Below, one piece after another: positions 1 to 64,000 of a DNA stretch of 64,000 nt. How positions within the stretch are numbered: the first letter of the stretch is position 1; each line of letters opens with the position of its first letter. This DNA comes from Actinopolyspora erythraea (GTDB lineage: Bacteria > Actinomycetota > Actinomycetes > Mycobacteriales > Pseudonocardiaceae), in assembly GCF_002263515.1 (NCBI RefSeq), contig NZ_CP022752.1, positions 62,001-126,000 on the forward strand, written 5' to 3'. The position numbers and the translations under genes were made by a program. The notes below the pieces were generated by a model, which was not told the origin of the DNA, did not search any database, and worked only from the letters and a program-made list of their open reading frames with translations.

Positions 1-1
1 C

Positions 2-796
2 GGGCTGAGTGCCACGGCTGCTGCCAAGAAGTTCGGGATCACTGCTGCTTACCTGTCGGAGTTCGAGAACGGGAAGAAGAACATCGGCGAAGAACGCCTC
101 ACGGCACTGGCCGAGGCCTACGAACTTGATGGCGAGGAAGCCGCCGAGCTGCGTAGTCTTCGTGACGAAGCGGGAAGCCGTGGTTGGTGGAGCGAGTACT
201 CCGCTCTGTTCAGCGATGAGCTGCTGCGCTTTTTCGGCTACGAACACGGCGCTGAGAGTGTGCGGTCCTACGACAGCGCCATCGTCAACGGGCTACTGCA
301 AACCGAGAACTATGCTCGGGCCGTCATCGAGGCAGGCGCTCCAAACATCCGCTTGGCAGAAGTTGAGCGCAGGCTCGAATGCCGCCTGCGGCGGCAACAC
401 CGCATCACCGGCTCCGAACCGCTCCACCTCAACTCGGTGATAAGCGAAGCAGCGCTGCATCAGCGAATCGGCGGGGCTGGGGTGCTGGCCGAACAGCTCG
501 AACATCTCGTAAAACTCATCAACACTCACCCCGATACTCTCGATATTCGCATCGTTCCCTTCGAGGTGACCGGGCACGACGCCATCGGTGGTTCACCATT
601 TCTGCTCATGACGTTCCCGACCGGCAAGCTGCCGATGCTGCTGTGGCACGAGACCGTGACGAGTACGCAGCTGATCACCGATTCACTGACCATCCGCGAA
701 CACAGCCTCGCACACACCGAAGCCAGCAAAGCTGCTCTGAACCGTGAAGACTCACTGAACAAGATCGTCTCGGCTTCCCGAAACTTGCAAGGTTAA
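2..796 (+). CDS. XRE-family regulator with DUF5753 domain, 5' truncated
   Basis: The open frame runs in from the window edge. The first ~60 codons are the remainder of a helix-turn-helix (ATAAAKKFGITAAYLSEFE reads as the recognition part). The rest is the DUF5753 sensor region, with family phrases such as NGLLQTENYA and the late LLMTFPTGKLPMLLWHE stretch. Regulators of this type are abundant in actinomycetes and are normally followed by a small DUF397 partner, as here 14 nt downstream. The ligand and target are unknown. The start codon lies outside the window; the stop is TAA at 794-796. Confidence 0.9.
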   Translation, partial: GLSATAAAKKFGITAAYLSEFENGKKNIGEERLTALAEAYELDGEEAAELRSLRDEAGSRGWWSEYSALFSDELLRFFGYEHGAESVRSYDSAIVNGLLQTENYARAVIEAGAPNIRLAEVERRLECRLRRQHRITGSEPLHLNSVISEAALHQRIGGAGVLAEQLEHLVKLINTHPDTLDIRIVPFEVTGHDAIGGSPFLLMTFPTGKLPMLLWHETVTSTQLITDSLTIREHSLAHTEASKAALNREDSLNKIVSASRNLQG

Positions 797-810
797 CTAC
801 AGTCCCGCAT

Positions 811-1014
811 ATGGCAGGAGACCTGGCACCACACACATGGCGCAAATCCAGCCGCAGCGCCAACAACGCTCACTGCGTCGAAGTCGGCTTCGCCGACACC
901 ACCATCGCCGTCCGCGATACCAAGGATCGGGCGGGTGGCACCCTGACCGTCACTCCCGCGGCCTGGGCCGGGTTCGTGGAGCGGCTCAAGACCGGCGACT
1001 ACGACCAGGGCTGA
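811..1014 (+). CDS. DUF397 domain protein
   Basis: A 67-residue protein with the DUF397 hallmarks: W-R-K-S-S-R-S near residue 10, C-V-E-V near 22, I-A-V-R-D-T-K near 31 and W-x-x-F-V near the C-terminus. It begins 14 nt after the DUF5753 regulator, the classic pairing. In Streptomyces such pairs (BldB/AbaA-like small proteins with Xre partners) influence development and antibiotic production, and a toxin/antitoxin-like relation has been proposed for some. The last 17 codons are identical in protein to those of the orphan DUF397 gene at 2407-2619, and the DNA following both genes is also similar, so this 3' segment is duplicated. Confidence 0.9.
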   Translation: MAGDLAPHTWRKSSRSANNAHCVEVGFADTTIAVRDTKDRAGGTLTVTPAAWAGFVERLKTGDYDQG

Positions 1015-1370
1015 GCTCGCCCCTCACACCGCTACACTGCAGCCGAGGCGCTGTGGCCGGGGCGGCGTTTTCTCGCGGAATCCACGCAGCCCCGGCGCTA
1101 CGCGGTTGGGATGGCATCCTCGAGCGGAGTCGCGGATCGTTCGACAGAACGGAGTGGCCTCGCCGGGTTGGCTGCTCCCCACGTGTCCCCATGCGCGAGT
1201 AGTGCCGACCGCGCTGGGCCATCCGAGTGATCACAGCGCGTTCCCGGAACACCTCGGAGTGCTGATCGTCATAGTGCCGGTGGGTCCATCCCACTGACGC
1301 GGCGTGTCCCGCTGCGGCAGGATGTGCCCCGGTTTTCGGATCATGACAGCACCCACAGGGAGGAACAGAC
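1015..1370 (+). other. Gene-free stretch with 3' hairpin and cassette promoter region
   Basis: No convincing gene. The left part holds the hairpin at 1056-1096. From about 1225 to 1370 the sequence is related to the leaders at 3925-4068 and 5555-5702 (shared CGGAACAC, GATCGTCATAGTG and GGCAGGATGTG words). It is therefore probably the promoter/leader of the first two-gene cassette. Confidence 0.6.
1056..1096. repeat. 3'-end hairpin family, copy C1
   Basis: Imperfect inverted repeat: GCCGGGGC at the left, GCCCCGGC at the right, core GTTTTCTCGCGGAATCC. It sits 41 nt after the DUF397 stop and closely matches copy C2 at 2658-2698. There is no T-run. It could be a terminator-like 3' structure or a dispersed REP-like element. 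Confidence 0.6.
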
Positions 1371-1703
1371 ATGAGCCAGGACGGTTTCAGCGTCGACCAC
1401 GACAAACTCAAAGCAGCCGTCGAAGAACTCCGAAAAGCACGGGAGGAGGCCGCAGAGCTCGCTGAAAACTCAACAACAATCGGCCCGGGGGAGTTGACCG
1501 CCTACGACGAGACCACCGGCAAGGCACGTGAGGCGTTCCAGAAGCGTATGAGTGATCCCGAAGGGTCACTTCGTGCTGCCGCTGAGGATATTCGTAACAA
1601 GCTGGACGAGAAGATCGCCGCCTACGAGGCCCTGCTGCGCGAGTACGGCATCGCCGACGACAACGCGTCGCTCGCGCAGCGCGACAGCGAAAGGCGGAGC
1701 TGA
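1371..1703 (+). CDS. Small helical protein, cassette copy 1 (type VII-associated?)
   Basis: A 110-residue acidic, Cys-free protein beginning MSQDGFSVDHDKL. It is predicted almost wholly helical, with two helices rich in Glu/Lys/Arg separated by an I-G-P-G-E-L-T turn near residue 43. Close paralogues are at 4069-4401 and 5703-6035. It lacks a clear WXG motif, but its size, helical hairpin shape and the PPE-like/EspG genes downstream suggest a relative of ESX-associated small proteins. The ATG follows AGGGAGGAACAGAC, a good ribosome site. The stop is 5 nt before the GTG of the DUF3558 lipoprotein, so the two are co-translated. Function unknown. Confidence 0.82.
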   Translation: MSQDGFSVDHDKLKAAVEELRKAREEAAELAENSTTIGPGELTAYDETTGKAREAFQKRMSDPEGSLRAAAEDIRNKLDEKIAAYEALLREYGIADDNASLAQRDSERRS

Positions 1704-1708
1704 GCACC

Positions 1709-2332
1709 GTGGGAAACGTCATGACCACACTACGCCGCGGCGCCCTGTTCGCGGGCGGCCTCGCCCTGACCATGGCACTGGCCGCCTGTTCCAGCGATTC
1801 AACAGGACACCCCGATTCCCCGGCGGAAACAACCACCGGCAACGCGACCTCGTCCGGTTCACAGTCCGGAACCGGAATAACCAACCCCAAAAACCCCGCC
1901 GCCCTCGAACCCTGCGAACTACTAACCAACGAAGCCGCCAGCACACTGGGCGTAACCACCAACGGAGAAAGAAGACAGAACGACCTCAAACCCGACCTCC
2001 CCGACCTGTGCACCTGGAAAGGCGAATACAATGATTCGAAGCGGGTTACCTTGGTCGCCTTTCCCGATCGCACCATTCAGCAGTACTACGACAACAAATC
2101 CAACTACGGATACTTCGAAAAACTGGATATTTCCGGTCATCCCGCGGTCATAGGAAACACGGAGGATCCCGCGAAGAGCTCCGGCTGCGCGATGTACATG
2201 GCCGCGAATGAAAAACAGGTAGTTCTGTCATCCACATTTATTCCCACCAAGGATATCGGACAAGTAAACCCGTGCGACCTGGCGAAGCAGTCCCTGGAGC
2301 TGTCACTGCCCTCGTGGCCAGCGGCGCAGTGA
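1709..2332 (+). CDS. DUF3558 lipoprotein, cassette copy 1
   Basis: 207 residues. N-terminal signal peptide with lipobox L-A-A-C (Cys27), then a Ser/Thr/Gly-rich linker to about residue 60 and the DUF3558 domain. Four conserved Cys positions are seen in all copies (EPCELL, DLCTW, SGCAMY, NPCDL), and the end is S-L-P-S-W-P-A-A. Expected to be anchored on the outer face of the membrane; the family has no established biochemical role. The GTG start is chosen because it keeps the same 5-nt gap to the preceding gene found in the other cassettes (an internal ATG lies four codons on). It resembles the 6041-6664 copy most closely, although other copies lie between them. Confidence 0.88.
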   Translation: MGNVMTTLRRGALFAGGLALTMALAACSSDSTGHPDSPAETTTGNATSSGSQSGTGITNPKNPAALEPCELLTNEAASTLGVTTNGERRQNDLKPDLPDLCTWKGEYNDSKRVTLVAFPDRTIQQYYDNKSNYGYFEKLDISGHPAVIGNTEDPAKSSGCAMYMAANEKQVVLSSTFIPTKDIGQVNPCDLAKQSLELSLPSWPAAQ

Positions 2333-2406
2333 GATCACGGGAGCGATGAGTTACTCCGGAGTGTTCTGTTCGGTGTCCGATGCAGCTCGGAAGGCGGAAC
2401 CCATTC

Positions 2407-2619
2407 GTGGAAACGATTCGTGGGCATCTCGCAGCGCACACTTGGCGGAAGTCGAGCCGGTCGCACCAGAAGACCAACTGCGTCGAGGTCGCCTTAACCG
2501 GCCGGGCCGTCGGTATTCGCGATACCAAGGACCGGGCGGGCGGTATCCTCACCGTCACTCCCGTGGCCTGGGCCGGGTTCGTGGAGCGGCTCAAGACCGG
2601 CGACTACGACCAGGGCTGA
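2407..2619 (+). CDS. Orphan DUF397 domain protein
   Basis: About 70 residues with the same signature as the 811-1014 protein (HTWRKSSRS, NCVEV, GIRDTKDRAGG, AWAGFVERLK). No XRE partner lies next to it. The start is uncertain: a GTG at 2407 gives a length near the paralogue, while an ATG nine codons upstream (2380) is also open. Its 3' half and the following ~75 bp match the first DUF397 locus nearly base for base, pointing to duplication or gene conversion. It stands where a small helical protein would be expected ahead of the next DUF3558 gene, so this cassette is rearranged. Confidence 0.75.
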   Translation: METIRGHLAAHTWRKSSRSHQKTNCVEVALTGRAVGIRDTKDRAGGILTVTPVAWAGFVERLKTGDYDQG

Positions 2620-2657
2620 GCTCGCCCACACACCGCTACGCCGTGGCCGGGGCTGTG

Positions 2658-2698
2658 GCCGGGGCGGCGATTTCTCGCGAAATCCACGCAGCCCCGGC
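2658..2698. repeat. 3'-end hairpin family, copy C2
   Basis: Arms GCCGGGGC and GCCCCGGC around core GATTTCTCGCGAAATCC, which is itself palindromic. It lies 38 nt after the DUF397 stop. Nearly the same sequence as C1, differing at a few bases. Confidence 0.6.
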
Positions 2699-2797
2699 AC
2701 AGCGCACAAGCCCACACCGGACGGCCACACCCACAGCTGAACGATTCTCACTACCGTTCCAGTAGTGTTTCGCGGCGACGTCGGGAGAAGGAGACGT

Positions 2798-3409
2798 ATG
2801 ACTGGGGTTGGTCGTGCCGCCACCGTGGCCGGCGGACTCGTACTGAGCATGGTGTTGGCCGGATGCGCATCCTCCGGCAGCGCTGACGGAACGGACGGTT
2901 CGGCAACGAGCAGCGTGAACTCGTCCGCTTCGCTGGAACGGTCGGGCGTGGAGATCGCCAATCCAAAGGACGCTGCTGCGCTCGATCCTTGCGATTTGCT
3001 CCCTGAGGGCGCCGCTGAATCTTTGGGTTTGAAAACTCAAGGGCAGAAGCAGTCTAATATTTTCGGGAGCTCTTTGCCGGATTTGTGTGATTGGGAAAGC
3101 CCTAATGGTGGCGAGAGGCATGTGTCTCTTTCGGCGATCGATGGTCGTTCGATTGAGAAATACTATAAGAATAGATCGAAATATAAGGATTTCAAGAAAA
3201 TAGAATTGTCTGGATATCCGGCGGTTGTTGCCAATAGGGTAAAGCCGGTGGATAATGGGATGTGCGCAGTTTTTCTCGCTTCGCAGGAAAATCAGGTGGT
3301 TGGTTCCGCTGTTACTGTTCCTGTCGATGATGTCGGTCAGACAAATCCATGTGACATTGGAAAAAAGGCTCTGAAGTTGTCGCTGCCCTCGTGGCCCGCG
3401 GCTGGCTGA
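2798..3409 (+). CDS. DUF3558 lipoprotein, copy 2
   Basis: 203 residues from the ATG at 2798, which follows GGAGAAGGAGACGT; the GTG 33 nt upstream lacks such a site. Signal peptide with lipobox L-A-G-C (about residue 23), Ser-rich linker, then the DUF3558 domain with DPCDLL, DLCDW, GMCAVF and NPCDI cysteines and the LKLSLPSWPAAG end. From about residue 75 on, codons turn A/T-rich (AAA, ATA, TAT in runs), unlike the rest of the window. Unlike the other copies it is not preceded by the small helical protein but by an orphan DUF397 gene. Confidence 0.86.
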   Translation: MTGVGRAATVAGGLVLSMVLAGCASSGSADGTDGSATSSVNSSASLERSGVEIANPKDAAALDPCDLLPEGAAESLGLKTQGQKQSNIFGSSLPDLCDWESPNGGERHVSLSAIDGRSIEKYYKNRSKYKDFKKIELSGYPAVVANRVKPVDNGMCAVFLASQENQVVGSAVTVPVDDVGQTNPCDIGKKALKLSLPSWPAAG

Positions 3410-4088
3410 GCGTTGCTTGCTGGCCGTCGGTCTAGCGCTGGTCGGCTTGAACGACAGGAGCGGAAGGAGGGAAGAGCGGACCTAAAGCAACTTTCCGGTA
3501 ACGATTCGTTCGGTTTCCGAAGGTTTCCTCAGCAGAGTCAGTGCGGTTCGCGCTGCGGCGCCCTTGCGATGGCTTCGCACTGAGCGTCGGCGTATTGCCG
3601 GTGTGTGACTCGGGTCGCTCAGCTTGTCGATCTTGGTTCTAGCAGTGAGCAGTACCAGCGAAGATTCACGAAGTGTGACCGGATGTCGTGCTGTTTGTCG
3701 TTTGCATTCGAAAACGCGCTGTTGACCAGCGAAATCGGTTCCCGGTCATGTTTTGCCCGTCGCGGCCTGTGATCGGCCGGAGGGACGCTGCCAACACTAC
3801 ATCGAACTTGTCGGTGAGACCGCGTTGGCCGGTGGACGCGGCTGTTGCGCACTTCGAGTGGCTGAGAGCTCCCCAGTGTCTTACCCGCGTGGGGGATCTC
3901 TGGGGGTGGATTGGGCCGTTCGAGTGATCGCAGCGTGTTTTCCGGAACACGTTAGAGTGTCGATCGTCATAGTGATAGTGGGGCCGTTCTGCTGACGTGG
4001 CGTGCGCCGATCCGGCAGGATGTGGCCCGGTTTCGGATCATGGCCCAGGGGACTAGGGGGAAGCAGACGTGAGCCAGGACGGTTTCGG
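3362..4088. repeat. Duplicated spacer, left copy (pairs with 4992-5722)
   Basis: Covers the last codons of the copy-2 lipoprotein, a 659-bp intergenic spacer and the first seven codons of the next helical protein. The match to 4992-5722 includes an unbroken run of 135 identical bases (3580-3714 versus 5210-5344), while the flanking coding regions are clearly diverged. No reading frame inside has codon-like substitution. The block at 3484-3531 (TAAAGCAACTTTCCGGTAAC onward) is also kept. Confidence 0.9.
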
Positions 4089-4401
4089 CGTCGACTACGA
4101 GAAACTACAAGCAGCCGTCAAGGACCTCGAAGCGGCACGTGATGAGGCTGATCAGCTTGCTAATAGCTCTCGTTTTATCGGGCCCGATGAACTCACGGCG
4201 AAAGATGACATTACGGACAGTGCGCGCCAGGCCTTCCAAGCTCGTATGAGTGGAAGTGAGGGCTCGCTGGTTTCGGCTGCCAACGATATTCGTTTGAAGC
4301 TTGACAAGAAGATAGAAGCATACAAAGAGGTGCTGAGAGAGTACGGTCTTGCTGAGGACAACGCGTCGGTTGCTCAGCGGAATACGGATAGGGAAAGCTG
4401 A
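4069..4401 (+). CDS. Small helical protein, cassette copy 2
   Basis: 110 residues starting GTG (MSQDGFGVDYEKL), a paralogue of 1371-1703 and 5703-6035, with the same I-G-P-D-E-L-T turn and LREYGLAEDNASVAQ tail. Ribosome site AGGGGGAAGC is 5-6 nt upstream. It is more A/T-rich than copy 1. The stop is 5 nt before the TTG of the lipoprotein. Role unknown; the constant pairing suggests that the small protein and the lipoprotein act together. Confidence 0.85.
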   Translation: MSQDGFGVDYEKLQAAVKDLEAARDEADQLANSSRFIGPDELTAKDDITDSARQAFQARMSGSEGSLVSAANDIRLKLDKKIEAYKEVLREYGLAEDNASVAQRNTDRES

Positions 4402-4406
4402 GTATC

Positions 4407-5039
4407 TTGTTCAACACTAGTAAGATTCGGCACCTTTTTCTTGCTGCTAGTTGTCTCGTGCTAGGCGTAGTGCTTGCTTCCTGTTCGTTTGGTTCTTCTG
4501 ACGATGGAGGTTCAGGATCCGGTGCGGATCCTGGAGGTAGCGTAAATTCGACTCCTTCTTCCTCGAAGGGGAGCGGTGTGGATATTTCTTCCCCGAAGAA
4601 TGCTACCGGTGTCGATGTTTGCGAATTGCTGAGCCCTGAAGCGGCGAAGCAGCTTGGAATAAAACCATCTGGCGAGCGCAGAGAAAACGATCTTGATCCG
4701 GATGTTGAGGACTCATGCAAGTACGGAGACTCCCTTGACGGGGATCTTTCTGTGTCGCTGGCTGCTTTTGATGATCGTCAAATAGTTAGCTATTACGAGA
4801 ATAAGGAAATGTATGCAATTTTTGAAAAAATTGGCATAGCTGGTCATCCTGCTGTTGTCGCGGCGAAACAAGATCCGATGAAAAGTGGCACTTGTTCTGT
4901 TTTCCTGGCTTCCAAGCAGGATCAGGTAGTAGGGGCGGTTGTCACTGTTGCTGCTGATGACACAGGGAAAAAGGATCCGTGTGTGCCCGCGAAAAAGGCT
5001 CTGAAGTTGTCGCTGCCCTCGTGGCCTGCGGCTGGCTGA
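4407..5039 (+). CDS. DUF3558 lipoprotein, cassette copy 3
   Basis: 210 residues from a TTG start, chosen because it reproduces the 5-nt gap of the sister cassettes. Signal peptide with lipobox L-A-S-C (about Cys26), Ser/Gly linker, then DUF3558 with VDVCELL, DSCKYG, GTCSVF and DPCVPA cysteines and the LKLSLPSWPAAG end. It is the most divergent copy in its middle part. The 3' end lies inside the duplicated block, so the C-terminus is nearly identical to copy 2 in DNA while the rest is not. Confidence 0.86.
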   Translation: MFNTSKIRHLFLAASCLVLGVVLASCSFGSSDDGGSGSGADPGGSVNSTPSSSKGSGVDISSPKNATGVDVCELLSPEAAKQLGIKPSGERRENDLDPDVEDSCKYGDSLDGDLSVSLAAFDDRQIVSYYENKEMYAIFEKIGIAGHPAVVAAKQDPMKSGTCSVFLASKQDQVVGAVVTVAADDTGKKDPCVPAKKALKLSLPSWPAAG

Positions 5040-5722
5040 GCGTTGCTTGCTGGCCGTCGGTCTAGCGCTGGTCGGCGTGAGCGGCAGGATCGGGGAGCAG
5101 GAAGGGCAGGTTTAAAGCAACTTTCCGGTAACGATTCGTTCGGTTTCCGAAGGTTTCCTCGGAAGAGTCGGTGCGGTTCGAGCGGTGTCGCTCTTGCGGT
5201 GACTTCGCGCTGAGCGTCGGCGTATTGCCGGTGTGTGACTCGGGTCGCTCAGCTTGTCGATCTTGGTTCTAGCAGTGAGCAGTACCAGCGAAGATTCACG
5301 AAGTGTGACCGGATGTCGTGCTGTTTGTCGTTTGCATTCGAAAATGCGTTGTTGACCAGCGAAATCGGTTCCCGGTCATGTTTTGCCCGTCGCGGCCTGT
5401 GATCGGCCGGAGGGACGCTGCCAACACTACATCGAGCTTGTCGGTGAGATCGCGTTGGTCCGTGAACGCGGTTGGTGCGCACTTCGAGTGGCTGAGAGCT
5501 CCCCAGTGTCTTACCCGTGTGGGGGATCTCTGGGGGTGGATTGGGCCGTTCGAGTGATCGCAGTGTGTTTTCCGGAACACGTTAGAGTGTCGATCGTCAT
5601 AGTGATAGTGGGGCCGTTCTGCTGACGTGGCATGCGCCGATCCGGCAGGATGTGGCCCGGTTTCGGATCATGGCCCAGGGGACTAGGGGGGGGGAAGCAG
5701 ACGTGAGCCAGGACGGTTTCGG
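4992..5722. repeat. Duplicated spacer, right copy (pairs with 3362-4088)
   Basis: Same content and order as the left copy; the offset is 1630 bp, growing to 1634 bp by a 4-base extension of the G-run before the ribosome site (5687-5695). The 663-bp spacer carries no supported gene. Shared words just before each cassette (GTGTTTTCCGGAACAC, GATCGTCATAGTGATAGTGG) are candidates for promoter or operator sequence. Confidence 0.9.
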
Positions 5723-6035
5723 AGTTGATTACGACAAGCTGAAAGCGGTTATCGAGGACCTGCGGAAGGCGCGGGACGAGGCCAAAGATCTTGCTGATGA
5801 GTCGGAGTCGATCGGGCCTGACGAGTTGACTGCCTACGACGACACCACTGAGAGCGCACGTGAGGCGTTCAGGAAGCGTATGAACGCACCTGAAGGTTCG
5901 CTCCGTGCTGCTGCTGATGATATCCGCGTTAGGTTGAATGAAAAGATAGATGCTTACGAAGCTCTGCTAAGAGAATACGGTTTGGCCGAAGAAAACGCTT
6001 CGGTCGCACAGCAGGATGCCGAGAGGCAGAGCTGA
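5703..6035 (+). CDS. Small helical protein, cassette copy 3
   Basis: 110 residues from GTG 5703 (MSQDGFGVDYDKL). A longer frame opens at 5652, but the paralogues all begin at the MSQDG position and the G-rich ribosome site lies directly before it. Helical hairpin with IGPDELTAYDDTT turn and LLREYGLAEENASVAQ tail. Closer to copy 1 than to copy 2 in several positions (e.g. DLRKARDEA), although it shares its promoter with copy 2. The stop is 5 nt before the next GTG. Confidence 0.85.
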   Translation: MSQDGFGVDYDKLKAVIEDLRKARDEAKDLADESESIGPDELTAYDDTTESAREAFRKRMNAPEGSLRAAADDIRVRLNEKIDAYEALLREYGLAEENASVAQQDAERQS

Positions 6036-6040
6036 TTATC

Positions 6041-6664
6041 GTGAATAGCTTCGTGGGCAAGACGCATCGTGGTGGTGCCGTCGTAGGTGGCCTTATATTA
6101 GGTATAACACTTGCTGCCTGTTCTAGTGGTTCAACAGGAAAGACTGAACCTTCGGAAGAAACAGCGACTGGCAATGCGACTTCGTCCGCTTCGCGGTCCG
6201 GGGTCGATATAGCCAACCCGAAGGACGCCGCCGCCCTCGATCCGTGTGAACTGTTGACTAACGAGGCGGCGAACGCGCTTGGGATGAACCCTCGCGGGGA
6301 AAGTAGCCCGAACGATCTCAAGCCGAGTCTTCCTGATATATGTCAGTGGGAAAGTGTTGAGAAATCTTTTAATTCGGTATCCTTGACTGCTTTTCCTGGT
6401 CGTTCTATCCAGCAGTACTACGACAACAAATCGACTTACGGTTATTTTGAGGAGCTGGATATTTCCGGTCATCCTGCTGTGATAGGTAATACTAAAGCTC
6501 CAAATGAAAGTGCTGGCTGCGCCATGTATATGGCTGCGAGTAAAAATCAGGTAGTTATGTCTTCTGCGGACATTGCTCCTGATGATATCGGTAAGGTGAA
6601 TCCGTGTGATTTGTCGCGGAAGGCTCTGAAGCTGTCGCTGCCGTCGTGGCCCGCGGCGAAGTAA
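6041..6664 (+). CDS. DUF3558 lipoprotein, cassette copy 4
   Basis: 207 residues from GTG. Signal peptide with lipobox L-A-A-C (about Cys28), linker, then DUF3558 domain with DPCELL, DICQW, AGCAMY and NPCDL cysteines. The stretch QQYYDNKS.YGYFE.LDISGHPAV is shared with copy 1 almost exactly. Last member of the array; the PPE-like gene begins 13 nt after its stop, so the array probably reads into the type VII genes. Function unknown. Confidence 0.87.
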   Translation: MNSFVGKTHRGGAVVGGLILGITLAACSSGSTGKTEPSEETATGNATSSASRSGVDIANPKDAAALDPCELLTNEAANALGMNPRGESSPNDLKPSLPDICQWESVEKSFNSVSLTAFPGRSIQQYYDNKSTYGYFEELDISGHPAVIGNTKAPNESAGCAMYMAASKNQVVMSSADIAPDDIGKVNPCDLSRKALKLSLPSWPAAK

Positions 6665-6677
6665 GAAGGTGGGGGTA

Positions 6678-8102
6678 ATGTCTTCTTCTGTTCCCATGAA
6701 GTGCTACGCGAGCCAGGCGAAGGACCTGCGGGCCAAGATGGCGGGTACGCCGGATGCTGCCCAGCTTCCTACGCCGAGCGGCCAGGGGTCCACGGCGTTG
6801 GATGTCGCTTCGCAGAAGTTCGAGAGCATCATCAACACAGTCGACGCCGCGTTGACTAAGGCCGAAGAGGCCCACGAGGGCCGCGCTGCCGAGATCGCCA
6901 GGTCGTCGGTGTCCGCGATCAAACCGGTGGCCAACAACGCGGCCGACTTCTGCAAGTCGGTTCAGAACTCGCTGGACGACCAGGCCAGCACGCAGCACAA
7001 GACCTTCCAGGAGCTTCCGGCCGAGGGTGGCAAGCTCTCGGACGGCCGCCCCGCTCAGATGGAGCCGCCGGACAAGAATTGGGCGGACAACACCGGGGTC
7101 AGTGACGTCCCGTTGATGGGCTGGACCAGCGACTACGAGGAGAAGCAGGAGCGCTACCGGGCCACGAACGAGGAAGCCAACCGCGTGATGGCCCAGTACG
7201 AGGAGCAGACCTCCTCCGCGACGCAGAGCCTGCCCGAGTTCAAGCCGCCGGAGGACTCCGACACCGACGCTTCCCGCCAGGCCGACTACGGCCCCGGCGC
7301 GGGCAGCGTGGTCGCGGGCAGCACCTTCGACAGCGGCGCGGGATCGGGTTCTTCGGTGCCCGCCTCCTCGTCCTCGGCCTGGACCGCCGGTTCCGGTGGT
7401 CTCGGCGGAGGGTCCGTCGGTGGCGGTTCCTATGCTCCCTCCGGCGGTTCCGGCGTCGGCGGCGGCTCCTACACCTCGCAGCCGCCCGCCAGCTCCGGCT
7501 CGGCGTGGGTGAATCCCTCGACGGGCGGTTCCTCGGGCAACGGTCTGCCGCCGGGAGCGGTGCGCGGCTCGGACGGCACTATCTACCGGCAGGGCCCGGA
7601 CGGCGGCTGGCAGCGGCAGAACCCGTACAACGGCCGCTGGGCCCCCGCCCCGAACGGGCCGCCCGGAGTCTCCGGCGGAGGTCGTGCCGGTGGTTCGGGC
7701 GGCGTCGGCGGTGCCCGCGGTGGCGACGGTTACACCGGCCGTTCCGGGGGTTCCGGTGGCCTGGGCGGTGCCCGCGGTGGCGGCGGCGGTTACGCCGGCC
7801 GTGCCGGTGGCCTCGGCGGCACCGGTGCCGGTGAGCCCGCCGGTGGCCGTTCCGGAACCGGTTCGTTCGGCCCGAAGGGCAGCGGTTCGACCGTGGCCGC
7901 CGGGACCAACGCGGCCGGTGGCCGTGGTGGCGGGATGCGCGGCGCCCCGATGGCCGGTGCGGGCGCCCGCCAGGCCGGCGGCGAGGAAGAGGAGCACGAG
8001 CGCCCCAGCTGGCTGGTCGAGGACGAGGACGTCTTCACCAACGACATGCAGCGCGTCGCTCCGCCGGTGCTCGGCGAGACCCCCTACGAACAGGGCCGCT
8101 GA
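6678..8102 (+). CDS. PPE-like / type VII secreted Gly-rich protein
   Basis: 474 residues from ATG 6678, which follows AAGGTGGGGGTA (a GTG nine nt earlier is also in frame). Residues 1-185 are helical and Ala/Glu/Lys-rich, resembling the PE/PPE-type four-helix region of actinobacterial ESX substrates, with a conserved-looking W near residue 153. Residues about 205-430 are a Gly/Ser/Pro-rich low-complexity tail built from GGSGG-like units. The end, SWLVEDEDVF..D..RVAPPVLGE, is the C-terminal signature of Pseudonocardiales proteins of this class. The next gene is EspG, the dedicated chaperone of PPE proteins. Export by an ESX system encoded elsewhere is inferred. Confidence 0.78.
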   Translation: MSSSVPMKCYASQAKDLRAKMAGTPDAAQLPTPSGQGSTALDVASQKFESIINTVDAALTKAEEAHEGRAAEIARSSVSAIKPVANNAADFCKSVQNSLDDQASTQHKTFQELPAEGGKLSDGRPAQMEPPDKNWADNTGVSDVPLMGWTSDYEEKQERYRATNEEANRVMAQYEEQTSSATQSLPEFKPPEDSDTDASRQADYGPGAGSVVAGSTFDSGAGSGSSVPASSSSAWTAGSGGLGGGSVGGGSYAPSGGSGVGGGSYTSQPPASSGSAWVNPSTGGSSGNGLPPGAVRGSDGTIYRQGPDGGWQRQNPYNGRWAPAPNGPPGVSGGGRAGGSGGVGGARGGDGYTGRSGGSGGLGGARGGGGGYAGRAGGLGGTGAGEPAGGRSGTGSFGPKGSGSTVAAGTNAAGGRGGGMRGAPMAGAGARQAGGEEEEHERPSWLVEDEDVFTNDMQRVAPPVLGETPYEQGR

Positions 8103-8154
8103 CCGAGATCCGGCCCTCGGCCCCGTCGGAAGTCCCGCTGGAGCGGGGCGAGGC

Positions 8155-8191
8155 CACCGGCCGTCCCGCGACCACGCCGGGACGGCCGGTG
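8155..8191. terminator. Perfect 14-bp hairpin between PPE-like gene and espG
   Basis: CACCGGCCGTCCCG at 8155-8168 and its exact reverse complement at 8178-8191 around a 9-base loop. There is no T-run on either side. It stands 53 nt after the PPE-like stop and 135 nt before the espG start. It could limit read-through into espG or protect the upstream mRNA end. Confidence 0.6.
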
Positions 8192-8325
8192 CGATCCGGA
8201 CCGGGGCGATCGCTCGCCGGGTGACGGGCGTCCGGTGCCCCGCGCCGAACACCCGCCGCCTGAGCCCCCCCGACCACACACCGCGCCCGGACGGACCGGT
8301 GCGCGGAGCCCAGGAAACAACGGAA

Positions 8326-9141
8326 GTGACGGTGCGGAACCAGATCTCTGTCGGCCCGGCGGCCGCCATCTACCTGTGTGAGCGTTACGACCTGATGCTC
8401 CACCCCCTGCTCCGGGTGGGAATGCTGTCGGTGCAGCTCGACGAGGAGGAACGGGTCCGGATCCCCGAGGAGGGCCGGGCCGAGCTGCGACAGCAGGGGC
8501 TGCTCCAGACCGACGAGGTGCACCCCTTTCTGGACGACGCCTGGCACTTGCTCGCCTATCCGCCGCTGGCGGTGGGCATGGCGGTGCGCGACGACGAGGA
8601 GAGCTTCAACGCGGTGCTCGTCGAGCAGGGGCGCGGCACGCTGCGGGCCTACCAGGCCGATGCGGACGAAGCCGGGGCGGCGGAGAACATCCTGCTGGAC
8701 CGCCAGGAGTACGGCGGGCTCGGTGGCAACGCTGTCAAACTGCTCGGTGAGCTCGAACCACTCTCCGGTGGCTCGGCCAGCGTGCCCACCGAGCTGCTCA
8801 AGCAGGCGGGGCAACGGATGGGCGCCGACCCCTCCGGCAGCGCGGTGAGCGCGCTCGCCGCCTCCGGCATCCGGCAGAACGACGCGCGGGTGCTGGCCAA
8901 CGTCATGACCACCCCGCGCACCACCGAGGCCCTCATCACGGCCCGTAGCCACGACCGCAGGGTCAACAGGACCCACAAGCTGCCGGTGACCCTGCAGGTC
9001 TTCCGCACCGCGCAGGGCTGCTACATGACGCAGCGCAGCGCGGGCAGCGACGGCCGCGAGTGGTTCACCGTCGCTCCCGCCGACCAGCGCAAGGTCACCG
9101 CCAAGGTCGAGGAGATGCTCGAACACCTCCGCCGGGACTGA
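8326..9141 (+). CDS. EspG-family ESX secretion chaperone
   Basis: 271 residues from GTG 8326, preceded by CAGGAAACAACGGAA; a longer open frame upstream runs through the hairpin and overlaps the previous gene in another frame, so it is rejected. The sequence fits EspG: an N-terminal strand region (ISVGPAAAIYLCERYDLMLHPLLR), alternating strands and helices, a run near the middle mentioning LLKQAGQRMGADP, and the C-terminal beta part (LQVFRTAQGCYMTQRS..GREWFTVAPAD). EspG proteins bind PPE partners in the cytoplasm and deliver them to the ESX machine. The preceding PPE-like gene is the obvious client. Confidence 0.82.
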   Translation: MTVRNQISVGPAAAIYLCERYDLMLHPLLRVGMLSVQLDEEERVRIPEEGRAELRQQGLLQTDEVHPFLDDAWHLLAYPPLAVGMAVRDDEESFNAVLVEQGRGTLRAYQADADEAGAAENILLDRQEYGGLGGNAVKLLGELEPLSGGSASVPTELLKQAGQRMGADPSGSAVSALAASGIRQNDARVLANVMTTPRTTEALITARSHDRRVNRTHKLPVTLQVFRTAQGCYMTQRSAGSDGREWFTVAPADQRKVTAKVEEMLEHLRRD

Positions 9142-9315
9142 GCTCGTCCTCCGGCCCGGCGGGGTGCCGGCCCGGCTGAACCGCGCGTCTGGTGAGCGAG
9201 CGCCGGCGACATCGGGTGGCGGACCCGTGACGACGCCTCCGGCCGTACTCGCGGCAGCACCCGCGGCGGCGCCGACCGCGCGGCTGGTGGTGGGTCGGCA
9301 GCGCACCGAAGTGGC

Positions 9316-9341
9316 GCGGCGATTTCGCGAGAAATCGCCGC
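9316..9341. terminator. Hairpin C3 between convergent genes
   Basis: GCGGCGATTTC, loop GCGA, GAAATCGCCGC: an 11-bp perfect stem lying between the stops of espG (+) and the lactone oxidase (-), where a bidirectional terminator is expected. There is no T-run. It shares its core with copies C1, C2, C4 and C5. Confidence 0.65.
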
Positions 9342-9385
9342 TGTCCCGGAGGTTCGCGCCGGGAGGCCCGGCCGGAGGAGCCGGA

Positions 9386-10720
9386 TCAGCTGCCCAGCAC
9401 CCGCGCCAGGTAGGGGTTGCCGAACACCCGCTCCGGGTCGAGCCGGTCCCGCACCCGCAGGAAGTCGTCGAACCTGGGGTAGCGGGCGCGCAGCTCCGCC
9501 GCGGTGAGCCCGTGCATCTTCCCCCAGTGCGGCCTGCCGTCGGCCTCTCGCACGATTCCCTCGAAGGTGTCGAACCACTCGCGGTAGGGCATCCCGCTGT
9601 ACTGGTGGACCGCCACGTAGGCGGTCTCGCGTCCGTGCGCGGTGGACAGCCAGACGTCGTCGGCCGCGGCCACCCGCACCTCCACGGGGAACATCACCGG
9701 GTGGCGCAGCCGCCCCACGGTGCCGCGCAGCCGCTCGATCACCTCCGGCAGCCGTTCGCGCGGGACCGCGTACTCGCTCTCCACGAACCGCACCGTCCTG
9801 CTGGTCACGAACACCCGGTGCGAGGTGTCGCCGTAGGAGCGTCCCGACCAGGTTGCGCCGCAGATCCGGTTCAGCCGCTTCACCGTCGCGGGGCTGCGCC
9901 TGCCCAGCTCGCAGGCGAGTCCGAACAGGCCGTTCTCCAGCACGCGGTACTCCAGCCAGGAGCGGAGCGGGTGCAGCGGGCGGGGCCGCTCGTGCTCGGG
10001 CACCCGGTTGTTGCGCTTGACCAGGGTGCGCGTGCTGTGCGGGAACCAGTAGAACTCGAAGTGGTCGTTGTCGGCGGCGAGCCTGTCGAACTCGCCCAGC
10101 ACCTCGTCGAGCCCACGGGGGTGCTCCTCGGCGGCCAGGGCGAACGCGGGGACGCAGCGCAGCGTGACCGTGCTGATCACCCCCAGCGCGCCGAGCCCGA
10201 CGCGGGCGGCGTGGAACACCTCGGGTTCCTCGGTGGGGGAGCAGCGCAGCGTGGAGCCGTCGGCCAGCACCAGTTCCATCGCCAGGACCTCGGTGGCCAG
10301 CCCGCCCAGTTCCGCGCCGGTGCCGTGGGTGCCGGTGGAGATCGCGCCGGCCACGGTCTGGCGGTCGATGTCGCCGAGGTTGGGCAGCGCCAGTCCCAGC
10401 CGGTCCAGCTGTTCGTTGAGCAGGTGCAGCGGGGTGCCGCCGCGCACGGTGACCGTGCCCCGGTCCCGGTCCACATCGGTGATCCCGCTCCATTCCGACA
10501 TGTCCAGTGCCATCGATTCCTCGTGCGCACCGGCGGGCAGCGGCGCGGCGATGTCGCTGAACGAGTGACCGGAGCCCAGGGGGCGCACGCCGTGGCCGTT
10601 CGCGCGGGCCTCGGTGACGAGACGAGAGAGATCGGCCGCGTGGCGCGGCCGTGCGGTTCCGCTGCCGGGGGCGACGGTCGTGTTCGCCCAGTTCGACCAA
10701 GTGGTTCGGGTGATCTTCAT
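9386..10720 (-). CDS. FAD-linked sugar-1,4-lactone oxidase (ALO/GULO family)
   Basis: 444 residues. N-terminal FAD-binding PCMH domain with G-S-G-H-S-F-S-D at 49-56 (the His is the usual covalent flavin site) and GTHGTGAE near 130. The C-terminal ALO domain carries the H-W-G-K motif at about 396-399 followed by YPRFDDFLRVRDRLDP. The family oxidises aldonolactones (L-gulono-, D-arabinono-) or polyols such as xylitol/alditols, giving hydrogen peroxide or reducing cytochrome; which substrate is used here cannot be told. It is divergent from an alanine-racemase-fold deaminase gene with an 86-bp gap, a neighbourhood commonly kept in actinobacteria. ATG start. Confidence 0.9.
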   Translation of the reverse strand: MKITRTTWSNWANTTVAPGSGTARPRHAADLSRLVTEARANGHGVRPLGSGHSFSDIAAPLPAGAHEESMALDMSEWSGITDVDRDRGTVTVRGGTPLHLLNEQLDRLGLALPNLGDIDRQTVAGAISTGTHGTGAELGGLATEVLAMELVLADGSTLRCSPTEEPEVFHAARVGLGALGVISTVTLRCVPAFALAAEEHPRGLDEVLGEFDRLAADNDHFEFYWFPHSTRTLVKRNNRVPEHERPRPLHPLRSWLEYRVLENGLFGLACELGRRSPATVKRLNRICGATWSGRSYGDTSHRVFVTSRTVRFVESEYAVPRERLPEVIERLRGTVGRLRHPVMFPVEVRVAAADDVWLSTAHGRETAYVAVHQYSGMPYREWFDTFEGIVREADGRPHWGKMHGLTAAELRARYPRFDDFLRVRDRLDPERVFGNPYLARVLGS

Positions 10721-10806
10721 GAGCGCATCGTCCTTCCGCCGCCGATTGACGGAAAATTATGTGAATATCTCTCGCGTAACAAGGGGTGCGGGCTTACCTT
10801 GAATGC

Positions 10807-12090
10807 GTGACCTCGTCGGCAGCACCAACCATCGCCTGCTCCGCGGCACGACTGGACGCCGTGACCGCCGAGCTGGACCCACCCTTCGGAGTGGTCGATC
10901 TGGCCGCGTTCGACCGAAACGCCGCCGAGCTGGCCGGCCGGGCCGCGGGAAAGCCGATCCGGCTCGCCACGAAGTCGCTGCGCTGCCCCGAGCTGATCCG
11001 CCGTGCGCTGCGCTCGCCGGGATACACCGGCCTGATGTGCTACAGCCTTGCCGAAGCGCTCTGGCTGTACCGGCTGGGAACCTCCGACGACCTCCTGGTC
11101 GCCTACCCCACCGCCGACCGCGCCGCCCTCGCCGAACTGGCCGCGGATCCGGCGGCCGCCGCCGCGGTCACGCTCACCGTGGACTCCACGGCCCAGCTGG
11201 ACCTGATCGAACGCGCCGCCTCCGCCGCGGGCGCCAGCGGGCGGCTGCGGATCTGCCTGGAGATCGACGCCGCCTGGCGTCCGCTGGAGGGATCGGTGGC
11301 CGAACGCGTCCCCCGCCTCGGAGCCGAGCTCGCCGAGCGGTCGCACATCGGGCCGCTGCGCTCGCCGGTGCGGTCGGCGCGGCAGGCACGCGAGCTGGCC
11401 CGGGAGGTCCTGCGGCGTGAGGGCTTTCGGCTCGTGGGCCTGATGCTCTACGAGGGGCAGATCGCGGGAGTCGGTGACGCCCCACCCGGGCAGCCGCTAC
11501 GCGCGGCTGCCGTGCGCTGGGTGCGGCGACGTTCGGCCGTGGAACTCGCCCGTCGTCGTGCGGCGGTGGCCGAGGCCGTCGGTGAGCTCTGCCCGCTGGA
11601 GTTCGTCAACGGTGGCGGGACCGGGAGCCTGGAGACGACGACCACCGAACGAGCCGTCACCGAGGTGGCGGCGGGTTCCGGACTGATAGGACCGGGCCTG
11701 TTCGACGCTTACGAGGCGTTCCGCCCGCTGCCCGCCGTGCTGTTCGCGCTGCCGGTGGTACGTCGTCCCGGACGTCGTACCGCCACTCTCTTCTCCGGCG
11801 GGTACACGGCTTCCGGGGCCGTCGGCGCGGACCGCCTTCCGACCCCCCACCTGCCGAGTGGGCTGCGGCTGACCGGAACCGAGGGCGCCGGGGAGGTGCA
11901 GACCCCGGTCGTGGGGCCGGGAGCACGGGGGCTCCGGCCGGGTGATCGGGTTTGGTTCCGGCACGCCAAGGCGGGAGAGCTGGCCGAGCGACTCCACGAG
12001 TACCACCTGCTCGAATCCCGGGAAGCGGGACAGGACCACAGGGTCGGTGCCGTCGCCACTTACCGGGGGGCGGGCAAGTCCTTCGGCTGA
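10807..12090 (+). CDS. PLP-dependent amino acid deaminase/aldolase (alanine racemase fold)
   Basis: 427 residues from GTG 10807 (another GTG 21 nt upstream is in frame; no clear ribosome site at either, so the mRNA may be leaderless). Residues about 25-290 form the alanine-racemase N-terminal barrel, with the PLP lysine in R-L-A-T-K-S-L-R (Lys56). A C-terminal D-serine-dehydratase-like beta domain follows, including GDRVWFRHAKAGEL near residue 385. Homologues are called amino acid deaminase/aldolase or D-threonine aldolase-like; the substrate is unknown. The 3' end overlaps the convergent TetR gene by 31 bp. Confidence 0.85.
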   Translation: MTSSAAPTIACSAARLDAVTAELDPPFGVVDLAAFDRNAAELAGRAAGKPIRLATKSLRCPELIRRALRSPGYTGLMCYSLAEALWLYRLGTSDDLLVAYPTADRAALAELAADPAAAAAVTLTVDSTAQLDLIERAASAAGASGRLRICLEIDAAWRPLEGSVAERVPRLGAELAERSHIGPLRSPVRSARQARELAREVLRREGFRLVGLMLYEGQIAGVGDAPPGQPLRAAAVRWVRRRSAVELARRRAAVAEAVGELCPLEFVNGGGTGSLETTTTERAVTEVAAGSGLIGPGLFDAYEAFRPLPAVLFALPVVRRPGRRTATLFSGGYTASGAVGADRLPTPHLPSGLRLTGTEGAGEVQTPVVGPGARGLRPGDRVWFRHAKAGELAERLHEYHLLESREAGQDHRVGAVATYRGAGKSFG

Positions 12091-12707
12091 TCCTCCGAGA
12101 TCCTGCTGGACAGGTAACCCCGGACCAGCTCCCTGGCCTCGTTGACCAGCGTCGGATCTCCCTCGGGCGCGCGCCGGAACGCCAGGTGCAGCACCGCGTC
12201 GGCGGCCTCCACCGCCACCGAGAGCGGAAGCTCCAGCTCCCCGGCGGTCATGCCGAACCGCTCCGAGATGAGACTGGTGAGCTTCTCCGCGATCACCGCG
12301 TTGTTGTCCTTGGTCTCGTGCAGCAACCGCAGGTCCACCACGTCGCCGAAGTGCAGCTTGCTGAACGCGGGGATCTCCCGGTGCATCCCCAGGTAGACGT
12401 CGAAGACCGTGTCCACGGCGTCCCACCAGTGGGCGAGTTCGCTCCGGTCCAGCCGCTCGGAGACCGTCTGCACGAAGCGGTCCAGGTTGCGCAGCGTCAG
12501 CTCCTGCACGACCGCGCGCTTGTCCGGAAAGAACTGGTACAGCGAGCCGACCGCGACACCGGCTCGTTCGGCTATCAGCGTCGTGGTCAGCCCGTCGTAG
12601 CCCACCTCGTCGATGAGCTGCGCGCAGGACTCCAGCATTCGTTCCACGCGCTGGGCACTGCGTTGTTGAACGGGCTTGCGGCGCAACGGGGCTACTTCGG
12701 TGGGCAA
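12060..12707 (-). CDS. TetR-family transcriptional regulator
   Basis: 215 residues from a TTG start at 12707, preceded by AAGGAG five nt upstream; a longer in-frame ATG at 12785 has no such site. The helix-turn-helix is at about 35-62, ending G-S-L-Y-Q-F-F-P-D-K, the standard TetR phrase. The rest is the all-helical ligand-binding domain, resembling the TetR C-terminal domain with ELPLSVAVEAADAVLHLAF. Effector unknown. It overlaps the deaminase gene tail to tail and is divergent from the isonitrile-synthase fusion gene 520 bp away, so that gene is a plausible target. Confidence 0.88.
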   Translation of the reverse strand: MPTEVAPLRRKPVQQRSAQRVERMLESCAQLIDEVGYDGLTTTLIAERAGVAVGSLYQFFPDKRAVVQELTLRNLDRFVQTVSERLDRSELAHWWDAVDTVFDVYLGMHREIPAFSKLHFGDVVDLRLLHETKDNNAVIAEKLTSLISERFGMTAGELELPLSVAVEAADAVLHLAFRRAPEGDPTLVNEARELVRGYLSSRISEDQPKDLPAPR

Positions 12708-13227
12708 GGTGACTCCTTGATCATATCCGAGCTCCAGGTTTTCCCGGACCGAGTCCGAGGCGCGCCGCCGGGGCCAGCCTGGCAAGCGGCACGGCTTGCC
12801 TAGTCTCGCGCTCTTGCAGCGATCATGCTTCCTGAGCGGCCCTTCAGAGTGTCAGTCGATAGGGTGAGCAGCGATCTTCCGTTCGTCCGGCCGCCGTCGT
12901 CATCGCTCCGACGAACCCTTCCGACGCCGGCGGGCCCCACGCACGATCCGGATCGCGTTCCGCGATTATGCACCCCGTCACATTGGCGGCGAAAAAGATC
13001 ACTCAGTAGCGTGATCCGTTGTGTCCGAGCCGTTCGGGAGCTTCCCCCGCACGACTACTCGTTGGTTGACTCTCGCGGTTCCGGGGTGGCACATGGTGTT
13101 GTCTGACCGTACGCATCGCTGTCCGCAACCCCGGCACCCCTCCGCCCGGTCACCCCGAACCGGGCGGGCTCGATCGCGGAGCCCGGTGTCTCCGCCCACG
13201 GCCGGAGGAAGAGCAAGGAGATACCCG
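12708..13227. promoter_or_regulatory. Divergent intergenic region with inverted repeat
   Basis: 520 bp with no supported gene, between the TetR gene (-) and the isonitrile-synthase fusion (+). An inverted repeat GATCAC-N8-GTGATC lies at 12997-13016, the size of a TetR-type operator. The frame of the fusion gene is open up to 13021, but that stretch has no ribosome site and atypical residues, so it is treated as leader. Confidence 0.5.
12997..13016. promoter_or_regulatory. Inverted repeat, candidate operator
   Basis: GATCAC at 12997-13002 and GTGATC at 13011-13016, separated by TCAGTAGC. It lies about 210 nt before the fusion gene start and 290 nt before the TetR start. The role is inferred from position only. 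Confidence 0.35.
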
Positions 13228-16200
13228 TTGGACGGTCGGCCCCGGCTTGACCCCGAGGAGAACACGGCCCCGCCGTTCGGGACGTGGCCGTTGGACGTGG
13301 CGCTGGCCAACTCCGTGCTCGCGGGTGGTGAGTACGGAGTGCGCGTCGTCCGGCAGGACGGCCTGACCAGGCTGGTCGGACAACGTGCGGGCACCGGGGT
13401 TTCGCTGGGAAATCCCCCGACCTGGCGACAGCTCTACCGGATGCTGATCCGGCTGCGACTCACCCGCAGGCGCCGCGATCCGGCGTGGCTGGCCCTGCTC
13501 ACCGAGGTCCTGGACCCCCCGCGCGCTGATCCGGAGCGCGGCGGTTCCGTTCCGGAGGACGCCGGTGCCGAATGGCTCAGGTTCGCCGGGATGCTGGCCG
13601 AGCACCCGGCGCCCCGGATGCACTGCGCCACCGCCGAACCCCGCCGTCCCGACGGCGCGGCGGGACGGTTGGGCGAGCCCGCCCCCGCCCATCCGGCCTT
13701 CCCCGGCGGAACCATCGCCGTACGGCTGCCCGCCCTGCTGCGGACCGACCCCGCGCTGGGGCACACCCTGCTGCGGGAGGTGATCACCAACCGCTTCGAG
13801 CGCCGCGAGAACGCCGCGCGTTACTTCCTCGAACACTTCGTCCGGCCGCCGCTGCGGGCGTTCCGGCTCGCGCTGGAAAGCCCGAGGGGGATGCTGCTGA
13901 GCCCGAGCGCGGACACCCTCGCCGTGGAGCTCTCCCCCGAGACGCAGGCCACCGGAAGATTCGTCGTGACCCCCGGCACGGCGGTGCGCGAGGTGGAACG
14001 GGTCACCCCCGGTGAGGTCCACGAGGGGGTGCGCGAACTGGTCCACACGCTCCGGAAGTTGTCCGAGACGTTCGAACGCGAGGAGTTCGGCGAGCACGAG
14101 CGGACGCGGCGCGGCGAGTTCCGCGCCGCCATGCGGCGGGTGATGGCCGCGGAGCTGCGCGACCTGGAGACCGGCAGCGCCGACGTGCTGGCCGGTGACC
14201 ACCCGCTGCGCGGTTTCGTCCACACCGTTCCGGCCGAACAGGACGAACTGCTCCGGAGGGTGCTGCGCACCGTGCAGGAGCGCACCCGGCTGCGCAGGTG
14301 GAACCGCGATCTCGGCCAGCCGGTCGTGGTCATAGACGTGGCGTCGTGCGGCCTGCTGCCGGAACGAGTCCCCGCCCCGGAGCAGTCCGGGCCCGAGCCC
14401 TACCGGAGCCGACAGGGGCTCGACGCGGTCGCCCGTACGGTGGGGCGCGACGAACAACCGCACCGCTGCCGGGCGGAGAGCGGCGGCCCGCAGGAGCACG
14501 CCGGTACGTCCGGCCGGATTCCTCGGGAGCGGGAACCCCACCGGCCCCCGGAAACCGTGTGGGACCCGCCCACCGCGGAACTGGCCGAACTGGACAACCG
14601 GGCAACCGCCGCGACCGGCTCGGGGCTGCCCAGGTTCGTCTGGGACGTCCGCGACGCGGGCGGGAGGGTGGTCTTCTGCGCACTCGGTTCCGAGCGCGAC
14701 TACGAGCACGCGCGGGCGCTGCTGGACCGCGCCGGGGTGCCAGAGGCCGAGCTGATCCGGGTTCCGGGAAACGGTACGGGCACGGCCGTGGAGTGGACGG
14801 TGTGCAGGTTGCGCGAACTCGGCGACGTCGACGTCGTGGCGGTCTTCGAGACCGCCGCCACCGCCCCGAGGAGCGGCGAGCTCGCCGGGGTGCTGACCGT
14901 GGCGGTGTCCGCGCACGGTGATCTCCCCCGGCAGCGGAACGGGAACCGGAACACCGCTGCCGGGCCCCGCACCTCGTCGGAGGGCAAGGATCCCGTGATC
15001 TCCAGTTTCGAGACCTCGCCCTGGCGGCGGTCCGCCCGCGCGCAACCGGTGCTGTCCAACACGCACTCCCTGGAAGAACTCCAGATCGCCTCGTTGCGGG
15101 AGAACCGCAGCGCCTGGCGCTGGGCGGTTCGGCTGACTCGCGCGGAAACCGCGTCCATGGTGGAGGCCGTGCTCGACGACGCCGACCGCGCGGCCGAGCG
15201 AACCGCACGCGGCGCGGTGGCGAAGTTCGCCGCCGACGAGCCCGTCGCCGATCCGGCGGAACGTTCGCGTCGCACCGTCGGCGCACTGCACCACGTGTTC
15301 ACCAGGAAGCAGTTCCTCAAGGGCTCGCGGTCCAACTACCTGGTCGCCGACATGCACCGCGACGCCGACCACTTCGTGACCCGGGGCGAACCCGTGGAGG
15401 TGATGCTGCTCGGGTTCCCGGTCAAGCAGTCCCTGAACCGGCTGAAGGCGTGCGGGCCGCTGCCGGACATCGCCGAGCTCGGCGGGCTGATCCGGCTCCG
15501 TGAGCTGCAGCGCGCGGCGCGCGGCGTTCACCCGCCCGGGCTGCGGTTCAACATCCTCACCGACGGCAGGCACTTCCGCCCCCGACCGGCTTCGGTGACC
15601 GCCGCCTACACCCGCAAGCTGCACGAGTACGCCTCGATGGTCGGCCTCGACGGCTGCGTGTCCATCCGCGAGATCGACTCGCTGGCCACCGAGCGGTTCG
15701 GACGAGAGGTGACCGACCGCCGCCCCGCGATGTACGAGCGCTTTCGGCGTTCACTCGAACAGGCGCTGCGCGGGCTCGACATCACCGATCACCCGCTGCG
15801 GACACTGGAGCGGGTGCGGGACCGGGCGGACGCGCAGCTCGGGCCGGACTCCGAGATCACCGCGCGTTCGCTGTACCTGTTCCGCGAGATGGTCATGTCC
15901 ATGGTCTACTCCGTGCCGGTGCCCACCCCGGCGGGAACGGATCGGCTCGGTTGGGCCAGGCGGGTTTACGCGGACGTGTACAACCTCGACGACGCCCGCC
16001 TCTCGTCGCGGCTGCGGCAGGCGCGTGTCGCGGTGCTCCGCCGCGCCTGGCACAACGCCGTCCGCTACCTGTCCACCATGCGGGTGGACGAGGAGCTCGG
16101 TTACGAGAAGCTGTTCGACCCCAGGGTTCGGCTCACCGTGAGCGCGGTGACCAAGGGGCGCTGCGGATTCACCTACCTGGGAGGCTCCGGGCTGCTTCCC

Positions 16201-16428
16201 TGGCAGGGGACCGGGGTGCTGGACAGCCGGGGTTACGTGGCGGTGGACTTCGCGGTGTCGTTGATCGACCAGGGGTTCGTCCCCGCCTTCTCGCCACTGC
16301 TGGGGCCGCGGCAGCCGCTGATGATGGTTCCGCCGCAGTACGCCCGGCTCCCCTCGCGGGGGACACGCGCTCCGGGAACCCGGCTGGACGAGGCGTTGCG
16401 GGAGAAGGCCCGACTGCGCCGTAAGTGA
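13228..16428 (+). CDS. Multidomain protein with C-terminal Dit1/PvcA isonitrile-synthase domain
   Basis: 1066 residues from TTG 13228, which follows AAGCAAGGAG-type SD GCAAGGAGATACCCG; longer frames upstream lack one. Residues about 690-1040 carry the pyoverdine/dityrosine (Dit1/PvcA) signature: G-F-P-V-K-Q-S-L-N-R-L-K at 729-740, G-P-L-P-D-I-A-E at 743-750, PPGLRFNILTDGRHF at 769-783. Known members turn Tyr or Trp plus ribulose-5-phosphate into the isonitrile. Residues about 362-560 look HAD-like (VVVIDVASCG at 366-375, VVFCALGSERDYE at 481-493), but the second motif-I Asp is Ala372. Residues 1-350 are unrecognised; PPLRAFRLALESPRGMLL (207-224) faintly recalls IucA/IucC synthetases, without their catalytic residues. 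No oxygenase partner is adjacent. The domain call is firm; the product is unknown. Confidence 0.8.
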   Translation: MDGRPRLDPEENTAPPFGTWPLDVALANSVLAGGEYGVRVVRQDGLTRLVGQRAGTGVSLGNPPTWRQLYRMLIRLRLTRRRRDPAWLALLTEVLDPPRADPERGGSVPEDAGAEWLRFAGMLAEHPAPRMHCATAEPRRPDGAAGRLGEPAPAHPAFPGGTIAVRLPALLRTDPALGHTLLREVITNRFERRENAARYFLEHFVRPPLRAFRLALESPRGMLLSPSADTLAVELSPETQATGRFVVTPGTAVREVERVTPGEVHEGVRELVHTLRKLSETFEREEFGEHERTRRGEFRAAMRRVMAAELRDLETGSADVLAGDHPLRGFVHTVPAEQDELLRRVLRTVQERTRLRRWNRDLGQPVVVIDVASCGLLPERVPAPEQSGPEPYRSRQGLDAVARTVGRDEQPHRCRAESGGPQEHAGTSGRIPREREPHRPPETVWDPPTAELAELDNRATAATGSGLPRFVWDVRDAGGRVVFCALGSERDYEHARALLDRAGVPEAELIRVPGNGTGTAVEWTVCRLRELGDVDVVAVFETAATAPRSGELAGVLTVAVSAHGDLPRQRNGNRNTAAGPRTSSEGKDPVISSFETSPWRRSARAQPVLSNTHSLEELQIASLRENRSAWRWAVRLTRAETASMVEAVLDDADRAAERTARGAVAKFAADEPVADPAERSRRTVGALHHVFTRKQFLKGSRSNYLVADMHRDADHFVTRGEPVEVMLLGFPVKQSLNRLKACGPLPDIAELGGLIRLRELQRAARGVHPPGLRFNILTDGRHFRPRPASVTAAYTRKLHEYASMVGLDGCVSIREIDSLATERFGREVTDRRPAMYERFRRSLEQALRGLDITDHPLRTLERVRDRADAQLGPDSEITARSLYLFREMVMSMVYSVPVPTPAGTDRLGWARRVYADVYNLDDARLSSRLRQARVAVLRRAWHNAVRYLSTMRVDEELGYEKLFDPRVRLTVSAVTKGRCGFTYLGGSGLLPWQGTGVLDSRGYVAVDFAVSLIDQGFVPAFSPLLGPRQPLMMVPPQYARLPSRGTRAPGTRLDEALREKARLRRK

Positions 16429-16511
16429 TCCGCCCCTTGAGACCCCAAGCGTGAAATTATCGGGTCATTCGTCGAAACCGGGCCATGCGGCTAAGCAGTG
16501 CGTGTTTCGCC

Positions 16512-16703
16512 GGTGCCGAACTCCCACCACTCCCGCGGGTTGAACTCCAACCGTGGCCGCAGCTGGCATCGTCGCGGGTTCTCTCGTGGTGCTCTCGCGA
16601 GGACGGCCCCGGCGTCGTGCAGGTCGCTACCCGATGTCGGGCCTCGCCGCGGCGAGAGCCGTGCGAGAGGTTCCGCCACTTCAACCAGCTACGACCACCG
16701 AGC
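16512..16703. repeat. Dispersed palindromic element A, copy A1
   Basis: Core 16571-16679: left arm CGCGGGTTCTCTCGTGGTGC, centre GTCGCTACCCGATGTCGGGC, right arm GCGAGAGCCGTGCGAGAGG then TTCCGCCAC. Related to 23203-23286, 27963-28070, 53193-53300 and 53555-53633. The leading GGTGCCGAACTCC..CC..CGCGG word (16512-16538) is shared with copy A2, and the trailing ACCAGCTACG word with A5. Confidence 0.7.
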
Positions 16704-16747
16704 TGTGGAATCCACAGCATGCGGCGGAAGCAGCGTTCGTGTCCCCG

Positions 16748-16843
16748 GTGCGTGAGGCGGACGCCTCGCGAGGCAGGGCCGCTCGCCGCGTAGGTCGCTA
16801 CTCACCAGCCGGCCCAACGTCGCGAGGCGCCGCCTCACGTGCC
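16748..16843. repeat. Dispersed palindromic element B, copy B1
   Basis: 96-bp imperfect palindrome with arms GTGCGTGAGGCGGA and GCCGCCTCACGTGC and centre GTAGGTCGCTACTCA. A second copy is at 53417-53512. In both places it lies next to an A element. It carries no reading frame and no transposase. Confidence 0.7.
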
Positions 16844-16883
16844 GGTAACCGACCACGTACGGCGCTAACACCGTCCACATTCG

Positions 16884-16937
16884 AAAAAACCGGGATCCCA
16901 GTACTCGCCAGGGGGGAAACGAGTGCCGGGATCCCGG
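16884..16937 (-). terminator. Rho-independent terminator, minus strand
   Basis: CCGGGATCCC (16890-16899) pairs perfectly with GGGATCCCGG (16928-16937), with an inner ACTCG/CGAGT pair. On the minus strand the hairpin is followed by six T (plus-strand A-run 16884-16889). It would end transcripts coming from 17115 or from the 17338-17964 gene pair. Confidence 0.8.
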
Positions 16938-16977
16938 TTCGACTCCGTCGTCGTTGATGGTTGAGCAGCGGAGTTCC

Positions 16978-17115
16978 TCAACGACGGAGTTGCTGGAATC
17001 CGCGAGCCGGCACCGGTTCGGGGGAGGGGAGTACGCCGGTACCGGCCCGCGGAAGTCTTGGGAACACGATCTTTTCGGTGAAATCCTTGGCCCGAAAAGG
17101 TGTTCGTGCCTTCAT
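16978..17115 (-). CDS. Possible 45-residue peptide
   Basis: ATG at 17115 to TGA; begins MKARTPFRAKDFTEKIVFPR and is basic with a Pro-rich second half. No ribosome site is obvious. It is listed because a strong terminator follows 41 nt after its stop, which implies a real minus-strand transcript here. Equally likely the transcript is non-coding or is the 3' tail of the 17689/17338 operon. Confidence 0.3.
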   Translation of the reverse strand: MKARTPFRAKDFTEKIVFPRLPRAGTGVLPSPEPVPARGFQQLRR

Positions 17116-17337
17116 GTTGTGCTGTTGTAAGGCAGTCTGGAGTTGTTGGGCGCACGGGAGTTGTCACCACGGTGTGGTCCCGCTCACGCCGCCGTACCTG
17201 TCGGGGGACGGGGGAGACCGGTGATCGGCATAGCCGTGGTCGGGGGGCACGTCATGCCGATCACCGGTCAGCCGGCGGGGACTCGGTCCGAAACCAGTTC
17301 GGGGGAGGTGGTGTCCGGTGACCGAGCCCGCCGAGTC

Positions 17338-17676
17338 CTACGGCACCGGCGCCGCGCGGCGCAAGGCCTGCGCCGGGCGCAGGTGCCGTGCGGGACGGGG
17401 TGCGAGGCCACCGGCCACCAGGTGCTCGTAGGCCGAGCGCCATACCGCGCAGGGTGCCTTGCGCTGGCGCAGTCGGGTCGAGCACTCCGGGCAGTTGCCC
17501 CGTTCGTCCGGTTCGTGTGCGGTCAGCAGCGTCCGCCACCCCGCCGTGAGCCGCGGGATCTCGGAGCGCGCTACGGACAGCAGGGACGACGCATCCGCGC
17601 GGTTGGCGAGCTCGGAGAGCACGTCGAGCCGCTCCCAGACCGCGTTGCGCAGAACCTGTCCCAGGATCGCGTCCAC
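17338..17676 (-). CDS. Conserved small protein with Cys pair, unknown function
   Basis: 112 residues. The first 45 are helical; then N-C-P-E-C (about 62-65) and, later, A-P-C-A-V-W-R-S-A-Y-E-H-L, a possible metal site made of three Cys. Start at 17676 (ATG). It begins 12 nt after the stop of the next gene upstream, so the two form an operon. Proteins of this look occur next to XRE regulators in Pseudonocardiales, and a TPR-XRE regulator is divergent 500 bp away. The C-terminal ~25 residues are Arg/Pro-rich and may be weakly constrained. No function assigned. Confidence 0.6.
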   Translation of the reverse strand: MDAILGQVLRNAVWERLDVLSELANRADASSLLSVARSEIPRLTAGWRTLLTAHEPDERGNCPECSTRLRQRKAPCAVWRSAYEHLVAGGLAPRPARHLRPAQALRRAAPVP

Positions 17677-17688
17677 CGTACGTCACCG

Positions 17689-17964
17689 TCACTTTCTCGC
17701 CTGATCAGCGGCGAACCGCAGCGCGGAGCTGAGTTGACCGACGCGGTCGGTCGGCAGCGCCGCGGTTGCACCGGGCGGTCCGGCGAGAACCACCCTGTCC
17801 CTATCGAGGAGCACCTCCAGGGTCCGGGGAGCGTGGTCCACCCCCCGGCACCGCACCCGCAGTCGATTCGCCCCGGCGGTCTCCCCGGAGTCGTCGTGGC
17901 GGTCTTCCGGTCGGGGGACGGGCCCCACCGACTCCGGTTCGCCGGACTGCTGGAAGGAATCCAC
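17689..17964 (-). CDS. Small conserved protein, unknown function
   Basis: 91 residues from a GTG at 17964. The C-terminal half, LEVLLDRDRVVLAGPPGATAALP.DRVGQLSSALRFAA, is a compact strand-loop-helix unit typical of short Pseudonocardiales proteins found beside helix-turn-helix regulators. The N-terminal third is acidic and polar. First gene of a two-gene unit (17338-17676 follows after 12 nt), divergent from the XRE-TPR gene at 18186 with a 221-bp shared control region. Confidence 0.6.
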   Translation of the reverse strand: MDSFQQSGEPESVGPVPRPEDRHDDSGETAGANRLRVRCRGVDHAPRTLEVLLDRDRVVLAGPPGATAALPTDRVGQLSSALRFAADQARK

Positions 17965-18185
17965 TCTCGGATGCCCTTTCGGTGCTCGGTTGCCTGCTCG
18001 GTGACTAGATTGGAACGAACAACCGCCGACTGGCTAGGTGGTGGGCGACGACCGGACGTACCGCGCGATGAGCGGTCAACGGACTTCAGCGCCACCGATC
18101 ACCGCCGCACGATATCGACTTCACCGCCTGTTGGGCGGAGCCTTAATCTGCGATCGACGCCCGAGAAGCTTAGAGGGGTCTTCAA

Positions 18186-19568
18186 ATGAACACCATCGGT
18201 TCGAGCGGCTCTCTCGTTACACCCGAGGTCTGGGAGGGACGGGAGATGCGCCAAGCACTGGCCAATCGCGACATCAGCGACATCTACAAGCTGTTGCGCA
18301 AGCACGGTGTCTCGCAGCGTCAGATCGCCGCTGCTACCGGTCAGTCGCAGTCCGAGGTTTCGGAGATCCTCAAGGGCAGGCAGGTCATCGCCTACGACGT
18401 GCTGGCCCGGATCGCGGATGGTCTCGGCGTCCCGAGGGGGTACATGGGCCTCGCCTACGACGGGGCGACGGCAGTGAGAGCCACCGAACACGAACCGAGT
18501 GGCTCCCCGGCTGAGGAGGACGAGACGGTGAAGCGTCGGAAGTTTCTTACCCATGCCGCGGCGGTTGCCATGGGGGCTTCTGTCTTCGGTGCCGAGGAGG
18601 GGGAGTGGATGATGTCCAACGCCCAGACTCCGGCACCCTCGCGCATCGGCATGACCGACGTTCAACAGATTCAGGCGGCGACCAAGGCCCTGCGTGATCT
18701 GGACTACCGGCACGGCGGGGGGACTTGCCGTGACGCTGTCGTGGCCCAGCTGAACTGGGCGAGACAACTGCTGCACGCCGACTGCTCCGAACACGTCAAA
18801 CAGCGGCTGTTCGTGTCGTTGGCCGACATGCACAGCCTCGCGGGGTGGACGTCGTTCGACATGGGGCTGATGGATCCCGCGCGCAGTCACTTCGGCAAGG
18901 CGTTGCAGTTCGCCAAGCAGGCCAACGACGACAGCCTGGTCGCCAACGTGCTCTACCGCATGGGGCGGGTGTACCTGCATTACCAGCAGCCGAACGAGGC
19001 GCTCAAGCTGTTCCAGCTGGGGCAGATCGCCGCGCAGGACTCCGGTTCGGCGCTGACGGTCGCCGTGATGTGCGCGAACGAGGGCTGGGCCTACGGCATG
19101 CTCAACCGCCCCGACCAGGTCGAGAAGATGCTGGGGCGCACCAGGGACGAGTTCGCCAGGGCCGACCTCAACGAGGAGCCGGACTGGGTGAAGTTCTTCA
19201 ACCGGCACGACCTGCACGGCATGACCGGTTCGGTCTACGACGCCCTGGCGGAGTTCACTCCGGAGCGGTACGCCCCGCTCGCGGTCTCCGAGACGCTCAA
19301 GAGCAACCAGTCGTACGGGGACAACATGCAGCGCAGCCACGTGTTCATGCTGGGTATGCAGGCGACCAACCACATGAGGTCGGGCGACGTCCAGCAGGGG
19401 ATCAAGGTCGGCAGGCAGGCGCTGGAACTCGGTGCGCTGGTCAAGTCGGCGAGGGTTCCCGACCGGCTGCGGCCCTTGCAGCTGGAGGCGGCCAAACACA
19501 CCATGAACCCGGACGCGCGTGACTTCGCCGAGCAGGTCCGCACCTTCCGCGAGGCGCGTTCGGTTTGA
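18186..19568 (+). CDS. XRE regulator with C-terminal TPR-like domain
   Basis: 460 residues from ATG 18186. Helix-turn-helix at about 30-75 (SQRQIAAATGQSQSEVSEIL), a linker with a KRRKFLTHAAAVAMGAS stretch that looks like a degenerate membrane/secretion segment, then helical repeats of TPR type to the end (LADMHSLAGWTSFDMGLMD, VLYRMGRVYLHYQ, EALKLFQLGQ). Proteins of this architecture in Streptomyces and relatives (for example NsdA-like regulators) affect sporulation and antibiotic production; the signal is unknown. Divergent from two small genes, a neighbourhood that suggests mutual control. The next gene starts 63 nt downstream. Confidence 0.88.
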   Translation: MNTIGSSGSLVTPEVWEGREMRQALANRDISDIYKLLRKHGVSQRQIAAATGQSQSEVSEILKGRQVIAYDVLARIADGLGVPRGYMGLAYDGATAVRATEHEPSGSPAEEDETVKRRKFLTHAAAVAMGASVFGAEEGEWMMSNAQTPAPSRIGMTDVQQIQAATKALRDLDYRHGGGTCRDAVVAQLNWARQLLHADCSEHVKQRLFVSLADMHSLAGWTSFDMGLMDPARSHFGKALQFAKQANDDSLVANVLYRMGRVYLHYQQPNEALKLFQLGQIAAQDSGSALTVAVMCANEGWAYGMLNRPDQVEKMLGRTRDEFARADLNEEPDWVKFFNRHDLHGMTGSVYDALAEFTPERYAPLAVSETLKSNQSYGDNMQRSHVFMLGMQATNHMRSGDVQQGIKVGRQALELGALVKSARVPDRLRPLQLEAAKHTMNPDARDFAEQVRTFREARSV

Positions 19569-19630
19569 GCCCGACCACCGGTGGTCGGAAGAAGCGCGGA
19601 ACCGGTTCGACCACACCGAGAAGACACAAC

Positions 19631-20557
19631 ATGACACCGGCCGACATGACTTTCCCGCCGAAGTCGGCACACGCTGCCGAGATTCCGCCCGAACTCGAAA
19701 CGGCGCTGGCCCGGGTGTGCGCCGAGGCAGGCCTCGATCACCGTGGTGCGCGCCTGTTGCGGTTCGTCAACAACGGGGTCTTCCTGCTGCGGGAGCATCC
19801 CGTGGTGGTGCGGATCGTGCTCTCCCCCTCGCTGGCCTACCGGGCGGACAACGTGGTCGAGGTGGCCCGCTGGTTGGCCGAGCACGGTGTGGACTCCGTG
19901 CGGTTGTATCCCGGTGTCTCCCAGCCGGTGCGGGTGGGGGCGCACGTCGCCACCCTCTGGGAGGAGGTCTCCGACTCCGGTGTCGAGCCCACTGGATACG
20001 ACCTGGGCAAATTGCTGCGCGAGCTGCACTCCCTGGGGGAGCCCCCTTCGGTTCCGGAGTGGCAGCCGATGGGCGACGCGCGGCGCCGGCTGGCGGAGGG
20101 GGAGGGGGAACTCGACCGCGCCGATCGGGATTTCCTGAAGCGGCACTGCGACGACGTCGAACAGCGGCTCTCCGAACTGGAGTTCGTGCTCCCCCGCAGC
20201 GCCGTGCACGGCGACGCGCACCTGGGCAACGTCATCGTCGGACCGGACGGGCCGGTGCTGTGCGATTTCGACTCGCTGTGCGCCGGGCCCCCGGAGTGGG
20301 ACCTCACGCCCATGGCGGTGGGCTACCTGCGGTTGGGGCGCTCGTCGGTCGCGTACCGGCAGCTCGTGGAGGCCTACGGTTTCGACGTGACCGACTGGCC
20401 GGGTTTCCCGGTTCTGCGGGACTTGCGCGAACTCAAAATAACCGTGAGTGTGCTTCCGAATCTTCGCGGTAACCCGGGGGTCGCCGACGAGTTTTATCGA
20501 CGGTTGCGTTCGATGCGTCAGCGGGATTTCACCGTGCGTTGGTTCCCTTACCGCTGA
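19631..20557 (+). CDS. Aminoglycoside-phosphotransferase-fold kinase
   Basis: 308 residues from ATG 19631 (a TTG overlapping the previous stop gives a longer, Arg/Thr-rich extension that looks untranslated). Kinase-like fold with a short N-lobe (LLRFVNNGVFLLREHPVVVRI), catalytic loop H-G-D-A-H-L-G-N at 193-200 and metal motif C-D-F-D at 211-214. The family phosphorylates small hydroxylated compounds, including antibiotics, choline and fructosamines; the substrate cannot be inferred. It lies downstream of the XRE-TPR regulator on the same strand and could be co-transcribed with it. Confidence 0.82.
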   Translation: MTPADMTFPPKSAHAAEIPPELETALARVCAEAGLDHRGARLLRFVNNGVFLLREHPVVVRIVLSPSLAYRADNVVEVARWLAEHGVDSVRLYPGVSQPVRVGAHVATLWEEVSDSGVEPTGYDLGKLLRELHSLGEPPSVPEWQPMGDARRRLAEGEGELDRADRDFLKRHCDDVEQRLSELEFVLPRSAVHGDAHLGNVIVGPDGPVLCDFDSLCAGPPEWDLTPMAVGYLRLGRSSVAYRQLVEAYGFDVTDWPGFPVLRDLRELKITVSVLPNLRGNPGVADEFYRRLRSMRQRDFTVRWFPYR

Positions 20558-21330
20558 AACGCCGGGGCGCGGGTTCGCATTCCTCGCGGGTTGCCGCGGT
20601 GCCGGCCGCCGAACTCCGGCCCGCCGTTCGCGCCGCGCGTTTTCCCCGTCCGGGAAGGGAGCCCCCGCGGCTCGGTGCGACCGCTGGTGACCTGGGGTGT
20701 CCGTGAGGATTCGCGCCGGGTGCGCGGTGCCTCGGCGGGCAACGGGCTTTCCGTCGCTTCCGGTGTGCCGGGTGAACTCGGCCGGAACGTCGCGTCGTGG
20801 CCGGAATTCGATCGGCGCGGCCGAAGTCCGGCAACTCACCGACGAGAATTGACCGTTCAACGACACGGCTTTCTTTTCGTATCGTGGAATGCTTTGTCCG
20901 GTTTTGCCGAACTTCGGTTCGGCTGACGGGTCGGGCTCCGATTCTGTTCCTCGCTCGTCGGCGAAGCGTAGTGCTTCGTTTTCGGTTTCGTCACTCGGGC
21001 GCGCCGTGCGGGGCGATTCCCGCTCCGGTGGGGCAGGCCGTCGCATGCCCGGATATGTGTGTTCGTGGTCACATTTCCGCCGCGTCCAGATCCGGTTCGC
21101 GACCCACCGCGTCGCAACGAAGCGTTCCAACCACTCGAAGTGATCGTCCGGGAAGGAGGGTCGGAGCTTGTCCGCGAGCCCCGGGGACTCCCGTTCGACG
21201 GTCGGACCGGTCTACGGCCACCGCGGCGCGATCCGTTCGCCTCGAGCGCTCTCGCCGGCTCGGCACGCAGGCTCCGACGACCATCGGAGCACCGGAGAGG
21301 AGGGGGCGTCGCCGTTGGCAGGTGGCGCCG
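20558..21330 (+). other. 773-bp gene-free region before the betaine transporter
   Basis: The BCCT frame is open upstream to 20797, but residues there are unlike any transporter and no ribosome site exists until 21331. The stretch 20830-21010 is noticeably lower in G+C than its surroundings. It probably carries the promoter and a long leader of the osmolyte transporter. No hairpin strong enough to name was found. Confidence 0.5.
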
Positions 21331-23100
21331 ATGCCTGTGTCCACGAATACTCCACTCGAACAGCAAGGCCTCGGGGCGGGTGAGCCGAAACCCGGCGAGA
21401 GCTCCGGAAGCACCGCGTATCCGACCACCCCGTCCGTGAACAGCGACCGTCCCGCCACCGACCGGATCGTGTTCGGGGCGGTGGCCCTCATCATGTTCGC
21501 GCTGGTCGCCTGGGGCGGCTTCGCCACCGAATCGCTGGCCGACTGGTCCGGCGCCGCGTTGGACTGGCTCATCGGCAACTTCGGCTGGAGCCTGGTTCTC
21601 GCCTCGACCGGTTTCGTCCTGTTCGCGCTCTACCTCGCGGTGAGCAGGTTCGGCCGGATCCCGCTCGGGCGGGACGACGAAGGCCCCGAGTTCCGGACCG
21701 TTTCCTGGATCGCGATGATGTTCAGCGCGGGAATGGGGATCGGGCTGATGTTCTACGGCGTCAGCGAACCGCTCTCGCACTTCGTGTCACCACCACCCGC
21801 GACGGTTCCCACCGTGCCGGGGCCGGACGGCGAGGCCGTCGTGGCGCCCGGGGCCACCGACGACGCCGTTCGCACCGCCCTGGCGACCTCGCTGTTCCAC
21901 TGGACGCTGCACCCCTGGGCCATCTACGCGGTAGCGGGGCTGGCGATCGCCTACAGCGCTTTCCGAAAAGGGCGCGAACAGCTCATCAGCGCCGTTTTCG
22001 CCCCGCTGTTCGGTGAGCGCCACGCCGCCGGTCCGCTCGGCAAGCTCATCGACGTGCTCGCGCTGTTCGCGACCCTGTTCGGTTCGGCCGCCTCGCTGGG
22101 GATCGGAACCCTGCAGATCCGTACCGGGCTCAGCGAGGCGGGCTGGATCGACGGCGCGAGCACCGCCGTGCTGGTGCTGATCATCGTGGTGCTCACCGTC
22201 TGCTTCATCGCTTCGGCGGTGTCCGGCATCGCCAGGGGGATCCAGTACCTGTCCAACATCAACATGGTGCTCGCCGCGCTGCTGGCGGTGTTCGTGTTCC
22301 TGGTGGGGCCGACGGTGTTCATGCTGAACCTGATTCCCACCTCGCTGGGCACCTACCTCAGCGACTTCGGGCTGATGGCCTCGCGTTCCGGCGCCACCGG
22401 TGGCAGCGGGACGCAGCGGTGGTTGTCCACCTGGACCGTCTTCTACTGGGCCTGGTGGATCTCCTGGACCCCCTTCGTGGGGATGTTCATCGCCCGGATC
22501 AGCCGGGGGCGGACCATCCGGCAGTTCGTGGGCGGGGTGCTGCTCGTGCCCAGCGTCGTCAGCGTGATCTGGTTCGCGATCTTCGGCGGAGCCGCCGTCG
22601 GCCTGGCCCGGGACGGCGCCTCCGTCGCGGAGGGCGGGGCGGAGGCCCAGACGTTCAACGTGCTGGAGCAGCTCCCGCTGTCCACCGTCACCTCGGTGCT
22701 GGTGATGCTCCTGGTGGCGATCTTCTTCGTTTCCGGGGCCGACGCGGGGTCGGTGGTGATGGGCACCCTCTCGCAGCGCGGGGCCATCGAGCCCAGGCGC
22801 TGGATCGTGATCTTCTGGGGTGCGGCGACCGGGGCCGTCGCCGCGGTGATGCTGGTGATCGGACACGGCGGGGACACCGCGTTGAGCGGCATCCAGAACC
22901 TGACGTTCATCGGAGCGCTGCCGTTCACCGTGGTGATGGTGGTGATGTGCGTGGCGCTGGTGAAGGACCTGCGCGCCGACCCGCTCACGCTCCGCGCCGA
23001 CAAGGGGACGGAGGTGCTGGAGCGGGCCGTACTCAAGGGGCACCGGCGGCACGACGGCAACTTCGAGCTGGAGATCGCCGAGGACGACGGCGAGCGCTGA
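21331..23100 (+). CDS. BCCT-family betaine/choline/carnitine transporter
   Basis: 589 residues from ATG 21331 (AGGTGGCGCCG before it). About 45 hydrophilic N-terminal residues, then 12 membrane segments. The family signature W-x-x-Y-W-A-W-W-I-S-W-x-P-F-V-G-x-F-I-A-R-I-S-R-G-R lies at about 366-392, and the Gly-rich segment FSAGMGIGLMFYGVSEP near 132. BCCT carriers import glycine betaine and related compatible solutes with sodium (or protons), often activated by high osmolarity. The C-terminal tail is short and charged. Alone in its transcription unit; hairpin C4 lies 60 nt after the stop. Confidence 0.95.
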   Translation: MPVSTNTPLEQQGLGAGEPKPGESSGSTAYPTTPSVNSDRPATDRIVFGAVALIMFALVAWGGFATESLADWSGAALDWLIGNFGWSLVLASTGFVLFALYLAVSRFGRIPLGRDDEGPEFRTVSWIAMMFSAGMGIGLMFYGVSEPLSHFVSPPPATVPTVPGPDGEAVVAPGATDDAVRTALATSLFHWTLHPWAIYAVAGLAIAYSAFRKGREQLISAVFAPLFGERHAAGPLGKLIDVLALFATLFGSAASLGIGTLQIRTGLSEAGWIDGASTAVLVLIIVVLTVCFIASAVSGIARGIQYLSNINMVLAALLAVFVFLVGPTVFMLNLIPTSLGTYLSDFGLMASRSGATGGSGTQRWLSTWTVFYWAWWISWTPFVGMFIARISRGRTIRQFVGGVLLVPSVVSVIWFAIFGGAAVGLARDGASVAEGGAEAQTFNVLEQLPLSTVTSVLVMLLVAIFFVSGADAGSVVMGTLSQRGAIEPRRWIVIFWGAATGAVAAVMLVIGHGGDTALSGIQNLTFIGALPFTVVMVVMCVALVKDLRADPLTLRADKGTEVLERAVLKGHRRHDGNFELEIAEDDGER

Positions 23101-23160
23101 CGCCGCCGACCAGGACCGGTAGGGCTTTAAGGTCCGGTTGGGTTCGGGCCGTGTCCGTTC

Positions 23161-23192
23161 GGGGCGTCCATTTCTCGCGAAGTCGACGCCCC
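23161..23192. repeat. 3'-end hairpin family, copy C4
   Basis: GGGGCGTC and GACGCCCC arms around CATTTCTCGCGAAGTC, between the BCCT stop and the convergent DUF6474-type gene. Same core as C1-C3. Confidence 0.6.
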
Positions 23193-23202
23193 GCTTCGAC
23201 GC

Positions 23203-23286
23203 GGTGCCGAACTCCAACCACCCTCGCGGACTACCTACCCGACGTCGGGGCACCCGCTCACGAGCCGTGCCAGAGGTTCCACCACG
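23203..23286. repeat. Dispersed element A, half copy A2
   Basis: GGTGCCGAACTCC word, then CTACCTACCCGACGTCGGGG and ending GAGGTTCCACCAC. It matches, in inverse orientation, the left half of the 53193 copy (CACCCGCTC..GAG..CGTGCCAGAGGTTCC). Only one arm is present. Confidence 0.6.
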
Positions 23287-23316
23287 GGTAGAGACCACGC
23301 AAACCGAGAGACCTAC

Positions 23317-23928
23317 CTACCCTTCCACCCGGAAGCGGCGCAGCAGGTCGTCCTCTATCCTGCCCAGCTCCCCGCGCACGGCCTTGTGCGTCGAGCGGCG
23401 CCTTCCCGAGGGCATCCGCTCGGCCGCGCGTACCGCGCCGGCCAGCTCGGACAGGCGCCGCTGCGCCGAGTCCACGAAGTCCCGCAGCTCGTTCCCGGAA
23501 CCTTCCTGGGCGCCCTGTTCCCGCAGGTCCCGCAGGGCGGCGCTGTCGCCGGCGATGCGGGCGTGCAGGGCCGCTCCCCGCCCCGAGAAGCGGTCCACAT
23601 CCGCCACGGTCACCCCGAGCCTGCGGGCCCTCGCCCGTTCGTAGGTCTCCCTGGCGACGGAGACGGCCTGCGCCGCGTAGGGCGCCAGCACCGGGCCGAT
23701 CACCCTGACCACCCCCACCACCTTCCTGGCGTTGCCGGGGGTGACCTTGCCCAACTCGCCCTTGCGGGCCGCCTTGAGCCGCTGCTTGGCGAGTTTGGCC
23801 TCCTGCTTGACGGTCCTGGGGTCCTTTCCCTCCCGGTAGTTCCGCCGCTCCCGCTCCCGGGGTGGTCCGGGTCCGGAGTCCCGACGCGCCGTCGGTGTCC
23901 CACCTCGCGCTCGCTGGGTACGTGTCAT
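23317..23928 (-). CDS. Basic actinobacterial protein, DUF6474-like
   Basis: 203 residues from ATG 23928 (a GTG 12 nt upstream is in frame). Very basic N-terminal 60 residues (PRTVKQEAKLAKQRLKAARK), then a conserved-looking core GKVTPGNARKVVGVVRVIGPVLAPYAA with a hydrophobic segment near residues 70-88, then helices with R-A-R-R-L-G-V-T-V-A-D-V and SGRGAALHARIAGD. This matches my recollection of the actinobacterial DUF6474 family, which has no known function. Convergent with the BCCT gene and divergent from the nuclease gene. Confidence 0.7.
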   Translation of the reverse strand: MTRTQRARGGTPTARRDSGPGPPRERERRNYREGKDPRTVKQEAKLAKQRLKAARKGELGKVTPGNARKVVGVVRVIGPVLAPYAAQAVSVARETYERARARRLGVTVADVDRFSGRGAALHARIAGDSAALRDLREQGAQEGSGNELRDFVDSAQRRLSELAGAVRAAERMPSGRRRSTHKAVRGELGRIEDDLLRRFRVEG

Positions 23929-24201
23929 GCCGACGAACACCTCCGGGTGGATCGGAGTGGCGGATACTGCTCCGATCAGTCTAGGCAGTACCGCCGTTCG
24001 TTGCTACAGCGAAACGAGGTCGTGGTCACTTTCCGTGATCGACGCTTCTCCGGTTCGTGGGCACGAGTCGTGTGCCGTTCGCCGCGTCGAGCGGCTCCCC
24101 GTTGCCCTGTCCAGGGTTTTCTACCAGCCGGAAGAGTGATTGTCGTATCTCTCACCGGGGTGATGGACGCGCTCGTCGGAGTTAGGACATACCCTGCAAG
24201 C

Positions 24202-25875
24202 GTGGATTCAGAGGTGCTGCTGGACGGCGATGTGGTGACGCGCTGTCGCCGTCGCGTGCATCTCGACCACGATCCGACCATGATCGGCACGCCGACCGCG
24301 CCCCTCGACCCCGGTGCGGAGCAGCGGATCGCGGACGCAGCCGAGTACCGGCGCGAACTCGCCGAGTGGCTCGGCGGCACCCTCGGGGCGGACTGGACCG
24401 AGATCCCCCGGGAGGCGAGCACCGAGGAGCGCGAGGAGGAAACCCTCGCCGCGATGTGCGCCGGTGCCGGTTACATATCGGGGGCGCAGCTGCCGCTGGA
24501 CCGCGAGGGCGGCCGACAGGGCTCGGTGGATCTGCTGGTGCGCAGCGGCGGTGGCTACGTCCCCGTGCTCGTGGTCCGCCACAAGGTGACCGACCCGGGC
24601 AAGGGGGCCCGCACCTCCCCGCTGACCGATCCCAGACCCGAGTCGGCGCGCAAGGACCCCACCCGCAAGCCTCGCTCGCAGGCCAGGGATCAGCTCCGGC
24701 TGGCCCACCTGGTCCGGCTGCTGCAGGCCTGCGGGATGCACAGCGCGGGCAGGAAGTTCGGCGGGGCCATCGGCTCCGACGCCGACACCGTGCTGTGGCA
24801 CGACCTGGAGGCCCGCACCTGGTCCGGTGGTCGGAGCGTGCTCGCCGAGTACGACGAGCGGTTCGCCGACCGGCTCGCGGTGGCCGAGGCCGCCGCGAGC
24901 CGGAACGAGGCGCTGGCCCAGCCCACCCGCGTGCTGGAGTGCAAGGCCTGCCCCTGGTGGCCGGTCTGCGGGGAGCAGCTGCGCACCGCCCGCGACGTGA
25001 GCCTGGTGGTGCGCGGTGACGACGCGGCGCGGCTTCGCGGGGTCGGGGTCAACACCGTGGACGAGTTGGCGGAGTTCTCCCCAGAGAACAGGTCGGGACG
25101 ACCGCTTCCCGCCAACCGGATGGGCGACGCCGTGCTGCTGGCCAGAGCCTGGTTGCGCGACCTCCCGCTGGTGCGGCGCGTTCCGGAGGTGACGACACCC
25201 CGGGGCGACGTCGAGATCGACGTGGACATGGAGAGCTACGCCGACTCCGGGGCGTACCTGTGGGGGACGCTGCTCTCCTACCCGCGCGACGAGGGCGGGC
25301 GGAGCACCGACACGGCCGAGCTGCTCGGCTTCGAGACCGGTTACAGGGGGTTCGTCACCTGGGACCCGTTACCCTCCGACGACGAGGCGCGTTCGTTCGC
25401 GGAGTTCTGGTCCTGGTTCACCTCGGTGCGGCGTGCCGCCCGCGAACGCGGCCTCACCTTCCGCGCCTACTGCTACAACGAGCTCGCCGAGAACCGCTGG
25501 ATGCTGAGCTCGGCCGAACGCTTCGCGGGCAAACCCGGCATCCCCACCGTCGAGGAGGTTCGGAAGTTCATCACCTCCCCCGAGTGGGTGGACGTGTTCG
25601 CCGTGGTCCGCGACCAGTTCCTCTGCCCGAACGGCAAGGGCCTGAAGGTCATCGCGCCCAGCGCGGGGTTCGCCTGGCGCGACGCCGAGGCGGGCGGGGA
25701 GAACTCGATGCGCTGGTACCGCGACGCCGTCGGTTTCGACGGCGGTCAGCCCCAGGAGAAGCAGCGCGGACGGCTGCTGGAGTACAACGAGGACGACGTG
25801 CGGGCCACGCTGGCGATCCGCCGTTGGATCACCTCGGGAGGAGTGCGGGAGATCCCCTACACCGGGGACCTGTGA
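24202..25875 (+). CDS. TM0106-type RecB-like putative nuclease
   Basis: 557 residues from GTG 24202; the open frame runs far upstream across the DUF6474-like gene on the other strand and is not used. N-terminal RecB/Cas4-like domain: first Cys in T-R-C-R-R-R-V-H-L (Cys15) and a later C-K-A-C-P-W-W-P-V-C near 247-256, which together supply four Cys for an iron-sulfur cluster. The C-terminal domain is RNase-H-like, with D-V-D-M-E-S near 340 and E-Y-N-E-D-D-V-R-A near 527. A helix-hairpin-helix-like LRGVGVNTVDELAEF stretch lies between them. Presumed DNA-repair or nucleic-acid-processing role; no partner genes nearby. Confidence 0.85.
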   Translation: MDSEVLLDGDVVTRCRRRVHLDHDPTMIGTPTAPLDPGAEQRIADAAEYRRELAEWLGGTLGADWTEIPREASTEEREEETLAAMCAGAGYISGAQLPLDREGGRQGSVDLLVRSGGGYVPVLVVRHKVTDPGKGARTSPLTDPRPESARKDPTRKPRSQARDQLRLAHLVRLLQACGMHSAGRKFGGAIGSDADTVLWHDLEARTWSGGRSVLAEYDERFADRLAVAEAAASRNEALAQPTRVLECKACPWWPVCGEQLRTARDVSLVVRGDDAARLRGVGVNTVDELAEFSPENRSGRPLPANRMGDAVLLARAWLRDLPLVRRVPEVTTPRGDVEIDVDMESYADSGAYLWGTLLSYPRDEGGRSTDTAELLGFETGYRGFVTWDPLPSDDEARSFAEFWSWFTSVRRAARERGLTFRAYCYNELAENRWMLSSAERFAGKPGIPTVEEVRKFITSPEWVDVFAVVRDQFLCPNGKGLKVIAPSAGFAWRDAEAGGENSMRWYRDAVGFDGGQPQEKQRGRLLEYNEDDVRATLAIRRWITSGGVREIPYTGDL

Positions 25876-25942
25876 CCGGTGCCGGAACACCTCCGCCGGG
25901 GCCCGGCGGGGCGTGACCGGACCTCGGCGGGGGAGCGGTCGC

Positions 25943-26989
25943 TCAGGGCACGATCACGGCCCTGCCGGGGATCTCGCCCCGGTGGAAGCGCTCGTAGACC
26001 TCGGGGGTCTCGTCCAGCCCGAACGAGTCCACGTGCACCCGCACCGAACCGGCCCGGGCCAGCTCCAGCACCTCGATCAGCTCGGAACGCGACCCCCAGT
26101 ACGGTGCGGAGACCGAGACCTCGAACGGCATCGAGCCGAACCCGACCGGCACCGTGCCACCGCCGATGCCCACCACGGCGAGGTCCCCCTCGGTGCGGGT
26201 GCACTTCGCCGCGATGGCGGTGGTGGCGGAGTTGCCCACGAAGTCGAACACCACCTCGGCGCCGAAACCGGCCGTGAGATCGCGGACCTTGCCCGGCGCC
26301 GACTCGTCGGAGAGCACGGCGTGGTGCGCGCCGACCCGGTGCGCCAGCTCCAGCTTCTGCTCGCTGACGTCCACCGCGATCACCTTCGCGGGTGAGAGGG
26401 CGCGCAGCAGCTGCACCGCCACGTGGCCGAGGCCGCCCGTGCCGATGACCACGGCGGTGGAACCGCCGACGAGTTTCGGCAGCGACTTCTTGATCGCGTG
26501 GTAGGGAGTCAGGCCCGCGTCGGTCAGCGGGGCGGCCTCGACCGGGTCCAGGTCCCCCAGCGGCACCAGGTGCCGTTCGTCGTCCACGAGCAGGTACTCC
26601 GCCATGGCGCCCGGAGCGCCCAGCCCCGGCGGGCGGATCCCCAACCGGGCCGCGTGGTCGCAGTAGTTCTCCTTGCCCTGGGCGCACATGTGGCAGAGCC
26701 CGCAGCCCCAGGGACCGTAGACGGCCATCCGATCGCCCTCGGAGCAGCTGTGGTCGCCGGGGCCGAGCGCGCTGACGGTGCCGATTCCCTCGTGGCCCAA
26801 CGTCAGGGGCAGCGAGTAGGGGAACTCCTCCTCGGGCCAGCTCATCACGGCTATGTCCGAGTGGCACATCCCGGCCGCGTCCACTTTGAGCAGGACCTGG
26901 CCCGGGCTCGGTTCGGGGACCTCCACCTCGACCACTTCCGGTGGGGCTCCGACCCGGCGGTACTGAACGGCTTTCATAGTGCGCGACAT
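25943..26989 (-). CDS. Zinc-dependent alcohol dehydrogenase (MDR family)
   Basis: 348 residues from ATG 26989, preceded by AGGGGTGTGGA. Catalytic zinc ligands Cys42 (G-M-C-H-S-D), His66-Glu67 (LGHEGIG) and a structural zinc lobe Cys96, Cys99, Cys102, Cys110. Rossmann motif V-I-G-T-G-G-L-G-H-V near 176, with a following IAVDVSEQK acidic end that favours NAD. The family oxidises primary or secondary alcohols; the substrate is undetermined. Same orientation as the SDR gene upstream (27153-27911) but 163 bp apart, so co-transcription is possible rather than certain. Confidence 0.92.
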   Translation of the reverse strand: MSRTMKAVQYRRVGAPPEVVEVEVPEPSPGQVLLKVDAAGMCHSDIAVMSWPEEEFPYSLPLTLGHEGIGTVSALGPGDHSCSEGDRMAVYGPWGCGLCHMCAQGKENYCDHAARLGIRPPGLGAPGAMAEYLLVDDERHLVPLGDLDPVEAAPLTDAGLTPYHAIKKSLPKLVGGSTAVVIGTGGLGHVAVQLLRALSPAKVIAVDVSEQKLELAHRVGAHHAVLSDESAPGKVRDLTAGFGAEVVFDFVGNSATTAIAAKCTRTEGDLAVVGIGGGTVPVGFGSMPFEVSVSAPYWGSRSELIEVLELARAGSVRVHVDSFGLDETPEVYERFHRGEIPGRAVIVP

Positions 26990-27152
26990 TCCACACCCCT
27001 TCGCATCGCTGCCGCTGGCATCATGCGGTATCAGCGCGGCCGCCGCAGTGCTCCGTGGGCGCGGGGTGACGCGGCGCCGGGTGCCCGCCAGGGGCTTCCC
27101 GGCGCACGAGGAGTCCGCCCGCGCCCGCGTGGAGGGCGTTCGGGGAAGCGGG

Positions 27153-27911
27153 CTACTTGGGGCCCATCCGCAGCCCGCCGTCCATCCGGATGACCTCGCC
27201 GTTGAGGTAGTCGTGCTCGATGATGTCCAGGGCCAGCCCGGCGTAGTCCTCGGGCGTTCCCAGCCTCTTGGGGAACGGCACCCCCTCGGCGAGCGTCTCG
27301 CGGATCTCCTCGCCCACCGTGGCCAGCATCGGAGTGTCCACGATGCCCGGAGCGATCGTCATCACGCGGATTCCCGCCGAGGCGAGATCGCGTGCCGCCG
27401 GCAGGGTCAGACTGGCTACGCCGCCCTTGGAGGCGGCGTAGGCGGCCTGCCCGATCTGTCCGTCGTGGGCCGCGATCGAGGCCGTGTTCACGACGACGCC
27501 GCGCTGCCCGTTCCCGTCCGGTTCGGTCTCGCCGATCGCGGCCGCCGCCAGCCGGAGCGTGTTGAAGGTGCCCACCAGGTTGACCTCGACGACCTTGCGG
27601 AACAGGTCGAGGTCGTGCGGCCCCTTCCGGCCGGCGACCCGCGCCGATGGGCCGATGCCCGCGCAGTTGACGAGGGTGCGCAGCGGCAGCCCGGAGCCGG
27701 CCGCCAGCTCCACGGCCGAGCTCACCTGCTCCGCGTCCGTCACATCGGCGCCGGTGTGGGTCACGCCGTCGACCTCGGGGGCCTTCGCCACGGCGTCCGG
27801 CAGGTCCAGCGCGAACACGCGGGCGCCCTTGGCCGCCAGTTCGCGCGCCGTGGCGGCGCCGAGCCCGGAGGCTCCGCCGGTGACGATGGCGGCAGTGTCC
27901 TGCAACAACAT
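27153..27911 (-). CDS. SDR-family 3-hydroxyacyl-CoA dehydrogenase-like oxidoreductase
   Basis: 252 residues from ATG 27911 with AGGAGAGATCAG before it. N-terminal cofactor motif T-G-G-A-S-G-L-G at 11-18, an Asp at the end of the second strand (FALDLPD) that points to NAD, NCAGIG in the 80s, and catalytic Ser in NTASIAAHDG with Tyr158-x3-Lys162 (A-A-Y-A-A-S-K). The overall pattern, including VNLVGTFNTLRLAA and PFPKRLGTPEDYAGLALDI, matches the 17-beta-HSD type 10 / 3-hydroxy-2-methylbutyryl-CoA dehydrogenase group. Likely in branched-chain or fatty acid oxidation. Confidence 0.9.
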   Translation of the reverse strand: MLLQDTAAIVTGGASGLGAATARELAAKGARVFALDLPDAVAKAPEVDGVTHTGADVTDAEQVSSAVELAAGSGLPLRTLVNCAGIGPSARVAGRKGPHDLDLFRKVVEVNLVGTFNTLRLAAAAIGETEPDGNGQRGVVVNTASIAAHDGQIGQAAYAASKGGVASLTLPAARDLASAGIRVMTIAPGIVDTPMLATVGEEIRETLAEGVPFPKRLGTPEDYAGLALDIIEHDYLNGEVIRMDGGLRMGPK

Positions 27912-27962
27912 CTGATCTCTCCTGTCGATTACGTTCCCGTCCGCCTTCGTGGGGCGGTGCGG

Positions 27963-28070
27963 GTGGCGGAACCTCCCGCACGGCTCTCGCGAGGCAGGCC
28001 CGACGTTGTGTAGTACCTACCCGATGTCGGGCCTCCCCGGAGCGAGAGCCGCACGGGAGAACCCGCGGCG
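27963..28070. repeat. Dispersed element A, full copy A3
   Basis: 108-bp imperfect palindrome: left arm GTGGCGGAACCTCCCGCACG then GCTCTCGC, centre TGTAGTACCTACCCGATGTC, right arm GCGAGAGCCGCACGGGAGAA then CCCGCGG. It occupies the spacer (322 bp, no gene) between the SDR gene and the aldo/keto reductase gene, both on the minus strand. Confidence 0.75.
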
Positions 28071-28233
28071 GTGCCGGTTGCTGGGGTGGGGGTTCGGCGC
28101 CGGGAGCGCCGAGGGAGAACTCCGGGGTCTGCCGGCCGCTCCTGTCGTGGGGTGCTCTCCCGGTGGGATCGCCGTGGACGGCTCTCACGTTGCGTCGCGA
28201 GTGCCGTGGGGGCTGTCGAGAAACACCCGCTCG

Positions 28234-29196
28234 TCACCGGTAGGCGGGTGGGCAGATCGTGTCGATCTCGTCGAGATCGGCCTGGCTCGGCCGCCACTGC
28301 CCGGCCGAGGCGTTCGTCTCGACCTGCTCCGGCGAGGTGGCACCGCTGATCACCGATCCGACGGTGGGCTGCGCCGCCAGCCAGCCGACCGCGACGGCGA
28401 TCATCGATATGTCGCGCTTCTCCGCGAACTCCCGCAGCCGTTCGATCCGCTCCCAGGGGGCGTCGGCCAGCAGTCGCTCACGGCCGGAGAGCCTGCTGCC
28501 CGCCGGAGGTTCCTGCCCCTGCTGGTACTTGCCGGTGAGCAGCCCGTTCGCCAGGGGGAAGTAGGGGATCAGCCCCACCCCGAACTTGGCGCACGCCGGG
28601 ATCACCTCGCGCTCCGCCTCGCGCTCCAGCAGCGAGTAGTGGATCTGGGCCGAGACCGGCCCGGTCAACCCGCGGTGCGAGGCGGTCCACGACGCGTCCG
28701 TGGTCTGCCACCCGGCGAGGTTGCAGTGGCCCACGTAGCGGATCTTGCCCTCCCGGACCAGGTCGTCCAGCACGGACAACGTCTCGTCCAACGGGGTCAG
28801 CGGATCGGAGCGGTGCAGCTGGTACAGGTCGATCCAGTCGGTGTCCAGCCGCCGCAGCGACGCCTCCACCGCGCGGCGCACGTAGCGGCGGGAACCGCGC
28901 GCCTCGAAGTCGGGGCCGTTGGAGCCCTGCATGTCCATCCCGAACTTGGTCGCGATGACGGCACGGTCGCGGTGCCCCCGCAGGGCCTGCCCGAGCAGTT
29001 CCTCGCTGCGTCCCCGGGGTGAGCCGTACACATCGGCCACGTCGAAGAAGGTGATGCCCGAATCCAGCGCGCGGTTGACCACGGACTGCGCACCGCGCGG
29101 GGACTCGGTCGTCGTGCCCGGCCTGCCCAGGTTGTTGCACCCCAGACCGACGGCGCTCACCACGAGGCCGGAGTCGCCCAGACGTCGCTGTTCCAC
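28234..29196 (-). CDS. Aldo/keto reductase
   Basis: 320 residues from GTG 29196. The frame stays open for another 2 kb upstream only because it is antisense to the gamma-glutamyltransferase gene. Catalytic tetrad Asp52 and Tyr57 (F-F-D-V-A-D-V-Y-G), Lys84 (VIATKFG), His128 (LYQLHRSD). The late G-S-V-I-S-G-A-T-S-P-E-Q-V stretch near 275 binds the NADPH phosphate. Homologues reduce aldehydes or ketones in sugar and xenobiotic metabolism; the substrate is unknown. Confidence 0.92.
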   Translation of the reverse strand: MEQRRLGDSGLVVSAVGLGCNNLGRPGTTTESPRGAQSVVNRALDSGITFFDVADVYGSPRGRSEELLGQALRGHRDRAVIATKFGMDMQGSNGPDFEARGSRRYVRRAVEASLRRLDTDWIDLYQLHRSDPLTPLDETLSVLDDLVREGKIRYVGHCNLAGWQTTDASWTASHRGLTGPVSAQIHYSLLEREAEREVIPACAKFGVGLIPYFPLANGLLTGKYQQGQEPPAGSRLSGRERLLADAPWERIERLREFAEKRDISMIAVAVGWLAAQPTVGSVISGATSPEQVETNASAGQWRPSQADLDEIDTICPPAYR

Positions 29197-29385
29197 GAGA
29201 TCCGACTCTAGCCGTGCGCGCGACGTCGCGTCACGGGTCTTTCCCCACCGCCGCCCGGTCGCGTCAGTGCCGCTGGCCCGTCCGTTCCGCGCGCACCGCC
29301 CCCGGCAACCGCCCTGAGGTTCCCCTGAGCGGGTTGCCCGGGTAGACCGGGCCGCGAAGCTCTCCCCACCGATCGGAGGAATCGC

Positions 29386-31188
29386 ATGGGCAGCACCACC
29401 CGTCCCGAACTCGCGGGGACGCACGGGATGGTCGCCTCGACGCACTGGCTCGCCTCGGCGGCGGGCATGGCGGTGCTGGAGGAGGACGGGAACGCCTTCG
29501 ACGCCGCGGTGGCGGCCGGATTCGTGCTGCAGGTGGTCGAACCGCACCTCAACGGACCGGGAGGTGAGCTCCCCGCCCTGTTCGCCGCGCCCGGCGGTCC
29601 GGTCCGGGCGCTCTGCGGCCAGGGGCCGGTACCCGCCGGGGCCACCGTCGAGCACTTCCGGGACGAGCTGGGGCTCGAACTGGTCCCGGGTTCCGGGTTG
29701 CTCCCCGCCACCGTGCCCGGAGCCTGGGACGGCTGGCTGTCGCTGCTCCGTGACTACGGAACCAAGCGGCTCGACGAGGTGCTGCGGTTCGCGATCGGCT
29801 ACGCCCGCGACGGTTTTCCCGTCGTCCCGCGCCTCTCCGAGACCATCGCCACGGTGCGCGAGCTGTTCCGCGCGCGCTGGCCCTCCTCGGCGCGGACGTG
29901 GTTGCGCGACGGTGCCGTTCCCGCACCGGGGTCGAAGCTGCGCAACCCCGCGCTCGCGGCGACCTGGCAACGGCTGCTGCGCGCGGCCGAGGAGGCCGGG
30001 GGCACCCGTGAGAGGCGCATCGACGCGGCTCGCCGGGCCTGGTCGCAGGGGTTCGTCGCCGAGGCCGTGGACCGGTTCGTGCGCCACCCCGTCGCCGACA
30101 GCTCGGGACGGTCGCATCCCGGCGTGCTCACCGCGCAGGACATGGCCTCCTACGCCGCGAGCTACGAGGAGCCGGTGACGCTGCCGACCCCGGAAGGCGG
30201 GCGGCTGGCGAAGTTCGGCCCGTGGTGCCAGGGGCCCGTGCTGCTGCAGCAGCTGCGGTTGCTGGAGGAGCTGCCGGTGGAGTACCGGGACGGGGTGGCC
30301 ACCCCGGAGACCGTGCACCACGCGGTGGAGGCGGCCAAGCTCGCCTTCGCCGACCGGGAGGCCCACTACGGTGACTCGGCCGACCTCGGCGTGCTGCCGG
30401 AGCTGCTGGCCACCGGCTACACCGACGCGCGCCGGGAACTGATCGGGGAGCGGGCGGCGTCGACGCTGCGGCCGGGCAGCCCCGGCGGGCACCTCCCCCG
30501 GCTGCCCGACTTCGTCGCCGAGGAGCGGGGTGCCGGAGTGCCGCCCGACCCCAGCGGAGTCGGGCTCGGTGAGCCGACCGTCTCCCCGAACGGGAACAGC
30601 AGGGGGGACACCGTGCACCTCGACGTGGTCGACCGCTGGGGCAACATGGTCTCGGCCACCCCCTCGGGGGGTTGGCTGCAGTCCTCCCCGGTCATCGAGG
30701 AGCTGGGGTTCTGCCTGGGAACCCGGGCCCAGATGTGCTGGCTGCGGGAGGGGCTGCCGAACTCGCTGGTTCCGGGCCGCAGGCCGCGCAGCACGCTCAG
30801 CCCCTCGCTGCTCACGCGGGGCGACGAGCCCGTGCTGGCCTTCGGCACGCCGGGTGGTGACCAGCAGGACCAGTGGCAGCTGTGCTTCTGGCTGGCCCAC
30901 GCGCGCGGTGGGCTGGATCTGCAGGCGGCGATCGACGCGCCCGCCTGGCACACCACCGCGTTTCCCGCCTCGTTCTACCCGCGTGGCTGGCAGCCGCGCC
31001 GCGTGCTGGTCGAGTCCCGGCTCGGGGCGGAGGCGATGGAGCAGCTGCGGCGACGCGGCCACGAGGTGACCGACGCCGGTCCCTGGGCGCTGGGCAGGCT
31101 CTCGGCCGTCGGCAGGGACCCGGACACCGGGATGCTGCGCGGCGCCGCCAACGCGCGGGGAGCGCAGGGCTACGCCGTGGGGCGGTAG
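29386..31188 (+). CDS. Gamma-glutamyltransferase-family protein
   Basis: 600 residues from ATG, preceded by GGAGGAATCGC. Ntn-hydrolase fold of the GGT family: early GMVASTHWLASAAGMAVLE and GNAFDAAVAAGFVLQVVEP, autoprocessing Thr at 409 in G-D-T-V-H-L-D-V-V-D-R-W-G-N-M-V-S, and the late PSLLTRGDEPVLAFGTPGGDQQDQW. There is no signal peptide, so it is probably cytoplasmic, unlike the exported glutathione-degrading enzymes. Many such relatives act as acylases or on unknown gamma-glutamyl amides. Hairpin C5 follows 22 nt after the stop. Confidence 0.9.
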   Translation: MGSTTRPELAGTHGMVASTHWLASAAGMAVLEEDGNAFDAAVAAGFVLQVVEPHLNGPGGELPALFAAPGGPVRALCGQGPVPAGATVEHFRDELGLELVPGSGLLPATVPGAWDGWLSLLRDYGTKRLDEVLRFAIGYARDGFPVVPRLSETIATVRELFRARWPSSARTWLRDGAVPAPGSKLRNPALAATWQRLLRAAEEAGGTRERRIDAARRAWSQGFVAEAVDRFVRHPVADSSGRSHPGVLTAQDMASYAASYEEPVTLPTPEGGRLAKFGPWCQGPVLLQQLRLLEELPVEYRDGVATPETVHHAVEAAKLAFADREAHYGDSADLGVLPELLATGYTDARRELIGERAASTLRPGSPGGHLPRLPDFVAEERGAGVPPDPSGVGLGEPTVSPNGNSRGDTVHLDVVDRWGNMVSATPSGGWLQSSPVIEELGFCLGTRAQMCWLREGLPNSLVPGRRPRSTLSPSLLTRGDEPVLAFGTPGGDQQDQWQLCFWLAHARGGLDLQAAIDAPAWHTTAFPASFYPRGWQPRRVLVESRLGAEAMEQLRRRGHEVTDAGPWALGRLSAVGRDPDTGMLRGAANARGAQGYAVGR

Positions 31189-31538
31189 TGAACGGGACTC
31201 CCGCGTCCTCGCGGCGGTTTCCCGCGAGATCGCCGCCGCGAGGGCCTGGTCACCACCCCGCCGTGCGAGTCCGGACATCTCTCTGCCGGAGGGGTCTCGG
31301 TGGTGTTCCCGCCGGGAACAAAACCGTTGGACGCCCTTTTCCGGCCGGGTTTACGGTTTTCCCGTCCGATTTCCGAATTCCCGGACTCGGCGGCGGACCC
31401 CGCGAGCGGGTGTCGATTCCGTGCGAGGAATCCGCCGCGCTCCCCCGGATCTCCGGGCCGCTGAGGAGGGGTTCGTCCGGCTCGCGTGCCCCACCGGGCG
31501 CCCGAGTTCCGCTACTGATTCCCAGAGGGTGAAGTGTC
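31189..31538. other. 350-bp gene-free stretch before rtcB
   Basis: Holds hairpin C5 at its left edge and is otherwise featureless. Open frames here do not look coding. Confidence 0.5.
31211..31239. repeat. 3'-end hairpin family, copy C5
   Basis: GCGGCGGTTTCCCGCGAGAT followed by CGCCGCCGC: arms GCGGCG and CGCCGC around a TTTCCCGCGA core, 22 nt after the gamma-glutamyltransferase stop. Confidence 0.5.
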
Positions 31539-32735
31539 GTGATCGAGTACCCCGTGCCACTGTCCGGTGCGCGCGCTCCCACGCTCATGTGGGCGGCCGA
31601 GCACGAGGTCGAACCGGCCGTGCTCGACCAGTTGCGCAACATCGCGGCCCTGCCGTGGGTGCACGGCGTCCGGGTGATGCCCGACGTGCACCTGGGCAAG
31701 GGCGCCACGGTCGGTTCGGTCATCGCCATGCGGCAGGCCGTCTCCCCCGCCGCCGTGGGGGTGGACATCGGCTGCGGCATGGAGGGCGTCAAGACCTCGC
31801 TGCGGGCGGAGGACCTGCCGGCCGACCTCGGCGGGATCCGCGCGAGCATCGAGCGCGCCGTTCCGGTGGGCTTCCGGGCGCACGAGGAGGCCGTGGACCC
31901 GGCCCGGCTGGGCCTGGACACCTCGGAGTGGAAGGACCTCTGGAAGCGCTACGGCGAGCTGCACGCCGGAGTGAGCTCGCTGGAGGGCAAGGCGGGCAAA
32001 CAGCTGGGCACGCTCGGCGGTGGCAACCACTTCATCGAGGTGTGCCTGGACGAGCATGACACGGTCTGGATCATGCTGCACAGCGGCTCCCGGCACATCG
32101 GGAAGCAACTCGCCGAACAGCACATCGCCGAGGCCCGCGAACTCCCGCACAACCGGGACTTGCCGGACCGCGACCTGGCGGTCTTCGTCGCCGACACCCC
32201 GCAGATGGCGGCCTACCGGCACGACCTGTTCTGGGCCCAGGAGTACGCGCGTGTGAACCGGCGGATCATGCTCGCGCTGACCACGCGCGCGCTGCGCGGC
32301 TGCTTCGCCGACAGGGAGGTGGCCTTCCACGAGCCGATCTCCTGCCACCACAACTACGTGGCCGAGGAGACGGTCGACGGTCAGCCCATGCTGGTCACCC
32401 GCAAGGGAGCGATCCGGGCGGGGAAGGGAGACATGGGGCTCATCCCCGGCTCGATGGGAACCGGGTCCTACGTGGTCCGCGGCCTCGGTTCGGCCGAGTC
32501 CTTCCAGTCGGCGGCGCACGGCGCCGGGCGCAGGATGAGCAGGAGCAAGGCCAAGAAGACGTTCGGTTCCCAGGACCTGCTGCGGCAGACCTCGGGGGTG
32601 GAGTGCCGCAAGGACGACGGGGTGCTCGACGAGATCCCGGGGGCCTACAAGGACATCGACTCCGTCATCGCGGCGCAGTCGGACCTGGTGGAGGTGGTGG
32701 CCAAGCTGCGCCAGATCGTCTGCGTGAAGGGGTAG
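31539..32735 (+). CDS. rtcB: RtcB-type RNA ligase
   Basis: 398 residues from GTG. Joins RNA 3'-phosphate (or 2',3'-cyclic phosphate) to 5'-OH with GTP and manganese. Metal ligands are in V-D-I-G-C-G-M (Asp76, Cys79), GGGNHF near 163 and H-S-G-S-R near 187; the guanylylated His is His327 in A-A-H-G-A-G-R. SCHHN and RKGAIRAGKGD are also in place. At under 400 residues it belongs to the shorter bacterial class. No archease or RtcA gene is adjacent. Such ligases in bacteria repair tRNA or rRNA cut under stress. Confidence 0.95.
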   Translation: MIEYPVPLSGARAPTLMWAAEHEVEPAVLDQLRNIAALPWVHGVRVMPDVHLGKGATVGSVIAMRQAVSPAAVGVDIGCGMEGVKTSLRAEDLPADLGGIRASIERAVPVGFRAHEEAVDPARLGLDTSEWKDLWKRYGELHAGVSSLEGKAGKQLGTLGGGNHFIEVCLDEHDTVWIMLHSGSRHIGKQLAEQHIAEARELPHNRDLPDRDLAVFVADTPQMAAYRHDLFWAQEYARVNRRIMLALTTRALRGCFADREVAFHEPISCHHNYVAEETVDGQPMLVTRKGAIRAGKGDMGLIPGSMGTGSYVVRGLGSAESFQSAAHGAGRRMSRSKAKKTFGSQDLLRQTSGVECRKDDGVLDEIPGAYKDIDSVIAAQSDLVEVVAKLRQIVCVKG

Positions 32736-32924
32736 CCGAGGTTCCCGCTTCGGAGGCGCGGCGGTTCCCACCCGCATCGCGGGGCGCTTCGAGCGGCGAT
32801 TCGTCTCGCCGGACCCACGGCTCCGGTTCGGTCTGCGAGACTGCGCGAGCGGGTGCGGCACGCGCCTCCACCGGAGACCCGCACCCTTGTTGAGCCCCTG
32901 TACCGGACGGAGAGGCTGCGGCTG

Positions 32925-33317
32925 GTGAACTCTGCGACGCCGATGGGCGAGGACGGGCGGGTCCTCGCGCCGACGGGAAGCGAGCGGGAGACCGCGACGG
33001 AGCCCCATTCCGGTTACTCGGTCGACCTCGACCGCGTTCCGGAGGTCGTCGCGGAGCTGCGACGGGCGCTGCACGCACTGGAGCGGGCCGCCGACGAGGC
33101 CCGGGGCAACGCGGACCTGGTCGCGCCCGGCCACGACCCCCACAGCCGTCGTGCCGCGCACGAGATGGGGCCGAGGCTGGTGGCGGAGTACCTGACCGCG
33201 AACGAACGCGAGCAGGAAGAGCTGCGCGCGATGATCGCCGGTGTCGAGGACGCCATGCGGCGCTACGAGGCGCGCGAGGAGGAGACGGGGCGCGCGCTGC
33301 GCTCCGTCTCCGAGTGA
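32925..33317 (+). CDS. Small helical protein, possible WXG100/PE-like
   Basis: 130 residues from GTG 32925 (SD GGAGAGG about 10 nt upstream; a second start, ATG 32943, is possible and a longer frame opens at 32853). After a disordered 30 residues come two long helices (VPEVVAELRRALHALERAADEA and EYLTANEREQEELRAMIAGVE). There is no WXG motif. It is followed after 184 bp by a larger protein with a WSG motif, so the two may be an ESX-type pair; this is inference. Confidence 0.65.
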   Translation: MNSATPMGEDGRVLAPTGSERETATEPHSGYSVDLDRVPEVVAELRRALHALERAADEARGNADLVAPGHDPHSRRAAHEMGPRLVAEYLTANEREQEELRAMIAGVEDAMRRYEAREEETGRALRSVSE

Positions 33318-33501
33318 CGGGACCGCGCCGTCCGGTCCCCGCGAGCCGGTTCGGCCGAGGCGGACCGGTCCGGCGGAGGCGTTTTCCCGGAACCACCCGG
33401 AACCGAGGCCCTCTTCTGGCAGACTGCGCGGTGACGAGGCCGCACGCGGTCGTGCCCGGACGGTGGGCACCTCGCGGCCCCGACCCGAAAGGCGGTGACA
33501 C

Positions 33502-34419
33502 GTGGACCGGCCCGATTCGTGGCTCCGTCCCCAGGGGGTGGACGCCGAGAGGATCCACGAGTGGTTCCACCACGCTCCCGGCACGGGCAGCCTGGACCAG
33601 GCGGCCGAGAGCTGGCGCAGGATAGCGAGTAGGCACGCCGAGGCCGCCGAGCACGTCGACGCCGCCGTCAGGCGCATGGAGGAGGTCTGGAGCGGCGACG
33701 CGTCCGAGGCGGTGCGGGAGCGCGGTCGGAGACTTCGCGCCGCGACCGACGACTCGGCCGAGCTCGCCGAGCGAGCCGGAGAGGCGCTGCGGGCGCAGAG
33801 CTTCGGGTTCCACGAGGCCAGGAAGCGGGTTCTGGAGGGCGCGGAGCACTCGGCCACCACCGGTTCCCCGGGCGGTGTCCCCGATCCCGGCTCCGCCGTC
33901 GAGGAGTCCGCGACACTGGCGGGCAGGCAGCGCGCGAACCAGGTCGCCCTGGAGGACTACGGGGCCCGCACCGCCGAGAACACCCGGGGCGCGCCGCGCT
34001 TCGTCGAGCCGGGGAGCGAAGCCGAGGCGGCGGCGACGCGCTCGGCTTCCTGGGACTCCTCGGTCGCGGAGACCGGCCCCGTGCCCGGCCTCGGCGAGGT
34101 TTCCGGGGCCCACGTGGCCGCGGGAGCCGTGGGGCTGGCCGCCACCGGCGGGGCGGTGCTCGGCGGCGGTGTGCTCAACGAGCGGGTCACCGGGCGCGGC
34201 GGGATCAGCGGGCGCGGTTTCCCCGGCTTCGCCGGGTCGCGCGGATCCGGTGAGTCCGATGAGGACACCGAGCACCGGCGCACCGAGGGGATGTTCGAGG
34301 ACGAGGCCCCCGACGAGCTGTTCGGCGCCGCTCCGGGCGCGGTTCCCGCGGTGATCGGTGAGCTGCCCGAGGAGCCTGAGCGGGAGCGGGCGTTCGAACC
34401 CCGTTACGGGGTGGGCTAG
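33502..34419 (+). CDS. WXG/PPE-like helical protein with Gly-rich C-terminus
   Basis: 305 residues from GTG. N-terminal 110 residues are a helical hairpin with E-E-V-W-S-G-D-A-S-E-A-V near 60-71, the W-x-G turn of WXG100-related substrates. Then helices to about 190, a short Ala/Gly hydrophobic segment (AAGAVGLAATGGAVLGGGVL near 207-226) and an acidic tail. Likely a type VII secreted or membrane-associated protein. Same orientation as the small helical gene upstream. Precise role unknown. Confidence 0.7.
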   Translation: MDRPDSWLRPQGVDAERIHEWFHHAPGTGSLDQAAESWRRIASRHAEAAEHVDAAVRRMEEVWSGDASEAVRERGRRLRAATDDSAELAERAGEALRAQSFGFHEARKRVLEGAEHSATTGSPGGVPDPGSAVEESATLAGRQRANQVALEDYGARTAENTRGAPRFVEPGSEAEAAATRSASWDSSVAETGPVPGLGEVSGAHVAAGAVGLAATGGAVLGGGVLNERVTGRGGISGRGFPGFAGSRGSGESDEDTEHRRTEGMFEDEAPDELFGAAPGAVPAVIGELPEEPERERAFEPRYGVG

Positions 34420-34625
34420 CCGTCGCCCGAGCCGTCCGGCGAGGCGGCGAGGTCTCCACCGGGCCGCCGTTCGGGTGAGAATTCGGCCGGACCCCGGAAC
34501 GATTTCCCGGCCCGGGCCGGAAGGGTGGCCGAACCGAGGCAGAATTGGGTACACGGTTGCCGGTGGACGGCGCGGGGTGGGCGGCGGACTCGGACCGATG
34601 TCTCGCCGCGTCGAAGGGGGTCCGA

Positions 34626-37600
34626 ATGAGCGACAACGGCGGTCCGGCCACGGAACGGCCACGGCGGTTGATCGAGTGGACCGGGGAGCGGTGCGTCCCG
34701 TGGTCCGACGACGCGCGGGTCATCTACGAGCACTACCACCGCTACGCCCTGGCTGCCCGTCTCGCGCGCGGCAAGCGCGTCCTCGACCTCGCCAGCGGCG
34801 AGGGCTTCGGCGCCGCCATGCTCGCCACCCAGGCCTCCGAGGTCGTGGGGGTGGACATCGACCGGGAGACCGTGCGCCACGCCGCGAGCAACTACACCGC
34901 GCCGAACCTGACGTTCCACACCGGATCGATCACCGATCCCGAGGTGCTCTCGGACGCCGGTTCCTTCGACGTCGTGGTCTGCTTCGAGGCGATCGAGCAC
35001 GTCGCCGAGCACGACGCCGTGCTCCGGCTCGTCCGCGCCAGGCTCGCCTCCGGCGGGTTGCTGCTGATCAGCACCCCGGACACCGCCGTGTACCACGACG
35101 AGCACGGCAACGACAATCCGTTCCACGTCAAGGAACTCGCGGCACCGCAGTTCGAGGCGCTGTTGCGGGACTCCTTCCGGCACGTGGCGATGCTCAAGCA
35201 GAACGTCGCGGTCGGTTCACTGGTCACGCCCGTCGACCCGGGAGACCCCGACACCGCCGCCGACGGGGTACGGCTGCAGACCATGCGCCAGCTGGACTCC
35301 GGTGACTGGGAGGTGCGGCAGGGGGTGGACCACACCTACCTGCTGGGACTGGCCTCCGACCGGCAGCTGCCGCAGCTTCCCGCGGCGGCGGTGCTGCTCG
35401 ACGCCGACCTCAAGCTGGCGCGGGCCGACGCCGGGCAGGAACGCCGCGAGGTCCTGGCGCAGCGCGACTCGGCGGTGGCCGACGTCGCCCGGCTCAACGA
35501 ACTGTTCCGCACCAACCGGGCCGAGGCCGAGGAGCTCAAGCGCACCATCGGCGAACTGGAGTCGGCGCGTGGAGCCGCCGAGAGCCGTGCCGTCGAGGCC
35601 GAGCGGGAGCGGGACGCGCTGCGCGCCGAGCTGCACGAGACCCGGTCGTGGTGGCAGCGCGAGTCGGCGCGCAACGAGTGGCTGCGTGAGACGGTCGGCG
35701 AGCTGGAGTCCGAACTGGACAAAGCAGGGCGGCGGATCGCCGAGCTGGCCGAGCAGAACTCCGCCCTCGTGCAGCGCGCCGTGACCAGGTACCGCAAGGT
35801 GGTCGAACGGGTCGCCCCGCGCGGCACCACCAGGCGCGACGTCTACGAGATCGCGATGGGCCGGGGTTCCTCCGCCTCGCGGGGAGGAGTCGAGCGGGGC
35901 CCGGTGGCCGTGCCGTACAGCGACCGGCCCGAGGTCAGCGTGATCGTTCCCGTGCACGGCGAGTGGGACTACACCAGTCGGTGTCTGCGCAGCCTGGCCG
36001 GGCACCGGGCGAGCGCCCCCTTCGAGGTGGTGGTGGTCGACGACGCCTCGCCGGACGACAGCGCCGAGCTGCTGGCACGCTGCCCCGGCGTGCGGCTGGT
36101 GCGAACCGGGCGCAACCTGGGCTTCGTCGGTGCCTGCAACCTCGGCGCCGAACACGCCCGGGGACGCTACCTGTTCTTCCTCAACAACGACGCCGAGGTC
36201 ACCGAGTCGTGGCTGGACGAGCTGCTGGCCGCGGCCGACTCCGACGAGCGGATCGGCCTCGTCGGAGCCAAGCTGCTCTACCCCGACGGGCGGATGCAGG
36301 AGTGCGGCAGCGCCGTGTGGTCCGACGGCACCGGCTGGAACCTCGGCAGGCTCGGCGACTCGGAAGCGCCCCAGTACGCCGCGCTGCGCGATGTGGACTA
36401 CTGCTCGGGCGCCGCGCTGCTGGTGCGCCGCGAACTCTTCGACTCGTTGGGCGGGTTCGACACCCGGTACTCGCCCGCCTACTACGAGGACACCGATCTG
36501 GCGTTCGGGGTGCGCGCCGCCGGCTACCGCACCGTGGTGCAGCCGCGGGCGGTCGTGGTGCACCACGAGGGGGTCTCCAACGGGACCGACACCGGCTCGG
36601 GGATCAAACGGCACCAGGAGCTCAACCGGCGGTCCTTCGTCGAGAAGTGGGAGGACACGCTGCGGGAGCAGCACCTTCCGGAGGCGGACGCGCGTGCCCT
36701 CTGGTTGGCGCGCGAGCGCGGCACCCACGGTCACTTCGGACCGTTGGTGCTGGTCAAGGACCACCAGGTTCCCCGCCCGGACCACGACTCCGGTTCGGTG
36801 CGGATGCGGCGCGTCCTGGAGCGGCTGGTCGCCCTGGGAGCCAGGGTCGTGTTCTTCCCGGACAACCACGCCGAGCCGCGGCCCTACACCGAGGACCTGC
36901 GGCGGCTGGGGGTCACCGTGCTCGCCAGGCCGGAGCACCAGCACGCCTTCCTCGCCGAAGCGGGCTCCGAGATCACGCTGGCGCTGCTGTCCCGGCCGCA
37001 GGTCGCCTGGAGCCTGGTGGAGCGGCTGCGGGTGGACGCCCCCGGTGCGGTGATCGCGTACGACACGGTGGACATGCACTTCGTCCGTCTGGAGCGGCAG
37101 GCCGAGCTGGCCGAGGCCCGGGCGCGTACCTCGGAGGCCGAAGCGCTGCGCCGCAGGGCCTTCGCCTCCCGGCAGTCGGAGATCGGTCTCGTGCGCAGTT
37201 GCGACGTGACGCTGGTGGTCTCCGAGGACGAGCGGCGGATGCTGACCGAGCTGGTGGACGACGCCGACGTGCGCGTCTTGTCCAACGTGCACGAGGTCCG
37301 CCGGGCGAACGGAGGCCCCGAGGGGCGCGCCGACGTGTTGTTCGTCGGCGGTTTCGACCACCCGCCGAACGTCGACGCGGCCGAGTGGGCGGTCCACGAG
37401 ATCATGCCGCTGGTGTGGCGCGAGTGCCCGCGCGCCCGGCTGCACGTCGTGGGCAGCAATCCACCACCGGAGGTCACCGGGTTGCACAGGCCCGGTGTCG
37501 AGGTGCACGGCTGGGTCGACGACCTCGCCGGGATCTACGACCGCGTCAGGGTGACCCTGGCCCCGCTGCGGTTCGGAGCGGGGGTCAAGGGCAAGGTGGG

Positions 37601-37859
37601 CGAGAGCCTGGCGGCTGGGGTGCCGGTGGTCGGCACCACCCTGGCGCTGGAGGGCATCCGCCTCACCCCCGACCGCGACGTCCCGGTCGCCGACGACGCC
37701 GCCGGACTGGCCTCCCGCCTCGTGCGGGTACTCACCGACGACACCGAGTGGTCCCGCCTGTCCGAAGTGGGCGGCAGCGCCGTCGCCGAGCAGTTCGGTC
37801 CGGAGGTCTGCGGGCGGACGCTGCGGGAACTGCTCTCACTCGGCGCACGGCACGCTTGA
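34626..37859 (+). CDS. Methyltransferase / coiled-coil / GT2 / GT4-like fusion protein
   Basis: 1077 residues from ATG 34626 after GAAGGGGGTCCGA. Residues 15-225: class I methyltransferase (V-L-D-L-A-S-G-E-G-F-G near 51-61, FDVVVCFEAIEHV near 118). Residues 265-405: long charged coiled coil. Residues 437-690: family-2 glycosyltransferase (VSVIVPVHG, VVVDDASPDD, FLNNDAEVT, and the late YYEDTDLAFGVRAAGY). Residues 715-1070: a second, GT4-like glycosyltransferase (LFVGGFDHPPN near 903, PLRFGAGVKGKVGESLAAG near 980). Such proteins build or modify surface polysaccharides, perhaps methylating and chain-capping the glycan. No signal or membrane segment. It stands alone here. Confidence 0.88.
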   Translation: MSDNGGPATERPRRLIEWTGERCVPWSDDARVIYEHYHRYALAARLARGKRVLDLASGEGFGAAMLATQASEVVGVDIDRETVRHAASNYTAPNLTFHTGSITDPEVLSDAGSFDVVVCFEAIEHVAEHDAVLRLVRARLASGGLLLISTPDTAVYHDEHGNDNPFHVKELAAPQFEALLRDSFRHVAMLKQNVAVGSLVTPVDPGDPDTAADGVRLQTMRQLDSGDWEVRQGVDHTYLLGLASDRQLPQLPAAAVLLDADLKLARADAGQERREVLAQRDSAVADVARLNELFRTNRAEAEELKRTIGELESARGAAESRAVEAERERDALRAELHETRSWWQRESARNEWLRETVGELESELDKAGRRIAELAEQNSALVQRAVTRYRKVVERVAPRGTTRRDVYEIAMGRGSSASRGGVERGPVAVPYSDRPEVSVIVPVHGEWDYTSRCLRSLAGHRASAPFEVVVVDDASPDDSAELLARCPGVRLVRTGRNLGFVGACNLGAEHARGRYLFFLNNDAEVTESWLDELLAAADSDERIGLVGAKLLYPDGRMQECGSAVWSDGTGWNLGRLGDSEAPQYAALRDVDYCSGAALLVRRELFDSLGGFDTRYSPAYYEDTDLAFGVRAAGYRTVVQPRAVVVHHEGVSNGTDTGSGIKRHQELNRRSFVEKWEDTLREQHLPEADARALWLARERGTHGHFGPLVLVKDHQVPRPDHDSGSVRMRRVLERLVALGARVVFFPDNHAEPRPYTEDLRRLGVTVLARPEHQHAFLAEAGSEITLALLSRPQVAWSLVERLRVDAPGAVIAYDTVDMHFVRLERQAELAEARARTSEAEALRRRAFASRQSEIGLVRSCDVTLVVSEDERRMLTELVDDADVRVLSNVHEVRRANGGPEGRADVLFVGGFDHPPNVDAAEWAVHEIMPLVWRECPRARLHVVGSNPPPEVTGLHRPGVEVHGWVDDLAGIYDRVRVTLAPLRFGAGVKGKVGESLAAGVPVVGTTLALEGIRLTPDRDVPVADDAAGLASRLVRVLTDDTEWSRLSEVGGSAVAEQFGPEVCGRTLRELLSLGARHA

Positions 37860-37965
37860 CCTGTGGTTTCCGTCGCCACCGGTGCGTTCGGCGGAGCCTC
37901 TCACCGACTGACGGGCGGGTGCCGGAGGAGTCCGGCGGACGCGCCTGCCGCCCCGGACTCCGGGG

Positions 37966-39219
37966 TCACTCGCGGACCGTCGGCGGGGTCTTCGCGAGCT
38001 GCTTGGCCAGGACGTCCTCGAACAGCGAGCGGGCCTCGTCGTCCGGGGCGTCGAGGGCCTGCACGTCCACGATCACGGTCCAGCTGTGGCTGGTGTAGGC
38101 CGTCCGCAGCGTGTCGCCGGAGGAGTAGACCTCGACGCCCTGGTAGGAAAGGTCGTCGATGACCGCCAGCGCCTCCTGCTGTTCCAGGTACTTCCGGGTG
38201 AGTTCCTCGGCGGTGGCCTCGTCGGGCATCTCGACGGCGATCAACGTCGTGCGTACCGGCACGCCCTCGTCGTTGGTCCCGGCGTAGCGGCCGTTGACGA
38301 TGCCGTTGTTGAGCGCGAATTGCCGGACCGGCCCGAACAGGGCGCCCGAGTGCGGTCCCTCCAGCGCGCTCCTGCCCAACGGCCCGTTGAACGGGTGCTT
38401 CGGCCCCTCCGGGGGCGGAATCAGGACTTCCTCGGCGTTGCCCGGCGCCGGTTTGGCGGCCGGCGGCTCCGGCAGCGGCGGCGTCGTCGAGGTGGGGGTC
38501 GAGCTGGTGGTGGCGGGCGGTGGTGTCGCCCGGGGCGTTTCGTCGGAGGAGGTGAAGTAGAACACCGCCGCGACGGCCAGGCCCACCACGAGTACGCCGC
38601 CGACGGCGAGCCCCACCGTTCTGCCCTTGCCGGGGGACTTGCCCACCGTCTCGAAGACCTCGGGGCCCTGCCGCATCCAGCTGGTGTCGCCGTGTTCCGG
38701 TGGAAGGTCGGAGTTGCCCCAGGGAGTACCACCGCTGTCGCCGGCACCCCAGTACTGTCCCCACTGGAACTGCTCGGGGGGCTGACTCTGACTCGGCCAG
38801 CCTCCCGGCGGACTGGGCGGCTGCTGCTGGTAGCCCTGCTGCGGGAACCCCTGCCCGGCGGGAGGCTGCGCCCCGCTGTTGCGCACCACCTGGGTGCTTT
38901 CCGACTGGTCGTCGGCGCCCCCGCCGTCCCCCTGCCAGCTGAACGCGGGTGGGAACGGGCTCTGCGGCGCCCCCGCCTGCCCCCCGTGGGGCCCCGAGCT
39001 CTGGGCCGCGTCGCCGGAGTGCCGCGGCCAGGAAGTCGCACCGCCGGAATCAGGTCCCGGATCGGGCTGCTGCGCGGGGAAGCCGTCCGATGGACCGCCC
39101 GATTGCTCCGCTTGGACGCGGCCCAGCACGGCGTCGCGCCGTTGCCGGTACTCGTCGGCGGAGATCCGTCCCGCCGCGAGTTCCGCGTCCAGTTGTTGCA
39201 ACTCGTCTTGCCAGGTCAC
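37966..39219 (-). CDS. SHOCT-like, Pro/Gln-rich single-pass membrane protein
   Basis: 417 residues from GTG 39219, preceded by GGAAAGGGCTCAGC; two ATG codons further upstream lack a site. Residues 1-36 are a SHOCT-like helix pair (DELQQLDAELAAGRISADEYRQRRDAVL), which often mediates oligomerisation. Then a Gly/Pro/Gln-rich cytoplasmic linker to about 200, one transmembrane helix (VGLAVGGVLVVGLAVAAVFYF near 208-228), a Pro/Thr stalk and an external domain of about 150 residues without a recognised family. Divergent from the acyltransferase gene. Function unknown. Confidence 0.82.
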   Translation of the reverse strand: MTWQDELQQLDAELAAGRISADEYRQRRDAVLGRVQAEQSGGPSDGFPAQQPDPGPDSGGATSWPRHSGDAAQSSGPHGGQAGAPQSPFPPAFSWQGDGGGADDQSESTQVVRNSGAQPPAGQGFPQQGYQQQPPSPPGGWPSQSQPPEQFQWGQYWGAGDSGGTPWGNSDLPPEHGDTSWMRQGPEVFETVGKSPGKGRTVGLAVGGVLVVGLAVAAVFYFTSSDETPRATPPPATTSSTPTSTTPPLPEPPAAKPAPGNAEEVLIPPPEGPKHPFNGPLGRSALEGPHSGALFGPVRQFALNNGIVNGRYAGTNDEGVPVRTTLIAVEMPDEATAEELTRKYLEQQEALAVIDDLSYQGVEVYSSGDTLRTAYTSHSWTVIVDVQALDAPDDEARSLFEDVLAKQLAKTPPTVRE

Positions 39220-39560
39220 CGCTGAGCCCTTTCCGGATCGCACGGCCGCGCCCCAACCGCGACCGCTCCCCATCATCGCACCTCCGAGAGCCCCGTGTGG
39301 TCACTACCCGGAAACGATCGTGCTGACGAGCCCCCGCGGACTCCGCCCTGGAGAAGTCCTCGTGCCGGAGTGCCCGGAGGGGGCGGTGCCCGGTGTGACG
39401 TCCCGCTCGGCGTGTGCCGGGAGGAGCCCTCCGGGGAACTCCTCGCCAACCGCCGCGTGCCTCGCCGGGCGCCGGGCGACCGCGAACGCTGGGCCCGGAC
39501 AGCGCGGCGCGGAGGTTAGGCTACGTCGCGCCGCCGCAGTCGTACGGGTGAGGTCACGGG
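39220..39560. other. 341-bp divergent intergenic region
   Basis: Between the SHOCT-like gene (-) and the acyltransferase gene (+). It must hold both promoters. No hairpin or repeat family member was seen, and the short open frames inside are not credible. Confidence 0.45.
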
Positions 39561-40943
39561 ATGGGTGAACGCGCGCCACACCTCGGTCACACGCATCCCG
39601 GCACGCGTCCCGGGGCGTTCGCCGAGCCCAGCCACGGGTTCGCCTGGCTGCGGATGATCGGGGCGCTGGTCGTCATCTACGGCCACAGCTATCCGCTGGT
39701 CAGCGGCAACGAGATGTTCCCTCCCGAGTGGCCGGTCCAGCCCGACCACGGACTGCTCATGGGGTTCTTCGCCATGAGCGGTTTCCAGATCACCGGCAGT
39801 TGGATCGGCGATCCGCATCCGCTGCGGTTCGCGGTCAAACGCGTGCTCCGGCTCTGGCCGCCCATGCTGAGCGTCTCGCTGTTCGTCGCCCTGGTGCTCG
39901 GGCCGATGGTCACCACGCTGCCACTGGGGGACTACTTCGCCGCGCGCCCCACCTGGGGGTACGTGGTCAACAACGCGGGCATGCTGACGCTGCGGCACCA
40001 CGTGCCGGGGGTGTTCGAGAACAACCCCTGGGACGGTTCGGTGAACGGTTCATTGTGGACACTTCCGATGGAGCTGATCGCCTACGCCGGACTGTGGGTG
40101 CTGTTGCTGCTGGGGGCGGCACGCCACCGCACGCGGTGGCTGGCGCCGCTGGCCCTCGTGGTGCTGGTGGTCGTGGACCGCAGGTTGGCGCACGCTCCAG
40201 GAACCGACACCGGCGGTTCACTGCTGAGTGTGCCCGTCGAGCCGCTGCTGTCCTTCTCGGTGGCCTTCGCCATCGGCGTCGTGCTGCGGCTCTACCCGGT
40301 TCCCCGGTCGCCCCTGGCCGCGACGAGCGGGTTGCTCGCGCTGGCTGCCATGCCGATGAGCGAGGTCACCTCGTTCTGGATGTGCATCACGGTCAGCTAC
40401 GCGGTGATCGTCTTCGGGCACCACTGGCCCGCCCGGGCGAGCGTGCCGGGGACGTGGGTCAACGGCAGTTACGGCGTCTACGTCTGGGCCTTTCCCATCC
40501 AGCAGACCCTCGTGCTGGCGGGGGTGGGCAACCAGTGGCTGCTGCTGGGGCTGGCGGCACCGATCGCCTACGTGGTGGGCACGTTGTCGTGGAAGTTCGT
40601 CGAGGAACCCACCATGCGGTTGCGCCACTACCTCGTGCCGCACCGCGCGCGGAGTTCCCACCGGGCCGGTGAGCGGCTCGGGGACTCCTCCGGCACCCCG
40701 GGGTACGCGCGGGATCAGGCGTCGGATCAAGCCTCGGGTGAGACACCGACCCGGGAAACCGCGTCGCCGGAAGCCGATTCCGTCCTGGGCGACGGTCCGC
40801 CCACCGAACCGATCCACACCTCACTGGTCCTGCCGGTGGAGTCGGCCGAGGAGCGAACCTCCCCGGTGCTGCCGCGCGTCCCCGCCGGTGAGGGGGACGG
40901 GACGGAAGGGGACGCCGGGCACCGGGAGCGTGGGCAGCGGTGA
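39561..40943 (+). CDS. Acyltransferase-3 family membrane protein
   Basis: 460 residues from ATG. About ten membrane segments between residues 30 and 365; catalytic His in I-Y-G-H-S-Y-P-L (His42), an [13 protein letters not shown] stretch near 70 and [12 protein letters not shown] near 165, all typical of acyltransferase-3 (OafA-like) enzymes that put acetyl or other acyl groups on surface sugars or antibiotics. The last 85 residues are a polar, Glu/Pro/Thr-rich cytoplasmic tail. It could act on the glycan made by the glycosyltransferase fusion 1.7 kb upstream; that link is inference. Confidence 0.88.
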
Positions 40944-41037
40944 GCCACGAGGCGGTCTCCGGGTGTGGTTCTCCCGGTGCCCTGGGCCGCCTCGTTCGCG
41001 GGCGGTTCGGGGCCGCGGCGCCGCGTATCCTCGGGGC

Positions 41038-41694
41038 ATGGCACTGTTCGGCAACAAGACCCGCATGATCGAGCCCGCCGAGGCGCTGCCGGGCCGTTCC
41101 ACCCCGTTGAACGTCCCCGAGCGGCACGCCGTGTACCCGGACCGCTCCATTGTGGGGCCCTTCCCGGAGGGAACCGAGCGCGCGGTGCTCGGCATGGGGT
41201 GCTTCTGGGGCGCGGAGCGGACCTTCTGGCGCACCGAGGGGGTCTGGACCACCGCCGTGGGGTACGCGGGCGGTTACACCCCCAACCCCACCTACGAGGA
41301 GGTGTGCAGCGGTATGACCGGGCACGCCGAGGTCGTGCTGGTGGTGTTCGACCCGAAGGTGATCGACTACGCGGGTGTGCTCCGGGTGTTCTGGGAGAAC
41401 CACGACCCGACGCAGGGACTGCGGCAGGGCAACGACGTCGGCTCGCAGTACCGCTCGGTCGTCCTCACCGTCGACGAGCGGCAACGGGAGGTGGCCGAGG
41501 CGAGCCGGGAGCGGTTCCAGCGGGCGCTCACCGATGCCGGGCACGGCGCCATCACGACCGAGATAGCCCCGCTCGGCGAGTTCTACTACGCGGAGGGGTA
41601 CCACCAGCAGTACCTCTCGGACGCGAAGAACCCGAACGGGTACTGCGGCATCGGCGGGACCGGGGTCGCCTGCCCCACCGGGCTGGCCGTGTAA
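41038..41694 (+). CDS. msrA: Peptide methionine (S)-S-oxide reductase
   Basis: 218 residues from ATG 41038; the longer upstream frame overlaps the acyltransferase gene and lacks similarity. Catalytic Cys55 in G-M-G-C-F-W-G-A-E, then [27 protein letters not shown] and [10 protein letters not shown], all MsrA hallmarks. The C-terminal [15 protein letters not shown] carries the recycling cysteines. An N-terminal extension of about 48 residues is common in actinobacterial MsrA. It repairs oxidised methionine using thioredoxin. Monocistronic. Confidence 0.95.
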
Positions 41695-41715
41695 CGGACG
41701 CCCGGGCCGCACGCA

Positions 41716-41744
41716 CCGCGTGCGTCTCGCGAGAAATCGCGCGG
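41716..41744. repeat. 3'-end hairpin family, weak copy C6
   Basis: CCGCGTGCGTCTCGCGAGAA followed by ATCGCGCGG, 21 nt after the msrA stop. It contains the TCTCGCGAGAAATCGC core, but the outer arms pair poorly. Confidence 0.4.
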
Positions 41745-41872
41745 GCCGGACGTGATCCGTCCCGGCGCCGCAACGGTGGCGCCGGGACGGAGTTTCCTGT
41801 TCACGACCGAGTCACCGGCACGTCGGCTCGGTGGCCTCGTCCGTGCGCGGCTGTGGGACCGCGCGCCGGGCA

Positions 41873-42481
41873 TCAGCTGAGGTTGACGTCCGAGCAGGTG
41901 TAGAACGCGTTGGCTGTGTCGGCGACCTCCCAAACACCGAAGATCAGGTGCTTGCCGCTCTTGTCGCTGGGCAGCTGGCCGGTGTGGGTGACGGTGAAGT
42001 CGGGCTGCTCACCGTTGTAGTCCACCGTGAAGAACGGGTCCAGCTCCAGGTCGCTGCGGGTCAGCGGCTGGCTCGGGTCGTAGCTGTCCTTCGTGATGAA
42101 GTAGCGGAACGACGCGGTGGAGTGAGCCGCCGTGAGATCCCAGCGGAACTGCAGGTCCTGGCCCGCGTTCAGGTCGGTGGCGGGCCAGTCGCCGCCGCGC
42201 GGGTCGTCCAGCTCGGAGAACCGGCTGTTGCCGCCGCTGCAGAGCTGGCCGTCGGACGGACCCTGGGCGGGGAAGTTGCCCGGTCCCTCCACGCTCTGCG
42301 GCTCCCACTGGATGGCGCCGCAGTTGCTGACCGTGCCGTCGGCGCACAGCGCCTGCCTGCTCATCGGGTTCTGGGTGTAGCCGTGGCCCGCCGCGGCCCC
42401 CGAGGTGACCATGGGCAGCGCCAGCGGTACGACCGCGAAGGCGGCGATGCCGAGTGCCCGTCGGATGCGTTTGGTGAGCAT
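41873..42481 (-). CDS. Lytic polysaccharide monooxygenase (AA10, chitin-binding type)
   Basis: 202 residues. Signal peptide of 32 residues (RR near the start, hydrophobic core, A-A-A-G) so that the mature protein begins with His33 in H-G-Y-T-Q-N-P. With His120 (L-T-A-A-H-S-T-A-S-F) this makes the copper histidine brace. Other family marks are SRQALCADG, NCGAIQWEPQSVEG, DLQFRWDLTA and the terminal NAFYTCSDV. No separate carbohydrate-binding module is attached, so it is the single-domain type. Secreted; cleaves crystalline chitin (or cellulose) oxidatively. Two DasR-like operators lie 107-141 nt upstream, which favours chitin. Confidence 0.95.
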   Translation of the reverse strand: MLTKRIRRALGIAAFAVVPLALPMVTSGAAAGHGYTQNPMSRQALCADGTVSNCGAIQWEPQSVEGPGNFPAQGPSDGQLCSGGNSRFSELDDPRGGDWPATDLNAGQDLQFRWDLTAAHSTASFRYFITKDSYDPSQPLTRSDLELDPFFTVDYNGEQPDFTVTHTGQLPSDKSGKHLIFGVWEVADTANAFYTCSDVNLS

Positions 42482-42587
42482 GGGTGCTCCCTTCGTCGCT
42501 GTTTGGTAACGGCAAAAGCTACGGACGTTCTCCGGGCCGTCGGCAGCTCCGTTTCGCGTAATTCAGAGCAGATGATCACCATCACTT

Positions 42588-42598
42588 TGGTCCAGACC
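42588..42598. promoter_or_regulatory. DasR-like operator (dre) 1
   Basis: TGGTCCAGACC, one base from the symmetrical dre core TGGTCTAGACC, between the LPMO (-) and dodecin (+) genes. DasR is the GntR-family repressor released by glucosamine-6-phosphate that controls chitin genes in streptomycetes. Confidence 0.65.
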
Positions 42599-42611
42599 TC
42601 ATAACCAGTTT

Positions 42612-42622
42612 TGGTCTAGACC
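42612..42622. promoter_or_regulatory. DasR-like operator (dre) 2
   Basis: TGGTCTAGACC, a perfect match to the dre core, 24 bp from site 1 (roughly two helical turns). Likely on or near the LPMO promoter; it could also affect dodecin, whose start is 91 nt away. Confidence 0.75.
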
Positions 42623-42712
42623 TATAGTCCGAACGGGGGAGTGCGCCACTCTGACAGGTGGGGAGTGTGCTCGTCTCTTGCGCGGCCCCCCGGCTGCGCC
42701 GAGCATGCGGGG

Positions 42713-42922
42713 ATGAGTGACAACGTTTACCGGGTAACGGAGATCGTCGGTACCTCCGACCAGGGGCTCGACGACGCCATCCGCAAGGGGGTACGCCGGG
42801 CGTCGCGGACGCTGCGGGAGGTCGACTGGTTCGAGGTTTCCGAGATCAGGGGGCACGTCGCCGACGGCGAGGTGGCGCACTTCCAGGTGGGCCTCAAGGT
42901 CGGTTTTCGCCTGGAGGAATGA
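42713..42922 (+). CDS. Dodecin flavin-binding protein
   Basis: 69 residues from ATG 42713. Complete dodecin fold: YRVTEIVGTS, then helix GLDDAIRKGVRRASRTLREVDWFEV (Trp is the flavin-stacking residue), then strands EIRGHVADGEVAHFQVGLKVGFRLEE. Forms a dodecamer that stores or buffers FMN/riboflavin. Divergent from the LPMO gene; no partner on its strand. Confidence 0.93.
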   Translation: MSDNVYRVTEIVGTSDQGLDDAIRKGVRRASRTLREVDWFEVSEIRGHVADGEVAHFQVGLKVGFRLEE

Positions 42923-43013
42923 GGAGCTCGTCACCCGGTTCACGCGGATGACCGCTGACCGCGCGGGTGGGCCCTCTCGTACCGGACCGCCGCGACGACG
43001 GGCTGCCACGACG

Positions 43014-43042
43014 AAAAAACCCGCCGGGAAAGCCCCGGCGGG
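43014..43042 (-). terminator. Rho-independent terminator of tRNA-Gly
   Basis: CCCGCCGGG (43020-43028), loop AAAGC, CCCGGCGGG (43034-43042): a perfect 9-bp stem. Read on the minus strand it is followed by TTTTTT. It lies 10 nt past the 3' end of the tRNA. Confidence 0.9.
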
Positions 43043-43052
43043 TTCGTCGCGG

Positions 43053-43124
43053 AGCGGATGACGGGATTCGAACCCGCGACCCTCACCTTGGCAAGGTGAT
43101 GCGCTACCGCTGCGCTACATCCGC
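43053..43124 (-). tRNA. tRNA-Gly (GCC anticodon)
   Basis: Reads GCGGATG at the 5' end (43124 downward) pairing with CATCCGC, D arm GCGC/GCGC with GGTA loop, anticodon stem TCACC/GGTGA enclosing TTGCCAA (anticodon GCC), T arm GCGGG-TTCGAAT-CCCGT, discriminator T. CCA is not encoded. A terminator follows directly. Confidence 0.97.
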
Positions 43125-43263
43125 GTGCTTGGTTTTCACATCCACACCGGCTCCTCGCCGCTGCTGATAATTACTCTAACCCATCCCGGCGGGACTCCCG
43201 ACAAGGGGGGTCCCCGTGCGGGGCGTGTCCCGTGCCGTGCGGCCCTCCGAACGGAGGACCCGT

Positions 43264-43665
43264 TCAGGAAGGACCCGCGCGCGTCGGCTCGATGCGCAGC
43301 AGCGCCCGCCGTTCGGCCCGCATGGCCGCGCGGTACCGCTCCCAGTCCTCGTGCTCGCCCGAGACGGTGCGGTAGTACTCCTCCAGCAGCGGCATCGCCT
43401 CGGGCAGCCGCACCGCCTCGGCCGTGCCGTCGAGCTGGACCCACCGGCCGAAGAACTCGTCGGGCAGGACGCACAACGACACGTGCGGGTCCCTGGCGAT
43501 GTTGGCAACCTTGGCGGTGTTCGCCGTGGTGCTGACCGTGATCCGCCCGCCGGCGTCCACGGTGGCCAGCACCGGGCTCAACTGCGGTGAACCGTCGGAG
43601 CGCCGGGTCGCCAGCACCGCGTGGTGCTGCTCGCGCACGATCGCGCGTGCCTGGTCCAGATCCAT
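43264..43665 (-). CDS. PPOX-class flavin/F420-dependent oxidoreductase
   Basis: 133 residues from ATG 43665 after GGGAGGAGCG. Split beta-barrel of the pyridoxamine-phosphate-oxidase-like group: HAVLATRRSDGSPQLSPVLA, VSTTANTAKVANIARDPHVSLCVL, FGRWVQLDGTAEAVRLPEA. The pattern fits actinobacterial enzymes that use F420 to reduce unsaturated or quinone-like substrates. It lies divergently from a membrane-protein gene. The longer frame beyond 43665 has no start site. Confidence 0.88.
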   Translation of the reverse strand: MDLDQARAIVREQHHAVLATRRSDGSPQLSPVLATVDAGGRITVSTTANTAKVANIARDPHVSLCVLPDEFFGRWVQLDGTAEAVRLPEAMPLLEEYYRTVSGEHEDWERYRAAMRAERRALLRIEPTRAGPS

Positions 43666-43885
43666 CGCTCCTCCCGCTCCGGCCGGTTCCGCGGTGCCGT
43701 TCTCGGTGACGGGCCGTCCCACGGCGGAGGGACGACGGCTGCTCGACTCCTCCGGAAGGGTAAGACCGCGGTCTTGTTCGACGCATTCGCGGACTCCGCG
43801 CGGTACGGTGGGATCACGGTTGCCGATCAACCGGGGACGGGCCGTCACGGTCCCGGACCTGTTCGACCAGTGCGTGGAGGCGGTA

Positions 43886-44323
43886 ATGAACCGCGCGGTA
43901 CGTGGTTCCGACGGGCGGAGATGGACTCTGAAGACCAATATCGAGTGGAGCGACCCGCTCCAGGTCGACGAGTGGGAGCTCGACGTCAGCGGTGGTCGTT
44001 CACCCGGCGCGGTGATGGGCACGGTCGTGGTCGTGATGATCGGCGCGTTCCTGGTCTGGACCCCTTCCGCCGTGGTCGTCCCCGGCTGGTTGATCCTGGC
44101 CCTGCTGGTGCTGGTGCTGTTCTTCCCGGTCCGCTGGCTGGTGCGCAGACCGTGGACGATCATCGCCGACACCCCGGGTGACACCGACGAACACCCACCC
44201 GAGCGCTGGGTCGGTGTGGTGCGTGGCGCGCTCACCGCCCGGCAGGAGAGCGCGCGGGTGGCTCGCAACATCGAGCTCTACGCCGAACCCGACATGAACG
44301 GAGCCCTGCAACCGGTCGAGTGA
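43886..44323 (+). CDS. Conserved actinobacterial membrane protein
   Basis: 145 residues from ATG 43886, chosen for GGAGG five nt before it. A soluble start (RWTLKTNIEWSDPLQVDEWELDVSGG) precedes two close membrane helices (MGTVVVVMIGAFLVWTP and VVPGWLILALLVLVLFFPVRWLV), then RRPWTIIADTPGDT and RWVGVVRGALTARQE. Highly characteristic of Pseudonocardiales but without a known function. It is followed after 111 bp by the LytS-type kinase. Confidence 0.8.
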   Translation: MNRAVRGSDGRRWTLKTNIEWSDPLQVDEWELDVSGGRSPGAVMGTVVVVMIGAFLVWTPSAVVVPGWLILALLVLVLFFPVRWLVRRPWTIIADTPGDTDEHPPERWVGVVRGALTARQESARVARNIELYAEPDMNGALQPVE

Positions 44324-44434
44324 TCAGCCGCCATATGGGGTGAGGGGGAAACCGGCGAACCGTTCACCGACTCACAGGGTTCACTGGTCGTGACTTCCTT
44401 GATTCCACACGTGATTCCCGTGAACATGTGAAGT

Positions 44435-45799
44435 GTGCTCGAGCTGTTGACTGAGCGAACAGTACTGACCGTCATCGCCGCGTTGGGCGTGCTCGGCATG
44501 TTCGTGATGCTGTGTCGTTCACGCCGAGTCAGCACTTCCAAAGAGGACGCCACGCTGGCGGCGCTGCACCGGGTGACCAGCGCCGCCCCCCACCTGCGTC
44601 ACGGGCTCAACCAGGAGTCGGCCGACGAGACGGCGCCGCACCTGCGCGCCCTGCTTTCCTGCTTGGCCGTGGGCATCGTCGACCCGGAGGGGACGCTGCT
44701 CGCCTGGGACGGCGGGGCCAACCAGCACTACCAGGACCTCACCGAGAGCATCGAGCGGTCGCTGCGTACCGGCAAGAGCGAGTACGTGGACCACTCCGAC
44801 ATCGTCTGCGACGAACGTCCCTGCCTGATGCGGCACGTCGTGATCGTGCCGCTCGACGTGGACGGTGCGATCCGGGGCGCGCTGGTGCTGATCACGGCGG
44901 GGGAGCGCGGCCGGTTGATCCGTGCGGCCAACGAGGTGGCCGAGCACGTCACCTCGCAGCTGCAGCTGGCCGAGCTGCAGGTCTCCCGGGAGAAGCTGGC
45001 CAGGGCCGAGGTGAGGGCGCTGCGGGCCCAGATCTCGCCGCACTTCGTCTACAACTCGCTGAACACGATCTCGGCGCTGATCCGTACCGACCCGGACCAC
45101 GCCAGGGAGCTCATCCAGGAGTTCGCGGACTTCACCAGGTACTCCTTCCGCTCCAACGAGATGTACACGACCCTGGCCGACGAGATGCGCAACATCGACC
45201 GCTACCTGACGCTGGAGTGCGCCAGGTTCGGCCCGGAACGGCTGAACGTGCAGCTCAAGATCGCCCCCGAGGTGCTTCCCGTGGTGCTGCCGTTCCTGGC
45301 GCTGCAGCCGCTGGTGGAGAACGCCGTGCGGCACGGCCTCGCCAAGCAGCCTGGCGGCGGGACGCTCTCGGTCGTCGCGGAGGACAACGGCAGCGAGGCG
45401 CTGATCAGCGTGGACGACAACGGTGTCGGCATGGACCCGAGGGAGCTGGAACTGGAGCTGGAGGGCAGTCACACCGAGGGTTCGCACGTGGGGCTCGGCA
45501 ACGTCAACGACCGGATGCGTGCCACGTTCGGCAACGACTACGGCCTGATCGTGGAGACCGAGCGTGGGGCGGGGATGAAGGTCGTGATGCGCGTGCCGAA
45601 GTTCGCCCCCGGAGTGCGCCCCGCCGCGCCCGAGCCGTTCGAGGAGCTCGACTGCCCCGAAGTACCCGAGTACGACGTGGACCCGGAGCGGCCACCGGAG
45701 GGGGAGCGCTCCGGCTCCGGCACCGGGGGAGCCCGGGAGTCCGAAGTGGAGGAACCGGTCCGGGAGGTGGTCTCGACCGACCCCTCGCCCTCCGGGTGA
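44435..45799 (+). CDS. LytS/YehU-type sensor histidine kinase
   Basis: 454 residues from GTG. One N-terminal membrane helix (8-28), a GAF-like sensor (about 65-185, with C-D-E-R-P-C Cys pair near 123-128), then the His_kinase domain with Q-I-S-P-H-F-V-Y-N-S-L-N-T (His203) and ATPase domain (LQPLVENAVRHG near 289, DDNGVGM near 330, GLGNVNDRM near 353). Disordered acidic tail of about 60 residues. Its natural partner is the LytTR regulator at 47433-48356, from which it is separated by a peptidase gene. Kinase/LytTR pairs near symporters usually sense external carboxylates. Confidence 0.92.
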   Translation: MLELLTERTVLTVIAALGVLGMFVMLCRSRRVSTSKEDATLAALHRVTSAAPHLRHGLNQESADETAPHLRALLSCLAVGIVDPEGTLLAWDGGANQHYQDLTESIERSLRTGKSEYVDHSDIVCDERPCLMRHVVIVPLDVDGAIRGALVLITAGERGRLIRAANEVAEHVTSQLQLAELQVSREKLARAEVRALRAQISPHFVYNSLNTISALIRTDPDHARELIQEFADFTRYSFRSNEMYTTLADEMRNIDRYLTLECARFGPERLNVQLKIAPEVLPVVLPFLALQPLVENAVRHGLAKQPGGGTLSVVAEDNGSEALISVDDNGVGMDPRELELELEGSHTEGSHVGLGNVNDRMRATFGNDYGLIVETERGAGMKVVMRVPKFAPGVRPAAPEPFEELDCPEVPEYDVDPERPPEGERSGSGTGGARESEVEEPVREVVSTDPSPSG

Positions 45800-45889
45800 G
45801 GCCTCGCACCGCGCTGTCGTGGGCGGTGCCCGGCTCCGGAGAGCGATCGAGTCGCGGACGCGGCGTCCACGGACAGTAACGTGGGGGAC

Positions 45890-46798
45890 ATGAACGACAA
45901 GTCCCCCCAGAAGTTCACCGCCGCCCTGTCGGACAAGCTCTCGGAGAAGCTGCCGGGGAAGCTGGCCGAGCGGGCCGAGCGAGGGCCGGTGGTCCCCGTG
46001 GTCAGGCTGCACGGGCCGATCACCCCCACGCCCTCGCCGGTGAGCCGTCCCTCGATCTCGCTGCAGACCGTGGAGTCCGCGCTGACCCGCGCGTTCTCCT
46101 TCGACCGGTTGTCCGCCGTGGCGCTGGCGATCAACTCACCGGGCGGCGCGGCCACCCAGTCCGCCCTGGTGGCGGAGCGGATCCGCGACCTGGGCGCCAA
46201 GAAGGAGGTGCCGGTCCTGACCTTCTGCGAGGACGTGGCCGCCTCCGGCGGGTACTGGCTGGCCTGCGCCGGTGACGAGGTCTACGCCCACGCCAGTTCG
46301 ATGGTGGGGTCGATCGGCGTCGTCAGCGCCGGGTTCGGACTGGAGGAACTGATCCGGCGCGCCGGGGTCGAACGCCGGGTGCACACCGCGGGGCAGCACA
46401 AGAGCCGTCTCGACCCGTTCCGCCCCGAGAACGCCGAGGACGTGCAGTGGTTGCAGGGGATGCAGCAGGAGCTGCACACCCAGTTCGCGGACTGGGTGCG
46501 GCAGCGGCGCGGTGACGCGCTGGAGGCGGCCGACGAGGACCTGTTCTCCGGTGAGGTCTGGACCGGCAGGCGGGCTCGGGAGCTCGGGCTGGTGGACGGG
46601 GTCGGCAACCTGCGCGAGGTGGTCGCCCGCCGTTTCCCGGAGTCGCACGTGGTCTCCGTGGAACCGCGCAAGCCGTTGCTGGCGCGGTTGGGGATGACCG
46701 GCCCCGCCGGGGGAACCCAGGAATTGGCGGCCGGGCTGGTGCGGGGGCTGTTCGAGAGTGCCGACAACAGGACCATGTGGTCCCGCTTCGGGCTCTGA
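45890..46798 (+). CDS. S49-family signal-peptide-peptidase-like protein
   Basis: 302 residues from ATG 45890 (a GTG nine nt earlier is in frame). ClpP-like fold: VVRLHGPI, ALAINSPGGAATQSALVAERI, catalytic Ser119 in V-A-A-S-G-G-Y-W-L-A and general-base Lys171 in Q-H-K-S-R-L-D-P-F. Late GEVWTGRRARELGLVDGVG is typical. There is no signal or membrane helix, so it is a soluble or peripheral form. Placed between the kinase and its regulator, which raises the possibility of processing a membrane component of that system. Confidence 0.9.
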   Translation: MNDKSPQKFTAALSDKLSEKLPGKLAERAERGPVVPVVRLHGPITPTPSPVSRPSISLQTVESALTRAFSFDRLSAVALAINSPGGAATQSALVAERIRDLGAKKEVPVLTFCEDVAASGGYWLACAGDEVYAHASSMVGSIGVVSAGFGLEELIRRAGVERRVHTAGQHKSRLDPFRPENAEDVQWLQGMQQELHTQFADWVRQRRGDALEAADEDLFSGEVWTGRRARELGLVDGVGNLREVVARRFPESHVVSVEPRKPLLARLGMTGPAGGTQELAAGLVRGLFESADNRTMWSRFGL

Positions 46799-47432
46799 CG
46801 GTCCGGTCGCGACCTCGGGTGCGCGGTCCGGTTCCCGGTACGTGATGCGGCGCCTCGCGGTGTCGGGCCGGCTCCCGAGCCGCGCCCGCGCGGTGAGCGG
46901 CTTCGCTTCGTCGGGTTCCGCCCCGCGCGGCGGTGCACGCGCCGCGTCGTCCGTGCCCGCGTGACCGGTGTCCCGGCGGTACGCCGTCGGTCCGGGTCGG
47001 GGCCTCCTCACCGGGAAGCGGCGCCGGAGAGCCCGGTGGTCGAGCCGGTCGTGTGGAAGTCCCGGCGCGGGGGATCAGGAGGGCCGGGGAGCCTCCGTCG
47101 GTCCGACCGGGACTCCACAGTGCTCTGACGGGGTTGGTTCGTGCTCTCGGAGGGGTGTTTCGTGGAGTCGTCGCGTGGCCGTTTTCCGAGCTCGTCGGCT
47201 TCCCTCCAACGGAGGAAAAACCGGGGATCGTTGCAACGATCGTGCGAATGCATTTGCACCCACCGCGCGAAACATGAATGCGGGGGCTTAGGTTGAGGTC
47301 GGTGAGTGTGCCCACTCGCCCCTCGGCCGGCGACCACGGGCCGTGCGACGCTCGCGCGTCCACGCGTCGCGACCGGCGAAGTCAGTCGGCCGTGGACAGT
47401 GCCCGGTGAACTCGGGAGGATTGGGCGTTGTC
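46799..47432. other. 634-bp gene-free region before the LytTR regulator
   Basis: No convincing gene on either strand. Near its right end are two abutting palindromes (47226-47259), an A/T-rich pocket 47210-47280, and probably the promoter of the regulator. Confidence 0.5.
47226..47259. promoter_or_regulatory. Two adjacent palindromes, candidate operator
   Basis: GATCGTTGCAACGATC (47226-47241) is a perfect 16-bp palindrome; GTGCGAATGCATTTGCAC (47242-47259) follows at once and is palindromic but for one pair. They lie about 175-205 nt before the LytTR regulator start. The TTGCAA centre recalls LacI/GntR-type operators; the binding protein is unknown. Confidence 0.5.
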
Positions 47433-48356
47433 GTGAGTACCCCATATCGCATCAACGGTTCCCACGGTCGGATCGAGCGGACCGGTGCCGGTGCTGGTGA
47501 GCCGGACCGTGACGGGCTCGTCGTGCTCGTCGTCGACGACGAGGAGCCGGGAATCTCGACGACACGGGACATGCTCAACAGCAATCCCCGTGTCGGCAAG
47601 GTGCTGACCGCGTTCGACGCAGCCGAGGCGTTGCGGAAACTGCGGCAGGACAATCCGGAACTCGCCGGACGTCCCTCGGACGCTCCGCTGGTGGACGCCG
47701 TGTTCATCGACGTCGCCATGCCGGGACTGACCGGAATGGACCTGGCGAGGGTGCTCTTCTCCTTCGAGAACGCCCCCGCCCTGGTGTTCATAACCGCTCA
47801 CGGCGAGAACGCGCTGGAGGCCTTCGACCTGGGGGCCATCGACTACGTCATGAAACCGGCCAGCCCGGAACGGGTCGAACGCGCGCTGCGTAAGGTCCAG
47901 CGGATCACCATGCCGCTGGAGGGGGGCAGCGGTGAGCAGGCAGCACTGAACCAGGGGCCGAGCAACGCCGCCATCGGCCCGGGTGGGCAGGACGACCACT
48001 CGGTCATCCCGGTCGAGCTCGGCGGGACCACCCGCCTGGTGCAGCGATCCCAGGTGCGCTGGGTGGAGGCGCAGGGCGACTACGCGAGACTGCACACCGA
48101 CGAGGGCTCGCACCTGGTGCGGATCCCGCTGGCCCAGCTGGAGGAGAAGTGGGCCGACGCCGGGTTCGTGCGCATCCACCGCTCCTACCTGGTCTCGCTG
48201 AACCTCATCAACGAGCTGCGCATGTCCTCCTCCGGGTACTCGGTGTTGATCGCCGGGGGGCAGTACCGCGAGACTCGTGAACTGCCGGTGAGCCGCAGAC
48301 ACACCCGGGAGCTCAAGGACAGGTTGGTACGGTCGCCCCGCCAGCGGCGGGAATGA
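47433..48356 (+). CDS. LytTR-family response regulator
   Basis: 307 residues from GTG 47433 (a GGGAGGA lies 13 nt upstream). Receiver domain about 28-150: DDEEPGI acidic pocket, phosphorylated Asp93 in V-F-I-D-V-A-M-P-G, Thr in VFITAHG and Lys141 in Y-V-M-K-P. A 40-residue linker leads to the LytTR DNA-binding domain (about 195-300: QVRWVEAQGDYARLH, VRIHRSYLVSL, PVSRRHTREL). Expected to be phosphorylated by the kinase at 44435-45799 and to activate the symporter operon that starts 37 nt downstream. Confidence 0.93.
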   Translation: MSTPYRINGSHGRIERTGAGAGEPDRDGLVVLVVDDEEPGISTTRDMLNSNPRVGKVLTAFDAAEALRKLRQDNPELAGRPSDAPLVDAVFIDVAMPGLTGMDLARVLFSFENAPALVFITAHGENALEAFDLGAIDYVMKPASPERVERALRKVQRITMPLEGGSGEQAALNQGPSNAAIGPGGQDDHSVIPVELGGTTRLVQRSQVRWVEAQGDYARLHTDEGSHLVRIPLAQLEEKWADAGFVRIHRSYLVSLNLINELRMSSSGYSVLIAGGQYRETRELPVSRRHTRELKDRLVRSPRQRRE

Positions 48357-48392
48357 CGGGATGACCACGGGCCATCACTCCGAAGAAGGTCG

Positions 48393-48791
48393 ATGATCGT
48401 GACTTCCAGCAGGGCGTCCGCGGCGCAGCAGCGCCCCCCACGTCGCAAGCGGGTAGTGCTGGCGAACCGTCGCGGGGAACGCCAGGTGCCGCGCACGATC
48501 ATCGAGCTCGAGGACCAGAGCACCATGGGCGAGGCGATGGTGCGCGGACTGGTGCGGGCCCAGCTGCGCACCGCGTTGCTGCTGGCCGGGATCAGCGTGG
48601 TGGTGCTGGGCGCGCTTCCCGCGCTGTTGCGCTGGGTTCCCGCGATCTCGCGGATCCAGCTGTGGGCGGTCCCGCTGCCGTGGATCATCCTCGGGGTGCT
48701 GCCCTTCCCGTTCATCCTGCTGATCGGCTACGTCGCCACGCGCGAGGCGGAGCGGCACGAGCGCGAGTTCACGGAGTTGGTGGATCGGTGA
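48393..48791 (+). CDS. Small membrane protein upstream of symporter (DUF485-like position)
   Basis: 132 residues from ATG. A basic N-terminus, then two membrane helices (ALLLAGISVVVLGALPALL and AVPLPWIILGVLPFPFILLIGY) and a short charged end. It overlaps the symporter by 4 nt (GTGA), the arrangement seen for DUF485 proteins ahead of acetate permease genes. It may be a symporter accessory subunit. Sequence similarity to DUF485 itself is weak by eye. Confidence 0.75.
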   Translation: MIVTSSRASAAQQRPPRRKRVVLANRRGERQVPRTIIELEDQSTMGEAMVRGLVRAQLRTALLLAGISVVVLGALPALLRWVPAISRIQLWAVPLPWIILGVLPFPFILLIGYVATREAERHEREFTELVDR

Positions 48792-50629
48792 ACCCCTGGG
48801 CACTCGGCGGTGTCGCGCTGATCGCGGTCGGCACGTTCGGCCTGGCGGTCTGGGGGTCGCGCGGCGCGCGGACCACCTCCGACTTCCTGCTCGCCAGACG
48901 CATGGTCGGTGTGGAGCGCAACGCGGCCGCCATAGCGGGGGAGTACCTCTCCGCTGCCTCGTTCCTCGGCATCGCGGGGTTGCTGCTCAAGGACGGCATC
49001 GAGGCGCTCTGGTACCCGATCGGCTACACGGCGGGCTACCTGGCGTTGATCCTGTTCGTCGCCGCGCCGCTGCGCCGCTCCGGCGCCTACACCCTGCCGG
49101 ACTTCGCGCAGGTCCGGCTGGATTCGAGCCGGGTGCGAACCCTGTCCACCGTCCTGGTGGTGCTGATCGGCTGGCTGTACCTCGTGCCGCAGCTGCAGGC
49201 TGCCGGGGTGACCCTGTCCACGGTCACCGGCATCTCCTACGCGGGTGGGATAGCCATGGTGGCGATCGTGGTGCTGGCCGGGGTGCTCAGCGGCGGGATG
49301 CGCGTGGTGACGCTGGTGCAGGCGTTCCAGTACGGGGTCAAGCTCTTCGCGATAGCGGTTCCCGTGTTCGTGCTGTTCTTCGTGTTCCTGGGGCACGACT
49401 CGCAGCACCGGCGCGCTCTGGACGCGCCGATGCCCCCGGTCTTCGAGCGGGCGACCACGGTTCACGTCGAAACGGACGTGCGGCTGCGGGTCACCGAGGC
49501 GGTGTGGGTGAAGGTCCTCTCCGGACCGGGGCCGGAACGACTCAGCGGACCGGCCGAACAGCCGCCCGGGCGAAGCGGTGCGACGGTCTACCTCGCTCCC
49601 GGCACGCACGCGGTGAGCGCCGATTCCGAGCTGCGGTTCCCGGAGGGCAGCGCGGTTCCGGTGGTGGCCGACGCGGAGCCGAACAACCGTTCCTGGCTGC
49701 TGCCGCAGGACGGCGACTCCTACGAACTGTTCGAGACCTACTCGCTGCTCCTGTCGACCTTCCTGGGGACGATGGGACTGCCGCACGTGCTGGTGCGGTT
49801 CTACACCAACCCCACCGGGCGGAGCGCCCGGCGCACCACCCTCGTCGTGCTGGGCCTGCTGGGGCTGTTCTACCTGTTCCCCACGGTTCTCGGCGTGCTC
49901 TCCCGGTTCTACGTGCCGGAGCTGCTGGTCACCGGGAAAACCGACGCGGCCGTGCTGCTGTTGCCGACCGCGATGCTGCAGGGCTGGCCGGGCGAGCTGG
50001 TGGGCGCCATCACCGCGGCCGGGGCGTTCGCCGCCTTTCTGTCCACTTCGTCCGGTCTGGTGATGAGTGTGGCCGGGGTGCTGTTCACCGACCTGCTGCC
50101 GGGCAGGCTCTCCAACTTCCGGCTGGTCGCGCTGGGCTCGTGCATCCTGCCCGCCGCGCTGGCCGTGATCGCCATCGGCCGGGACATCTCGCAGAGCGTG
50201 GGGCTGGCCTTCGCGATGGCGGCTTCCACGTTCTTCCCGCTGCTGGTGCTCGGCATCTGGTGGCGAGGGCTCACCGCCGCCGGGGCGATGAGCGGACTGG
50301 TCGTGGGGGGCGGCCTGGTGCTGCTGGCCGTGCTCACGGGGGCGTTCCTGGGGGACGGCTACGGCTGGTGGTCGGCGGTGCTGCTGCAGCCCGCCGCGTT
50401 CACCGTCCCGCTCGCCTTCCTCGTGACGGTGCTGGTGAGCAAACTGACCGCGGGCGGGGTTCCCGAAGTCACCGGCAGGGTCATGCTGCGCATGCACATC
50501 CCGGACCGGCTCGGTTTCACGCGGGACCGCTCGGCCGAGCACCACGCGGCGGAGCGGAGCACCACGGCGGGGACCCCGAGTCGTTCCAACGGTCGTCACC
50601 GGCTGCGACGCGGCAGACGCCGCCGCTGA
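48788..50629 (+). CDS. Sodium/solute symporter (SSS family, acetate-permease-like)
   Basis: 613 residues from GTG overlapping the previous stop. SSS fold: SDFLLARRMVGVERNAAAIAGEYLSAASFLGIAG (helix 1-2 region), LPDFAQVRLDSSRVRTLSTVLVV, late AGAFAAFLSTSSGLVMSVAG and FAMAASTFFPLLVLGIWWRG, all typical of ActP/MctC carriers of acetate, pyruvate or propionate. Between helices at about 215-310 it carries a roughly 100-residue polar, strand-rich insertion that would lie outside. Basic C-terminal tail. Operon with the small membrane protein and probably driven by the LytTR system just upstream. Confidence 0.9.
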   Translation: MNPWALGGVALIAVGTFGLAVWGSRGARTTSDFLLARRMVGVERNAAAIAGEYLSAASFLGIAGLLLKDGIEALWYPIGYTAGYLALILFVAAPLRRSGAYTLPDFAQVRLDSSRVRTLSTVLVVLIGWLYLVPQLQAAGVTLSTVTGISYAGGIAMVAIVVLAGVLSGGMRVVTLVQAFQYGVKLFAIAVPVFVLFFVFLGHDSQHRRALDAPMPPVFERATTVHVETDVRLRVTEAVWVKVLSGPGPERLSGPAEQPPGRSGATVYLAPGTHAVSADSELRFPEGSAVPVVADAEPNNRSWLLPQDGDSYELFETYSLLLSTFLGTMGLPHVLVRFYTNPTGRSARRTTLVVLGLLGLFYLFPTVLGVLSRFYVPELLVTGKTDAAVLLLPTAMLQGWPGELVGAITAAGAFAAFLSTSSGLVMSVAGVLFTDLLPGRLSNFRLVALGSCILPAALAVIAIGRDISQSVGLAFAMAASTFFPLLVLGIWWRGLTAAGAMSGLVVGGGLVLLAVLTGAFLGDGYGWWSAVLLQPAAFTVPLAFLVTVLVSKLTAGGVPEVTGRVMLRMHIPDRLGFTRDRSAEHHAAERSTTAGTPSRSNGRHRLRRGRRRR

Positions 50630-50767
50630 GCCCACGGGGGTGGCGAGCTACCGAGGTGCCGGAGCGGGGCGCGGGCGGGAACCGGCATCCGCCGTCCGGG
50701 CGGGCCGGGGCGACGGGCCTCGCCCGGCCCGTTATCGGAGCGGGCCCGAGGGTGGCAGTATCGGGGT

Positions 50768-51121
50768 GTGACTACACCGATGCACGGCCACGTTCCCGAG
50801 GTGGCCCCCGATGAACTTCCGGAGCGGTTGCCCGACGGGGCGCTGCTGGACGTGCGGGAGCACGAGGAGTGGTCCGCCGGACACGCACCGGACGCGGTTC
50901 ACATTCCGATGAACGAGATCCCGCAGCGGCTGGACGAGATCCCGGAGGTGGACCAGCTCTACGTGATCTGCCGCTCGGGAGGCCGGTCCTCCAAGGTCGC
51001 CGCCTACCTGAACGCCAGCGGCTGGGACGCGGTCAACGTCCAGCGGGGCATGAACGGTTGGTCCTCGATCGGGCGCCCGCTGGTGTCCGAGGACCCCGAC
51101 GCGGAACCCTACGTGCTGTGA
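50768..51121 (+). CDS. Rhodanese-like single-domain sulfurtransferase
   Basis: 117 residues from GTG. Rhodanese fold with L-L-D-V-R-E-H-E-E-W near 27-36, G-H-A-P-D-A-V-H-I-P, and catalytic Cys68 in V-I-C-R-S-G-G-R-S, then GWDAVNVQRGMNGW. Transfers sulfane sulfur from thiosulfate or persulfides; the physiological acceptor is unknown. The stop overlaps the GTG of the next gene by 4 nt (GTGA). Confidence 0.93.
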   Translation: MTTPMHGHVPEVAPDELPERLPDGALLDVREHEEWSAGHAPDAVHIPMNEIPQRLDEIPEVDQLYVICRSGGRSSKVAAYLNASGWDAVNVQRGMNGWSSIGRPLVSEDPDAEPYVL

Positions 51122-52035
51122 CGAGCCATCCGCCCGCGTCCGGACGGCCGGTGGAGTGGAGGGCGACCCCGCCGGACGGCCCACCCCCACCGCGGCGGCG
51201 GCGCACCCGGCGGCCCTACACCGGTCCGCCTTCCTACCCGGCTCCGCCGCGTTGGGGCTTCCCGCCGCTGGCCTGGCGTTGGCCGCTGGCGCTGCCGACG
51301 AACGGCCGCGCCGACCCCGCCGAACGGGTCGCCTCGCTGTCGGTGACGACGGTCGCGACCCTCTGGATCACGGCGGTGCTGGGGTGCGCCGCCACCGGTG
51401 CGGAGCTGTGGCGGTACGTGCTGCTGCTGCGCAGCAGGAGCGGAGCGCTGAACGGGGCCGTTCTCGCGGTCTCGGACGCCCTCGTGGCCACCGCGGGGAT
51501 CATGACCTGGTTGTTCGGGCTGCTCGGCGGTGTCTTCGGGGTGCTGTGGGCGTTGCGGGCCCGCTCCCACGCACACCATCGCGCCGGGTTGCTCCCGGCC
51601 CGCCGGGACTGGCAGGTGGTGGCAGGGTTCGTGATCCCCGGGCTCAACCTGTTCGTCCCCGGCTCGGCGCTGGCCGAGCTGGAGCACGCCACGCTGCGCG
51701 GTCTCGGTGAGACCGACCGGCGAACCCGGCCCGCCCCTTCGCGGCTCGTCGGGCTGTGGTGGGGCGGTTGGTGCGCGAGCCTGCTGCTGGGGTGGGGCAC
51801 GTTGCTGTGGGGGCTGCGCGACAGTGCGCAGGCCCTGGCCGACGGTGTGCTGCTGCACGCCGCCTCGGACGTGGCGTTGACCGTGGTGGCGGTGCTCTCG
51901 GCACTGGTCGTCAAACGGATCACCCGACTGCTGGTGCCACCTGACCCGACGGCGTCGCGTCCCATGCTGGTTCGGCGGGTGAGCGGAGCTCCCGCGCCTC
52001 CGCGCGCGCCCAGGCCGCCGCACGCGGTGCGGTGA
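51118..52035 (+). CDS. DUF4328-type multi-pass membrane protein
   Basis: 305 residues from the GTG that overlaps the rhodanese stop. A Pro/Arg-rich cytoplasmic start of about 65 residues, then membrane segments near 80-100, 125-145, 163-180, 215-235 and 250-270, with WQVVAGFVIPGLNLFVPGSALAELEHA in the middle, the recognisable DUF4328 phrase. Function unknown. Translationally coupled to the rhodanese. Confidence 0.82.
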   Translation: MTSHPPASGRPVEWRATPPDGPPPPRRRRTRRPYTGPPSYPAPPRWGFPPLAWRWPLALPTNGRADPAERVASLSVTTVATLWITAVLGCAATGAELWRYVLLLRSRSGALNGAVLAVSDALVATAGIMTWLFGLLGGVFGVLWALRARSHAHHRAGLLPARRDWQVVAGFVIPGLNLFVPGSALAELEHATLRGLGETDRRTRPAPSRLVGLWWGGWCASLLLGWGTLLWGLRDSAQALADGVLLHAASDVALTVVAVLSALVVKRITRLLVPPDPTASRPMLVRRVSGAPAPPRAPRPPHAVR

Positions 52036-52193
52036 CCGCCCTCGTTGTCGGACTCCGTCACCCGGGGGCGCGGCACGTGGTGGGATGTGCCGGTGCTGTC
52101 GCTCGGGAGGTGGGACACGGCACGGTGCTACCCCGGGCGCGGCAACCCCCGAGAGCGCGGCAACCCTCTGACGAGCACTACCAGGAGAAGATC

Positions 52194-53156
52194 GTGAACG
52201 AACGCACCGAAGCACAACAACGTCCCGCCTCGGAGATCCCGGTGGTCGGGCGCAGGCAACCGTGTCCGTGCGGTTCCGGCAAGCGCTACAAGGCCTGCCA
52301 CGGCGCCTCGGGCGGGCAGAGCAAGATCAAGGTGACCAGGCCCTTCGAGGGGCTGGCGGCGGAGTGCGAGCTGGTCGCGCTGCGCGAGTTCGTCCCCTCG
52401 GCGACGGCCGTCCTGCCCAGGCGGTCCGGCGAGCGGGAGATCGAGCTGGCCACGGTGCTGCCGATGGCCGCCGCAGCCCTGGTGCGCACCGACGGCAAGG
52501 CGTTCGTCGGCCTGCAGGTGCAGACCAGGTCGGGGGACATCAGCCGAGACCTGGCGCGGGCCGTGGAGTGGGCGGAGACCGCCGAGCCGGGGAACTCCCT
52601 GTCGGCTGTCGGCCCGGAGGACGCGCCCGAGGGCACCGTTCCCAACCGGCTGCAGGATCTGATGGATCCCGACGCACCGCTGGACGTGCGCATCCACGAG
52701 GACTTCTCGTGGTGGATGCCGGAAGGCGTGGAGGCCTCGGGAGAGGTCGCCATGTCGCTGGAACGCGCCAACGCGGCGATCATGCCCACTCGGCGGCTGG
52801 AGGCCGAAGGGGTGCACGCCGCCTACTGGGTGGACGCGACCGACCGGGCCCACCTGCGCTGGGTGCGTCCCGAGCCCGAGGAGAAGCTGATCTCGGCGCT
52901 GGCGCGGTTGTCGGCCCGTGGTGAGCTCGCGCTGGACGAGGACAGCCGCTACGCGGGCTCGTTCCGGGCCCACGGCCTGCTGGTGCCGGTGTGGGACCTC
53001 GACCGCGAGAAGCACCACCGCGAGTGGGAGGAGCCCGCCGCCGCGCTGGGCGGGCGGTTGGACGAGGCGTTGGCCTCGCTGGACGAGCGGGGGCTGGACG
53101 CCTCCGAGCGGCGTGCCCGGGACGGTCTCCGCGGCCGGCAGATCACCATTCGGTAG
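52194..53156 (+). CDS. DUF5926 family protein with SEC-C motif
   Basis: 320 residues from GTG 52194 (CAGGAGAAGATC before it); the longer upstream frame lacks a site. N-terminal SEC-C zinc motif C-P-C-G-S-G-K-R-Y-K-x-C-H (Cys24, Cys26, Cys35, His36), also found at the end of SecA. Then the actinobacterial DUF5926 domain with FEGLAAECELVALREFVPSATA, EDFSWWMPEG and AYWVDATDRAHLRWVRP. Function unknown; the zinc motif usually mediates binding to protein or nucleic acid partners. Two dispersed elements follow the gene. Confidence 0.88.
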   Translation: MNERTEAQQRPASEIPVVGRRQPCPCGSGKRYKACHGASGGQSKIKVTRPFEGLAAECELVALREFVPSATAVLPRRSGEREIELATVLPMAAAALVRTDGKAFVGLQVQTRSGDISRDLARAVEWAETAEPGNSLSAVGPEDAPEGTVPNRLQDLMDPDAPLDVRIHEDFSWWMPEGVEASGEVAMSLERANAAIMPTRRLEAEGVHAAYWVDATDRAHLRWVRPEPEEKLISALARLSARGELALDEDSRYAGSFRAHGLLVPVWDLDREKHHREWEEPAAALGGRLDEALASLDERGLDASERRARDGLRGRQITIR

Positions 53157-53192
53157 TCGGTCTCGGCGGCTCGCCCCGTGTCGCGGTGCGGG

Positions 53193-53300
53193 GTGGCGGA
53201 ACCTCTGGCACGTCTCGCGAGCGGGTGCCGGAGACATCGGGTAGCTACTACACGACGTCGGGGCCGTCCTCGCGAGAGCCGCACGGGAGAACCCGCGGCG
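53193..53300. repeat. Dispersed element A, full copy A4
   Basis: Starts GTGGCGGAACCTCTGGCACG, centre GGGTAGCTACTACACGACGT, ends GCGAGAGCCGCACGGGAGAA then CCCGCGG. The right third matches copy A3 base for base over about 30 bp. Confidence 0.75.
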
Positions 53301-53416
53301 GTGCTGGTGGTGAGGGCGGCCCCAAGCGGCTGGCGCCGCTTGGCGTAGCTCGGTTCTTCGGTCCTGTTGGAATCGCCGGTTGCGGGACCGTGCGTGTCGC
53401 GGTGTGCGGGGCCCCG

Positions 53417-53512
53417 GTGCGTGAGGCGGATGCATTGCGAGGCCGGGCCGCCTCACCGAGTAGGTCGTTACTCAAGAGCGGCCCAACGCCGCAAGGCGCC
53501 GCCTCACGTGCG
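53417..53512. repeat. Dispersed element B, copy B2
   Basis: GTGCGTGAGGCGGATGC arm, GTAGGTCGTTACTCA centre, GCCGCCTCACGTGC arm. Same length as B1 at 16748-16843. Confidence 0.75.
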
Positions 53513-53554
53513 GGCTGGCCGGCCATCCGAACCACGAACTGCGCCACGGGAGCT

Positions 53555-53633
53555 CGTGGCTACTCGATGTCGGGCCTCCCGGAGCGAGAGCCCGCGAGAG
53601 GTTCCGCCACACGACCAGCTACGGCGACCGAGC
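53555..53633. repeat. Dispersed element A, half copy A5
   Basis: CGTGGCTACTCGATGTCGGG, then GAGAGCCCGCGAGAGGTTCC and GCCAC, and the trailing ACCAGCTACGGCGACCGAGC also present after copy A1. Confidence 0.65.
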
Positions 53634-53655
53634 CGACACAGTGCTTCGCGGGGTC

Positions 53656-54216
53656 TCAGACGGCGCCGCCCGCGGCCTCGGGGGCGGAGGGGTCCTCGCC
53701 GCCGTCACCGACGTTCTCCCGTGTGAGGAAGGTCTCCACCTCGAACAGGTTGCCGTTCGCGCGGTCGATCACGGTCAGCAGCGTGGACATCTGCGAGACC
53801 TCCTCGACCTGCTCCTTGAGGAACCACTGCATGAACTGCTCGCCGATGTAGTCGTCCTCGGCGCGTGCCGTCTTGGCCAGCATCTCGATCTCGCGGGTGA
53901 CCTCGCGCTCCTGCTCCAGCGCCAGGGCGACCAGTTCGCGGGCCTCGTTGAACTCGTTCCGCACCTCGTCGGTTCCCGGAATGTGCACGGAAATGTCGTT
54001 GTCCATCAGGAACCGGACGATCATCATGCCGTGATTGCGTTCTTCCAGGGCCTGCTTGTAGAAGTGCGCGGCAAGCCGGGGGAGATCGGACTTGTCGAAC
54101 CACACGGCGAGTGCGATGTACTGCTGTGAAGCATTGAACTCGCTGCGCACCTGCTTCTGCAGCAGCTGGTGGAACTTGGATTCGCGGTCTTCCGGTTTGG
54201 CTGCCTTCAAAGTCAT
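53656..54216 (-). CDS. bfrB: Ferritin (BfrB-type iron storage)
   Basis: 186 residues from ATG 54216. Four-helix ferritin without the haem Met of bacterioferritin: ferroxidase residues in R-S-E-F-N-A-S-Q-Q-Y, A-L-E-E-R-N-H-G and late LKEQVEEVSQMSTLL. Close in layout to mycobacterial BfrB, including the C-terminal extension after the last helix. Oxidises ferrous iron and stores it as a mineral core. The promoter carries tandem IdeR-like boxes (54289-54327), the arrangement that in Mycobacterium tuberculosis lets IdeR-Fe activate bfrB when iron is plentiful. Confidence 0.94.
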   Translation of the reverse strand: MTLKAAKPEDRESKFHQLLQKQVRSEFNASQQYIALAVWFDKSDLPRLAAHFYKQALEERNHGMMIVRFLMDNDISVHIPGTDEVRNEFNEARELVALALEQEREVTREIEMLAKTARAEDDYIGEQFMQWFLKEQVEEVSQMSTLLTVIDRANGNLFEVETFLTRENVGDGGEDPSAPEAAGGAV

Positions 54217-54288
54217 ACCACGAATGTACGCCTTTTTCTGCGTGGTATTTTCCTCAGGGTCACCTCAAAAAAGTTCGCCTTGCCTCCG

Positions 54289-54327
54289 ATAAGTGAGCCT
54301 CATCGAATTTAGGTGAACCTCAACAAA
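54289..54327. promoter_or_regulatory. Tandem IdeR/DtxR-like iron boxes
   Basis: ATAAGTGAGCCTCATCGAA (54289-54307) and TTAGGTGAACCTCAACAAA (54309-54327), each matching roughly 13 of 19 positions of the IdeR box TTAGGTTAGGCTAACCTAA. They lie 73-111 nt upstream of the ferritin start, head to tail with one base between. A weaker AGGGTCACCTCA word lies nearer the gene at 54256-54267. Confidence 0.6.
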
Positions 54328-54399
54328 GTGTTCCGGCTCACGGGAAACAATGCCGCCGCCTTTCGGTGAGGAATTCACCGGCCGTCGGGGCCGGCGGCG

Positions 54400-55866
54400 T
54401 CACGCGAGCCATCCCCTGGCGGTGAGCTCCGCCCGGAAGGCCTCGTAGCTCTCGGCCAGCCGTTCCACCTCGCCCGCCACCGGTTCCACCATCCGCGCCC
54501 GCGGCGCCATGGCCGCCGCCGCGCTCGACAGGTCGGGGTGCACGGTGCCGCTGGCGGCGAGCAGCGCCGCCCCCAGCGGGGTGCCCGCGCCGGGAACGCG
54601 CAGCACCGGTTCGCCGAGCACCGAGGCGCGTATCCGGCACCAGGTGGAACTGCGGGCACCACCGCCCGCCGTGCGGATCGGCCCGCTCACGGTGACGCCG
54701 AGCGCGCCGAGCCTGCGCAGTGCCAGCTTCTCGCAGAACGCCACCCCTTCGAGGCGCGCCCGGTGCAGCTCCACCCGGTCGCCGGGTTCCGCCGAGCGGA
54801 AGCCGCGTGCCCGCTCGTCGGAGAACGGGAACCGTTCCCCCCGCCTGCGCAGCGGGTAGCAGACCAGTCCGGCCGGGCCGAGCTCCTCGGCGGCCCGGTC
54901 CAGTTCGGCCAGTTCGCCTGCCACGTCGGCCAGCGCCTCACCACCGGTGTTGGAGGCCCCTCCCGGCAACCAGCCGCCCTCGGGGTGCCGGTGGCTGTAG
55001 ACCACTCCGGTCGGGTCGTGCACCAGCTCGGTCGAGACCGCCTTGAGCACCATCGTGGTCCCGATGACGGTGACCACCTGGCCGCTCTCCACCGCTCCGG
55101 CGGCCAGCTGCCCGGCGCAGCCGTCCGTCATCCCGGACCGCACCTGGCAACCGACCGGGAGTCCGGTCTCGGCGGCCGCCTTCCGGGAGACCAGGCCCAA
55201 CGGGCGGGCCGGTGCCACCACCTCGGGCAGGCGCTCCGGCGCGACCCCCGCCGCCTCCAGCGCCTCGTGCACCCACTGCTCGCGCAGCGGGTCGTAGCCG
55301 CTCTTGAGCGCGTGGCTGCTGTCGGTGGCGACGGGGTGGCCGACCAGCCGCTCGGCTATCACGTCGGGGGTGTGCACCAGCCTGGTGTCCGGGTCCTCGG
55401 TGCGCTCCGCGAGCAGCGCCAGGTGGGCCAGCCCCGAGGTGGCCGAAGGGGTGATACCGATGTCGTTCCAGCGCCCCGCCCCGGCGCGCCTGGCCCGCGC
55501 CGCCGGTTCGGTGCCGCGCCTGTCGTCGTACATGATCGCGGGCGCGATCGGCTCCGCGCCGGTGTCCACCGCGGTGACGGTGCCCGAGGTGGCGCAGACG
55601 GCCAGCGCCGCTATCGCACGGCTCCGGTCGCCGAGCTCGGCGGTGCAGCGCGCCAGCGCCTCGCGTGCGGCGGGCCACCAGGTCCGGGCGTCCTGCTCGG
55701 CCGAGCCGTCGGCGCCGTGGGTCGGGCGCGGCAGCGCCGCCGACGCGCTCGCCGCGAGGCCGCCCCGGCCGTCGCGGACCTCGGCCCGCACCTCCGCCGT
55801 GGCCACGTCCACGCCCACCACCAGCGGTTCGGCCGATCCGCCGGGGTCCGAGGTCCTGGTGCTCAA
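54400..55866 (-). CDS. FGGY-family carbohydrate kinase 1
   Basis: 488 residues from TTG 55866, which overlaps the stop of the HAD gene upstream (TTGA) and has AAGGA seven nt before it. Actin-like ATPase fold: VVGVDVATAEVRAEV, late IGTTMVLKAVST and the G-G-G-A-R-S-S-T-W-C sugar/ATP motif near residue 407 (family GG.A.S..W). Related to xylulokinase and erythritol kinase-type enzymes. Last gene of the left operon (permease, HAD, kinase). Confidence 0.87.
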   Translation of the reverse strand: MSTRTSDPGGSAEPLVVGVDVATAEVRAEVRDGRGGLAASASAALPRPTHGADGSAEQDARTWWPAAREALARCTAELGDRSRAIAALAVCATSGTVTAVDTGAEPIAPAIMYDDRRGTEPAARARRAGAGRWNDIGITPSATSGLAHLALLAERTEDPDTRLVHTPDVIAERLVGHPVATDSSHALKSGYDPLREQWVHEALEAAGVAPERLPEVVAPARPLGLVSRKAAAETGLPVGCQVRSGMTDGCAGQLAAGAVESGQVVTVIGTTMVLKAVSTELVHDPTGVVYSHRHPEGGWLPGGASNTGGEALADVAGELAELDRAAEELGPAGLVCYPLRRRGERFPFSDERARGFRSAEPGDRVELHRARLEGVAFCEKLALRRLGALGVTVSGPIRTAGGGARSSTWCRIRASVLGEPVLRVPGAGTPLGAALLAASGTVHPDLSSAAAAMAPRARMVEPVAGEVERLAESYEAFRAELTARGWLA

Positions 55867-56567
55867 GACGCCGTCCTTCCCAGTCGTTCCAGCGCCGCGG
55901 GGAGCTCGTCGAGCGAGCGGATCACGGCGTCGGGTTCCGTCAGCTGCGCCTCGGTGGGTTCGGGAGGTGCCTCGCCCCGGGTGATCCACACGCTGCGCAG
56001 CCCGACCCGCTTCGCGCCGCGCACGTCGGTGTCCAGCCGGTTGCCCACGTGCACCGCCCGCTCGGCGGGGATCCCGGCCCGGTCCATGGCGTACCGGAAG
56101 ATCGCGGGGTCCGGTTTCTCCGCCCCGACCGTCTCCGAGATCGCCCAGACGTCGACGTGCTCGGCGATGCCGTCGCGGCGCAGCGCCTCCACCACCAGTT
56201 CCCGCTGGTTGGCCACCACGGCCAGCCGGTAGGTCCCGGCCAGCGTCCGCAGGGTGGGCAGCACCTCCGGGTAGAGCGCGCTCGGTGGGTACTCCCAGTA
56301 GCTCTCGGCGAGGTCGGACAGCCTGCGTCGGTCCCCCGGTGTCAGGAAGTGCTCGGCCACGGCGGTGCGCAGCGAGCCCGCCTGCCGCTGCCGTTGTTCG
56401 TCGTAGACCCGCTGGAACGCCACGCGGTCGATCTCGGTCTCGGCGAGCTCGCGGGTGGCGCGCAGCAGCGCGTCGCGGTAGACGGCGTCGTCGTAGATCG
56501 GCCCGCCCACGTCCAGCAGCACCAGTTCGGTGGGGGCGGGCCGGTGGCTGTTCGCTTCGCTGGTCAT
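55863..56567 (-). CDS. HAD-superfamily hydrolase (left operon)
   Basis: 234 residues from ATG 56567; the longer frame upstream is Pro/Arg-rich and not used. HAD subfamily I: motif I L-L-D-V-G-G-P-I-Y (Asp19, with Gly where the second Asp usually sits, as in several D-x-G-G members), LAVVANQ (motif II), K in GAEKPDPAIFRYA and VHVGNRLDTDVRGAKRVG (motif IV). Probably a sugar-phosphate phosphatase or a proofreading enzyme for the pathway. Overlaps the kinase by 4 nt. Confidence 0.83.
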   Translation of the reverse strand: MTSEANSHRPAPTELVLLDVGGPIYDDAVYRDALLRATRELAETEIDRVAFQRVYDEQRQRQAGSLRTAVAEHFLTPGDRRRLSDLAESYWEYPPSALYPEVLPTLRTLAGTYRLAVVANQRELVVEALRRDGIAEHVDVWAISETVGAEKPDPAIFRYAMDRAGIPAERAVHVGNRLDTDVRGAKRVGLRSVWITRGEAPPEPTEAQLTEPDAVIRSLDELPAALERLGRTAS

Positions 56568-56819
56568 GGCTCTCGCTGTGGGGTTCGGACGGTGTGCTGG
56601 TACCAGGGTCCGCCCGCGGCGGGCGGTCGTGGCGGGGTGGGTGCGCCGGAACGGCGCGTGCGGGGTCCGGCCGCCGCACGCGCCGCCTCCAGGGGGACGG
56701 GTGTTCGGAGTTCTCGCCCGTGGCAGCTCGAACGCCCCGTGACGCCGTACGGCGTCGTCTCGTCGCCGGTTCGGCGGCGGCACCCTCCGCGTCCTCGCGT
56801 GGTGTCCGCCGTCCCGGCG

Positions 56820-58196
56820 TCAGGCCGTCGTGGCCTCCGTCGTCGGGGCGGTGGCCGGGGTGGCCCGCTGCTTCCTCCTGGCCTCGCCGGGGTCGCTGTC
56901 GTCCTTGACGAAGCTGGACAGCACCGCCACGAGCACGTACATCAGCGCGAAGGCGATCGCCACGCCACCGCCGCCGAACACCGGGTGGACGGCGTAGACC
57001 GTCACCGGGCCGAGGAAGGCCGCACCGCCCGCGCCGAAGTTGAGCACCGCCAGGGCCGAGCCCTTGTCCTTGTTGGAGACCATGGAGGGCATCAGCGCCG
57101 ACAGCGGGACGAACCCGGCCAGCAGCACGCCGTATACGGCGCCCAGCGTGGCCGCGACGGCGAAGCTCTCGCTGGCCACCGTGGCGAAGTACCACAGCGG
57201 GGTGGAGACGGCGCAGCCCACGCAGCCGAACCAGGTCACGGTGCGGCGCCAGCCGAAGTAGTCGCCAAGCACGCCGAACGCCAGGTTGGCGGCGATGTTG
57301 GCGCCGTAGACGATGCTGGTCATCGCCGCGATCTGGGAGGCGCTGAGGAAGCCGCCGCCGGGGGTGGCGGGGCCGATCACGAAGGGGAACATCGCGAAGA
57401 AGCCGAACTCCGGCGCGGTGTTGACGATGCGGGTGATGCCGCCCGCCAGGGTCCGCTTGTCGCGCCAGAGGATGTCCACGCCCTCCAACAGCCGCTTCGG
57501 GCTGCGCGGGTTGGCCACGCTCTCGTCGGCGATGGGCCTGGTGCCGTGCGGTTCGCTGACCGAGCAGCCGATCAGACCACCGATGGCGACCAGCACCAGC
57601 GAGAGCACCAGGGTGGCGTGCAGGCTCATGCCGAGCGGGCCGATCGCGAACCACGCCACGGCCGCGCCCAGGGTGGGCAGGCCACCGGTGAACACGAACC
57701 AGAACCAGCCCGCGACCGAACCGCGCATGTGCACCGGGCTGGCGACCTGGGCCCACACCAGGAAGGCGTAGGCGAACAGCGGGTAGGCGAAGCCGCGGAT
57801 GCCGTAGATGGTCAGGATCAGCGCGTAGCTCTGCGTGGGGACGGCCACGAACAGGAACAGGAGCTCGAAGACGATCCACCAGGCCGCGCCGAGCCACATC
57901 ACGTAGCGCGGCCCCCAGATCGAGGACAGCGTGCCGGAGAACCAGGAGGCGATCATCACGGCGAGGCCGTAGATGGTCACGGTGGCGAAGGTGGCCTGGG
58001 AGCCCTCCAACCCGCCGCCCTCGGGCTGCTGGAGGTAGTCGGTCAGGTAGGTGATCTCCACGCCGTCGCCGATCATGAAGATCAGCACACCGACGAATCC
58101 CCAGAACAGCGGTTTGGGGATGCCGATTCTGTCGAGCCGGCTACGGCTCTCCGGCGCGGCGGCCGAGCCGTCCGCCGCGGCTGGTTGCTGTACCAA
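56820..58196 (-). CDS. MFS transporter, polyol-permease-like
   Basis: 458 residues from TTG 58196, with GGAGGCGGAAACA before it. Twelve membrane helices with an extended central loop (about 210-240). The opening PKPLFWGFVGVLIFMIGDGVEITYLTDYL and the R-G-F-A-Y-P-L-F-A-Y phrase fit RbtT/AlsT-like permeases for pentitols and other polyols. Head gene of the left arm, divergent from the catabolic genes at 58527 onward. The substrate is presumably the polyol or ketose fed into the right-arm kinases. Confidence 0.87.
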   Translation of the reverse strand: MVQQPAAADGSAAAPESRSRLDRIGIPKPLFWGFVGVLIFMIGDGVEITYLTDYLQQPEGGGLEGSQATFATVTIYGLAVMIASWFSGTLSSIWGPRYVMWLGAAWWIVFELLFLFVAVPTQSYALILTIYGIRGFAYPLFAYAFLVWAQVASPVHMRGSVAGWFWFVFTGGLPTLGAAVAWFAIGPLGMSLHATLVLSLVLVAIGGLIGCSVSEPHGTRPIADESVANPRSPKRLLEGVDILWRDKRTLAGGITRIVNTAPEFGFFAMFPFVIGPATPGGGFLSASQIAAMTSIVYGANIAANLAFGVLGDYFGWRRTVTWFGCVGCAVSTPLWYFATVASESFAVAATLGAVYGVLLAGFVPLSALMPSMVSNKDKGSALAVLNFGAGGAAFLGPVTVYAVHPVFGGGGVAIAFALMYVLVAVLSSFVKDDSDPGEARRKQRATPATAPTTEATTA

Positions 58197-58526
58197 TGTT
58201 TCCGCCTCCGGAGCGAGTGGTGGTGCCGGACCCCGCGGCCTCGGTCGGCGGAGTCCCGTGGACGCGGCGGCTGGGCGATCGGAGTGTGATGCGCGGCACC
58301 GCCGTTGTTAATCGAGTATCATGCACCTCGTTACTTTAACCCGCAAGATGTTATTCCCGAGTTTTCTTCGGTGATCGTGACGTGCCGGGAGTGAATCGTT
58401 CCAGAGGTGTCCAACAGGTTTGGCTGTGCTGTCGCGGCGGCCGGGGCGTGCTTGCGTGTTAACTCGCCCCTGGACATTTAAAGTAATTGGAGTTAATTTA
58501 ACTTCAAGTTTGTGAAAGGACGGCGC
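58197..58526. promoter_or_regulatory. Divergent control region of the polyol locus
   Basis: 330 bp, A/T-rich at both ends. TTACTTTAA (58331-58339) near the left promoter is the exact inverse of TTAAAGTAA (58478-58486) near the right one; AGTTAATTTAACT (58491-58503) is a palindrome directly before the right-arm ribosome site, and a further GTTAAC lies at 58458-58463. These look like operators for one regulator acting on both arms; no regulator gene is in the window. Confidence 0.6.
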
Positions 58527-59249
58527 ATGACGGTCAGTCAGGTAATCGAGCCCCGGTCGGCGGGACCGCTGCGGGCGGTCGTGTTCGACATGGACGGCGT
58601 GCTGGTGGAGAGCGAGCACCTCTGGGAACGCATGTGGACCCGCTACGCCGCCAGGCACGGGCACGAGTGGAGCGCCGAGGACACCTCGACGGTCCAGGGA
58701 ATGAGCTCGCCGGAATGGTCGGCCTACCTCGGCAGGGTCTGCGGCAGCCCCGAACCCGCCTCGGAGACCGAACGCGCTGTCGTCGACGACATGATCGCCG
58801 CGCTGGACGACGGCGAGATCGAGCTGCTCCACGGCGCCCGCGAGATGGTCACCGAGGTCAGCGCGGTGGTCCCGATCGCGCTCGCCTCCTCGGCCGCCAG
58901 GCGGCTGATCGACGCCGTGCTGGACCGGCACGGTCTGGCCGGGCACTTCACCGCGACCGTCTCCAGCGCCGAGGTTCCCAGGGGCAAGCCCAGCCCCGAC
59001 GTCTACACCGAGGCGGCCCACCGACTCGGGTTCACCGGCCCGGAGTGCGCGGGCGTCGAGGACTCCAGCAACGGGATCCGCGCCGCCCACGCGGCCGGGA
59101 TGAGCGTGGTCGCCATCCCCAACGCCGGCTATCCCCCCAAGCCGGACGCCATCGCCTCGGCCACCGTCGTCGCCGATTCGCTGGACCGAGTGCGCGAGAC
59201 CCTGCTGTCCATGCTGTCCGAACCGGTGACCGAGAGCGAGGGTGCCTGA
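58527..59249 (+). CDS. HAD hydrolase, beta-phosphoglucomutase-like
   Basis: 240 residues from ATG 58527 (GAAAGGACGGCGC before it). Motif I V-V-F-D-M-D-G-V-L-V (Asp21, Asp23), helical cap with HGHEWSAEDTSTVQGMSSPEW, motif II I-A-L-A-S-S, Lys in E-V-P-R-G-K-P-S-P-D-V-Y and motif IV G-V-E-D-S-S-N-G-I-R-A-A. A full catalytic set for a sugar-phosphate phosphatase or phosphomutase. The stop overlaps the next ATG by one base (TGATG), so the genes are coupled. Confidence 0.9.
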   Translation: MTVSQVIEPRSAGPLRAVVFDMDGVLVESEHLWERMWTRYAARHGHEWSAEDTSTVQGMSSPEWSAYLGRVCGSPEPASETERAVVDDMIAALDDGEIELLHGAREMVTEVSAVVPIALASSAARRLIDAVLDRHGLAGHFTATVSSAEVPRGKPSPDVYTEAAHRLGFTGPECAGVEDSSNGIRAAHAAGMSVVAIPNAGYPPKPDAIASATVVADSLDRVRETLLSMLSEPVTESEGA

Positions 59250-60988
59250 TGACCGGACTGACGGACGCCGCCACCTTCAAGGACTCCTGGCTGGACGGTT
59301 TCGTCGCCGCCTACGGCCGCTCCGTGGCGCGCGTGCCCGGCGCCTACGGCGTGGTGGGCAGGCACGCCCCCCGCCGGGGCAGGGTTTCGGTGGTCATCGG
59401 CGGCGGCTGCGGGCACTACCCGGCCTTCGCCGGGCTCGTCGGCCCAGGGCTGGCCGACGCGGCCGTGGTCGGAGACGTGTTCACCAGCCCCAGCGCCGAA
59501 CAGGTGTACCGGACCGCGCTGGCCGCCGACGGCGGAGCCGGGGTGCTGTTCAGCTACGGCAACTACTCCGGCGACGTGATGCACTTCGGGCTCGCCGCAC
59601 GGCGGCTGGCCGCAGAGGGCGTCGACAGCCGCACCGTGCTGGTCACCGACGACATCGCCAGCGGTTCCGCCGACACCCCCGAGGTCAGACGCGGCGTGGC
59701 CGGGGACCTCTTCGTGTTCAAGATCGCCGGTGCCGCCGCCGAGCGCGGCGACGACCTGGACGGCGTGGCCGCGCTGGCGCGCAGGGCCAACGAGCGCACC
59801 CGCACCTACGGTGCCGCCTTCGGCGGCTGCACGCTGCCCGGCAGGTCGGAGCCGCTGTTCACCGTCGAGCCCGGCCGGATGGAACTGGGCCTGGGGATCC
59901 ACGGCGAGTCCGGGGCGCGCGGCGTCGACGCCATGGGCGCGGAGGAGCTGGCCGCCGAACTGGTCGACAACCTGCTTACCGAGTTGCCGCCCGGCACCGA
60001 GCGGGTGGCCGTGCTGCTCAACGGGCTCGGACGCACCAAGTACGAGGAGATGTTCGCCTGCTACCCGGCCATCGAGCGCCGGTTGCGGGCCGCCGGGCTG
60101 CGCCCCCACCGCCCGGAGGTGGGGGAGTTCGTCACCTCGCTGGACATGGCCGGGCTCTCGCTGTCGCTGCTCGCGCTGGACGACGAGCTCGCCGAGCTCT
60201 ACGACGCGGACTGCGACACCCCCGGTCACCGGCCGCTGCGACCGCTGGCAACCGCCGAGCCCGCCCCCGGCGAACGCGGTGCCGCGCCCTCGGTGGAGAC
60301 CGAGAGTCGGGGCGGACTCGTGCACGAGCTGCTCGACCGCGCGCTGCGCGACGTGGCCGACGCCGAGGACGAGCTGGGCAGGCTCGACGCGGTGGCGGGC
60401 GACGGGGATCACGGTCAGGGCATCGTGCGCGGCCTGCGGGCCGCCGTCCGGGCCGCCGACGAGGCCGGCAGCGACTCGGCGGACCCCCGCTCGATCGGCG
60501 ACGCCCTGCTGGCGGCCGGGACCGCGTTGGCCGACGCGGCCGGTGGGGCTTCCGGGGCGCTCTACGGCACGCTGCTCAGCCAGACCGGGGCCGGACTGCG
60601 CGACCACGGGAGCGTGAGCACCGCCCTGCTGGCCGAAGCGGTGCGGGAGGCCGCACGGGCGGTGGCCGAGCTCGGCGGCGCCGCGAAGGGCGACAAGACG
60701 CTGCTCGACGCGCTGGAACCGTTCGCCGAGGAGCTCGCCGAACAGGCCCGTGCCGGAGCCGAACCGCCCACCGCGCTGACCGCCTCGGCCGAGGTGGCCA
60801 CCCAGGCCGCACGGGACACCGCGCTGCTGACCTCCGCGCGCGGTCGCGCCTCCCGACTGGGCGGGCACGACCAGGGCACCGCCGACCCCGGTGCCACCTC
60901 CCTGGCCCTGTTGCTCAACGCCGTGGCCGCCGGAGTCTCCGACGGCGCCCGCGAGCGGAATCGTCGAAAGGGGAACCCGCGATCATGA
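59249..60988 (+). CDS. DhaK-DhaL fused ketose kinase (dihydroxyacetone/erythrulose kinase type)
   Basis: 579 residues. DhaK part 1-330: VVIGGGCGHYPAFAGLVG and the substrate-binding His218 in L-G-I-H-G-E-S-G, which holds the ketose as a hemiaminal. DhaL part about 355-575: nucleotide and metal site G-D-G-D-H-G-Q-G-I near 384, ALYGTLLSQTG and SRLGGHDQGTADPGATSLALLL at the end. ATP-dependent like the single-chain kinases of mammals and mycobacteria. With the RpiB isomerase next door it fits erythrulose kinase of the C4-polyol pathways. The 3' end overlaps rpiB by 4 nt (ATGA). Confidence 0.92.
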   Translation: MTGLTDAATFKDSWLDGFVAAYGRSVARVPGAYGVVGRHAPRRGRVSVVIGGGCGHYPAFAGLVGPGLADAAVVGDVFTSPSAEQVYRTALAADGGAGVLFSYGNYSGDVMHFGLAARRLAAEGVDSRTVLVTDDIASGSADTPEVRRGVAGDLFVFKIAGAAAERGDDLDGVAALARRANERTRTYGAAFGGCTLPGRSEPLFTVEPGRMELGLGIHGESGARGVDAMGAEELAAELVDNLLTELPPGTERVAVLLNGLGRTKYEEMFACYPAIERRLRAAGLRPHRPEVGEFVTSLDMAGLSLSLLALDDELAELYDADCDTPGHRPLRPLATAEPAPGERGAAPSVETESRGGLVHELLDRALRDVADAEDELGRLDAVAGDGDHGQGIVRGLRAAVRAADEAGSDSADPRSIGDALLAAGTALADAAGGASGALYGTLLSQTGAGLRDHGSVSTALLAEAVREAARAVAELGGAAKGDKTLLDALEPFAEELAEQARAGAEPPTALTASAEVATQAARDTALLTSARGRASRLGGHDQGTADPGATSLALLLNAVAAGVSDGARERNRRKGNPRS

Positions 60989-61449
60989 GCCCGATCACCG
61001 TGGCCGTGGCGGCCGACAACGCCGGTGTGGAACTCAAGAAGCTGCTCGCCGAACAGCTGGAGGGTGACTCCAGGGTGGGCGAGGTGCTGGACTACGGGGT
61101 GCACGACGACTCCGACGACCGGGCCTACCCCCGGCTGGGGCTGGCGGCGGCCGAAGCCGTGGCGCGCGGTGAGGCCGACCGGGCGGTGCTGGTCTGCGGC
61201 ACCGGGATCGGCATGTGCGTCTCGGCCAACAAGGTCGAGGGAGTGCGCGCTACGGTCGCGCACGACTCCTATTCGGCGGAGCGCTCGATCAAGTCGAACG
61301 ACTGCCAGGTGCTGACCATGGGAGCCAGGGTCATCGGGCCCGAGCTGGCCAGACGACTGGTCGACGAGTGGCTGGGCTATTCCTTCGACCCGTCCTCGGC
61401 GAGCGCGGCCAAGGTCGCCTACATAACCGACTACGAACACCAGAGCTGA
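60985..61449 (+). CDS. RpiB-family sugar-phosphate isomerase
   Basis: 154 residues from the ATG that overlaps the kinase stop. RpiB/LacAB fold: VAVAADNAGVELKKLLAE, DYGVHDDSDDRAYPRLGLAAAEAVA, catalytic Cys71 in V-C-G-T-G-I-G-M-C, then NKVEGVRATVAHDSYSAERS and NDCQVLTMGARVIG. In erythritol and threitol catabolism an RpiB homologue interconverts erythrulose-4-phosphate and erythrose-4-phosphate, which then enters the pentose phosphate pathway. Ribose-5-phosphate isomerase activity cannot be excluded. Confidence 0.92.
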   Translation: MSPITVAVAADNAGVELKKLLAEQLEGDSRVGEVLDYGVHDDSDDRAYPRLGLAAAEAVARGEADRAVLVCGTGIGMCVSANKVEGVRATVAHDSYSAERSIKSNDCQVLTMGARVIGPELARRLVDEWLGYSFDPSSASAAKVAYITDYEHQS

Positions 61450-61575
61450 TAGCCGCGGCCGTCGGCGGCAGCGGTGGGGAACGGCCGGAGTGCCCCGGAG
61501 CGGTGAGGCCGGCCCCGGCCCGCCGTCGCGGTGAGCCATCGGACAGCGGTGGGACCGCTGAAGGAGGAATCAACA

Positions 61576-62613
61576 GTGCGCGTGCTGGCAGCGGGAGACA
61601 ACTTCGTCGGCCCGGACCTGCTCGAGACCGCGGTGCGTTCCCAGGTGGACGACCCGGAGGTCGGCAAGCTCAAACTTCCCTGGCCGGTCGAGCCGTTCGG
61701 CCCCGTCGGCGGGGTCGAGGAGGCCAGCGGAACCGAACAGCAGGTGATCGAGGCCGTCGAGGGCGCCGAGGTGTGCGTGACCCAGATGGCACCGTTCACC
61801 GAGCGGGTGTTCGCCGCCGCTCCCTCGCTGAAGCTGGTCGCCGTCTCGCGCGGCGGTCCGGTCAACGTGGACCTGGCGGCCGCTACGAGGGCGGGGGTCT
61901 CGGTGACCTACGCGCCGGGGCGCAACGCCGCCGCTGCCGCCGAGTACGCGGTCGGCATGATCCTGGCGGCGATGCGGCGCATCCCCGACTCCGACTCGGA
62001 GCTCAAGCGGGGCGAGTGGCGGGGCGACTTCTACGCCTACCCCGAGACGGGCATCGAGCTGGAGGGCAGCACGGTCGGCCTGGTCGGCTACGGCGCGATC
62101 GGCAGCAGGGTCGCCAGGGTGCTGCGCGCCTTCGGCGCCGAGGTGCTGGTGGCCGACCCCTACACCGACCCGGACAAGCTGCGGGCCGACGGGGTGGAGC
62201 CGGTCGCGCTGGAGGAGATGCTGCCGCGCTGTTCGGTGGTCAGCCTGCACGCCAGGCTCACCCCGGAGACCAAGCACCTGCTCGACGCCGACCGGCTGGC
62301 GCTGCTGCCCGAGGGAGCGGTGCTGGTCAACACCGCGAGGGGCGGGCTGCTCGACTACCGGCCGCTGCCCGGGCTGCTGCGTGACGGCAAGCTGGGCGCG
62401 CTGGCGCTGGACGTCTACGACGAGGAACCCCCGCCGCCCGAGTGGCCGCTGCACGGCGCGCCCAACCTCATCACCACCCCGCACCTGGCGGGGGCCACGC
62501 GGCAGACCGCGCACCGGGCCGCCGGGATCGTCGCTGCCGAGGTCGGGCGCTACGCGCGCGGCGAGCCGGCCGCGCACCTGGCCAACCCCGACGTCCTGGG
62601 GAGCGAGACATGA
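61576..62613 (+). CDS. D-isomer 2-hydroxyacid dehydrogenase (SerA-like)
   Basis: 345 residues from GTG 61576 with a very strong AAGGAGGA seven nt upstream; longer frames lack it. NAD-binding G-L-V-G-Y-G-A-I-G-S near 161, DPYTDP after the second strand, catalytic Arg in N-T-A-R-G-G, Glu in DVYDEEP and His in T-P-H-L-A-G-A-T. N-terminal half is longer than usual (LKLPWPVEPFGPVGG insertion). The same pairing with a FGGY kinase is common in actinobacterial sugar-acid loci; the substrate is undetermined. Overlaps the next gene by 4 nt. Confidence 0.9.
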   Translation: MRVLAAGDNFVGPDLLETAVRSQVDDPEVGKLKLPWPVEPFGPVGGVEEASGTEQQVIEAVEGAEVCVTQMAPFTERVFAAAPSLKLVAVSRGGPVNVDLAAATRAGVSVTYAPGRNAAAAAEYAVGMILAAMRRIPDSDSELKRGEWRGDFYAYPETGIELEGSTVGLVGYGAIGSRVARVLRAFGAEVLVADPYTDPDKLRADGVEPVALEEMLPRCSVVSLHARLTPETKHLLDADRLALLPEGAVLVNTARGGLLDYRPLPGLLRDGKLGALALDVYDEEPPPPEWPLHGAPNLITTPHLAGATRQTAHRAAGIVAAEVGRYARGEPAAHLANPDVLGSET

Positions 62614-64000
62614 TCACCGCGGTCGACATCGGGACTTCGCTGACCAAGGCGGCGGCCTTCGACGACTCGGGTCGCGTGCTGGTCGAGGCGAGCAGGCACT
62701 CGCGCCTGGAGCACCACACCGACGGCAGGGTCGAACAGGACCTCGACGACGTCGTGTCCACTGTGGCCGCGGTGGTGCGCGAGGTGGGGGAGCGGACCGG
62801 GCAGCGGCCGCGCGCGGTGGCGCTGACCGGGCAGGGTGACGGGCTGTGGCTGCGGGACTCAGCCGGAAGGCCGGTCCGCCGGCCCATCTCGTGGATGGAC
62901 GGTCGCGCCGCTCCCGTGGTGAAGCGGTGGCAGCGCGACGGGGTCAGCAGGCAGGTCTACGACCGCACCGGCAACGGGCTGTTCCCCGGTGCGCAGGGCC
63001 CCCTGCTGGCCCACCTCCGCGATCACGAGCCGGAGTCGCTGCGCGAGGCCGCGGTGGCCGGTTACTGCGTCGACTCGGTGCTGCACGTGCTGACCGGTGA
63101 GATCGGCGTGGACGCCTCGGACGCCTCCGTGCCGTTCCTGGACGCCGACACCAGGGAGTACGACGAGCAGGCGCTGCGGGCCTGCGGGCTTGAGGAGTAC
63201 CGGCACCTGCTGCCCGAACCGGCCCGGCCGAGGCAGTTGTTCGAGCTCGGCGCCAACGGTGCCGAACTGCTCGGGTTACCCCGGGGGCTGCCGGTCACGG
63301 CGGGGCCGTTCGACCTGCCCGCCTGCGCCGTGGGCGGTGGGCTGCGCGAGTTCGGCGACGGGCTGCTGATCGTGGGGACCACGCTGGCCTGCCAGGTGCT
63401 GACCGAGGTGGGCAAGCGCCGCTGGCAGGACGAGCCGTCCGGGATGTGGCTGTGCACGCCCGAGGAGGACGAGCTGCTGCACGGCATGCCCGCGATGGTG
63501 GGCACGGCCAGCCTCGACTGGGTGCTGGAGCTGCTCGGGATGGAGATCGGCGACCTGGGTGGTGCGCTGGAGACCAGCCCGCCCGGCGCCAACGACGTCT
63601 CCGCACTGCCGTTCCTGGCTCCGGGCGGGGAGCGCTCGCCGTTCGTGGACCCGCGTGCCAGCGGACAGCTCAGCGGGGTGCGGCTGGGGACCAGCCGCAG
63701 CGACGTGGTGCGAGCGGTCTGCGAGAGCGTCGCCTACGCGGCGCGGCACTGCTTCGAGGCGGCCGGGCTGGACGGCAAGCTGGTGGCCTGCGGCGGTGGC
63801 ACGCGTTCGCACCCCTGGGCGCAGGTGTTCGCCGACGTGCTGGGACAGCCGCTGCACCTGCCGGACGACCCCGGCATGGGTGCCAGAGGGGCGGCCGTGA
63901 CGGCCGCCCGCGCGCTGGGCGACGAGGTGGACTCGGGCGAGTGGACGCTGCCGCTGCGCGAGGTCGAGCCCAACCCGGGGGTGCGTGAGCGCTACGAGGA
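62610..64000 (+). CDS. FGGY-family carbohydrate kinase 2, 3' truncated
   Basis: 463 codons visible from ATG 62610 (overlap ATGA with the dehydrogenase); the frame is open at the window end. Actin-like ATPase: V-D-I-G-T-S-L-T-K-A-A-A-F (phosphate-1), G-Q-G-D-G-L-W and PISWMDGRAAPVV (sugar site), GPFDLPACAVGGG, IVGTTLACQVL and the C-terminal V-A-C-G-G-G-T-R-S-H-P-W-A-Q motif. It lacks obvious xylulokinase-only residues and could act on a tetritol, ketose or sugar acid. Nearly complete; most family members end within 30-60 residues of this point. Confidence 0.9.
   Translation, partial: MITAVDIGTSLTKAAAFDDSGRVLVEASRHSRLEHHTDGRVEQDLDDVVSTVAAVVREVGERTGQRPRAVALTGQGDGLWLRDSAGRPVRRPISWMDGRAAPVVKRWQRDGVSRQVYDRTGNGLFPGAQGPLLAHLRDHEPESLREAAVAGYCVDSVLHVLTGEIGVDASDASVPFLDADTREYDEQALRACGLEEYRHLLPEPARPRQLFELGANGAELLGLPRGLPVTAGPFDLPACAVGGGLREFGDGLLIVGTTLACQVLTEVGKRRWQDEPSGMWLCTPEEDELLHGMPAMVGTASLDWVLELLGMEIGDLGGALETSPPGANDVSALPFLAPGGERSPFVDPRASGQLSGVRLGTSRSDVVRAVCESVAYAARHCFEAAGLDGKLVACGGGTRSHPWAQVFADVLGQPLHLPDDPGMGARGAAVTAARALGDEVDSGEWTLPLREVEPNPGVRERYE

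What the first reader, a model, noticed from the sequence alone, without database searches (positions are those of the whole stretch)
13228..16428. Giant isonitrile-synthase-like protein fused to a degenerate HAD-like segment and an unknown N-terminus
The last third carries the Dit1/PvcA signature seen in enzymes that make Tyr/Trp isonitriles (GFPVKQSLNRLK, GPLPDIAE, LRFNILTDG). Typical members are 300-400 residues long and stand beside a PvcB-type oxygenase; here the protein is 1066 residues, has a HAD-like middle with the second motif-I Asp replaced by Ala, and a ~350-residue start I do not recognise, with a faint IucA/IucC feel. No oxygenase, NRPS or P450 is nearby, and a TetR regulator is divergent. 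It could be a self-contained enzyme for a new isonitrile or a repurposed domain.
Basis: partly seen in the sequence, partly recalled or inferred. Interest (0 to 1): 0.8.

Follow-up and report, generated by a model that had tools for sequence, protein, structure and literature searches.

The report
Three-domain relative of isonitrile synthases
A large, solitary bacterial protein joins a worn siderophore-synthetase fold, a dead phosphatase and a well-kept but altered relative of the enzymes that make isonitriles or yeast spore-wall building blocks; its product is unknown and it has none of the usual partner genes.

The parts
13228..16428 (+). Whole gene, 1066 aa, NIS-like / HAD-like / Dit1-PvcA-like protein; end includes the stop codon
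13215..13220 (+). Ribosome-binding site AAGGAG, 7 bases before the TTG start; stretch conserved upstream of several Actinopolyspora relatives
13264..14307 (+). Residues 13-360: NIS-synthetase (IucA/IucC) fold, shortened, without the NIS motifs looked for
14308..15018 (+). Residues 361-597: HAD phosphatase domain, degenerate (D370 kept; A372, A485, T524, E541, T542 at the other catalytic positions)
14362..14613 (+). Residues 379-462: disordered stretch where relatives have the HAD cap (pLDDT under 50)
15028..15249 (+). Residues 601-674: conserved linker with LSNTHSLEELQ; a similar SHAxSL stretch stands at the start of the short stand-alone Dit1-like proteins
15250..16425 (+). Residues 675-1066: Dit1/PvcA domain
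15412..15483 (+). Residues 729-752 GFPVKQSLNRLKACGPLPDIAELG: keeps K733, N737, K740, D747, E750, invariant in 30 canonical rows
15553..15579 (+). Residues 776-784 ILTDGRHFR: keeps D779, G780 and F783 of the canonical DG..F motif
16195..16212 (+). Residues 990-995 LPWQGT: canonical TPWH motif with His replaced by Gln993
12060..12785 (-). TetR-family regulator, divergent; core synteny, not specific to this gene
10786..12090 (+). PLP enzyme, Ala_racemase_N; core synteny
9386..10720 (-). FAD-linked oxidoreductase, ALO domain; core synteny
18186..19568 (+). XRE helix-turn-helix plus TPR regulator; core synteny
19565..20557 (+). APH-family phosphotransferase; core synteny

Best explanation
It is a self-contained member of a three-domain family (NIS-like fold, HAD phosphatase, Dit1/PvcA domain) whose working part in this genus is the C-terminal Dit1/PvcA domain. 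Shown: the architecture, the intact fold, the retained Lys/Asp/Glu set in the first half of the PvcA domain, the loss of both C-terminal histidines, the decay of the HAD site and of the NIS motifs, strong purifying selection on the PvcA domain, and the lack of the usual partner genes. Inferred: the PvcA domain still binds an amine-bearing substrate and a ketose phosphate (ribulose-5-phosphate in PvcA) through the retained residues and transfers a one-carbon unit to the amine. Because the histidines are gone and no PvcB-type oxygenase exists, the product is more likely a simple N-modified compound, such as a formamide in the manner of yeast Dit1, than a tailored vinyl isonitrile. Inferred too: the HAD domain originally hydrolysed a phosphate ester linked to this reaction and has become dispensable, and the NIS-like domain no longer activates carboxylates and serves as a binding or docking module.
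Against: No activity, substrate or product is known. The chemistry rests on homology, and I could not see which PvcA residues are catalytic in a substrate-bound structure. Only 25 of 51 positions near-invariant in canonical rows are kept (the alignment is unsure in the middle of the domain). If the two lost histidines are essential to all chemistry of the fold, the domain would be non-catalytic. The HAD core still evolves under constraint in Actinopolyspora (dN/dS about 0.3 against L002-L004), and between L005 and L006 HAD is no faster than the N-domain (0.28 and 0.31), so it is not simply junk.
Confidence: 0.45

Rival explanations
1. A true isonitrile synthase that converts Tyr, Trp or another amino acid with ribulose-5-phosphate to an isonitrile, as the first reader and the database name propose, with the extra domains as ornaments.
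For: PF05141 over its cut-off; 15 of the 22 near-invariant positions up to R832 are kept; sources name many of the relatives L-tyrosine/L-tryptophan isonitrile synthase family protein.
Against: Both C-terminal histidines replaced: SIHP to TVSA and PWH to PWQ. PvcA equivalog model 23.6 bits against a cut-off of 600. No PvcB/TauD gene in the genome.
Confidence: 0.22
2. A pseudoenzyme: all three active sites are compromised in Actinopolyspora, and the protein works as a ligand sensor, scaffold or regulator.
For: NIS motifs absent (HPWQ 0 of 64, H.(E/Q)N 1 of 64), HAD site 5 of 6 lost here, two invariant PvcA histidines lost.
Against: 38 of 64 rows keep a full HAD set. K733, K740, D747, E750 and D779 are invariant in all 64 rows. 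Selection on the PvcA domain is strong.
Confidence: 0.25
3. The gene is part of a pathway with its conserved neighbours (TetR, PLP racemase-like enzyme, FAD oxidoreductase, XRE-TPR regulator, kinase).
For: These neighbours recur around the gene: ALO in 22, PLP in 17, TetR in 25, XRE-TPR and APH in 27 of 30 loci, three genomes being in the set twice.
Against: The same genes stand together without the gene in 12 of 12 loci read, in the same order in 11. The XRE-TPR gene is matched in 111 of 120 and the PLP gene in 99 of 120 family genomes. In genus g20 the gene lies elsewhere, with regulators, a GNAT enzyme, a 3-hydroxyacyl-CoA dehydrogenase and a peptidase near it.
Confidence: 0.03

Closest known systems
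PvcA / IsnA isonitrile synthases (PDB 3e59, 9dh4, 9dhm)
   Same: Same fold over nearly the whole domain, and the same K...N..K..G.(L)PD..E and DG..F motifs.
   Different: 1066 aa, where the 3e59 and 9dh4 chains have about 315-330; two extra domains; His of SIHP and of PWH replaced; no PvcB-type oxygenase.
Yeast Dit1 (formyl-tyrosine for the spore wall)
   Same: Called similar to bacterial isocyanide synthases, yet its product is most likely formyl tyrosine, not an isonitrile (PMC7345447, passages seen). Spore formation of Actinopolyspora is recalled, not tested.
   Different: Dit1 is a single-domain protein (PMC5974471, passages) with a P450 partner, Dit2 (PMC10153163, passages); no sequence of Dit1 was aligned here.
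NIS siderophore synthetases IucA/IucC, AcsD, DesD
   Different: Aligned only from about residue 120-160 of most NIS chains onward; motifs HPWQ and H.(E/Q)N missing; no Pfam match.
HAD phosphatases: class B acid phosphatase, PNKP phosphatase, Nir2 LNS2 domain
   Same: Fold of residues 361-597; 38 of 64 rows keep the full catalytic set.
   Different: In the window protein 5 of 6 catalytic positions and the cap are lost.
Fungal ICS-NRPS (CrmA) and ICS-dioxygenase (XanB, IsnAB) fusions
   Same: Multi-domain proteins built on an isocyanide-synthase domain (PMC5974471, passages).
   Different: Other fused domains; the NIS-HAD arrangement is not among the architectures listed in the passages seen.

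Membership tests
Pfam DIT1_PvcA (PF05141) | Profile score over the curated cut-off | tested here: met
   53.4 bits, cut-off 26.4, residues 715-845, profile 3-137 of 273
Pfam DIT1_PvcA (PF05141) | Fold over the whole domain | tested here: met
Characterised isonitrile synthases (PvcA/IsnA) | First-half invariant residues K, N, K, PD, E, DG..F | tested here: met
   K733, N737, K740, P746, D747, E750, D779, G780, F783
Characterised isonitrile synthases (PvcA/IsnA) | C-terminal invariant histidines of SIHP and PWH (invariant in 30 of 30 canonical rows of one bacterial family; catalytic role not verified) | tested here: not met
   Ser972 and Gln993
Characterised isonitrile synthases (PvcA/IsnA) | NCBIfam equivalog TyIsonSynPvcA cut-off | tested here: not met
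   23.6 bits against 600
Characterised isonitrile synthases (PvcA/IsnA) | PvcB-type TauD oxygenase alongside | tested here: not met
   0 PF02668 matches in the whole genome at E up to 0.001
Characterised isonitrile synthases (PvcA/IsnA) | Isonitrile formation from amino acid and ribulose-5-phosphate | not testable with these tools
   needs protein and assay
NIS synthetases (IucA/IucC) | Fold | tested here: met
NIS synthetases (IucA/IucC) | Pfam PF04183 profile match | tested here: not met
   no PF04183 match in 13 members at E up to 10
NIS synthetases (IucA/IucC) | Motifs HPWQ and H.(E/Q)N (ATP-site role recalled) | tested here: not met
   HPWQ 0 of 64 and H.(E/Q)N 1 of 64 in the first 450 residues. 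All 30 loci fetched by the PF04183 search yielded an open frame with both motifs, but those rows were picked by the motifs, so their 30 of 30 is no independent control.
HAD phosphatase | Fold | tested here: met
HAD phosphatase | Catalytic motifs I-IV (DxD, T/S, K/R, DD; recalled) | tested here: not met
   window D370 kept; A372, A485, T524, E541, T542; 38 of 64 rows keep all
Dit1 (spore-wall formyl-tyrosine synthase) | N-formyl-amino-acid product | not testable with these tools
   needs assay; Dit1 sequence not compared here

The most novel reading that the evidence does not exclude
A one-gene metabolite maker in which the PvcA fold has moved to a new amine-modifying chemistry (not isonitrile formation), inside a tripartite protein that also incorporated, and then disarmed, a siderophore-synthetase fold and a phosphatase. 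It would be inherited mostly at one site in a conserved block near the replication origin and would do a physiological job, for example in development or metal handling, rather than belong to a secondary-metabolite cluster.
Probability: 0.35. Interest if true: 0.8.

Novelty: new variant of a known kind. Interest (0 to 1): 0.6.

Why it matters
Many of these proteins bear the database name isonitrile synthase, and genome mining by that name would count them as isonitrile producers. The altered C-terminal motifs and the missing oxygenase say the label should not be trusted. The family is spread through Saccharopolyspora, including S. erythraea (P0018), so its product can be looked for in a tractable strain. 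It also offers a natural series in which one domain of a three-domain protein has died several times while another stays under tight selection, which makes the role of each domain testable.

Tried and rejected
Neighbourhood as a pathway: rejected by the 12 loci without the gene.

Metal-responsive operators upstream: IdeR-, Zur- and CsoR-like consensus boxes, typed from recall, never went below the best of 100 shuffles in any of 15 upstream regions; the nearest were Zur-like strings with 5 mismatches in L008 and L049.

A stand-alone relative of the N-terminal domain: none at E up to 0.001, in a search limited to proteins of about 0.55-1.75 times its length and to the 7994 candidates sharing most words.

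Sequence-level proof of the NIS relation: hhalign gave only 17% probability, P 1.4e-3, in a plausible register (control of PvcA rows against NIS rows 0.3%); a smaller family alignment gave 9%, and three earlier attempts with badly extracted NIS rows gave 1.9%, 3.4% and 2.9%. The claim therefore rests on fold.

Class-wide search of 394 genomes with a profile that held one full-length row found, outside the own genome, only matches of 43-55 bits in 10 genomes. Only two candidates per genome were scored, so absence outside the family is not shown; Nonomuraea (P0065), Kribbella (P0090) and Micromonosporaceae MAGs do have members.

PvcA structure paper (PMC2701257) is not held and no paper on PIsnA was found, so the catalytic residues could not be checked against a published mechanism.

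Literature on this fusion: nothing found (open-licence PMC papers only). Seen as search listings, and as passages of PMC7345447, PMC5974471, PMC9467999 and PMC10153163; no paper was read whole.

The NIS motif control was found to be picked by those motifs and is now marked so. The P450 distance was first given for a linear contig only.

Full report
The observation. The open frame at 13228-16428 (+) codes for 1066 residues and starts at TTG behind AAGGAG. The assembly is one contig of 5.24 Mb; the window is C1:62001-126000 and dnaA lies at C1:862, so the gene sits about 75 kb from dnaA. The closest named homologues are from Actinopolyspora. Among single-contig genomes with the giant form, nine have it 39-90 kb from the contig start (G000, G012, G013, G052, G076, G099, G101, G137, G224) and ten elsewhere (G023, G043, G057, G079, G117, G120, G129, G142, G158, G177). 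Where those contigs begin was checked only for the own genome.

The HAD domain. Six of 13 members match Acid_phosphat_B (best E 6e-6) and three match HAD_PNKP weakly. The folds found are Nir2, T4 PNKP and acid phosphatases. In it 38 rows keep all six catalytic positions checked (R counted with K, S with T), 14 lack one and 12 lack two or more; P0001 lacks five. On a tree of the C-terminal domain, the state 'two or more lost' needs 7 changes over the 64 rows, at least 6 forced by well-supported branches. The six-row clade that holds the window protein is most simply one loss. The g43 proteins also lack the motif-I Asp, beyond those 64 rows. In the window protein, residues 379-462 are unordered where relatives carry the cap.

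Selection. Nei-Gojobori dN/dS against L002, L003 and L004 is 0.10 for the PvcA domain, 0.26-0.30 for the N-domain and 0.40-0.45 for HAD (0.29-0.32 for the HAD core). Against the closest relative L007 it is 0.12, 0.22 and 0.52; against the more distant L005 and L006 all values are higher: 0.23-0.24, 0.36-0.38 and 0.57-0.60. Between L002 and L003 or L004 the PvcA domain has 0.14 and 0.09, HAD 0.50 and 0.42. Between L005 and L006 the contrast fades: 0.20, 0.31 and 0.28. The gene is under selection and its C-terminal domain matters most.

Distribution. In 297 genomes of the family, 98 have a PF05141 match. By my count from that table, 54 of the 297 have a low-scoring match (under 71 bits) inside an open frame of 950 residues or more, among them all ten genomes of the window's genus. 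Genus g26 often holds a second, shorter paralogue on the same contig, about 7-10 kb away. This genus includes Saccharopolyspora, by the contig length of G268, which equals that of S. phatthalungensis P0027; S. rosea L009 has the paralogue too. The four such rows read keep the HAD motifs, by eye. Other genera have forms of 458-491 residues made of a linker and the PvcA domain; a search with one of them gave 25 proteins.

Neighbours. Around the gene the order ALO oxidoreductase, PLP enzyme, TetR, giant gene, two small genes, XRE-TPR, APH kinase recurs (genes there were called by a script of mine). I then read the same place in 12 family genomes with no Dit1-like match in the stretch. All 12 keep ALO, PLP, TetR, the small gene c5, XRE-TPR and APH together; 10 of 12 gave a match for the second small gene c7; in one, G029, ALO and PLP are swapped. 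One of the 12, G109, carries the giant gene elsewhere and another, G017, a short form downstream. XRE-TPR is matched in 111 of 120 and the PLP gene in 99 of 120 family genomes. The neighbours are therefore core genes and say nothing about function. In genus g20 the gene has a GntR gene nearest upstream and, further off, other regulators, a GNAT enzyme, a 3-hydroxyacyl-CoA dehydrogenase and a peptidase. The own genome has one PF05141 gene, no TauD match, and P450 matches no nearer than C1:1316283 on one side and C1:4714936 on the other, about 0.6 Mb off if the contig is a circle. No IdeR, Zur or CsoR box, by recalled consensus, stood out upstream.

What it most likely does. PvcA-type enzymes join the nitrogen of Tyr or Trp with a carbon of ribulose-5-phosphate (PMC7949033, abstract start in the listing; PMC7345447, passages). 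Dit1 is similar in sequence and most likely makes formyl-tyrosine, not an isonitrile (PMC7345447, passages). Here the polar residues of the first half are kept and under strong selection, while two invariant histidines are changed and no PvcB-type enzyme exists. I read this as an active enzyme with changed chemistry, more Dit1-like in outcome than PvcA-like, with a disarmed phosphatase and a non-adenylating NIS-like module. The first clause is reasonably supported; the product is a guess, and a pseudoenzyme is not excluded.

Comparison and novelty. Published surveys list single-domain ICS, ICS-dioxygenase and ICS-NRPS architectures (PMC5974471, PMC10153163; passages). The NIS-HAD-PvcA arrangement is not among them, and my searches found no paper on it. 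Databases already hold the proteins under a family name. New variant of a known kind.

Noticed in passing
L049:11084-13501, L050:5763-8384, L051:5220-8108, L009:17599-20208: Second giant Dit1/PvcA-like paralogue (805-962 aa) in Saccharopolyspora-type genomes, just behind the APH gene, with complete HAD motifs by eye; three of four keep PWH.
   Followed up: partly
L058:6987-8462, L060:9158-10534, L059:9280-10557: Short Dit1/PvcA-like proteins (425-491 aa) without NIS-like and HAD domains; that of L058 follows the XRE-TPR/APH pair directly, that of L060 lies about 6 kb beyond it.
   Followed up: partly
L045:9135-12479, L046:7527-10871: Genus g43 proteins lack the HAD motif-I Asp but keep PWH and an LHDKN/LHEKN remnant of the NIS motif.
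   Followed up: partly
L002, L003, L004 at about 7800-8780: In three Actinopolyspora genomes the PLP enzyme beside TetR was not found and another gene (cluster c22) stands there.
   Followed up: no
window 12786-13228: The TetR-giant gene intergenic region holds blocks conserved across Actinopolyspora, for example around 12824-12869 and CGCGATTATGCA at 12961-12972; only metal boxes were tried on it.
   Followed up: no
window 17338-17964: Two small conserved genes (112 and 91 aa) without any Pfam match, in the same place in many family members with or without the giant gene.
   Followed up: partly
window 7684-9141: EspG-family gene (ESX secretion) near the left part of the block.
   Followed up: no
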